Below are positions 1 through 40,480 of a stretch of DNA of 40,480 bases, piece after piece. The stretch lies in assembly GCA_028278665.1 (NCBI GenBank), contig JAQAJI010000003.1, forward strand, positions 1 through 40,480, read 5' to 3'. The position numbers were made by a program, and so were the translations under genes. The notes beneath the pieces are model-generated. The model was not told the origin of the DNA and made no database searches. It saw only the letters and a list, made by a program, of their open reading frames with translations. This stretch comes from Candidatus Rariloculus versatilis. GTDB lineage: Bacteria; Pseudomonadota; Gammaproteobacteria; Steroidobacterales; Rariloculaceae. Position 1 is the stretch's first letter. Each line of letters starts with the position of its first letter.

Positions 1-2
1 CC

Positions 3-65
3 CTGCACACCGTTGTCGAGTCCGACGACCGCGCCGTATTTCAGCGCGTCGGCACCGTTCAGTAG
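3..65 (+). CDS. possible 3' end of a CDS entering from the left edge (...LHTVVESDDRAVFQRVGTVQ*)
   Basis: Open frame from position 3 to TAG at 63-65; too short to identify. The stop codon lies inside the first copy of a 60-bp tandem repeat. Confidence 0.3.
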   Translation: MHTVVESDDRAVFQRVGTVQ

Positions 66-177
66 CTCCCCGAACCGCCGTGTGCAACCAGACGATTCGC
101 GCCGGGCGATCCTGGAATTCAGTAGCTCCCCGAACCGCCGTGTGCGAGCCGACGATTCGCGCCGGGCGATCCTGAAA
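58..177. repeat. 60-bp direct tandem repeat, two copies (58-117, 118-177)
   Basis: TTCAGTAGCTCCCCGAACCGCCGTGTGC...GACGATTCGCGCCGGGCGATCCTG present twice in tandem with a few mismatches. Confidence 0.95.
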
Positions 178-238
178 CAGCAAGACCGGGAGGCGTTCGA
201 GTGAGCGCCTCCCCGTCATCGTGCCTGAGTTTCAGAGC

Positions 239-736
239 TTATTCGTCGCGTTCGCGATAGCTGCGGTGACAGGCCCCGCAGTTGCCGGCCGTGCTCTGCA
301 CGAGGCCCTGCGCGGCCGCGAATCCACCGTCCTCGACAACCTGTGCCAACTCCTGAGCGGCGTTCAACATGTTGGCGGCACGCTCGTTGAAGTCGTCCAT
401 GTTGGTCCAGATTTCGGGCATCGCGGCGCTCGCGGCAGGCGCGTTGGAGACATCCGCTCCGAAGCCTTCGGTAATCATGCCCGCGGCAGCGACGAGGTCG
501 TTGACGTTCTTGGCGAATACCGCCTCGTCGACCGGGACTTCCTCGCGCGCCATGGCGCCGATCGGGCCCATCTTGCCTGCCGCCACGCGCATCACGGCCT
601 GACGGAAGCGAAACGCGGCAGCTTCGGGCGTGTCTTCGTCGGCACCGCCGCCTCCGCCGCCCGGAGCGCACGCTCCCACAAGTGCCAGCGAGGCGGCCGC
701 GCCGAGCATCATCAACTTCCTGTACGGATTCTTCAT
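239..736 (-). CDS. c-type cytochrome, c'/c556-like lipoprotein
   Basis: Lipobox-like N-terminus (LALVGAC) and single C-terminal CxxCH heme motif (CGACHRSYRERDE), the layout of the cytochrome c'/c556 family. Confidence 0.85.
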   Translation of the reverse strand: MKNPYRKLMMLGAAASLALVGACAPGGGGGGADEDTPEAAAFRFRQAVMRVAAGKMGPIGAMAREEVPVDEAVFAKNVNDLVAAAGMITEGFGADVSNAPAASAAMPEIWTNMDDFNERAANMLNAAQELAQVVEDGGFAAAQGLVQSTAGNCGACHRSYRERDE

Positions 737-940
737 GCTTCACCCTTCTCCTGATTGAGCCGAAATCCCGGTGTCGAAAACCCGGCCGGAGCATATACAA
801 ATCGCTCCCGCTGCCGCAAGCATTGGCCGGCGTCGTGCGGCGCGGTCCACTCCACGGCCCGCTTTGCCGCGAGATATGCCGTCAAACGCAATGCTGTGCC
901 CGCCGCGGGCCGTCAGCTACCCGCGGAGTCGAATTTCCCG

Positions 941-1984
941 TCAGTCGCCGCTGCCGAGTATCCGGTACATGCCGGCGATGTTGTTGGGAAGCCAGTTGAA
1001 CGAACCCCACTCGCTGTACGCGTCCATCGTGATGCTGGCCTGCAGTTCCTCGAGGCTCTGTCCGTCGGCCATGCCGGCGGCGACTGCGTCGCGCAACTCC
1101 TCGATGTAGCGCCGGTGGTCTGCGACATCCCCTTTCGTCCCGATGTCGCCGTGACCGCCGACCGCGACGCTGAAATCGATCGCCTCGACGGCCTGTATGG
1201 TCTCGACCAGGCTGTCCACGCTCGTCAGGCCCGGAAAGTCCATGAACGGCAGGCGCTTCACGCTGATGATGTCCACGAAGAACACGGCGTCTTCATCCGG
1301 AAAGCGCAACACCGTCATGTCGGGCGAATGATCGGCCGCGATGTGGATCAGTTCGACGGACTTGCCGCCGAGCGTGATGGTCCGCGTGTCCGAGTAGAGG
1401 GTCGACGGCGGATGGACTTCGCTGACCGGGCCTCGCGCGATTTCGGCGCCCGTGAGCATGCCGTCGCCGTCCGCATCGATCAGGGCGAACTGGCCGGCCA
1501 GGTTGCCGCTCGCTTCGGACTCCTCGATCTGGCCGTTGCCGTTCGCGTCGAGACCGGCCGCAGCGTCGCTGAGCGGCGTGTCCGCACTCGGCAGGGCAAG
1601 CGCAGCGGGCATCGTCTCGTGCCCGACGACCTCGGCCGTATCGGCGAAGACCTCACCGCCCGAGGCATGATCCCAGTGGAAATGGCTGTATGCGACGACA
1701 CGGACCGGCACGTCATACATTGACGCGAGTTCACCCTGCAACCACTCCGCAAAGTCCCGGTTGATCGGGTCAGAGACGACGATGCCTTCGGACGTCACGA
1801 GAAACACGGTGTTGTGTGCGTTGTTGTGTGCACGGTAGAGGTCTCCACCCACGTGCACGATGCCGCGGTCGGGCGCCTGTTGCGCCAGCGCGAGACCGCC
1901 GACGGCAAGTCCGGCAAGCGCTGACACCCGAACAATCCCCCTCAAACTCTTGCTGCTCATTGCTGCCTCCGTGATCTTGGCCAT
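941..1984 (-). CDS. secreted MBL-fold metallo-hydrolase with inserted EF-hand pair
   Basis: Signal peptide; SHFHWDH metal motif; two canonical EF-hand loops DANGNGQIEESE and DADGDGMLTGAE in the middle of the protein. Confidence 0.88.
   Translation of the reverse strand: MAKITEAAMSSKSLRGIVRVSALAGLAVGGLALAQQAPDRGIVHVGGDLYRAHNNAHNTVFLVTSEGIVVSDPINRDFAEWLQGELASMYDVPVRVVAYSHFHWDHASGGEVFADTAEVVGHETMPAALALPSADTPLSDAAAGLDANGNGQIEESEASGNLAGQFALIDADGDGMLTGAEIARGPVSEVHPPSTLYSDTRTITLGGKSVELIHIAADHSPDMTVLRFPDEDAVFFVDIISVKRLPFMDFPGLTSVDSLVETIQAVEAIDFSVAVGGHGDIGTKGDVADHRRYIEELRDAVAAGMADGQSLEELQASITMDAYSEWGSFNWLPNNIAGMYRILGSGD
1442..1549 (-). other. two canonical EF-hand Ca2+-binding loops inside the MBL-fold protein
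   Basis: DxNxNGxIxxxE (1514-1549) and DxDxDGxLxxxE (1442-1477), read on the minus strand. Confidence 0.9.
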
Positions 1985-2117
1985 GGACGGGCTCCGTGGC
2001 CTTTGTTAGTGGCCGGACTAGTCTAGCAGCCCGCAGCGACAAGCGCGCCGCACACGGCGACAGACCCCTGCGACTGCGTCCGTCCGCCACGGACCACCGG
2101 CATGGTTTCCGGCGCGT

Positions 2118-2549
2118 TCAGCTCCCGTCCGAACGCTTGCCCTTCAGTGCTTCGTCGACGACGAACAGGTCCATGAGCATGGCCCGCACGTGAATGTTGC
2201 CGTTGAAATTGTCCACGAGCTGGGAGCTTATGTCCGGCTGCGCGAGTACCAGGCGCACCGCCCCGCGCGCCTTTCGCGCATCGTCCTCCAGAGCGTCGAA
2301 GAACGCCCCGCAGGCCGCGACGAGCGCCGCACCGCGTTGCCCGGCGCGGGCGCGCACCACGTCGCCGAGTCCGGTCAGCGCCTGTTCCATGTTGCCCAGG
2401 AACTCGCGTACCTCGTGTCCGGCGCCGCCGCCGCGGTCGGTGCTGCGGCCCTGCGCCGCGTAGGCCAGCAGGAACTCGTAGCCGGACTCGATCGCTTCGA
2501 CCCTTGCTTTCAAGTCCGCCTCCGGACCGATTTGCTGTTCTTTGCTCAT
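2118..2549 (-). CDS. hypothetical protein (~143 aa) coupled to cytochrome b subunit
   Basis: Starts MSKEQQIGPEADLKARVEAIESGYEFLLAYAAQGR; ATG overlaps the stop of the cytochrome b gene (ATGA overlap). The ORF track extends it too far upstream, antisense to nothing but overlapping the cytochrome b gene. Confidence 0.7.
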   Translation of the reverse strand: MSKEQQIGPEADLKARVEAIESGYEFLLAYAAQGRSTDRGGGAGHEVREFLGNMEQALTGLGDVVRARAGQRGAALVAACGAFFDALEDDARKARGAVRLVLAQPDISSQLVDNFNGNIHVRAMLMDLFVVDEALKGKRSDGS

Positions 2550-3211
2550 TTGACCTGCCATCGTTCCGGATCGTGATACGTCCGATATTCCTTGCGGGTG
2601 ATCCAGCCCAAAATCATCGAACGCGTGAAAAGCAGCTTCTCCGGGCGCAACGCGAAATAGACGTGCGCCATCACCATCGTGATGAGCAGCAGGGCGGTCA
2701 GGCCATGCAGCACATAGATCACGCCCCAGGTGGCATCGGAGAGGATGTACTGGTTGCTGTCCCACCACGGCGTGTCGATCTTGGCCATCATGATCGCGCC
2801 CGTGACGAGCGCGACGAGCACGACGCCCGTGAATGCATGGTGGATGAGTTTCTGCGCGAGCGAGTACTTTCCGGGTCTTGGCGGCACGGCGTCGCTCAGG
2901 CGCATGTTGAAACGCGCAAGCGCCTGCACGTCGCGCAGGTCCGCGCTGCCGATGAGCATGGATCGGATGTCCTTCCAGAACAGCGCGCGTACCGTGTGCA
3001 CCAGCACGGCGGCGATCAACACGAAACCGCTGACCCAGTGCGCTGTCACCCACGGAAACTGCCAGCCGAGAATCGGCAGAAAGGACGTTGCGAGCAGGAT
3101 CAGCGTGCAGGCTGCCATGAGCCAGTGCAGTAGGCGATCCGTCAGGGCGTGCCTGAGAATCCGGTCGGTGACGGCGGAGCCGCTCGTCCGCTCTGAAACC
3201 GGTCGATTCAC
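2546..3211 (-). CDS. cytochrome b/b561 domain protein (formate dehydrogenase gamma-like membrane subunit)
   Basis: Four hydrophobic segments with conserved His (RLLHWLMAACTLILLATSFLPILGW, HWVSGFVLIAAVLVHTVRALFW, HHAFTGVVLVALVTGAIMM, YVLHGLTALLLITMVMAHVYFAL). Confidence 0.85.
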   Translation of the reverse strand: MNRPVSERTSGSAVTDRILRHALTDRLLHWLMAACTLILLATSFLPILGWQFPWVTAHWVSGFVLIAAVLVHTVRALFWKDIRSMLIGSADLRDVQALARFNMRLSDAVPPRPGKYSLAQKLIHHAFTGVVLVALVTGAIMMAKIDTPWWDSNQYILSDATWGVIYVLHGLTALLLITMVMAHVYFALRPEKLLFTRSMILGWITRKEYRTYHDPERWQVK

Positions 3212-3233
3212 TCGGAATGGCTGCTGTGTTTGC

Positions 3234-3386
3234 TTACTTGCGCTTCGGCGCGAGGAACAAGCGGTACGCCGCGTGGAGCACGATGAGCGCCGCGCCTACG
3301 GCGACGAAGACCAGGATCAGGTCCCAGGACATCCCCGCGAGCGTTTCCTGGCCGTAGACGTTTCGGCTGGTTCGAAACAGCTCCAC
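3234..3386 (-). CDS. small single-pass membrane protein (~50 aa; GTG start), not in ORF track
   Basis: Open frame M(GTG)ELFRTSRNVYGQETLAGMSWDLILVFVAVGAALIVLHAAYRLFLAPKRK* between FAD subunit and cytochrome b genes; one clear TM helix plus basic tail. Confidence 0.6.
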   Translation of the reverse strand: MELFRTSRNVYGQETLAGMSWDLILVFVAVGAALIVLHAAYRLFLAPKRK

Positions 3387-3416
3387 GAGTTCACGTTTCT
3401 CCGCTTCAGACTGCGG

Positions 3417-4409
3417 CTAAGCGTCCCTGATCGCTCGCGTCACGAGGTTCTGCAGCAGCGGGATCTTGAAGTGGTTGAAATTGAACGGCGTCGCACCGCG
3501 AACGGCCGTCTGCCCGGCAACGGCCGCCGTGGCCTCGTTCTTGGGCTGCCCGGTCACCGCCTGCTCGACCGCGGTCAGGCGCCGCGGTATGCATTGCACG
3601 GCGCCCGCGACGATCCGGATGCTCTGCACGGTGTCGTCCTCGACGAACATCGCCGCGGCGATGTTGACGAGCGGGAAGTCCCAGGTGTTTCGGTCGGCGA
3701 CCTTCTCGAAGTAGAAGCGCGCGCCGGCCCAGTCCGCCGGAATCCGGATCGCCGTGAGCACGTCGCCGGGCTCGAGCACGGTCATGCGCTCGATGTCGAT
3801 ATCAGGGCCGATGAAGAATTCTTCCGCCGCGATCTCGCGGTCGCCGTCGGCGTCGCGCACGACCATCCTTGCATCGAGGGCGACGAGCGCGGGCGCCATG
3901 TCGGAGGGCGAAACCGCAATGCAGCGGTCAGCGCCCCACAGGCAGTGCTCGCGGTTCTGGCCTTCGGGCGTATCGGCGTAGCACTCGTTGCCGCCGGCGC
4001 GATAGCAGTCGACGCCGTAACGGTAGTACCAGCAGCGCGTGTCCTGGCAGACATTGCCGCCGATCGTGCTCGCGTTTCTGATCTGCGGGCTCGCCACGCG
4101 CCGCGTTGCATCGGCAAGCACGGAGTATCGCTCCTGGATCAATGCGCTCGACTCGATCTCGGTCAGCGACGTCATCGCGCCGATCTCGATACCGCCGTCG
4201 TCCATCTCGCGAATGCCGCGCAACTCGTCGAGTCCCGAGAGATCCACGACGTATTGCGGGCGTTTCACGCGGTCCTTGAACCAGTCGAGGCTGTCGTTAC
4301 CGCCGGCCAGCGCCCACGCTTCGCCCCCGTAGCGCCCCAACAGGTCAACCGCGCCATCCACCGAATCAGGCTGGTACAGTTCAAATCCCGGCATCATGTC
4401 TTTGGACAT
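3417..4409 (-). CDS. xanthine dehydrogenase family FAD-binding (M) subunit
   Basis: FAD-binding molybdopterin dehydrogenase motifs: WALAGGNDSL, ASPQIRNASTIGGNVCQDTRCWYYR. Confidence 0.92.
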   Translation of the reverse strand: MSKDMMPGFELYQPDSVDGAVDLLGRYGGEAWALAGGNDSLDWFKDRVKRPQYVVDLSGLDELRGIREMDDGGIEIGAMTSLTEIESSALIQERYSVLADATRRVASPQIRNASTIGGNVCQDTRCWYYRYGVDCYRAGGNECYADTPEGQNREHCLWGADRCIAVSPSDMAPALVALDARMVVRDADGDREIAAEEFFIGPDIDIERMTVLEPGDVLTAIRIPADWAGARFYFEKVADRNTWDFPLVNIAAAMFVEDDTVQSIRIVAGAVQCIPRRLTAVEQAVTGQPKNEATAAVAGQTAVRGATPFNFNHFKIPLLQNLVTRAIRDA

Positions 4410-4462
4410 GGCTCGCGCTCCTTATGCAAAGTTGTATTGGAGTGTGGAGAAGCTCATGGTGG

Positions 4463-5143
4463 TCACGCCATCTCCGCCGCTCGCATGACTGAATTGAGGT
4501 AGTTGTCGTAGGCGCCGCAGCGGCACAGGTTCCCGGACATCGCAAGCCGCGCCTCGTCGCGCGTCGGGTTCGGGTTCGCCGTGAGCAGCGCAACAGCGCT
4601 CATGATCTGGCCCGGGGTGCAGAAACCGCATTGCGGGCCGAGTTCGTCGATCATCGCCTGCTGAACCGGATGCAGTTCGCCGGACTCGCTCTCGAGGCCT
4701 TCGACCGTAGTGATTGCCTTGTTCCTGGCCGCATGCGTCAGCGTCGAACACGAGTAATGCGCGACGTCGTCAAGCAACACCGTGCAAGCCCCGCACTCGC
4801 CCCTGTCGCAGCCGAGCTTGGTGCCCGTGAGGTTCAGCTTGTAGCGCAGCGTCATAGCGAGCGTTTCGTTTGGCATCACGTCGACGCGCCGCATCTGGCC
4901 GTTGACGTTGAGCGTCAGCAGCCGCTCGACTCCGCCGGCCGCAGCCGGTGCAGCCCCCTGTTCACCCGGCTCGCAGGCGGTCAGGAACACGGCGGCACTC
5001 GAGGCGACCGCGCCCGAAGCAATGACACCCTTGATGAACTGGCGGCGCGACGCCTTGGTCGATGCGACTTGCGTCAGCGCGCCGTCGTCAAAACGCGGCT
5101 CCGGAAATGACTCCGGTCCTGTGACGAGGTTCTTATCGGACAT
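4463..5143 (-). CDS. xanthine dehydrogenase family 2Fe-2S subunit with Tat signal
   Basis: SRRQFIKGVIASGAVASSAAVFLTACEPG (twin-arginine, lipobox-like) then CDRGECGACTVLLDD and CGFCTPGQIM / CRCGAYDNY cluster motifs. Confidence 0.95.
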   Translation of the reverse strand: MSDKNLVTGPESFPEPRFDDGALTQVASTKASRRQFIKGVIASGAVASSAAVFLTACEPGEQGAAPAAAGGVERLLTLNVNGQMRRVDVMPNETLAMTLRYKLNLTGTKLGCDRGECGACTVLLDDVAHYSCSTLTHAARNKAITTVEGLESESGELHPVQQAMIDELGPQCGFCTPGQIMSAVALLTANPNPTRDEARLAMSGNLCRCGAYDNYLNSVMRAAEMA

Positions 5144-5335
5144 GAGGAAATCTCCCCTCGGACAAGCTGGACATGGATCTAATCGAACAGATGCTAGGTG
5201 AAATGGCGTAACCGCTCAACAGGTCGACATGGCTCGTTGCGCCTGCCGGCGGTAGCGTCGTCTCCAAGCTTCTCTTCGCTCTCAATTGACTGCTCTTTGC
5301 CTGATCTTCAACCGCTTCGGGTACTTGCCTGCAGG

Positions 5336-7747
5336 CTAGGCCGTGTTGACCTGCAAGGGCGTATGCGACTGCTCGCGGCCGGACGCGGCGTTGACGATCA
5401 TGTCGGTAGTAACCGGCGTACGATTGAAATAGTGTCCACCGAGCGCGTCGGAAATCGCGCTCAGCAACGCCGCGGCGGCACAGCCCTGCACGGGCTCGCC
5501 GACACCCTTGGCGCCGATCGGATTCTGCGGGTCGGCGGTGCCGACTGCGGCCGAAGTCATCGTCGCCGCACTGTCCAGATAGGACGGCGGACCGGACTGC
5601 TGCAAGCCGATGTTGCCTGGCAGACCGGTCTGCGGATCGTAGATGTGCCGTTCGGAAACCGCGAGACCGAAGCCCATCACGGCGCCGCCCTTGACCTGCG
5701 TCTCGAGTCCGGCCGGATGAATGACCGTGCCGCAATCGGCGACTCCAAGATAGTCGAGGATGTCGTACTTGCCGGTCTCCAGATCAAGCTCGATCTCGAT
5801 GAAGCCCGCGGCCAGCGCCGCCACGGTGCCGCTGTGTTCCATGTTGTCCTTCGCAACGCCGACGAGGCCCGTGCCCGCGACGCCCGTCGCCGCGGCGCTG
5901 GTCATGGGATTCAGATCGTCGGGAACCTCATGGCCGGAGTATTTGCCGCCGAGTTCGATCGCGCGTTGCGCCGCGGCCTGGTAGGTCATGCCCTGTTCCG
6001 GGTTTTCCTTGAGGAACACACGGTGATCGCCGATGTCGTAGTCGTCGGGCTCGCCGCCGAGATCCATTGCGGCGATCTCCTTGAGTTTGGACACCGCATC
6101 CATGGCGGCCGCCCAGTTCGAGCGCGTCATCGTGAACGAGGTATTGCTGCCGAACTGGCCGAGATTCCATGGCAGATGCTTGCGGCTGTCGCCGCGCACG
6201 ACGACGCAGTCGGCCCAATCGCATTTGAGCGCCTCGGCCGCGGCTCGCGACGTGCCGGTATGCGAATAGGTGCCCAGATTGCCGACGCCGGTGTGAACGT
6301 GCAACTTGCCTTCTGGCCTCAGCACGACGAGTCCGTCGAAACCGCTGCCGCCCGCGGAGTGATAGGCCGTGCCGATGCCAAGACCGGTGACCTTCGAACC
6401 GTTGCGCTGGCCGCTGCGCGCCTTCCTCTCCTCCCAGTTGAATTCTTCGCCGCCGATATCGAGCGCATCGCCGAGATGCGCGCTGGTGACGCCGCCCTGA
6501 TTGGCGCCGTAGCGCGCCGTGCTGTCCGGAGCGTTGATGCGCCGTACGGCAAGCCGATCGACCCCGAGTTCATTGGCCGCCTTGTCCATTAGCGGCTCGA
6601 CCGCCTCGGCGATCTGGTTCTGGCCGGGGCCGCGCTGTGGTGCGCGCGGCGGCGTATTGGTCAGCACTGGCACGCCGCGGAAGCGCATCGCCGGAACCGT
6701 ATAGACGAGCGACACGGCATCGGCCGCCGACTGCCAGTCATTGAAACCGGCATTCGGGCCGTTTTCCTGAACGATGTACAGATCGACAGCCGTGACGCGC
6801 CCATCAGCGGCGAAGCCCATCTTGATCCGGCCCTGGAAGCCCGGCCGCGCCGTACCGATGGAGTATTCCTCGTTGCGCGCGATGCGCATCATCACGGGCC
6901 GGTTGTTGAGTTTCCTCGACATCAGCGCCGGCACCGCCATGATGGGATAGCCGGCGCCCTTCGAGCCGAAGCCGCCGCCGCAGTACTCCGCGATGAAGAC
7001 GAGTTCCTCGGGCGAAATGCCGATGTAACGGGCGACCGTGGGGACCGGAAAGCTCTGGCTCTGCGACGAAGCATGCAGGTGACAGCGGCCGTTCTCCCAG
7101 TAGGCCATGGCCGAACGCGGCTCCATGCAGTGGTGGGAATTGCCGCAGGTCACGAACGTCTCGTCGAGCACGAGCGCGGCGTCTGCCATCCCGGTGTCGA
7201 CATCGCCGTAGGACCATTCGCGCGCGGGCTGCCCCTCGGGAAGCTGCCCTTCCTCGACGGCCGCAAAGTCCGCCGCCGTCCATTTCAATTCCTGCAGGTC
7301 GACGCCCGAACGCAGGTCTGAGATGTAGCCGTTGGTTCTCGCATTCGGGCCGCCCGGGAACAGGCTTTGCAGCGGATCGACCGTGAACGGCAGTTCCTCG
7401 TAGTCGACGCGAATTCTCTCGAGCGCGTCTGCGGCGAGCTCCTCGGTGTCCGCGGCCACGGCCAGGATCGGCTCGCCGACGTACACGGGTTCGTTGGTCA
7501 GAATCGGATCCTGGGGTTCCGGGAAGCTCGGCACTTCGTCGGCCGTCAGGATCCCGTGCACGCCAGGCATCGCGAGCGCCTCGCTCGCATCGATGTTTGT
7601 GACTCGCGCGTGCGGCATGGGGCTCGTCAAGAGCTTCAGAAACACCATGCCGTCGCGCCGGAAGTCCTCGGAGTACCTCGCCCTACCCGTGACCTTCGCC
7701 TCGATGTCCGGAGGAGTGAAGTCCGTGCCGATCAGGTCGTACGCCAT
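5336..7747 (-). CDS. xanthine dehydrogenase/aldehyde oxidase family molybdopterin-binding subunit
   Basis: 803 aa with DIEAKVTGRARYSEDFRRDGMVFLKLLTSPMPHARV, YCGGGFGSKG, and C-terminal QNPIGAKGVGEP motifs typical of the large Mo subunit. Confidence 0.95.
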   Translation of the reverse strand: MAYDLIGTDFTPPDIEAKVTGRARYSEDFRRDGMVFLKLLTSPMPHARVTNIDASEALAMPGVHGILTADEVPSFPEPQDPILTNEPVYVGEPILAVAADTEELAADALERIRVDYEELPFTVDPLQSLFPGGPNARTNGYISDLRSGVDLQELKWTAADFAAVEEGQLPEGQPAREWSYGDVDTGMADAALVLDETFVTCGNSHHCMEPRSAMAYWENGRCHLHASSQSQSFPVPTVARYIGISPEELVFIAEYCGGGFGSKGAGYPIMAVPALMSRKLNNRPVMMRIARNEEYSIGTARPGFQGRIKMGFAADGRVTAVDLYIVQENGPNAGFNDWQSAADAVSLVYTVPAMRFRGVPVLTNTPPRAPQRGPGQNQIAEAVEPLMDKAANELGVDRLAVRRINAPDSTARYGANQGGVTSAHLGDALDIGGEEFNWEERKARSGQRNGSKVTGLGIGTAYHSAGGSGFDGLVVLRPEGKLHVHTGVGNLGTYSHTGTSRAAAEALKCDWADCVVVRGDSRKHLPWNLGQFGSNTSFTMTRSNWAAAMDAVSKLKEIAAMDLGGEPDDYDIGDHRVFLKENPEQGMTYQAAAQRAIELGGKYSGHEVPDDLNPMTSAAATGVAGTGLVGVAKDNMEHSGTVAALAAGFIEIELDLETGKYDILDYLGVADCGTVIHPAGLETQVKGGAVMGFGLAVSERHIYDPQTGLPGNIGLQQSGPPSYLDSAATMTSAAVGTADPQNPIGAKGVGEPVQGCAAAALLSAISDALGGHYFNRTPVTTDMIVNAASGREQSHTPLQVNTA

Positions 7748-8127
7748 TGAATCTCTCCTTTGGGAATCCCCTGTGCGCGCTACGCGCTCTTAGCGCCCGC
7801 AGTTTTTTTCGATCATACCCCAAGAGGCGCCGGAAATGGGAAACCGTAACGGGACCGCGCCCGTTGGTGGCGCGCCTGGGAAGCGATCCTGCGGCGTACG
7901 GCCAGAAACACGCGGGCGGGCGCCTCACCGGTCTCGGTGCGACACGGGACTTTCACCACGGGCTGCCAGGAGCCTGCGCCACAGGAATTCGCGGCTGCAA
8001 ATCCGCGCTCATCCGCCCGTTCGCACGATCGATTTCGTCAAATATGGCTCGATATTCTCCTCGATCGATCGATTGTGCGGACGGCGATAGCGAATTTTCG
8101 CTCTTGCGACTTCCTGCGGCGCAGGCT

Positions 8128-9249
8128 CTAGCGCAAGGTCCTGGACAGGAACGGCAGGCTCACGTCCATCCGGTGGTCGATGCCCGAATGCGTGCCGTCG
8201 AACTCCTCGTAACGATGTTCGACGCCGTGCTCGGCAAGCCGCCTGGAGAGGATGCGGCTGCCGTAATGCAGCCGGTACTGATCGCGCCACCCGCAGTCGA
8301 TGTAGATGCCCTTGAGCGTACGCAGATTCTTGGCGTAGCGTCCAACCAGGTTGATCGGGTCGTGCGCAAGCCAGCGCCGCCAGCGCGCGGCGATGAGTTC
8401 TCCGGTCTCCAGATCGAACGGCAGCCTGAACCCGTTCGGCGCATCGGGATCGGGATCGTAGGTCGCGGCCATGCACAGGTTCATCAGGCAATACCCTTCT
8501 GCACGGTTCAGGACGCTCTTCTTCCAGACATGCGCGAGAAAGCGCGCGACCCGGCCGTCGTCGATGCCCGGGGTGCCGTTCGCCGCTATCGATTCTGCCT
8601 CGTGCGGTCCCGCCTTGAGCGGCGGCTTGCGGAACTTCGCGAGCGCGTCGAGGGTATTGGGCCAGTCGCAACGGTAGATGAAGTCGAAATAGGCGTCGCC
8701 GGAGTGATTGGCGATTGCGCCCCAGTACCGGGCGTACTTCATCGCGTGCAGCATTGCCCCGTAACCGCCGGACGACTTGCCGAAGCAACCGCGGTGCTCG
8801 CGCTCGGCCAGCGTCCTGAACTGCGAATCGATGAGCGGCACGAGTTCGCGCGTGAGGTAGTCGGCATACCGCCCGATCGCGCTCGAGTTCACGTACTGAT
8901 TGCCGCCAAGTGCCGTGAAACAGTCCGGGAAGACGATGATGCACGGACTCATCCGGCGCCCGTGGATCAGGCGCGCCGCGCGTTCGGGCACGTTCTCGTC
9001 GAAGCCCCGCCAGTTCGTGTGCGACTTGCCGCTGCCCGTGTACCCTACGAGATCGAACAGCACGGGGAAACGCCTTCCGGCGCCGCGCCCGGCCTGCCGG
9101 TCGTACTGCGGTGGCAGCCAGACGTCGTGGCGGCGCAGGTGCGGGTCGCCGAGCGGGTTGTCTGCCAGAATCCGCGACTCGTGCTCGAGCGTCACGACTC
9201 GCCCTTCGGGCCATGCCGGCCGTTTGATCGCCATACTTTCTCCGCACAC
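8128..9249 (-). CDS. alpha/beta hydrolase, putative esterase family
   Basis: VWLPPQYD...FPVLFDLVGYTGSGKSHTNW and nucleophile elbow GKSSGGYGAM. Confidence 0.8.
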   Translation of the reverse strand: MCGESMAIKRPAWPEGRVVTLEHESRILADNPLGDPHLRRHDVWLPPQYDRQAGRGAGRRFPVLFDLVGYTGSGKSHTNWRGFDENVPERAARLIHGRRMSPCIIVFPDCFTALGGNQYVNSSAIGRYADYLTRELVPLIDSQFRTLAEREHRGCFGKSSGGYGAMLHAMKYARYWGAIANHSGDAYFDFIYRCDWPNTLDALAKFRKPPLKAGPHEAESIAANGTPGIDDGRVARFLAHVWKKSVLNRAEGYCLMNLCMAATYDPDPDAPNGFRLPFDLETGELIAARWRRWLAHDPINLVGRYAKNLRTLKGIYIDCGWRDQYRLHYGSRILSRRLAEHGVEHRYEEFDGTHSGIDHRMDVSLPFLSRTLR

Positions 9250-9403
9250 CCCCGGTCGCCGCGGATTCTACCCGCGCGCCGGACCGCGGTCAGCACACTC
9301 AGGCCGCGCAGTTGCCAGTTGCAGTGTGGCCGCGCAACGAACCGGCGCGAGTGGAAACGGCCGCTCGGGATCGTGCCGCACGCGGACGTTCCCGAAACAC
9401 TCG

Positions 9404-10969
9404 CTACTGCCGCAACCGCTCCCTGAGCGCGAGACGGTTGATCTTGTTCGTTCGGGTCTTCGGCAGCGAATCCACGAAGTGGACCTCGACCGGACGCTTG
9501 TACTTGACCATAGCCGTGCGGCAATAGTCGAAGAACTCCTCCTTTTCCATCTGCTGACCGCCGTCGAGCACGACGAACGCAACCACGACTTCGCCGAGCC
9601 GCGCGTCCGGTTTGCCGACCGTCGCCGCTTCGCGAATCTTCGGGTGGTTGAACAGCAGCTCGTCGACATCGCGCGGATAGACGTTGAAGCCGCCGACGAG
9701 CACCATGTCCTTCTTGCGGTCGACGAGATACAGGAACTCGCCGTCGACGTAGCCGATGTCCCCGGTATACAGCCAGCTGTCGCGCAATGCCTGTGCGGTC
9801 TCCCCGGGATTGTTGAAGTAGCGCTGCATGAGCTGCGGACCGCGGACGCGAACTTCACCGGCTTCGCCGGCAGGAAGTACCGTGGCGCCCTCGTCGAGGT
9901 CGACGACCTCAATCTCGGTCTCCGGCACCGGATTGCCGACGGACAGGAGCCTGCGCTCGTCGTCGTGGGGGTTCAGGCAGAACGGAGCGCCCTCCGACAT
10001 GCCCCATCCCTCGAGCAACGGGCAACCGGTGCGTTCGAGCCACTCCCGGTGCAGATCCTCCGGACAGGGAGCGCCACCGGACAGGCAGTACTTCAGCGAC
10101 GAAAGGTCCGCACCGTCGAACTTGGCGCTTGCGAGCAACCCCATGTAGATCGGGGCCGGACCGCCGGCGAAGACGGTGACCCGGTGGTCGTGCAAGCCTG
10201 CGACGACCTTGTCTGGCTCGTACTTCGAGATCATGACGAGCGTGCTTCTGGCGAATATGGGAACCCAGGCCGCATAGCCCAGCCCCCAAATGTGGAACAT
10301 CGGCGCGACGTTCAGAAAACGCTCCGCCCCGGGCTCGAGCGGCCAGACCGAGACATGCTGCAGCAGCGACCAGACCAGACCGCGGTGCGAGTGGTCCACG
10401 CCTTTCGGGATTCCGGTCGACCCCCCGGTGAAGATCAGCAGCGCCGGATCGTCGGGGCCCGGCAGTTCGGACGGCGTGCCGTCAAGACCTGCATCGGCAG
10501 TCCATTCGGCGATATCGACGTGGTCCGGCGCCATGCAGACCGGGTCGGCGATTCCGAAGTGCGATGTAATCGTCCGGGCCTTGTCGAGCATTCCGGCATC
10601 GCAGATCACGGCGGCGGGATCGACGCTCGCAAGCGTCTTTTTGAGTTCGGGCGGCGTGAAGAACGGGTTGACCGGCGCTACCTGGGCACCGGCGCTCATG
10701 GCGGCCATGAGCGCGACGTCCATTTCGATCGAGTTCGGCATCATGATGATGACGCGGCCGCCGCTGACGCCGCGTTCCCTGAGCAATTCGTCGAGACCGT
10801 TGACGGCACGGCCGAACTCCGCGTAGGTGATCCGGCGCTCCTCCTGTATGACAGCGGTCACGTCGGGCGAGAGTTCCACGGCCTCGCGCAGCATGTGCAC
10901 CAGGCTCGGGTGTTGCGGCAAATCCGGATCGGTGCGCTTTCTAGCGCCTATGCGGGACGGCGTGCTCAT
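9404..10969 (-). CDS. AMP-binding acyl-CoA synthetase / ligase
   Basis: LLIFTGGSTGIPKGVDHSHRG (A3 motif), LLEGWGMSEGAPF, LYTGDIGYVDGEFLYLVDRKKDMVLVGGFNVYPRDVDE. Start chosen at MSTPSRIG; the track ORF extends further upstream into the Nramp gene. Confidence 0.93.
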   Translation of the reverse strand: MSTPSRIGARKRTDPDLPQHPSLVHMLREAVELSPDVTAVIQEERRITYAEFGRAVNGLDELLRERGVSGGRVIIMMPNSIEMDVALMAAMSAGAQVAPVNPFFTPPELKKTLASVDPAAVICDAGMLDKARTITSHFGIADPVCMAPDHVDIAEWTADAGLDGTPSELPGPDDPALLIFTGGSTGIPKGVDHSHRGLVWSLLQHVSVWPLEPGAERFLNVAPMFHIWGLGYAAWVPIFARSTLVMISKYEPDKVVAGLHDHRVTVFAGGPAPIYMGLLASAKFDGADLSSLKYCLSGGAPCPEDLHREWLERTGCPLLEGWGMSEGAPFCLNPHDDERRLLSVGNPVPETEIEVVDLDEGATVLPAGEAGEVRVRGPQLMQRYFNNPGETAQALRDSWLYTGDIGYVDGEFLYLVDRKKDMVLVGGFNVYPRDVDELLFNHPKIREAATVGKPDARLGEVVVAFVVLDGGQQMEKEEFFDYCRTAMVKYKRPVEVHFVDSLPKTRTNKINRLALRERLRQ

Positions 10970-12252
10970 GCCGATGCGATGAATTCGGAAACGGTCTGCC
11001 AGCCGATCCATGAAAAGAACCCGAGCACGGCAACGAGCGCGACGCTCGTCGCCGGGCGGTTGCGAAACGCCGTCCCCACCCAGCTCGCGCGGCCGTTGAA
11101 GATCAGGAGCACCAACGCGAGCACGGGAAAGAACAACGCACCGGTCACGGTGTAGAGCAACTGAACCTGGCGAAAACTGCTGAAGAGTCCGATCATCGGC
11201 ACGAGCGCGATGAGCACGAGATAGGCGCGGTACGGCGCCGCTCGCGTATCGACCGGGTCGCGCACGGCAGCGTCGTCGGAGCGGCGCAGGAGTCGCCAGC
11301 AGTCCGCGAAAAGGTACGGCACGCTCTGCCAGACGCCGAGCAGGCTGCTGAGCACCGCGCCGACCGTGCCGACCAGGAACAGCCACTTGCCCCATGCGCC
11401 CAGCGACTCCTCGAGCCGGTTCGAAAGATCCACGAGCAGGTCCGCGCCGCCGCCTTGCACCGTGATGGTGCTGCCGACGATGACCATCGCGATACCGAAG
11501 ACCGCCGTCATGAGATAGCCGGTGCCGAGATCGATGCGGCAAACAGGCAGGTCCGACTGCTGCGTGAGCCCCTCCTCACGCAGCCAGTAGCCGTAGCAGA
11601 GCACCGTCAGGGTGCCGCCGACTCCGCCGATCAGCGCAATCGTCCAGGTGAACCCCTCACTGCCGATGTCCGGAATTCGCGGGACGAACAGACCCTGCAG
11701 GACGGCGGCCGTACCGGGCCAGACCGCGATGGCGGTGGCGACCACGGTCACGAACATGACCGCAATACACACCCGCATCACCTTGTCGAAGAGCGCATAA
11801 CCGCCCTTGAGGACCAGGAGTACGCCGGCGACACCCGAGATCATGCCGAAAACGATCTTGCCGGTTTCGGCGTTCGCGAACACCGGGATCGCCGCGTGCA
11901 GGGCGACGCCCGAGGCACTCATCTGGGCCGAACCCACGAAGAACGACCACAGCAGCAGGTACGGCAGAAAAACCCAGATGGCGGCGGAGCCGAGCTTGCC
12001 GACGGCGCCCTCGAGCAGCGTCTCGCCCGTGGCCAGTTGCCAGCGCGCGATCCCTTCGGTGACGACAAACTTCAGAAACGCACCGACGAGCACGGCCCAG
12101 AGCACCGCGGGACCGAGGAGGCTGCCGACGAAACTCCCCGTGGCAAGATCGCCGCCGCCGACGCCCGTGGCGGCGAGCAGCAGGCCGGGCCCGATCATGA
12201 GGATCCATGGCGGGCGTCGCGACGGGCGCGCCTGTGCGTCAGCTCCGGTCAA
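10966..12252 (-). CDS. Nramp family divalent metal ion transporter
   Basis: Multi-TM protein with GPGLLLAATGVGGGDLATGSFVGSLLGPAVLWAVLVGAFLKFVVTEGIARWQLATGETLLEG. Confidence 0.88.
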   Translation of the reverse strand: MTGADAQARPSRRPPWILMIGPGLLLAATGVGGGDLATGSFVGSLLGPAVLWAVLVGAFLKFVVTEGIARWQLATGETLLEGAVGKLGSAAIWVFLPYLLLWSFFVGSAQMSASGVALHAAIPVFANAETGKIVFGMISGVAGVLLVLKGGYALFDKVMRVCIAVMFVTVVATAIAVWPGTAAVLQGLFVPRIPDIGSEGFTWTIALIGGVGGTLTVLCYGYWLREEGLTQQSDLPVCRIDLGTGYLMTAVFGIAMVIVGSTITVQGGGADLLVDLSNRLEESLGAWGKWLFLVGTVGAVLSSLLGVWQSVPYLFADCWRLLRRSDDAAVRDPVDTRAAPYRAYLVLIALVPMIGLFSSFRQVQLLYTVTGALFFPVLALVLLIFNGRASWVGTAFRNRPATSVALVAVLGFFSWIGWQTVSEFIASA

Positions 12253-12392
12253 TCCCCGCTCCCGCCATGTCCGGCCCGATTGCCGGCCGCGAGCTTAGCA
12301 CAGGCTCCAGCGCCCCGAGCGGCCCCGGAATGCAAGCCGAACTCCACGCCGCGCAAGGTACGAGGCGGCGGGCAACGGTGCTGCCGTGCAAA

Positions 12393-13406
12393 TTACCAGC
12401 GGTCGAAATTGGGGCCGAGATCAAGCCCCATCGCCTCGTCGTAGTAACGCAGCGTGGCGCTTCTGGGAGCCGCCGCCGCATCGGTGCGGTCGAGGTCGTC
12501 GGAGTCTATCGCGACATCGCAGGCACCAAGGTTGTCGATAAGTTGTTCCATCGTCCTCGGACCGATGATCGGGGCAGTCACACCAGGCTGCGCGGCGTTC
12601 CAGGCGAGCGCAAGCTGCGACGCAGTGCAGCCCTTGTCGCGCGCGTGTGCGACGTGTGCTTGCACAACGTCCCAGGCGGCCGGCGTCACGGGCCGGCCGA
12701 AGTTGTCCTTGCCGCCCTGCCAGCGGCCCTCGGTGCCGATGTCGTCGCGCGCGTACTTGCCGCTCAGGAGACCGCCGCACAGCGGTCCCCAGGGGAGCAC
12801 CGCCACCCCGAAGCTCTGCGCCGCGGGCAGGACTTCGCGCTCGGCGGTGCGATCGAGCAGGTGATAGCTGCACTGCTCGCTGACGAAGCGGTTGAGTCCG
12901 AACTCCTTCGCCGCCCAGAGCGACTCGACGATCTTCCAGCCCGGAAACATGCTCGTGCCGATGTAACGCACCTTGCCGGAGCGGATCAGGTCGTCGAGCG
13001 CACGCAACGTCTCGTCAATCGGGATGTCCGACTGCGAGCGGTGCAGTTGATAGAGGTCGATCCAGTCCGTGCCGAGGCGCTCGAGCGAAGCCTCGCACGC
13101 CCGGATCAGGTGGCGCCGGCTCAGGCCCCGTGCGTTCGGATCGTCGCGATCCAGCGGGAAAAAAGCTTTCGTCGCCAGAACCGTGCGCTCCCTTCTGCCG
13201 TTGCCGGCGAGCGCCTTGCCGACGATCCGCTCGGTTTCGCCGGCCGAATAGGCGTCAGCCGTGTCGATGAAGTTGATGCCTTCGTCGAGCGCGCGCTCGA
13301 TGATCGGAATCGACTCCGCCTCGCCGGTCTTCCGGCCGAACATCATCGTGCCGAGACAAAGCGGGCTGACCTTGACGCCGGTGCGCCCGAGGTTGCGGTA
13401 TTGCAA
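12393..13406 (-). CDS. aldo/keto reductase (probable TTG start at 13406; ATG at 13538 is an alternative)
   Basis: LQYRNLGRTGVKVSPLCLGTMMFG, FIDTADAYSAGETERIVGKAL, WIDLYQLHRSQSDIPIDETLRALDDLIRSGKVRYIGTSMFPGWKI: classic AKR motifs starting immediately after the TTG. Confidence 0.9.
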   Translation of the reverse strand: MQYRNLGRTGVKVSPLCLGTMMFGRKTGEAESIPIIERALDEGINFIDTADAYSAGETERIVGKALAGNGRRERTVLATKAFFPLDRDDPNARGLSRRHLIRACEASLERLGTDWIDLYQLHRSQSDIPIDETLRALDDLIRSGKVRYIGTSMFPGWKIVESLWAAKEFGLNRFVSEQCSYHLLDRTAEREVLPAAQSFGVAVLPWGPLCGGLLSGKYARDDIGTEGRWQGGKDNFGRPVTPAAWDVVQAHVAHARDKGCTASQLALAWNAAQPGVTAPIIGPRTMEQLIDNLGACDVAIDSDDLDRTDAAAAPRSATLRYYDEAMGLDLGPNFDRW

Positions 13407-13512
13407 TGTGTCCTTCCTTCGGTCCTGTCGTGTCGCTGTATGGATCCCCCGAACCTGCCTCCAATATGAGTCGGTCGGCTGCCGTGTCAAGTAGACGACG
13501 TTCGTGCAGCGC

Positions 13513-13541
13513 TTGACATGTGAAAAACATGATTTCATGCT
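13513..13541 (+). promoter_or_regulatory. candidate promoter/operator of toxin-antitoxin pair
   Basis: TTGACA - 17 nt - CATGCT directly upstream of ATG 13548; three CATG palindromes (ttgaCATGtgaaaaaCATGatttCATGct). Confidence 0.45.
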
Positions 13542-13547
13542 GAGCTA

Positions 13548-13784
13548 ATGACAACGATGCTTCAAATTCGCAACGTGCCGGATAGCTTGCACCGGCGCCT
13601 GAAGGCTCGCGCAGCGTTGGAAGGTATTTCGATGTCTCTTTTTATCCTTCGAGAAATCGAGCGGGCCCTGTCGCGACCGAGCCGCAGGGAACTGATCGAG
13701 GCTGTTCAGGGTCAACCTGAAGTCGAACTTGATCTCTCGCCCGCGCAGATCCTTCACGAGGAACGCAGCGCGAGAGGTCGGTAG
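13548..13784 (+). CDS. antitoxin, FitA/VapB-like ribbon-helix-helix
   Basis: MLQIRNVPDSLHRRLKARAALEGISMSLFILREIERAL, a FitA-like RHH N-terminus; immediately followed by PIN gene. Confidence 0.88.
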   Translation: MTTMLQIRNVPDSLHRRLKARAALEGISMSLFILREIERALSRPSRRELIEAVQGQPEVELDLSPAQILHEERSARGR

Positions 13785-14174
13785 ATGGTTCTCGATGCGT
13801 CCTGCGCGATCGAGTTCCTGTTGAACACGGTACCCGGTAGCAGGATCGCGGAGCGACTGGCCGACGATCACGAGGCGGTATGCGTACCGCACCTCATCGA
13901 TATCGAAATCGTTCAGGTCTTGCGCCGCTACTTGCTTCGCGGCGGGTTGAGTTCGGATCGCGCCACGTTGGCCCTGTCGCACTGGCGGGATCTGGATGTT
14001 GAACGCTATCCGCATGAGCCCTTTCTTGAGCAGGTCTGGGCACTGCGCGCTAACGTCAGCGCCTACGACGCAGTCTACGTGGCGCTTGCGCAGGCACTGT
14101 CGACGGTGCTTGTGACCGGCGATCGGCGATTGGCACGCGTGCCGGGGCTCGAAACCCGCATCGAACTGATTTAG
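13785..14174 (+). CDS. PIN-domain toxin, VapC/FitB family
   Basis: MVLDASCAIEFLL, IDIEIVQVLRR, SAYDAVYVALAQAL, LVTGDRRLARVPGL: PIN acidic residues in order. Confidence 0.93.
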   Translation: MVLDASCAIEFLLNTVPGSRIAERLADDHEAVCVPHLIDIEIVQVLRRYLLRGGLSSDRATLALSHWRDLDVERYPHEPFLEQVWALRANVSAYDAVYVALAQALSTVLVTGDRRLARVPGLETRIELI

Positions 14175-14230
14175 AACTGTTCCGGATCCATCCATGGTGA
14201 GCCCTGTCGGCTGAAGCGATTGAAGCCAAG

Positions 14231-17113
14231 ATGAAGATCATCCGCTATCTGGCAGCCGCGCTCGCCGCCCTGGCGGCGCTGCTCGTATTGGCCGTCATGC
14301 TCGTGGTCTGGCTCTTCGATCCGAACGATTACAAGGACTTGGTGACGCAATGGGCCGAAGAACAGACGGGCCGCACTTTCACCATCGACGATTCGCTCGA
14401 ACTGGAGATCTTTCCATGGCTTGCGGTCGAGACCGGAGGCATTACGCTCGGCAATGCCGAGGGCTTCGGTGAGGCGCCGTTCGCAAGCGTCGAACGGGTT
14501 GCCGCAGGTGTCAGGCTGATCCCGCTGCTGAGCCGGAAACTCGACATCGGCACGGTTACCCTCGAAGGTGTCGAACTCAATCTTGCCGTGGACGGCGACT
14601 CCCGGAACAACTGGGAAGACCTGCTCCGCCGTCTGGACGTGGCGGGCACCGGCTCCGCGGCCGTCACCGCCCCAGACCGTCCCGCCGGCCCGACCGCCGA
14701 ACCCGCCGACGAGCCCCTCGAGAGCCTCGACATCGAAGGCATCCGCGTGCGCGACGGGCTCGTCTACTGGCGCGAGAACGTCGACGAGTTGCGTTACCTC
14801 GTGCGCGAGCTGACATTCGACACGGGTTCGATCGGCCTGGACAGGACCACCGACATTGAACTCGGCTTCGAAATTCTCGACATTGAGTCACAACTTGCGC
14901 TCGGCATCGAATCGGAAGCAACGGTGACGCTGTTAGAAACGTTGGCAGCCCGCGACATGACTTTCGACTTCACGCTCATCGATGGGCTTGGCGACGAGCG
15001 GGCGCGCGGCCGTGGAAGCGTCGAACTTGCCGAAGCCGGCCGCGACAGCCCGATCACCCTCGGCACCACCCTATTGAGCGCCCGGTTGACGGACGCGCCG
15101 CTCGGCAGCGGCACGCTCGATGTCGATGCGACCTGGCAGACGGCCGAACTCGTTCCGGAGGCGCAGGCACTTCGCATCGAAGGGCTCGAGACGAACATCG
15201 CAGGCGTGGAAGCGCGCTGGCAGCTCAGCGGCAGTTCGATGTTCGACACGCCTCGTCTGGCGGGCACGGTGGAGGTCGCCCCGGCGCCGCTCGCTGCGGC
15301 GCTCGAACTGCTCGCGGTCGCACTGCCGGACGGTGTCGATGCCGACTCGCTCGGGCGATTCGAGGGCCGGGCTGACTTCGTGTCGAGCCTCGAGTCGCGG
15401 CAGATCGAACTGGACAACGTCAACGCCAATCTGCTCGGGTTCACGGCCACGGGACAGGCGCGCCTGGACGGTGCCGAGCAGCTCAGCGCGGAGCTTGCCA
15501 TCGGCGCATTCGATACGACTGAGAGTCTGCGCACACTTCTCGCGGCCATGCTGCCTGAAACGATCGACGCAGCGGCGTTCGAGCGCCTGGCGTACACGGG
15601 CGGCCTCGACTGGAACCGGGCGGCGGGCTCGCTGACGCTAAGGGACTTCGAAGCCGAACTCCTTGGCGCTGCGGCGACCGGAGAGCTTGAAATCGCGTCC
15701 GAACCGCAAGGCTCAGCCGTGCGCGGCAGTGTCAGCACGTCGCGTTTCGCACCCGGCGCCTTTGCAAGCGCATTCGCCGCGCTGCTGCCGGAGAACATCG
15801 GCGCGGACGAACTCGGGACGCTCGCGGTCGACGCCGTGTTCAGCTACGACCCGCTGTCCGATTCCGCGATCGTCGATACGGTCTCGCTCGAGGTTTTCGG
15901 ACTGCGCGGCAACGGCCGGGTGACGGCCACACGGCTGTCGCAATCGGCGATACTCGAAGGTCAGGCCAGGCTCGACCCGTTCGCCCCCCGCGAACTGCTG
16001 CGCCGCTTCGACCAACCCGTACCACAGACCTCCGATCCGACAGCGCTGCAGTCCGCAAACGTCGCGGCCCGCTTCGAGATCGACGCGACAGGAGGACAGT
16101 TCGACGGCATCGATCTGCTGCTCGATGAAAGCCGTATCGAAGGAAGCATCGTCGTCAACGACTTTCGCAACCCGGCCTACCGGTTCACCCTCGCCGCCGA
16201 CCGCATCGATGTCGACCGCTACGTGCCGCCTCGCGCGGGCGAAGCCGCCGACGACGAACGCGTTGCAGGCGATATCAGGCTTTCGTCGCGTGCCCTCAAT
16301 GTGCTCGACATCGACGGCCGCGTAGAGGTCGGCGACCTGACGCTCGCAGGATTGAGTTTTCAGAACGTCGCGATGCCGATCGTTCTCGGCGAGGGACGCG
16401 CCGAACTCACGCCCGCACGCACGGATCTGTACGGCGGCACGTTCGAGGGCGGCTTGAGCATCGACTCGACCGGCGAGCTGCCGAGTCTCGCGGTAAGCGG
16501 TCAGGCCATCGGCCTGGACCTCGCGCCGCTCATTGCCGCGCGCGCCGGCGAATCGAAGGTGAGCGGCACGGGCAGTTTCGACCTTTCATTGAAGGGAAGC
16601 GGAGAAACCGTCAAGGAGAACCTGCTGAGCGCCGAGGGGAACGTGAGCTTCGCACTGCGCGACGGCACGCTCGAGGGCTTAAACCTCGGCCGTTCGATCT
16701 GCGCGGCGTTCAACGCCATCGATGGGCTTGCGCCGCCCGACGATTCCGTTCGGGACCGGACGAACTACGAACTCATCCAGGGGGCGGCCACGGTCAGCGA
16801 AGGCATCGCCCACAGCGACGAGCTGCTCGTGCGAACCGCGTTCATGGACATCAGGGGCTCCGGGCGGCTCGGGCTTGTGGGCGGCCAGCTCAACTACGAC
16901 TTCGAATCCGAACTCACCGGCCCGATCGCGATTCGCGGCTGCGAGCCGATGGACGACATGATCGGCGGCTCGATCCCGTGGACCCTGAGAGGCACGCTCA
17001 GCGACGCCGAAATCCGTCCGGACTTCGAGGAATACCTGCGCCAACGCATCGAGGACGAAGCCGCCGACCGCCTGCGGGAACGCCTTGAGGACGAACTGCG
17101 GGACCTGTTGTAA
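14231..17113 (+). CDS. AsmA family protein
   Basis: 960 aa; N-terminal TM then [52 protein letters not shown]-terminal [41 protein letters not shown]. Confidence 0.93.
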
Positions 17114-17217
17114 GCTGCGCCCGGCATCGCGCACCATGCCGCCCGCGAGACATCCGGGCGGAAGGCTGTAACATTTGCCGCCCCTTGCCCGCAATCTGCC
17201 CGGAAAAGACAGCACTG

Positions 17218-18150
17218 ATGGAGTCCAGCGACATCGTTTCGATCGAGAGCGTCTCGAAGACCTACGACACGGGTTTCAAGGCGCTCAGGAACGTGACGCT
17301 CGGCATTCGCCGCGGCGAGATTTTCGCGTTGCTCGGACCGAACGGCGCCGGCAAGACGACGCTGATCAGCATTGTCTGCGGACTCGTCAACGCGACCGAA
17401 GGCAAGGTGACCGTCAACGGGCACGACATCGTCAAGGACTACCGCGCCGCGCGTTCGCTCATCGGTCTCGTGCCGCAGGAACTGACGACCGACTCGTTCG
17501 AATCGGTCTTGGGCACGGTGAGGTTCAGCCGCGGCCTGTTCGGCAAGGGCCCGAATCCGGCCCATCTGGAACGCGTACTCAGGGACGTTTGGCTCTGGGA
17601 CAGAAAAGACGACGAGATCCGCACGCATTCAGGCGGCATGAAGCGGCGTCTCCTGATCGCCAAGGCGCTGTCGCACGAACCGCAGATCCTGTTTCTCGAC
17701 GAGCCGACGGCCGGCGTTGACGTCGAACTGCGCAAGGACATGTGGGGCACGGTGCGCGAGCTGCGCGACTCGGGCGTCACGACCATCCTCACGACTCACT
17801 ACATCGATGAAGCCGAGGAACTCGCCGACCGGATCGGCGTGATCAACAACGGCGAACTCATTCTCGTGGAGGAAAAGACCCGGCTCATGCGCATGCTCGG
17901 CAAAAAGCAAATGACGATCGAGCTGCATGAGCCGCTGAGCGAACTGCCCGAACGGCTCGGGGGCTTCGGCCTCGAACTCGTCAATGGCGGCTCGGAACTC
18001 GTCTTCACCTACGACACACAGGCCGATCGCACGGGCATTACCGCATTGCTCGACGAACTCAACGACGCGAACATCGGCTTCAGGGATCTGCACACGACGC
18101 AGAGCTCCCTCGAAGAGATCTTCGTCAATCTCGTGAAGCGGCCCACATGA
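17218..18150 (+). CDS. ABC transporter ATP-binding protein (ABC-2 type)
   Basis: Walker [10 protein letters not shown], signature (T)HSGGMKRR, Walker [13 protein letters not shown]. Confidence 0.95.
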
Positions 18151-18908
18151 ACTTCCACGGCGTCAAGGCGATCTACCTGTTCGAGATGGCGCGCACCTGG
18201 CGCACGCTGCTGCAGAGCGTGCTGGCCCCGGTCATCTCGACATCGCTGTACTTCGTCGTGTTCGGCGCAGCGATCGGCTCGCGCATCACCGAAGTCGACG
18301 GCGTGAGCTACGGCGCCTTCATCGTGCCGGGACTCATCATGCTGTCGCTGCTCATGCAAAGCGTGATGAACGCGTCGTTCGGCATCTACTTCCCGCGGTT
18401 CATCGGCACGATCTACGAGATCCTGTCCGCACCGGTGTCCTATTTCGAGATCGTGCTCGGCTACGTCGGCGCCGCCGCGACGAAGTCGGCGCTGCTCGGC
18501 CTCATCATTCTCGCCACGGCCAGCCTGATCGTGCCGATCGAGATCGCGCACCCGATCTGGATGTTGTTCTTCCTCGTGCTCACGGCCGTGACGTTCAGCC
18601 TGCTCGGCTTCATTCTCGGCATCTGGGCGGACAGCTTCGAGCGCCTGCAGATCGTGCCGATGCTGATCATCACGCCGCTGACCTTCCTCGGCGGGAGCTT
18701 CTACTCGATCGACATGCTGCCGCCCGTCTGGCAGACGGTGACGCTGTTCAACCCGATCGTCTACCTGATCAGCGGTTTCCGCTGGAGCTTCTACGAAAAC
18801 GCCGATGTCAGCCTGGGCATCAGCGTCACGATGACCCTCGCGTTTCTGATCCTCTGCCTGATGATCGTGCGAAGCATTTTCCGGAAAGGTTATCGACTGA
18901 GGCCGTGA
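18147..18908 (+). CDS. ABC-2 type transporter permease (YadH-like)
   Basis: Overlaps ATP-binding gene by 4 nt; six hydrophobic segments, [50 protein letters not shown]. Confidence 0.93.
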
Positions 18909-18956
18909 GCGCAGCAGCGACGCGCCGGCGCGCGACCCGACCGCGGCCGTCTGCCA

Positions 18957-19748
18957 TCACCAGGTGTTGCGAAGCTCGCGCAGCTTCAGGAACACCGTTC
19001 GCGTGTCGGGATCGTCAGGCAGGTCGGGAAACTCCTCGCGCAGTCGCGCGATGACCGTCGGGCTTTGCAGGCGGAAGAAGGTATTGATTTCCTTCTCCAT
19101 GGCGAGCGTCGAGACGAGCGCCTCGTTCGGATCCTGACAGGCCACCTGCTCGAGCAATTCCCGCGCGGCGCCGTTGTCGGGTTCGCGGGCCAGCGTGAAA
19201 CCGAGGTTGTTTGCGATGTAGTCGTGCCCCGGGTAGACCAGCACGTCGTCGGGAAGACTTGCGAACTGGTTGGCGAAAGTGTCGTAGAGCTCCGCGGGAT
19301 GTCCGCCGTTATGACAGTTGCCTGCGCCGGCGTTGAAGAGCGTATCCCCGCAGAAAAGCGCCGGGGTCGCCGAATGGGACAGCACACAGACGTGGCTCAT
19401 CGTGTGCCCGGGTGTGTCGAGCGCTTCGAGCTCGACGGTCTTGCCGATCCTGATCGCGTCGCCGGCAGCGAGCCCGCGATCGATGCCCGGTATCGCCCCG
19501 CGTGCATTGGCGTGAGCCAAAAGCCGGGCACCGGTCGCTGCGATCATCGCGCGGTTGCCGCCCGTGTGATCGCCGTGTTCGTGGGTATTGAGGATCTGCG
19601 TGATCTCCCACCCCCGGTCCCTCGCGACGGCGAGGCACTTGCGGTGGTCGAGCGGGTCGACGGCGAGCGCCTCGCCCGTCTCCTCACAGGCGATCAGGTA
19701 GTTGAAATTGCGGTACGCGTTGGCCGTCCAGATCTGCTCGACCAGCAT
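18957..19748 (-). CDS. gloB: hydroxyacylglutathione hydrolase (glyoxalase II)
   Basis: NTHEHGDHTGGN, LDTPGHTMSHVC, FCGDTLFNAGAGNC, VYPGHDYIANNLGFTLAREPDN. Confidence 0.9.
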   Translation of the reverse strand: MLVEQIWTANAYRNFNYLIACEETGEALAVDPLDHRKCLAVARDRGWEITQILNTHEHGDHTGGNRAMIAATGARLLAHANARGAIPGIDRGLAAGDAIRIGKTVELEALDTPGHTMSHVCVLSHSATPALFCGDTLFNAGAGNCHNGGHPAELYDTFANQFASLPDDVLVYPGHDYIANNLGFTLAREPDNGAARELLEQVACQDPNEALVSTLAMEKEINTFFRLQSPTVIARLREEFPDLPDDPDTRTVFLKLRELRNTW

Positions 19749-20059
19749 GATCCATGTTCTCCACCATTGTGTTGCGGGCCGGACATTAGCAATTCCTCGG
19801 GCGACGCGCGAGCGTCGTCGGCAACCCGGCGCAAGCCGGCGCGCAAAATGCGGCCGGCTCTTCGCCGCGGGCCGCCGCAACACGTGTTCATTTGTTGCGC
19901 TGCCGCCGCATTTGCAACGCTGACTGGCTCTTGCAAATCAGCGCTCTGAAGCACTGGCACATGCGCAAGGGAAGCTGCCTGCATCGCCGCGAATGTTCCT
20001 GGTGTACACTCACGGACCGGTCCGACAACCCGATCAAGAAGCGTTGCAAGGGGGTCCCC

Positions 20060-21283
20060 ATGTCCGCGCCCAAGGTTTCCAGAAGCTCTTCCTCCCGCCG
20101 CCTGAACGCGGCCCGAGCCACGGCCTTGCTCATGGCCGCCGCGGCACTCGCAATCGCCGCCGCACCGGCCGGTGCGCAGGTGATCCAGTCCCAACAACAC
20201 GACTTCACGATCGAGATCGTCGCCGACGGCTTCGAGAACCCGTGGAGCATCGCGTTCCTGCCCAACGGCGACATTCTGGTCACCGAGCGGCCCGGACGGC
20301 TCCGCATCATTCGGGACGGCGAGTTGCTGCCGGACTCGGTCGGCCCCATGCCGGCGGTCCGCCACGAGGGACAGGGCGGTCTGCAGGAAATCGCGGTGCA
20401 CCCGGACTTCGAGTCCAACCGCCTGATCTACCTGAGCTACGCCAAGGGCAACGAGGACAATTCCGAGAGCACGACCGCCCTTCTGCGTGCTCGCTTCGAG
20501 AACGACACCCTGCACGACGTCGAGGAAATCTTCGAGGCGAACGCCTGGGGCGAGCGAGCCGGCCACTACGGCGCCAAGCTCGCGTTCGACGCCGACGGTT
20601 ACCTGTTCATGAGCGTCGGCGACCGCCAGTTCATCCCGCAAGGCGACCTCGAGGACCTTGCGGCCCACCCTGCACAGAATCCGATGACCCACCACGGCAC
20701 GATCGTGAGGCTGCACGACGACGGCAGCGTTCCTGACGACAACCCGTTCGTCGGAAGCAGCGACGCGCTGCCGGAAATCTGGAGCTACGGGCACAGGAAT
20801 CCGCAAGGACTCGCCATCGATCCGGAGACCGGCGAAGTCTGGGCGACCGAACACGGCCCGCAGGGCGGCGACGAACTCAATGTCTCGCGTCCCGGGCTCA
20901 ACTACGGCTGGCCCGTTATCGGCTACGGCGTCAATTACCGCAGCGGACTGCCGATCCATTCCGCCCCGCACCGCGAGGGCATGGAGCAGCCGGCGCTGTA
21001 CTGGGTGCCGTCGATCGGCGCGTCGGGCCTTGCGGTCTACACCGGCGACGCGTTTCCGATGTGGCAGGGCAATATTTTCGCAGGCGGGCTGTCTGCCGAT
21101 TACCAGCGGCTGTCGAGAATCTGGCTCAACGAGCAGGGCGGCGTCGCGCACCGCGAGCCGTTGCTTGCCGGCGATCTGCGGATCCGCGACGTGCGCGAGG
21201 GTCCGGACGGCTACATCTACCTGGCCGTCGACAATCGAGTCGGCTTGCCGACGCCGGTCGTAAGGCTCGTGCCCGCGGACTGA
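20060..21283 (+). CDS. PQQ-dependent aldose sugar dehydrogenase (soluble GDH/YliI-like)
   Basis: Signal peptide; ENPWSIAFLPNGDILVTERPGRLRII, GHRNPQGLAIDPETGEVWATEHGPQGGDELNVSRPGLNYGWP. Confidence 0.92.
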   Translation: MSAPKVSRSSSSRRLNAARATALLMAAAALAIAAAPAGAQVIQSQQHDFTIEIVADGFENPWSIAFLPNGDILVTERPGRLRIIRDGELLPDSVGPMPAVRHEGQGGLQEIAVHPDFESNRLIYLSYAKGNEDNSESTTALLRARFENDTLHDVEEIFEANAWGERAGHYGAKLAFDADGYLFMSVGDRQFIPQGDLEDLAAHPAQNPMTHHGTIVRLHDDGSVPDDNPFVGSSDALPEIWSYGHRNPQGLAIDPETGEVWATEHGPQGGDELNVSRPGLNYGWPVIGYGVNYRSGLPIHSAPHREGMEQPALYWVPSIGASGLAVYTGDAFPMWQGNIFAGGLSADYQRLSRIWLNEQGGVAHREPLLAGDLRIRDVREGPDGYIYLAVDNRVGLPTPVVRLVPAD

Positions 21284-21369
21284 AGCGTCCGCAGCTCCAG
21301 TCGCATCCTTCAACAAACGCGTCGATCGACCGGACAGCGGGACCGGACAGCGGGCCTCGCCCGACCGAT

Positions 21370-22311
21370 TCAGTCCGACGTGCGGCAGGCGCTCGAGTTC
21401 TCGATGCAGCTCACGGCCTCCAATTCGGTGAGGCGGTTGTTCGGCTCGCGATAGCGATACAGGAAGTCGTACATCGTCACGATGTTCGGGTCGAGGAACA
21501 TGTCGAGCCCGCCGAGATCGCTGAACTCGTCCATGGAAACCAGTTGCCGAATCTCCGGCAGCGTCCGGCCCGCGATCATGTGATCGAGCACGCGGTCGTG
21601 CAGGGTCTGGAGGAACTCGTGGCTGCGCATGAAGTTGTCCTGCCCGAGCAGCCGCGGGCCGTGTCCCGGCAGCACGACATCCACGTCGTCGAGCTTCGAG
21701 AGCGTCCTGAGGCCCCGCAGCATGCCGTGCACGTCCATGTCCCTGAGGTCGGGGAACAGCACGTCGCGGGCGATGTCGATCGAGATCAGCACGCCCTCGT
21801 CGGGCACGTGGACGTGGATCAGGTTGTCGCTGTGCGACGGCCCGACGTAGAGCAGCGTGACCTTGACGCCGCCCAGGTGCAGATCCATCTCGTTCTCGAA
21901 GGTGACGTCGGGAACCGAGGAAATTCTCCCCTCGCGAACGATGTGCGGCCTGATGTTGCGGTGCCCGACCGTGACGGCCGTGTCGTCGAAAACCTGCGAA
22001 TTGCAGATGTGATCCAGGTGATCGTGGCTCAGCACGAGAAACCTGACGGGCACGTCGTGGCGAGTGGCCAGTTCGGACTTCAGCCAATCCACCGTTCCCG
22101 ACGGGCAGTAGTGGCCGTCGACGACGATGATGCCTTCCGAAGTCAGGATGTAGGCGCCGTACTGGCCGTCCGATCCCCATCTGTAGACGCTTTCGGAGAT
22201 CTGCTCGATGGACCGATCCTGGCCCCATTGACGCTGGGCAGCCGCCGGGCCGACCGCGAGCGCTGCGAGCAACAGCGAGACAGATATACGAACGAACATT
22301 GTCGTGACCAT
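21370..22311 (-). CDS. secreted MBL-fold metallo-hydrolase
   Basis: Signal peptide; VLSHDHLDHICNS, GPSHSDNLIHVHVPDEGVLISIDI, VVLPGHGPRL. Confidence 0.88.
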   Translation of the reverse strand: MVTTMFVRISVSLLLAALAVGPAAAQRQWGQDRSIEQISESVYRWGSDGQYGAYILTSEGIIVVDGHYCPSGTVDWLKSELATRHDVPVRFLVLSHDHLDHICNSQVFDDTAVTVGHRNIRPHIVREGRISSVPDVTFENEMDLHLGGVKVTLLYVGPSHSDNLIHVHVPDEGVLISIDIARDVLFPDLRDMDVHGMLRGLRTLSKLDDVDVVLPGHGPRLLGQDNFMRSHEFLQTLHDRVLDHMIAGRTLPEIRQLVSMDEFSDLGGLDMFLDPNIVTMYDFLYRYREPNNRLTELEAVSCIENSSACRTSD

Positions 22312-22529
22312 CAGACTCTCCGCTTACGCCTTGCGCATCGATTCGATGCATTCTCTATGGCTTGGTTCGGGACAACGATAAGTGAACCATTCGACAAGCC
22401 GCAAATCGAGCCGGTAAGCCTTCGGTAGCGGCACTGCGCTTGCTCGCGGAGCCTCGCCGCCTTGTTCTGCGTCGGAATCGGCGGCAGGCTATACGCGGGG
22501 TACGCTCAACAAACAAGGGAAGCTGGACG

Positions 22530-23510
22530 ATGAAAACGAAGCGCGAACCGGCTCGCTGCCGACTCTTGACCTGGATTCTGGCTGGATTGATCGCGGCGCC
22601 GTTCGCCGCGGCACAGACGCCTGACGCGGACGAATGGTGGCCTTCCGAATGGGGACCCGACGACGAGCGCGGCGCGGCGAACCGCATCACGCCGGCCAAG
22701 GTGCTCGAAGCGGTGTCGCTGATCGAGGAAGGCCGCATTTACGAACTTGGCCGCGTCTACGAGGCCGGCATGCCGCTCGTAGGCAACCGCCACTACAGCC
22801 TCACGATTCCGGGCTTGCCGACGAGCGCGGCAGCCGTCGAGGGCGGTACCGTCTTCAACGACGAGCTCGTGAGCGCGGAGATCGGCCAGGTCGGCACGCA
22901 GTTTGACGGGCTCGGTCACATCGGCGTCGAGCGCGACGGCGATCACATTTTCTACAACGGCTTCAAACTGTCCGAGTTCGGCACCGCCTATGGACTGGAG
23001 CGGCTCGGCATCGAGAACGTCGGCGTACTCTTCACGCGCGGCGTGCTCATCGATGTTGCGAGGTACAAGGGCGTGGACATGCTCGACGAGAGCTACGTGA
23101 TCACGGTCGAGGACATCGAGGCGACGCTCGAGATGCAGGGCGTCGCGATCAACGAGGGCGACGCGGTGCTGTTCCACACGGGATGGGGGCAGCTCTGGAT
23201 GGTCGACAACGAGACCTACGGCGGCAGCCCGCCCGGCCCCGGCATCACGGCGATTCGCTGGCTCACGGACCGGAGAATCGTGATGACCGGCGGGGACACT
23301 TACCCGGTGGAAGCAGTCCCCGGCGAGAACCCCGCTGATGGGATCGCTGGCCACGAATGGCTGCTTGTCCGCAACGGCATCTACAACTTCGAGAACCTCG
23401 ATCTGAGCGCGCTTGCGGCCGACGGCGTCTACGAGTTCGCGTTCATCTTCGCACCGATAAAGCTCAAGGGTGCGACGGGCTCGCCGGGGAATCCGATCGC
23501 CGTGCGTTAA
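22530..23510 (+). CDS. secreted cyclase family protein (kynurenine formamidase-like fold)
   Basis: Signal peptide; QVGTQFDGLGHIGVE, GVLIDVARYKG, GDAVLFHTGWGQLW. Confidence 0.87.
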   Translation: MKTKREPARCRLLTWILAGLIAAPFAAAQTPDADEWWPSEWGPDDERGAANRITPAKVLEAVSLIEEGRIYELGRVYEAGMPLVGNRHYSLTIPGLPTSAAAVEGGTVFNDELVSAEIGQVGTQFDGLGHIGVERDGDHIFYNGFKLSEFGTAYGLERLGIENVGVLFTRGVLIDVARYKGVDMLDESYVITVEDIEATLEMQGVAINEGDAVLFHTGWGQLWMVDNETYGGSPPGPGITAIRWLTDRRIVMTGGDTYPVEAVPGENPADGIAGHEWLLVRNGIYNFENLDLSALAADGVYEFAFIFAPIKLKGATGSPGNPIAVR

Positions 23511-23574
23511 CAAGGGTCGACGCGCGATCGAAACCTGATCCGGCCGTTGTGACAGCCGCACGGCTGACCCGACA

Positions 23575-23922
23575 TCAGACTTTCGTATCAAAAACCTTGC
23601 GGTAGACCTCTTCGTTGAAGCCGACGAGCACGGTGGCGCCGGTGCGGATCGTGGGAGCTCGCAGGTTGCCGGTGGGGCCGAGCATGGCGTTGACAGCGTC
23701 ATCGTCGGCGTTTGCGGCGCCGGCGAACTGCGTGACCTTGCGGCCCCTGGAAACGATCAGCCGCGACGCGCCGCGCAGCAGTTCGGCCGCGTTGCTGCGC
23801 TGCAGCTTGCGGCTCGCCGGGACGGTTTCGGCGACCTCGATGCCATTAGCCTCCAGAAACCAGGAGGCGCGATTGCAGGAGGTTCATCCCTTGCGGTGGT
23901 AGTACCAGTCAGCGCTGGCCAT
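23575..23922 (-). CDS. ArsC/Spx-family thioredoxin-fold selenoprotein (Sec at codon 13, TGA 23884-23886)
   Basis: Minus strand ATG at 23922: MASADWYYHRKG-U-TSCNRASWFLEANGIEVAETVPASRKLQRSNAAELLRGASRLIVSRGRKVTQFAGAANADDDAVNAMLGPTGNLRAPTIRTGATVLVGFNEEVYRKVFDTKV*. Good SD (GGGAGG) upstream; frame intact apart from the single TGA at the position of the catalytic Cys; conserved RAPT and LVGFNEE segments downstream. Confidence 0.88.
23840..23886 (-). promoter_or_regulatory. bacterial SECIS-like hairpin just after in-frame UGA
   Basis: UGA-ACCUCCUGCAAUCGC-[GCCUCC]-UGGUUUCU-[GGAGGC]: 6-bp perfect stem, apical loop with GG near its 5' side, 21 nt after the UGA to the loop. Confidence 0.75.
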
Positions 23923-24225
23923 GGCCGGAGTCCTCCCGATTTCAAACTGCTGCGCCCGAAGTGTGCGCCCGTCAACTCGCGATTATAGCGCCGCGTGTGC
24001 GACCTGATCGACAGCGGTACGCCGCAAGTGGCCGCGATTGCAGCTTGGCGCACCCGGCAATATGATTCTCGCCGGGTCCAGGGGCGAAAAAGCCCCGAAC
24101 TTCCTACCCGTGGTGTACGTGTGAGTCTTGACTCCGTTGATTGGGACGATGCCGTCGGGAACCCGCCGGGACGCGGCGATTGCTTGCAGGTAGACTGCAC
24201 GAAAACCGGGAAACCAGGTACGAAG

Positions 24226-26088
24226 ATGAGGAACACACTGATGATGCGTCTCCTGAAACCACTAGCGGCTGCCGGTCGGCCGGCAATTGTCGCCTTCACT
24301 GCACTTGCTGGTCTGATCGGCACAGGCGGCACTGCGCAGGCGCAGGACGCGGCCGAGCGCCTCGAGCAGATGACCGAGCAGCAGCGTCTGCGCTTGATCG
24401 GACCCGCCGGTGGACTCGCGCCCGGCGTAGAACTGCCGGCCTGGACCGAACGCCCGAATCCCCTTGACGATTTCAGCCCGATTTCCCAGGAAGAGCTTGA
24501 GAACCCGTCTGCCGACGACTGGCTCAACTGGCGCCGCACTTACGACAGCACTGGATTTACGCCGCTTGACCAGATCACGCGAGACAATGTCGACGAGCTC
24601 ACGCTCGCCTGGTCACTTGCACTTCCGCCGGGCGCGAACGGGGCGACACCGCTCGTTCACAACGGCGTCATCTATGTGCATTCCTACGGCGACCATGTAC
24701 AGGCACTGGATGCGACAAACGGCAACATTCTCTGGCACTACGCGCGCGACCTTGGCGACGGCGGCATTTCCGTGAAGCGAAACATGGCGATCTACGACGA
24801 CAAGCTTTACGCCGGCACATCCGATGTACACGTCATCGCGCTCGATGTCAGGACCGGCGATGTCGTCTGGGATACGCCGATCACGGACCCTGACAGCGGG
24901 TTCGGGCTCAGCGGCGGGCCGCTGGTCGCCGATGGCGTGGTCATGCAGGGCGTCAACGGCCAGGCGCCCGGCGGTGCGTATGTGGTTGGGCTCGATGCAG
25001 AGTCGGGCGAGGAAATATGGCGCTTTTTCAGTATCGCCCGGCCGGATGAGCCTGGCGGGAACACCTGGAACGACCTGCCGCTCGAGGAGCGTACCGGCGG
25101 ATCCGTGTGGACGCCCGGCGGTTACGACGTCGAGACCGGCGTTGCGCTTTTCGGGCCGGCGCCGACCTACGACACCGGTCCGTTGAGGGACCCGCTCGGA
25201 CTTTCCGGAGTGACCAACGAAGCGCTCTACACCAACGCGACAGTCGCGCTGGATCCGGCCACGGGGAACGTCGAGTGGTATTTTCAGCATGTCCCGAACG
25301 ATCAGTGGGACTTCGACTGGTCGTTCGAGCGCCACCTCGTCGAAATGGAAATCGACGGGCAAGAGCAGCGCCTGATCCTCACCGCCGGCAAGCAGGCCAT
25401 CTACGACGCAATCGATCTCGAAGGCAACTACGTTTATTCGTTCGATCTGGGTCTGCAGAACTTCATGACGGGCATCGATCCCGAAACGGGCGAGAAGTTC
25501 GTCGATCCCGACCTGATCCCGTCGCGCGAAGAAACGATCACCGTTTGTCCGCACGCGGGCGGCGCAAAGAGCTGGATTCCGGCGTCGGTCAATCCGAACA
25601 ACAACGTGCTGTACGTGCCGCTGGTCGAGACATGCATGGATATGGTCCCGCAGCCGCCGGACGTGCGCGGATCGTTGTCGACCGGCGTCAACTGGACGAT
25701 CAGGCCGACGATCGACAGCGATGGCCGCTATGGCCGGATTCAGGCGATCGATCTGGAAACGCGCGAGACCCTGTGGACAACGCGACAGCGCGCACCGCAG
25801 ACGACCGGCACGCTGGTTACGGCTGGCGGCGTGTTATTCGCCGGCGCACTCGATCGGTATTTCACGGCTTACGACGAGGCCGACGGTGAGGCGCTATGGC
25901 GCACGCGGGTCGGCGACGTGCCGAGTGCCGCACCCATTAGCTATGCGGTCGATGGCACGCAGTATGTGGCGCTGATCGTCGGTTACGGCACGGCGCACGC
26001 GATGTCCTGGCCGATGCTCACACCGGAGATCGATCTGCCGATCATTCGCAGCGCGGCACTGTGGGTTTTCGCGCTGCCCGGGAACTGA
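24226..26088 (+). CDS. PQQ-dependent dehydrogenase, methanol/ethanol family
   Basis: Signal peptide; repeated W-motif propeller blades (GNILWHYARDLG, GEEIWRFFS, GNVEWYFQHVPNDQWDFDWSFERHLVE, GEALWRTRVGDVPSAAPISYAVDGTQYVALIVG). Confidence 0.92.
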   Translation: MRNTLMMRLLKPLAAAGRPAIVAFTALAGLIGTGGTAQAQDAAERLEQMTEQQRLRLIGPAGGLAPGVELPAWTERPNPLDDFSPISQEELENPSADDWLNWRRTYDSTGFTPLDQITRDNVDELTLAWSLALPPGANGATPLVHNGVIYVHSYGDHVQALDATNGNILWHYARDLGDGGISVKRNMAIYDDKLYAGTSDVHVIALDVRTGDVVWDTPITDPDSGFGLSGGPLVADGVVMQGVNGQAPGGAYVVGLDAESGEEIWRFFSIARPDEPGGNTWNDLPLEERTGGSVWTPGGYDVETGVALFGPAPTYDTGPLRDPLGLSGVTNEALYTNATVALDPATGNVEWYFQHVPNDQWDFDWSFERHLVEMEIDGQEQRLILTAGKQAIYDAIDLEGNYVYSFDLGLQNFMTGIDPETGEKFVDPDLIPSREETITVCPHAGGAKSWIPASVNPNNNVLYVPLVETCMDMVPQPPDVRGSLSTGVNWTIRPTIDSDGRYGRIQAIDLETRETLWTTRQRAPQTTGTLVTAGGVLFAGALDRYFTAYDEADGEALWRTRVGDVPSAAPISYAVDGTQYVALIVGYGTAHAMSWPMLTPEIDLPIIRSAALWVFALPGN

Positions 26089-26304
26089 GCGGATTCGGAG
26101 ATTGCGTCTCGCTGCCGTGTTGCGTGGCAGCGGAATTCTGCCGATTGGGCTACGCGCACAGTCAATAAGAATCCCGGTTGGGCCTGGGCATCAAGCCACA
26201 TGGCCGCCAAGCGCATGGCACTGGTTACCAGCTAACTGCTGAACATTGCAGTCTGACATGCGTTTCACGGCGGTCGATTTGCCCGCCCGGCGATCCGATG
26301 CTAC

Positions 26305-26676
26305 TTAATCCCATTCCCGCTCAATGCCGCCCTCGCGCGTCAGGAATCCGAGCAGGCAGCCGTTCGAGCCGTCGCGGAGCCGATGACAGCGGACCGAGAC
26401 AGTATCGCCGGGCTGCACGAGGTCCTCGTCGATTCCCTGTCTGCGCAGTGTGTTGGCCGACGCGGCTTCGAGGAGCCAGGTCGCCGTCTGTCCTTCGGCG
26501 TCCGTGACGTCGATGTAGACCCAGGTGTGCGGATTGAACCAGTGAAGCTCAGTCACGGTGCCGGTGAGCTGCGTGTACTCGGTCATCAGGTAATTGCCGT
26601 GGGAATGATGAGCCGATGCGGGTATCGCAAGCAGCGTCGTTGCCAGGGCGGCGAGAATCAGGCTTTCGTACCGCAT
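26305..26676 (-). CDS. secreted DUF6152-like protein
   Basis: Signal peptide ending ASAHHSHGNY; TELHWFNPHTWVYIDVTDAEGQTATWLLEAASANTLRRQGI. Confidence 0.75.
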   Translation of the reverse strand: MRYESLILAALATTLLAIPASAHHSHGNYLMTEYTQLTGTVTELHWFNPHTWVYIDVTDAEGQTATWLLEAASANTLRRQGIDEDLVQPGDTVSVRCHRLRDGSNGCLLGFLTREGGIEREWD

Positions 26677-26698
26677 TCTGTGCTCCTCGCGCCAACCG

Positions 26699-27373
26699 CT
26701 ACTGCAACAGCAGATCGGAGCGCGTGGCCGGGTTCGTGTCGGGGCTGATGTCGGGATTTCGCACCTTGATCGCGTCGGCGTAGTTGCGGTAGCGGATCCT
26801 GTTGCCCGCGTCGTCGAGGAACTCGAGCGACTGCTGAAACATGCCCGGCGGCGGCGAGCCCGGAGCGACAGTCGCCTCGGAGATGTACAGGCGGCTGTCG
26901 TGCAGGTAGATCGCGGCGAAGGTTCGTGAGCCGTCGTCGTTCGTGATCTGTAGCTGGTGGCCTTCGACGCGGTCGATGTAGTGATAGGCGTCGTAGGTGA
27001 CTTCGCCGCCGCGCCGGCGCAGATTCGCCGCCGCATAGGCGACCGAGGCCCGGACGTCGACTTCCCAGTACAGCTCGTAATCGGCTTCTGTACGGTCGGA
27101 GCGCGCCGCGTGTATCGCCCTCGCGTCGCTGTAGTCGACGACGGTCACGGCGTAGCCGTTGGCGCCATCCTCGTAGCTGTAGACGCGCGCCGGCATGACC
27201 GCCCCGTACTCGGACGGGTACTCGATCTCTTCGACCTCGAATTCGCCCGGTGCATGAATGCGGAAGTTGTCAGCCGTGCTCGTGTATTGGCGCCACCCCT
27301 GTGCGTGCGAAGTCGCGACCGCCAGCGGGAGCACGACCGCCGCGGTGACCGCCATTGTCTGCTGAAAACGCAT
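26699..27373 (-). CDS. hypothetical secreted protein (~224 aa)
   Basis: Signal peptide MRFQQTMAVTAAVVLPLAVATSHAQG; YTSTADNFRIHAPGEFEVEEIEYPSEYGAVMPARVY. Track ORF extends into the upstream repeat region. Confidence 0.75.
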   Translation of the reverse strand: MRFQQTMAVTAAVVLPLAVATSHAQGWRQYTSTADNFRIHAPGEFEVEEIEYPSEYGAVMPARVYSYEDGANGYAVTVVDYSDARAIHAARSDRTEADYELYWEVDVRASVAYAAANLRRRGGEVTYDAYHYIDRVEGHQLQITNDDGSRTFAAIYLHDSRLYISEATVAPGSPPPGMFQQSLEFLDDAGNRIRYRNYADAIKVRNPDISPDTNPATRSDLLLQ

Positions 27374-27490
27374 CGCCGATCTCCCCTGAATTCGTTGTCG
27401 CACGGTGACCGCATCCCGTACGAGGGCCGCCACTGCGCAGGAACGATCAGCCGCCGCGGGGCCCGGGGCGCCAGATCGCTGCCGCAGCAC

Positions 27491-27570
27491 CGTTACCCGA
27501 CCACGGCACCTGTATCCGACCTCGACGCCGGTTTCCTGCCGCTGCGCCAGTTTCCGACCACGGCAACACC
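27491..27570. repeat. degenerate ~20-nt tandem repeat, about four units
   Basis: GTTACCCGACCACGGCACCTG / TATCCGACCTCGACGCCG / GTTTCCTGCCGCTGCGCCAG / TTTCCGACCACGGCAACACC. Confidence 0.6.
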
Positions 27571-27667
27571 CCAATGCGCCGGCACCACCGGACCTCGGCG
27601 GCCCCGCAGCGCGGCCTTGGCGCTTCGCTGGAGCGGCGGTCCCGCAGCTCCCGGCTCTCGGGCTTCC

Positions 27668-28495
27668 CTACAGCGGCGCGTCAGGATTCGCGATCGTCCG
27701 CCACATGTGCGCCACGGGACTCGCGTCGTTGCCGAGCCCCTCTGCCGGCTGCCGGAAGTGGCGCCCGACGATGTCGACGAATGGGTCCATCGACACGACG
27801 GCGTCCGGATCGAACGCGTACAGGTCGCTGACCGTAACCTCGCGCGGAGCGTCGTACCAACTGTGGTCGCGCAGCATGTTCCAGTCGGCCCGGATGTGCG
27901 CCGCGGGCACGTAGTCCTCGCCGAATATCCTGCGGTACAGGTCCGGGTAGACATAACCGGCCTCGTCGTCCGGGTAGAAGCGCAGCGCCTGGTGGTACTT
28001 GATCGCGAAGCTCGTGCGCTCGGGCACGTACGGCTCGTAGAGCTGCGCGCCCCAGTATCCGTGATCGGTGCGCATGATGGCCTGCACGGTGTCGTGCAGC
28101 AGGCAGGCGAGGATGATCTCCTCGTCGACGCCGCGCTCCATCGCCTTGTTCGCGCTCTGCAGGCAGTGGTTGCTTTGCCGCGCGAAGCGCAGATCAAAGA
28201 AATCGAACAGCGTTGGATTGTCCGGCATCGGCGCCAGGACCGGGACGTTGTCGCCGCTCGTGTTCAGGAAGGATGTGCCCGTTCCGCGCCGGTAGCTGCG
28301 CGTCGGAATCTGCGCCTCGACCTCGGCCGCGGTCGGGAAGTCGCCGCCACCGGATCCCGCGCCCGCCTGCGCAAGCTCAAGCCGCTCGTTGAGCGCATCC
28401 TCGAGCGCGTCGGCGCGTGCTTCGTGACTCATGAGGCCGACTGCCGCGGCTCCGCCCAGGCTGGCAATGAAGTCTCTGCGATCCAGTTCGATCAT
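27668..28495 (-). CDS. Tat-exported HD-domain protein, PhnZ/TmpB-like
   Basis: MIELDRRDFIASLGGAAAVGL (Tat) then SNHCLQSANKAMERGVDEEIILACLLHDTVQAIMRTDHGYWGAQLYEPYV...IKYHQALRFYPDDE. Confidence 0.75.
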   Translation of the reverse strand: MIELDRRDFIASLGGAAAVGLMSHEARADALEDALNERLELAQAGAGSGGGDFPTAAEVEAQIPTRSYRRGTGTSFLNTSGDNVPVLAPMPDNPTLFDFFDLRFARQSNHCLQSANKAMERGVDEEIILACLLHDTVQAIMRTDHGYWGAQLYEPYVPERTSFAIKYHQALRFYPDDEAGYVYPDLYRRIFGEDYVPAAHIRADWNMLRDHSWYDAPREVTVSDLYAFDPDAVVSMDPFVDIVGRHFRQPAEGLGNDASPVAHMWRTIANPDAPL

Positions 28496-28574
28496 GACCG
28501 TGTCCCCCCACGTCCAAGTTTGTCCCGTACGAGTTTGCAACCTTGATACCGCAGAACGATCGCGTGGATCAAGC

Positions 28575-31484
28575 TTACTTGAGCGCGTCGGCCAGCACGC
28601 GGGCGACGTGCAGCGCCGTGCGCTCGCTGCCGTCGGCGATCTGGTGGCGGCAGCTCGTTCCGTCCGCGACGATCAGCGTGTCCTCGCCCGCGTCCCGGAC
28701 GACCGGCAACAGCGCCATTTCCGCCATCGCGAGCGACACCTCGACGTGTTCGGCTTCGTAACCGAAAGCCCCGGCCATGCCGCAGCAGCTCGACTGGATC
28801 GTCTCGACCGCGAGATCGGGTATGAGCCCGAGTGCTTCGTTCACCGCCGGCATGACCGCGAAAGCTTTCTGGTGGCAGTGGCCGTGGACCAGAGCGCGCC
28901 GGTAGGGAAGCTTCCCGAGCGGCAGCGAGAGCCGGCCCGCGGCCTTCTCGCGGCTCAGGAACTCTTCGAACGTCAGCGCGACTTGCGCGAGCGCCGCTGT
29001 GTCGGCGCCCGGCAGGAGCGTGAGGAACTCATCGCGCAGACCGAGCACGCAGGATGGTTCGAGGCCGATGACAGGAACGCCGCGCTCGACGAACGGCTTC
29101 AATGCCGCAACGGTGCGTTTCGCTTCGGCTCGCGCCTCCTCGACCATGCCCGTGGAGAGATACGTCCTGCCGCAGCACAGCGGTCGCCCGCCGTCGGCGG
29201 CCTGAGCAACCGCGACGCGGAAACCCGCGGCCGTGAGCACCTTGACGGCGGCGCGCAGGTTCTCCGGTTCGAAGTAGATATTGAATGTGTCCGCCAGCAG
29301 CACGACGTCGGCATCCGCGGCGCTCGCCGGGCTTTCGGCGGCCGGCCGGAACCGGTCGCGCCGCCAGGTCGGGAGGCTGCGCCGCGCAGCGATGCCGGCG
29401 AGCTTTTCCATGAGCAGCCCCAGCCCCGGGATGCGGTTTCGCAGATTCAACAAGCCGGACAGGCGAGCGGCCTTCGGCGCAAGGCGCGGCAGATGGGCGA
29501 TGAGCCTGTCCCTGAGCGGGCGCGCATGGCGGCGGTGGTACTGGTTCAGGAACTCGATCTTCATGGCCGCCATGTCGACGCCCGTCGGGCACTCCCGCCT
29601 GCAGGCCTTGCAGGACACGCAAAGTTCGAGCGTCCTGTACATGTCCTTCGACGTGAGGGCATCGCTGCCGAGCTGGCCGGCAAGCGCCCGGCGCAGCGAG
29701 TTCGCGCGGCCGCGCGTCAGGTCGCGTTCGTTGTGTGTGACGCGCCAGGACGGGCACATCGGGCTCGCGTCGAACTTGCGGCAGTGGCCGTTGTTGTTGC
29801 ACATCTCCACGGCCGCCGCGAAGCCGCGCCCGCGGTTGTGCGCGCCGACCTCGTGCGCGGACCAGTCGAGCGCCGTCTCGATCGGCACGGTCGCGTAGCC
29901 CGGCTTGTACCGGAACAGCTCCCGGTCGTCCATCTTCGGCGGATCGACGATCTTGCCGGGGTTCATGAGCCCCTTCGGATCGAACTGGCGCTTGATCTCG
30001 CCGAATGCCATCGTGAGCCTTGGCCCATACATGGGCTCGATCCATTCCGAGCGCACGAGACCGTCGCCGTGCTCGCCCGAGTACGAACCCTTGTACTCGC
30101 GCACGATCGCGCAGGCTTCCTCGGCGATCGCGCGCATGGACCTGACGTCCTTGTCCGAGCGCATGTCGAGCACCGGGCGCACGTGCAAGGTGCCGACCGA
30201 GGCGTGAGCGTACCAGGTCCCGCGGGTCCCGTGCTTCTCGAACACTTCGGTCAGGCGCGCGGTGTAGTCGGCCAGATGCTCGAGCGGTACGGCGCAGTCC
30301 TCGATGAACGAGACGGGTTTCCCGTCGCCCTTCATGGACATCATGATGTTGAGGCCGGCCTTGCGAACGTTCCAGAAGTCCTTCTGCAGCACCGGGTCCT
30401 CGATCTCGACCACGCTGTCCGGCAGGCCGAGGTCGCCCATGAGCTCGACGAGTTGCTTGAGCCTTGCGACCTGCTCCGCGTGCTCGTCGCCTGCGAACTC
30501 GACGAGCAGGATCGCGTCGGGGTCGCCGCGCACGACCCGGTCGACGATGCCTTGAAAAGCAGGATTCGCGCGCGACAGCTCGATCATCGTGCGGTCGACG
30601 AGTTCCACGGCCGCGGGATCGAGCTTGACGATGTGCTGCGTGTGGCTCATCGCCTCGTAAAAGGTCGCAAAGTGCGCGATGCCGAGCACCTTGTGCCGGG
30701 GCAGCGGCGCGAGCTTGAGCTTGATCCGGCGGAAATAGCCGAGTGTGCCTTCGGAACCCACGAGCAGGTGGGCCATGTTGAAGCGGCCCGTCGACGCCAT
30801 GTCCAGGTTGTAGCCGGCGACACGGCGCTGGACTTTCGGAACGCGTGCGGCGATCTCCTCCTCTTCGCCGACGTAGTAGCCGCGCACGACATCGACGAGG
30901 TGACTGTAGCGTTGCGGGCCGTCGACGCGCTCGCCGATCGGACCGACCTCGCCGAATTCGACGATGTCGCCGCTCGTGAGCCAGGCTTCGACGGCCAGCA
31001 CGTTGTGCACCATGTTGCCGTAGCGGATCGAGCGCGCGCCGCAGCTGTTGTTCGCCGTCATCCCGCCGATCGTCGCCTGGGCGGATGTCGAGACGTCGAC
31101 CGGATACCAGAGCCCGTGCGGCTTCAGATATGCGTTGAGCCTGTCGAGCACGACGCCGGGCTCGACCCGGACGGTCCTCTCCGCTACATCGAGTTGGTCG
31201 ATACCGGCGAGGTGCCTGCTGTTGTCGACGACGATCGCCTCGCCCACCGCCTGACCGCATTGCGAACTGCCGGCGCCGCGCGGCAGTATCGGCAAGTTCG
31301 AATCGGCGGCGATTTCAACTGCGGCGAGCGCGTCGTCGGCGCTGCGCGGCACGACGATGCCGAGCGGATCGACCTGGTAGATGGAGGCATCCGTGGAATA
31401 ACGGGCGCGGGAAAACGCGTCGAAAAGCACCTCGCAGTCGAGCTCGCGCCGGAAGCGGGCTTCGAGCGCGCCGAGATCGGTCAT
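28575..31484 (-). CDS. FAD-linked oxidase / Fe-S fusion (D-lactate dehydrogenase / hydroxyacid oxidase type)
   Basis: LPILPRGAGSSQCGQAV (FAD-binding type 4), SGEHGDGLVRSEW, CVSCKACRRECPTGVDM, and CCG-like SSCCGMAGAFGYE. Confidence 0.93.
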   Translation of the reverse strand: MTDLGALEARFRRELDCEVLFDAFSRARYSTDASIYQVDPLGIVVPRSADDALAAVEIAADSNLPILPRGAGSSQCGQAVGEAIVVDNSRHLAGIDQLDVAERTVRVEPGVVLDRLNAYLKPHGLWYPVDVSTSAQATIGGMTANNSCGARSIRYGNMVHNVLAVEAWLTSGDIVEFGEVGPIGERVDGPQRYSHLVDVVRGYYVGEEEEIAARVPKVQRRVAGYNLDMASTGRFNMAHLLVGSEGTLGYFRRIKLKLAPLPRHKVLGIAHFATFYEAMSHTQHIVKLDPAAVELVDRTMIELSRANPAFQGIVDRVVRGDPDAILLVEFAGDEHAEQVARLKQLVELMGDLGLPDSVVEIEDPVLQKDFWNVRKAGLNIMMSMKGDGKPVSFIEDCAVPLEHLADYTARLTEVFEKHGTRGTWYAHASVGTLHVRPVLDMRSDKDVRSMRAIAEEACAIVREYKGSYSGEHGDGLVRSEWIEPMYGPRLTMAFGEIKRQFDPKGLMNPGKIVDPPKMDDRELFRYKPGYATVPIETALDWSAHEVGAHNRGRGFAAAVEMCNNNGHCRKFDASPMCPSWRVTHNERDLTRGRANSLRRALAGQLGSDALTSKDMYRTLELCVSCKACRRECPTGVDMAAMKIEFLNQYHRRHARPLRDRLIAHLPRLAPKAARLSGLLNLRNRIPGLGLLMEKLAGIAARRSLPTWRRDRFRPAAESPASAADADVVLLADTFNIYFEPENLRAAVKVLTAAGFRVAVAQAADGGRPLCCGRTYLSTGMVEEARAEAKRTVAALKPFVERGVPVIGLEPSCVLGLRDEFLTLLPGADTAALAQVALTFEEFLSREKAAGRLSLPLGKLPYRRALVHGHCHQKAFAVMPAVNEALGLIPDLAVETIQSSCCGMAGAFGYEAEHVEVSLAMAEMALLPVVRDAGEDTLIVADGTSCRHQIADGSERTALHVARVLADALK

Positions 31485-31806
31485 CGTCGTACCGCCATGC
31501 ACTCAGGAGCCCGCTCGTTCACGGACGCCATCATAGCGTGATCGGACGCGGCGCGGAAAAGCTGCAGCGAGCCGAACCGTAGCCTCGGCATCGGCGCGCC
31601 GGGCCTCGCAATTCCTGACCTCTTGGGTCGTCAGGCCGCTCGGGGGGCAGGCGCAACGCTCGATATGCCTCGGATCGATCGACATGCAGGAGGCGTTCCT
31701 GGGCCGAGCATGAAGTCAGGCGCAGCGGTGAGCGTGGCTGGCTCAGGGTCGTGTGGCAATCGCGCGCGCTCTGGATAACAATGCGGCGGCGAACCAGGGT
31801 ACGTCG

Positions 31807-32994
31807 ATGACTCACGCAAGCGGCCGCCACTTCCTGCAAATCCCGGGACCGACCAACGTTCCCGATCGCGTATTGCGCGCGATCGACCAACCGACGATCG
31901 ACCACCGGGGACCGGAGTTCGCCGCGCTCGGGCTCGAGATCCTGGGCGAGCTGCCGAAGATCTTTCAGACGGAGCATCCCGTCATCATTTACCCCTCGTC
32001 GGGCACGGGCGCCTGGGAGGCCGCGCTCGTCAACGCCCTGTCGCCCGGGGACCGGGTCCTCATGTGCGAGACGGGGCAATTCGCGGTGCTCTGGCAGCAG
32101 CTCGCGGCGCGGCTCGGGTTCGATACGCAGGTCCTGCCGACCGACTGGCGGCACGGCGCGGACCCCGAGGTGATCGAAGCGGCACTCACGGATGATTCCG
32201 CACACGCGATCAAGGCCGTCTGCATCGTGCACAATGAAACTTCGACCGGCGTCGCAAGCCGCATCGGCAAAATACGCAAGGCGATCGATCGCGCGCAACA
32301 CCCGGCGCTCTTCCTGGTCGACACGATCTCCTCGCTCGCCTCGATCGACTACCGGATGGACGAATGGGGCGTCGACGTGACCGTCGCAGGCTCGCAGAAG
32401 GGCCTGATGCTGCCGCCGGGGCTCGCGTTCAACGCGGTCTCGGACAAGGCGGTGGCGGCGAGCCGCAGCGCGTCGACGCCGAAGAGCTACTGGAGCTGGG
32501 ACGACGTGCTCGCCGCCAACAAGTCCGGCTTCTTCCCGTATACGCCTGCGACGAATCTGCTCTATGGGCTCAGCGAGTCGATCCGCATGCTGCTCGAGGA
32601 AGGCCTCGACAATGTTTTCGCGCGGCACGACCGGCACGCGGCGGCGACGCGCCTGGCGGTCGGGACCTGGGGCCTCGAGGTGCTGTGCCTGAATCCCGAC
32701 GAGCACTCGAGTTCGCTGACGGCCGTACTCATGCCCGAGGGGCATGACGCCGACAGTTTCCGCGCGGTCGTGCTCGAGGCCTTCGACATGTCGCTCGGCA
32801 CCGGGCTCGGCCGGCTCGCCGGCAAGGTATTCAGGATCGGCCACCTCGGCAGCTTCAACGACCTCATGCTCGCGGGCACGCTGGCCGGCGTCGAAATGGG
32901 CCTGGCCCGGGCGGGCGTCCCGCACGAACGCGGCGGCGTCGCGGCTGCACTCGACTGGCTCGCCGACAGTTCGCCCGAGCGCGCGAACGGGTAA
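31807..32994 (+). CDS. class V aminotransferase, serine-glyoxylate/alanine-glyoxylate type
   Basis: HFLQIPGPTNVPDRVLRAIDQPTIDHRGPEFAAL, YPSSGTGAWEAALVN, VHNETSTGV, VDVTVAGSQKGLMLPPGL (PLP Lys). Confidence 0.92.
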   Translation: MTHASGRHFLQIPGPTNVPDRVLRAIDQPTIDHRGPEFAALGLEILGELPKIFQTEHPVIIYPSSGTGAWEAALVNALSPGDRVLMCETGQFAVLWQQLAARLGFDTQVLPTDWRHGADPEVIEAALTDDSAHAIKAVCIVHNETSTGVASRIGKIRKAIDRAQHPALFLVDTISSLASIDYRMDEWGVDVTVAGSQKGLMLPPGLAFNAVSDKAVAASRSASTPKSYWSWDDVLAANKSGFFPYTPATNLLYGLSESIRMLLEEGLDNVFARHDRHAAATRLAVGTWGLEVLCLNPDEHSSSLTAVLMPEGHDADSFRAVVLEAFDMSLGTGLGRLAGKVFRIGHLGSFNDLMLAGTLAGVEMGLARAGVPHERGGVAAALDWLADSSPERANG

Positions 32995-33012
32995 GGGAGC
33001 GCTGGATGTACC

Positions 33013-33132
33013 GCACAAGGTCGCCGAAACGTCGGAGCGACTGCACAACCTCGCCGGAGCGTCGCATCGACTACGCAACGTCACCGGAAGACGGCATGAA
33101 GTGCGCAGCGTCCTGCGATCGCCGGAGCCTTC
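33013..33132. repeat. degenerate 30-nt tandem repeat, ~4 units
   Basis: Units at 33013, 33043, 33073, 33103: GCACAAGGTCGCCGAAACGTCGGAGCGACT / GCACAACCTCGCCGGAGCGTCGCATCGACT / ACGCAACGTCACCGGAAGACGGCATGAAGT / GCGCAGCGTCCTGCGATCGCCGGAGCCTTC. Confidence 0.75.
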
Positions 33133-33166
33133 CGGACCGAATGCCGAACCCGTAACGGAGCGCCGC

Positions 33167-34528
33167 ATGGATCCCGCAACCGCCGTCGCCACGAGCCCGC
33201 TGGTCGCTCTTTTCGCGTTCCTCGGCGTCATCGTCCTTCTGCTGTTTCTGATCGCGAAATGGCGCTGGCACGTGTTTCTCGCCCTGCTCGTGCCGCTGTT
33301 GCTCTTTGGCGTGATCCCGGGCGTGCAAAGGAACAACTTCATCGCCGCGTTCGAATCGGGTTTCGGCAGCACGCTCGGCTCGATCGGCGTCGTGATCGTG
33401 CTCGGCTCGATCATCGCCGAGGCGCTCAGACACACCGGCGCGATCCAGACCATCACGCAAACCATGGTCAGCGCGGTCGGATCGAAGCGCATGCCGCTCG
33501 CGCTGACCCTGACGGGCTTCGTGCTCGGCATCGCGATCTTTTCCGACGTCGCCTACGTGATCCTGAACCCGCTCGTGCACTCGGCCGCAAGGATGATGGG
33601 CGTCACGATCAGCGTGATGTCGATCGGCCTCGTTGGCTCGCTGCAGCTTACCCACGCGATCGTGCCGCCCACGCCCGGCCCGCTTGCCGCAGCCGCCATC
33701 GTCGGCGCGGACATCGGCACGACGATCATTTTCGGCGGGATCGCCTGTCTTGCGGGCTCGCTCGGAAGCTGGATCTGGGGCCAGTACGTGATCGGGCCGC
33801 GCATCCCCACCATGGCCGCCGAGGAATACGTGACCGATGACTTTCTCCACAGCAATGCCGCGCGGCCCAATGCATGGAGTTCGTACGCACCGATCGCCGT
33901 ACCGATCGTGCTGATTTCCGCACAGAGCGTCTCGAGGCTCTTTCTTCCGGAAGGCCACATCGTGCGCGACGGGCTCGCTTACATCGGCTGGCCGGTGATC
34001 GCGCTCAGCATTGGCGTGTGGCTCTCGTTCCGCAACATCCGCACGCCCGAGCACCGCAAGGCGTCGACGAACGCCTGGGTCGAGGAAGCGCTCCGGATCT
34101 CGGCAATGATCCTCGTCGTGACCGGGCTCGGCGGCTCGCTGAGCGAAATCCTCAGGGGAACGCCGGCCGTCGATTACATCAGCGGCATCTTTGCCGCCTA
34201 CGGGTTGCCCGCAATACTCCTGCCGTTCGTGATCGGCATCATCGGCAACATGATCACGGGCTCAACGACGGTCGGCGTCATCACGGCCGCGTCGCTCGTA
34301 GCACCCATGCTCGGCAGCCTCAGCCTCTCGCCCGAAGCCGCGATGCTCGCGGGAGCCAGTGGCTCGGTGATCATCAAGTATGTGAACAGCAGCTACTTCT
34401 GGGTCTGTACGTCGCTGTCGAAGCTCAGCGCCAACGATGCGATTCTCGGCTATGGCGGCGCGACGCTTGTCGGCGGAATCGTGTCGTTCCTGGTTGTCTG
34501 CCTGCTCTGGGTTGTCGGGCTCGTCTGA
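33167..34528 (+). CDS. GntP family permease
   Basis: Multi-TM; SDVAYVILNPLVHSAARMMG, QLTHAIVPPTPGPLAAAAIVGADIG, NMITGSTTVGVITAASLVAPML. Start chosen at MDPATAVATSP; track ORF runs back through the repeat patch. Confidence 0.92.
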   Translation: MDPATAVATSPLVALFAFLGVIVLLLFLIAKWRWHVFLALLVPLLLFGVIPGVQRNNFIAAFESGFGSTLGSIGVVIVLGSIIAEALRHTGAIQTITQTMVSAVGSKRMPLALTLTGFVLGIAIFSDVAYVILNPLVHSAARMMGVTISVMSIGLVGSLQLTHAIVPPTPGPLAAAAIVGADIGTTIIFGGIACLAGSLGSWIWGQYVIGPRIPTMAAEEYVTDDFLHSNAARPNAWSSYAPIAVPIVLISAQSVSRLFLPEGHIVRDGLAYIGWPVIALSIGVWLSFRNIRTPEHRKASTNAWVEEALRISAMILVVTGLGGSLSEILRGTPAVDYISGIFAAYGLPAILLPFVIGIIGNMITGSTTVGVITAASLVAPMLGSLSLSPEAAMLAGASGSVIIKYVNSSYFWVCTSLSKLSANDAILGYGGATLVGGIVSFLVVCLLWVVGLV

Positions 34529-34540
34529 AGAAGCGCTTCG

Positions 34541-35815
34541 TCACTCGGCCTCGAGCAGCTCGCCCCGCCAGATCTCGCTGAAATCCAGTTGCGCCGAGTG
34601 CACGAGCATCGCATCGAGGGGGGTGCGGTCGAAGCCCGTGACTTCGTAGAGCAACTCGAACGCCGGCGGTTCGGCCGCGATGGCTTCGGGCACGGCCTGC
34701 TCGATGGAGCGCACGTAAGGTGGGTCGCTGACCGCTTCGGCGCTGTGCATCAGGCCCGCGTCGCGCGTCCCCGCGACGACGACGAGCTGGTTCCCGCTCG
34801 GCCCCGGAAACGTCGAAAAAAGACCGTAATCCCGATAGTTGCGGTAGTCAGCCGGAAGTCCGGCCTCGCTGACGTAACGATCGCCGGTTTCGAGGTTCGT
34901 GAGCTCGTCGAACGTGTCGCCGATCTCGAGCGACGATGATGCGAACACGAACTCGATGATCTTGTCGAGCGCGCTGATGTAACCCACGTAGACGATGTGG
35001 CTGGTCTTGAGATCCTCAATGTCGAGTTCGGACATCGGCACGACCGTGACGGGCTTGTCGGCCGTGTAGATCACCCGCAACAGGTCCCGCAGAGCGAATG
35101 CCGTGCTGCGCGCGAGGTAGGTCAGATCGAGATCGACGTAACGGGCTCCGCGCTCGGGCTGCATCATCGAAAAGACGTCGAGATCCTCGCTCGAATTGAC
35201 GGCGAATTCCCGGACCAGCCGCGCCACGTTACCGGCTTCGTCGAGCTCGCCGACGATGTAGTAGTCGCCGACGATGACGAGTACCGGCAGATCGTCGTCG
35301 AAGAGCTCGCGCCAGATCGGCGATGCGGCAACTGCGCTGTAGCCGGAACTCCCGGCGTTGCCGCCCGCGCCGACAACGAAGCCGACGCCGGCGCCGAGCG
35401 CCACGAGCAGCAGTACGGCTACGGCCAGGCGCACGCGAGACAAACCGACGCGCGCGACCGGTGGTTCGTCCGCCGGAGTCGTCTGCGCCGAAACTATCGT
35501 GACGCGATACTCGCCCTTGGGGATTGCGATCTGCAGCGTCTCGTCGCTGCCGTCGTTGCTGTAGTAGTGGTTGAGCTTCTGGCGCAGATTGTGAGCGTAA
35601 ACGCGAACCATCGAGTCCTGGCTCGGATCGAACTCCGGACCCTTGCCGAACACCTCGGCGGCGATCTCAAGCTCCTTCGGAGTACGGCCCTCGCCGGCGC
35701 AGGCCACGAGGAACTCGAGCAGTCGCACGTATGTCGCCGACCGGCCGAGCGCGCCGCGCGCAACGATCCTGTCGGCCTGTTCGCGTATGAGTAAGTAGTC
35801 GTTCGTGGCGCTCAC
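34541..35815 (-). CDS. transmembrane winged-helix transcriptional regulator (CadC/ToxR-like architecture)
   Basis: N-terminal winged-helix-like region (FDPSQDSMVRVYAHNLRQKLNHYYSNDGSDETLQIAIPKGEYRV), single TM (LAVAVLLLVALGAGVGFVVGAG), ~260-aa extracytoplasmic C-terminal domain. Confidence 0.78.
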   Translation of the reverse strand: MSATNDYLLIREQADRIVARGALGRSATYVRLLEFLVACAGEGRTPKELEIAAEVFGKGPEFDPSQDSMVRVYAHNLRQKLNHYYSNDGSDETLQIAIPKGEYRVTIVSAQTTPADEPPVARVGLSRVRLAVAVLLLVALGAGVGFVVGAGGNAGSSGYSAVAASPIWRELFDDDLPVLVIVGDYYIVGELDEAGNVARLVREFAVNSSEDLDVFSMMQPERGARYVDLDLTYLARSTAFALRDLLRVIYTADKPVTVVPMSELDIEDLKTSHIVYVGYISALDKIIEFVFASSSLEIGDTFDELTNLETGDRYVSEAGLPADYRNYRDYGLFSTFPGPSGNQLVVVAGTRDAGLMHSAEAVSDPPYVRSIEQAVPEAIAAEPPAFELLYEVTGFDRTPLDAMLVHSAQLDFSEIWRGELLEAE

Positions 35816-35977
35816 GGGAACAGCAATCCGCCTGCGGCGGTTTCAATGCGAATTAACAACGGTAGCCCATCTGCTGCCGTGCATAAAGTTGACCGGCAGC
35901 GCGGCTGCGGGTTCCGCCTGGCGACGGAAACCGCCGCTCGAAACACGCGTTTGCGACGACCGATGGTGATTTGCCCG

Positions 35978-37156
35978 TCAGTCGGACCCGGCTTCGAGAC
36001 CCTCGCGCGTTTCGGCGATCGCGAGGTCGACGACCTTGCGCAGCGCCTGTTCGCGGGTGTCGCCCTCCAGCAGGCGCAGCCGGTACAGGTCGAGCTGGCG
36101 ATCCGCGCCGGAACCTTCGCTGATGATGGTCAGTGCCCTGCGGATCTCGTTTTCGCAGCCCAGAGCCTGGGCATCGGGCACCAACTCCTCGATGAGTTCG
36201 GCCGTCTGGTCGTAGATGTCCGACCGCCGGCCGGCGTCGCGATTCGCAAGGAACGCGAACACACCGTAGCGTTGCGCCATCCACCGATCCTCCTCGATGA
36301 GTTCGGTGAGCGGCTCCACCGGCAACGCGCCCTCGCCGTCAAGCCGCATGAGCTTGCGGATCAGCGATGCATAGAGCGCGGCAATGCTCAACGCGCCCTC
36401 GATGCGCGTGCAGACATCGCAGATACGCAGCTCCACGGTGGGATACGAATGCGACGGTCGAATGTCCCACCACAGCTCGCTGCCGTCTTCGATGAAGTTC
36501 ATGCGCTGGTATTCGGCGACGAGGTTTTCGTATTCCGCCCAGGATCCGAGCGGACCGGGCATGCCCGTGCGCGGCAGGTTTCCCATGACCGTAAGCCGGT
36601 AGGACTTGAAGCCGGTTTCGCGACCGGCGATAAACGGCGACGAGGCGGACAGCCCGTGGAGCATCGGCAGGTAGCGCCGCAGTGCCGTCATGACCCGGAC
36701 GCGCGCATCCGCATCGCCGAAGCCGGCGTGAATGTGCATGCCACCGACGACGAGACGGCGCACGGCTTCCTGGTAGGTGGCTGCAAACTTGTGGTAGCGA
36801 TCGCGCGGCGTCGGCGCCTGGTCCTTCCAGGTCGCGAAGGGATGCATGGATGCGGCCATCACCCGGGCGCCATATTGCTCGGCCGCGTCGATCACGAGCC
36901 GCCGGGTTTCGCGCAACGCCTCACGCAGATCGCCGACCGAGCTGCATACGCGGGTATTCGTCTCGATCTGGGAGCGCAGGAACTCGCGAACGATCTTGTG
37001 CGGTCCGCGGTTTTCCTCGCAAGCGTCGAAGATGCGGGCGTCCGGATCCGCGAGAAGGTCGCGCGTCTCGGGATCGACGAGGAAGAACTCCTCTTCGATG
37101 CCGAGCGTGACGGCGAATTCGTCGCTGTTCGCCACTGCTGCAGGTCCGTTAGTCAT
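35978..37156 (-). CDS. carboxylate-amine ligase (YbdK-like, GCS2 family)
   Basis: FAVTLGIEEEFFLVDPETRDL, ETNTRVCSSVGDLREALRETRR, VGGMHIHAGF, ELRICDVCTRIE. Confidence 0.92.
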   Translation of the reverse strand: MTNGPAAVANSDEFAVTLGIEEEFFLVDPETRDLLADPDARIFDACEENRGPHKIVREFLRSQIETNTRVCSSVGDLREALRETRRLVIDAAEQYGARVMAASMHPFATWKDQAPTPRDRYHKFAATYQEAVRRLVVGGMHIHAGFGDADARVRVMTALRRYLPMLHGLSASSPFIAGRETGFKSYRLTVMGNLPRTGMPGPLGSWAEYENLVAEYQRMNFIEDGSELWWDIRPSHSYPTVELRICDVCTRIEGALSIAALYASLIRKLMRLDGEGALPVEPLTELIEEDRWMAQRYGVFAFLANRDAGRRSDIYDQTAELIEELVPDAQALGCENEIRRALTIISEGSGADRQLDLYRLRLLEGDTREQALRKVVDLAIAETREGLEAGSD

Positions 37157-37316
37157 GACTTCGTCTATCCGTCATTGGATCGCCTGTGAGGAGTTTACAT
37201 GGCAGCCCTTTCGTTGGACCTCCTTTCGCCGCAAATCGTTCGCATGTGCAACGACCGGCAGACCGTGACAAGGCCGCGCTGCCTGTCTGAGTGTGACCCG
37301 GGTCGGTCACTGGCCG

Positions 37317-39344
37317 TTACTCGGGCAGCGCCAGGGCGACGAACTCGGCGCCGCGCTCTCCGGCGACGGACATGACAATGAACTGCCTGCCATCGATCAT
37401 GTAGGTCATCGGCAGTCCGCCCACGGCCCCCGGCAGGTCGATCTCTGCAAGCACGTCGCCCGTCGCCTTGTCGTGAGCCCGGAACAGCGGCTGGGCGCCC
37501 CAGCCCGGCGCCGAGAACAGCAGGGTCTGTGTCACGAGCGTCGGCGGACGTGTCGGCGAGCCCGTTGGCGGAATGTCGAGGCCGGCAAGCGCCGGGTTGT
37601 TGGCCACGTCGTCCGGCGTCGGGCCGTTCGGAACCTGCCAGAGCAGCTCGCCCCGATTCATGTCGATGGCCGTGATCCTGCCCCAAGGCGGTTTGACGAG
37701 CGGCAGGCCCTCAAGCCACGGCAGCTCGCCACCGCCGCCTTGTATGTATCGCATGTCGGAAAAGTCGGGCTCGGACTGGATCGCCATGACCCAGGCGTTC
37801 GTATACGAGCCGACGTAGAGAATTCCGGTCTCCGGGTCGTATGCGCCGCCTTCCCAGTTCGCACCGCCCGTGGCGCTAGGCAGCATCAGCGTGCCGCGCG
37901 TGCCGTCAGGCGCATTGGCAAGCGACGGCGGCGTATAGATCGGGCCCATGCGGAACTGCTCCATGCCCGCGAGCGCCTCGGCGCGAAGATCCGGCGTGAA
38001 ATCGATCAGGTCGTCCTCGCTGAAACCCTGCCGGTCGAACGGCGGCGGCTTCGTCGGGAAGGGCTGCGTCAACGCGGTGCGCTCGCCGGGCACATCCGAC
38101 GGCCCCACGACCCGCTCCTCGATCGGCCAGACCGGCTCGCCGGTCTCGCGGTCGAAGGTGTACACCCAGGCTTGCTTCGTGATCTGCGCCACGGCCCTGA
38201 TGTCCTCGCCGTCGACCGTGATGTCCATGAGAATCGGCGCGGTCGGATTGTCCCAGTCCCAGATGTCGTGGTGGATGAGCTGGTAGTGCCACGCAACCTC
38301 GCCGGTCCGCGCGTCGACGGCCACGAGACTGTTGGCGTAGAGGTTGTCGCCGGGGCGGTGGCCGCCGTACATGTCGCCGGTCGGGATCTCGGTCGGCAGA
38401 TAGACGAGGCCGAGTTCCTCGTCGGCGGCCATCGGCGCCCAGACCCCGGCATTGCCGGTGTATTCGGCGGAACCCTCAAGCCAGGTTTCGTAGCCCGGCT
38501 CGCCGGGCTCGGGAATCGTGCGGAAGGTCCACAGAAGCTGGCCGGTACGCACATCGAAGCCGCGCACATCGCCCTTGAGATTCGCTCTTGACGGCGGTCG
38601 CATCCCGACGGCGTGGGCAGGCCCGATCACGATCGTGTCGCCGACGACGATTGCGGGGGAGGTGTTTCCGATACTCGACTGCTCGTTGATCTCGCCGCGC
38701 AGTCCCACAAACATGTCGACCATGCCGTTCTCGCCGAAGCCCGGCACCTGCCTGCCGGTTCCCGGATCGAGCGCGACGAGGTTGAAGCCCGGCGTCACCA
38801 CGATGAGCCGCTCGGCGCCCTGCCCGTCCGACCAGTACGACAGGCCGCGGCCCGAACTCCTGCGCGGCGCATTCTCGTAGCGTTCGCCCTCGTCGGGCCG
38901 CCAGACCCACAGGGTCTCGCCCATGGCCGGATCGATCGCGACGACGTTGCGCGTCGTACCGACCGTGGCGTAAAGCACGCCGTTGACCATGAGCGGGGTC
39001 GTCTGGTTGCGCTGCTCGGGCCGCGGCCCGTAGTTGCCCGCGTACCAGCGCCACGCGACGCGAAGATCGCCAACGTTGTCGCGATCGATCTGGGCAAGCG
39101 GCGAATAACGTTGCGCAGCGAGGTTGGCGCGGTATTCCGGCCACTCGAAGTAACCGGCCTGCGAGGCCTCCCCGGCTGACGCGTCTGCAGCACCCGCTGC
39201 AGCGGGCGCGGCTGCATCGGCTTGCGCCCCGGCAGCGGCGCCGGTATCGGCACCATCGCCGCCTTCCGGCGCGGGCGCGCATGCGGCGGCGAACAAGACG
39301 AGGCAAATCGGAGGCAGTCTCGATGCAAGCTTCATCATCGGCAC
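37317..39344 (-). CDS. PQQ-dependent quinoprotein dehydrogenase, lipoprotein (membrane GDH-like propeller)
   Basis: Lipobox LFAAAC; FEWPEYRANLAAQRYSPLAQIDRDNVGDLRVAWRWYAG; WHYQLIHHDIWDWDNPTAPILMDI. Confidence 0.93.
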   Translation of the reverse strand: MPMMKLASRLPPICLVLFAAACAPAPEGGDGADTGAAAGAQADAAAPAAAGAADASAGEASQAGYFEWPEYRANLAAQRYSPLAQIDRDNVGDLRVAWRWYAGNYGPRPEQRNQTTPLMVNGVLYATVGTTRNVVAIDPAMGETLWVWRPDEGERYENAPRRSSGRGLSYWSDGQGAERLIVVTPGFNLVALDPGTGRQVPGFGENGMVDMFVGLRGEINEQSSIGNTSPAIVVGDTIVIGPAHAVGMRPPSRANLKGDVRGFDVRTGQLLWTFRTIPEPGEPGYETWLEGSAEYTGNAGVWAPMAADEELGLVYLPTEIPTGDMYGGHRPGDNLYANSLVAVDARTGEVAWHYQLIHHDIWDWDNPTAPILMDITVDGEDIRAVAQITKQAWVYTFDRETGEPVWPIEERVVGPSDVPGERTALTQPFPTKPPPFDRQGFSEDDLIDFTPDLRAEALAGMEQFRMGPIYTPPSLANAPDGTRGTLMLPSATGGANWEGGAYDPETGILYVGSYTNAWVMAIQSEPDFSDMRYIQGGGGELPWLEGLPLVKPPWGRITAIDMNRGELLWQVPNGPTPDDVANNPALAGLDIPPTGSPTRPPTLVTQTLLFSAPGWGAQPLFRAHDKATGDVLAEIDLPGAVGGLPMTYMIDGRQFIVMSVAGERGAEFVALALPE

Positions 39345-39411
39345 TCGATCCTCTTGGCGTGGCCGGCCGGAATCGCCATTCTAAGCCCAACGGCGAGGTT
39401 CGGTACCACCG

Positions 39412-39609
39412 GAACGAATGCGGCTTCGTCGACGGCAGATTCCGTGATTGGGAACCGCTGCTGCAGTCAAGCCGGGAGAACAAACGCGGCTTCGTCGCGG
39501 GCGCATTCCGTGATCCGGAACCGGCTTCGCAGTTTAGCCGGGAGAACGAATGCGGTTTCGTCGTGGGCGCATTTCGTAGTCCGGAACCAGCTTCGCAGTC
39601 GGGCCAGGA
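39412..39609. repeat. 66-bp tandem repeat, three copies
   Basis: Units start GAACGAATGCGGCTTCGTC (39412), GAACAAACGCGGCTTCGTC (39478), GAACGAATGCGGTTTCGTC (39544), exactly 66 bp apart. Confidence 0.95.
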
Positions 39610-39726
39610 GCTTGCACCGCAGGAATCGGCCGAAGCGGCGGCTCAATAGCGCCGCTCGCCCCGTCCAGGCTTGCATGGAACCAACGTTCCTTGCGCGTCA
39701 GCGCAGCGAGCCCGCCGCGACAACGC

Positions 39727-40480
39727 CTAAAGATCTTCGGGCAACACGATGCCGAGCCTGGTGCGCTCGCTTCGCCACAGTTCCAGCAATTCGGCGCGCT
39801 TGCGAGGATTGGACAGCGACAGGTCGATCGCCTCACCGGGATCCTCGGCCAGGTTGTGGAGCGTGAAATAACGCTCGTCGAACGGCTGCTCGAGCGAAAG
39901 CAGCTTCCAGTTCCCCTGGCGGACCGAGGCGTACTGCAGGTGCGTGAACACCGTGACGTAATCGTCGTCATGCACGGCGTCTGCGCGGCCTGACAGGTAC
40001 GGCCACGCGGACTCACCGAGCATCGGCGCCTTGTCGGCCGGATAGCTCGCGCCCGCAAGCTCAAGCAGCGTCGGCGCGAGATCCATGACGGTCAGGTAGA
40101 CGTCGGAATACCCCTCGCGCGGCATCACGCCCGGCCCCTTCATGAGCATCGAGGTCACGACGCCGCCTTCGCTCGGAAAACCCTTGTAGAGCTTGAACGG
40201 TGCGGATCCGGCCTCGGCCCACGGTGCGCCGTACGACAGGAAGTTGCCGCGCATGCCGGCGCGCTCGTACGACGCGTCGTAGTGCGCCTGGATGTAATCG
40301 ACGTACAGCCCGGAATAATAGAAGTCTTCGGGCGCCGGACCATTGTCGGAAAAGAACACGATCAGCGTGTCGTCGTACAGCTCGTTCGCGCGCAGGTAGT
40401 CGAACAGGCGGCCGACGTGGCGGTCGAGATTGTCGAGCATCGCCGCGTAGAGCTCCATCTTGCGCGATTCCATGCGCTGC
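39727..40480 (-). CDS. sulfatase (C-terminal part; N-terminus beyond right edge)
   Basis: MELYAAMLDNLDRHVGRLFDYLRANELYDDTLIVFFSDNGPAPEDF; open frame continues to window edge. Confidence 0.9.
   Translation of the reverse strand, partial: QRMESRKMELYAAMLDNLDRHVGRLFDYLRANELYDDTLIVFFSDNGPAPEDFYYSGLYVDYIQAHYDASYERAGMRGNFLSYGAPWAEAGSAPFKLYKGFPSEGGVVTSMLMKGPGVMPREGYSDVYLTVMDLAPTLLELAGASYPADKAPMLGESAWPYLSGRADAVHDDDYVTVFTHLQYASVRQGNWKLLSLEQPFDERYFTLHNLAEDPGEAIDLSLSNPRKRAELLELWRSERTRLGIVLPEDL

Follow-up and report, generated by a model that had tools for sequence, protein, structure and literature searches.

A distinct family of HD-domain proteins on the PhnZ/TmpB branch, with a predicted dinuclear metal site and, in the lineage of Candidatus Rariloculus versatilis, a plausible twin-arginine signal

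Iron oxygenases of the PhnZ and TmpB type break carbon–phosphorus bonds. The characterised HD-domain oxygenases are only three, MIOX, PhnZ and TmpB (2020 review, PMC8177086); the same source describes the mechanism of these mixed-valent diiron enzymes, in which the Asp of the HD dyad bridges both metals. In PhnZ and TmpB a YxxE loop acts as a gate to the second iron and recognises the amine of the substrate (PMC8177086). The metal-binding residues by themselves do not reveal the chemistry: YqeK is a hydrolase that binds diiron through the same six-residue motif, H..HD..H..H..D (PMC8177086), so that the motif speaks for two metals and not for the use of oxygen.

The window, meaning the whole stretch of DNA that was analysed, is 40,480 nucleotides long and comes from Candidatus Rariloculus versatilis (contig JAQAJI010000003.1). 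Its HD-domain gene, at 27668..28495 as placed by a sequence-only reading, runs on the minus strand from the ATG at 28495 to the stop codon at 27668–27670 and encodes a diiron-type protein of 275 residues; the plus-strand ORFs that overlap it are antisense shadows. With 43 related loci in other genomes (species-representative genomes searched) and motif residues 100% conserved in 37–40 aligned members, the ORF is far beyond chance. The window genome (2.9 Mb) carries one close copy. On the minus strand the coding sequence divides into (i) a conserved, Tat-signal-like segment, residues 1–39 (DRRDFIASLGGAAAVGLMSHEARADALE; 28379..28495), (ii) residues 40–83 (28247..28378), a linker variable in length and sequence to about residue 60 and then a short conserved RGxG, and (iii) the HD catalytic domain, residues 84–275 (27671..28246). 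A Pfam scan of the protein returns HD domain, the main match, and TAT_signal, both sub-threshold.

The HD motifs are present exactly as first noted: N109-H110-C-L-Q-S-A, L-L-H134-D135, D-H145-GYWGA and Y-H168-QALRFY. The H...HD...H...H pattern proposed from them has the five ligands right but stops short of the sixth, D224. This residue is fixed by aligning three groups together, the family, a sister HD family and TmpB/PhnZ: across the 42 sequences the six ligand columns are the only invariant ones. The putative ligands are H110 (28166..28168, minus strand, as are the others), the dyad H134–D135 (28091..28096), the second-metal ligands H145 (28061..28063) and H168 (27992..27994), and D224 (27824..27826), which aligns with the Asp of WD(E/Q) in PhnZ/TmpB and with its counterpart in the sister family. 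All six are present in every aligned family member, and D135 is the expected equivalent of the bridging Asp. A dinuclear metal site is, on these conserved residues, a near-certain prediction.

Sequence profiles, HMM–HMM comparison and fold searches all point to TmpB and PhnZ, and the invariant ligands likewise bear out the 'PhnZ/TmpB-like' description in the sequence-only reading. When the family profile is searched against all PDB sequences, it retrieves TmpB at E 7e-7 and PhnZ at 1e-5, with the next match at 0.096. By hhalign, the family matches the sister HD family over the whole domain (E 7e-21) and PhnZ/TmpB at E ~7e-14, and a RelA/SpoT HD control reaches E 8e-4 (prob 24%) over 30 columns only. 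Two structure models were used: the first was given family members alone as input (pLDDT 88.5, pTM 0.76), and the second is an AlphaFold model of the catalytic domain on a wider alignment that includes TmpB/PhnZ rows (pLDDT 95, pTM 0.91). In Foldseek, PDB ranks 1–10 for the first model are all TmpB or PhnZ (E 6e-5 to 1e-3, prob 1.00; next E 0.5), and the second model has the same ten top ranks, again at prob 1.00, with TM 0.51–0.59. Because the alignment behind the second model held TmpB/PhnZ rows, the first is the independent one. In fold the models come closest to TmpB and PhnZ and not to a hydrolytic HD phosphodiesterase. The profiles, the HMM–HMM comparison and the Foldseek searches with both confident models single out TmpB and PhnZ as the only close solved relatives of the family, and the label 'PhnZ/TmpB-like, dinuclear' is well supported for the window protein.

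Closeness does not amount to membership. In the tree the family, the sister HD family and PhnZ/TmpB form three clades, each with support of 95/90 or better; the family is monophyletic and adjoins the sister family. The YxxE motif (Y24/E27 in PhnZ) before the first His is absent from the window protein, and in both the HMM alignment and the three-group alignment the YxxE loop of PhnZ/TmpB falls opposite a gap in the family. A gapless reading, in which YxxE becomes FxxR and E27 becomes R103, was dropped as unproven, given that the HMM alignment puts the loop in a gap. MIOX lacks the loop too (PMC8177086), so that its loss excludes the function of PhnZ/TmpB and not oxygenase chemistry. NCBIfam yields weak local matches only, to Phn-HD, TmpB and PhnZ1, all far under cut-off (bits/cut-off 23.3/214.6 for TIGR03276, 17.7/300 for the TmpB model NF049941, 14.1/300 for NF052439). 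With the loop missing and every curated cut-off missed widely, the window protein is neither a PhnZ nor a TmpB. Its group, distinct and previously unnamed, is an uncharacterised family within the HD superfamily, on the branch of PhnZ/TmpB. In one subfamily (L049–L052) an insertion of about eight residues (YDAPDGGIRQNS) precedes the first His, at roughly the position of the YxxE loop in PhnZ/TmpB, and three of the four members retain HDTGH.

Family members, ~45–93% identical to the window protein, occur in Gammaproteobacteria, Alphaproteobacteria (including Sphingobium sp. SYK-6), Acidobacteriota, Gemmatimonadota and Acidimicrobiia. The spread is thin: 3 of 399 Pseudomonadota genomes, the window genome counted in, have a member at E <= 1e-20. 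Invariant positions specific to the family are R103, R172, Y181, Y183, Y187, H211, Y214, R218 and Y226, together with EGLG (252–255), H263, W265 and R266.

The sister HD family is short (~186–255 aa) and has the same ligand spacing, H-H 24, H-H 11 and H-H 23 residues, with the counterpart of D224 in (W/Y)D, preceded by RDHxxY. It differs from the family in having neither the Tat-like N-terminal segment, nor the GYxYPxxY...FGxDY insertion, nor the PxEGLGxDxSxxAHxWR C-terminal tail. It has no curated name, and its best NCBIfam match, TIGR03276, is far under cut-off. The window genome has members on contigs C45 (by sarcosine-oxidase-like genes) and C57, and further members occur in many genomes of the order. 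The C45 member (L066:5162–5719, plus strand; 185 aa) has all six ligands and is flanked by corrinoid methyl-transfer genes (a B12-binding protein and a RACo-type activator) and by sarcosine-oxidase/dimethylglycine-dehydrogenase-like genes. A link of the sister family to methylated amines is possible.

The N-terminal segment had been taken for a twin-arginine-like signal, and the letters DRRDFIASLGG are exact at residues 5–15. Within residues 6–28, RRDFI precedes a run of 14 uncharged residues and ARA (26–28), the Tat-type succession of RRx(F)(I/L), h-region and A-x-A, in which ARA could be the signal-peptidase site. The hydropathy is 1.79, against 1.68–1.88 in a genuine Tat family taken as control from the same set of genomes. 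The Pfam TAT_signal cut-off, 22.7 bits, is missed in both scans (16.9 and 20.3 bits); the higher score ranks the protein 9th of 37 in a scan of its own genome, where the 2Fe-2S Tat protein of the window, at 19.4 bits, is also under cut-off. This internal Tat control is a small subunit encoded at 4463–5143 on the minus strand and has a clear Tat signal, SRRQFIKGVIASGAVASSAAVFLTAC. The window genome also has a TatC gene. The motif and the hydropathy agree with those of real Tat signals in the window genome, but a TAT_signal match of any kind is found in only four of 37 members (in five of the 37 rows the N terminus is missing), and the segment persists in close homologues that lack RR or carry charges in it. 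RR is absent in 21 of 48 members, and the tree shows eight or more changes of state; in five Acidobacteriota loci (L010, L012, L013, L017 and L018) the h-region stretch holds 3–6 charges and the segment is otherwise conserved. A twin-arginine signal is plausible in the window lineage, as judged from its sequence, and is not a family-wide trait; other lineages appear to keep the HD protein inside the cytoplasm.

Whether the window protein leaves the cytoplasm through Tat is evenly balanced. The earlier proposal, a Tat-exported diiron oxygenase acting on a substrate in the periplasm, might hold or fail with equal ease. It draws on RRDFI, the uncharged h-region, the Arg of ARA in the c-region, TatC and the own-genome rank, on the more canonical signals of early-branching members, and on loci that adjoin genes for sulfatase, tannase or penicillin amidase, families that are often exported. 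It has to contend with a segment conserved even where RR is lost or 3–6 charges are present, with conservation that does not end at the putative cleavage site but extends over ADALE to E32 and L39, and with a model in which residues 1–39 are ordered helices (H6–12, H16–21, H24–45; pLDDT 81–89). The same residues would suit a helical element for oligomerisation or docking in the cytoplasm, with the Tat likeness arising by chance, a reading that falls a little short of an even chance. M22, A28, E32 and L39 are invariant or nearly so across versions that look competent and incompetent for export, the variable linker comes after the segment, and within the genus the codons of residues 1–28 show 11 synonymous and no non-synonymous differences (two comparisons summed), which means strong constraint on the segment whatever its role. 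However, genuine Tat signals encoded by these genomes show good conservation too, and RR, hydrophobicity and the A-x-A site occur together in most early-branching members. In 58 relatives no convincing fusion of the segment to another protein turned up, the matches being only family paralogues and generic weak Tat-like ones. In the limited literature collection searched, no paper deals with a Tat-linked HD oxygenase or with the homologue in SYK-6.

The window protein is probably, by analogy, an HD diiron oxygenase of the PhnZ/TmpB branch. We infer oxygenase activity from closeness in sequence and fold to PhnZ/TmpB, because the six-ligand motif is shared with the hydrolase YqeK. Following MIOX, PhnZ and TmpB, the six residues would bind two irons bridged by D135, of which one would hold a hydroxylated substrate and the other bind O2. 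An iron-superoxo species would then abstract the hydrogen of the carbinol carbon, a C–C (or C–P) bond would be cleaved, and the mixed-valent centre would regenerate itself without a reductase; in this lineage, the protein may exit the cytoplasm folded, via Tat. Since YxxE is absent, R103, R172 and R218 are invariant and Tyr residues are many, an anionic, carboxylate-type substrate is expected and not a quaternary or primary amine. The substrate is probably anionic and not a PhnZ-type aminophosphonate, with the Arg-to-anion argument drawn from conservation only. A dinuclear HD phosphohydrolase on the PhnZ-like branch, which would use Fe, Mn or some other metal and no O2 to hydrolyse a phosphoester or nucleotide in the manner of YqeK, would fit the diiron site of YqeK, the generic HD domain as main Pfam match and the absence from the window protein of the HDxGH motif of PhnZ/TmpB, but is unlikely in view of Foldseek values of E >= 0.5 for HD hydrolase structures, among them PgpH, RelA/SpoT-type and GppA, against <= 1.3e-3 for all TmpB/PhnZ chains, the weak hhalign result of the SpoT HD control and the failure of the family profile to retrieve the YqeK structures in the PDB.

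For the putative oxygenase, gene context identifies no substrate, because no neighbour gene is conserved across family loci. About 80 bp upstream and co-directional lies a gene for an FAD_binding_4/FAD-oxidase_C/4Fe-4S/CCG oxidoreductase (28575..31502, minus strand), related to the D-2-hydroxyglutarate dehydrogenase YdiJ and 2-hydroxyacid-dehydrogenase-like; its link to the HD gene is confined to this genus. Divergent from it are a class V aminotransferase gene (31753–32994, plus strand), like the aspartate–glyoxylate aminotransferase BhcA but below cut-off, and an adjoining GntP-family permease gene (32744–34528, plus strand). The only clusters shared outside the genus are antisense shadow ORFs of the HD gene and, in a few loci, a subclass-B3 metallo-beta-lactamase-type gene. 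Other loci have differing neighbours, among them genes for tannase, SnoaL, amidohydrolase, sulfatase, penicillin amidase and TauD, a pattern that fits a peripheral catabolic enzyme. In Sphingobium sp. SYK-6 (L015) SnoaL-like and alpha/beta-hydrolase genes adjoin the homologue. Use of a PhnZ-type substrate finds no support: the YxxE loop is missing and no phosphonate gene is found among the HD-gene neighbours examined, nor is a PhnY/TmpA-type alpha-ketoglutarate hydroxylase partner among the adjacent window genes examined. At one locus (L007:8944–10047) a TauD-family alpha-ketoglutarate dioxygenase gene, weakly TmpA-like (NF049936, 2e-6), lies directly downstream of the homologue, an arrangement that recalls the TmpA/TmpB pair; such a pair was rejected as a reading, since no further copy turned up at the other loci searched.

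A family apart, with all six ligands and without the substrate loop of PhnZ/TmpB, suggests that a self-reactivating diiron centre may serve new substrates. Export, if true, would move diiron chemistry beyond the cytoplasm, where it would have no NAD(P)H-linked reductase to draw on and would need none. The natural variation of the N-terminal segment offers a ready comparison for what makes a Tat signal work. The fullest picture would make the family a new mixed-valent lineage among HD diiron oxygenases, with an anionic substrate that is not a phosphonate, with folded export via Tat in some of its members and with repeated switches between periplasm and cytoplasm; it is speculative and rather doubtful as a whole.

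Among the known HD proteins, the RelA/SpoT HD hydrolases resemble the family in an HMM–HMM similarity that does not span the domain (30 hhalign columns). The Ap4A hydrolase YqeK has the six-ligand pattern in common with it and, though its structure is solved, is absent from the PDB profile search and from the fold matches listed. MIOX shares the H..HD..H..H..D ligand set; no MIOX profile match occurs in any family member scanned with Pfam, MIOX is absent from the PDB fold matches listed, and a viral MIOX model aligns only weakly (E 2.8). PhnZ (4MLM, 4N6W, 4N71) and the Phn-HD model TIGR03276 share with the window protein what TmpB shares, and D224 aligns with their terminal Asp ligand. Identity to TmpB and PhnZ is ~20%, the HDxGH of both is not kept, and the stretch from the HD dyad to the next His is 11 residues shorter than in TmpB. 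TmpB itself, the (R)-1-hydroxy-2-trimethylaminoethylphosphonate oxygenase (6NPA), has the six ligands, HxLQxA, LLHD and HxxxGA in common with the window protein, and is the best solved-structure match to the family by sequence profile and by fold.
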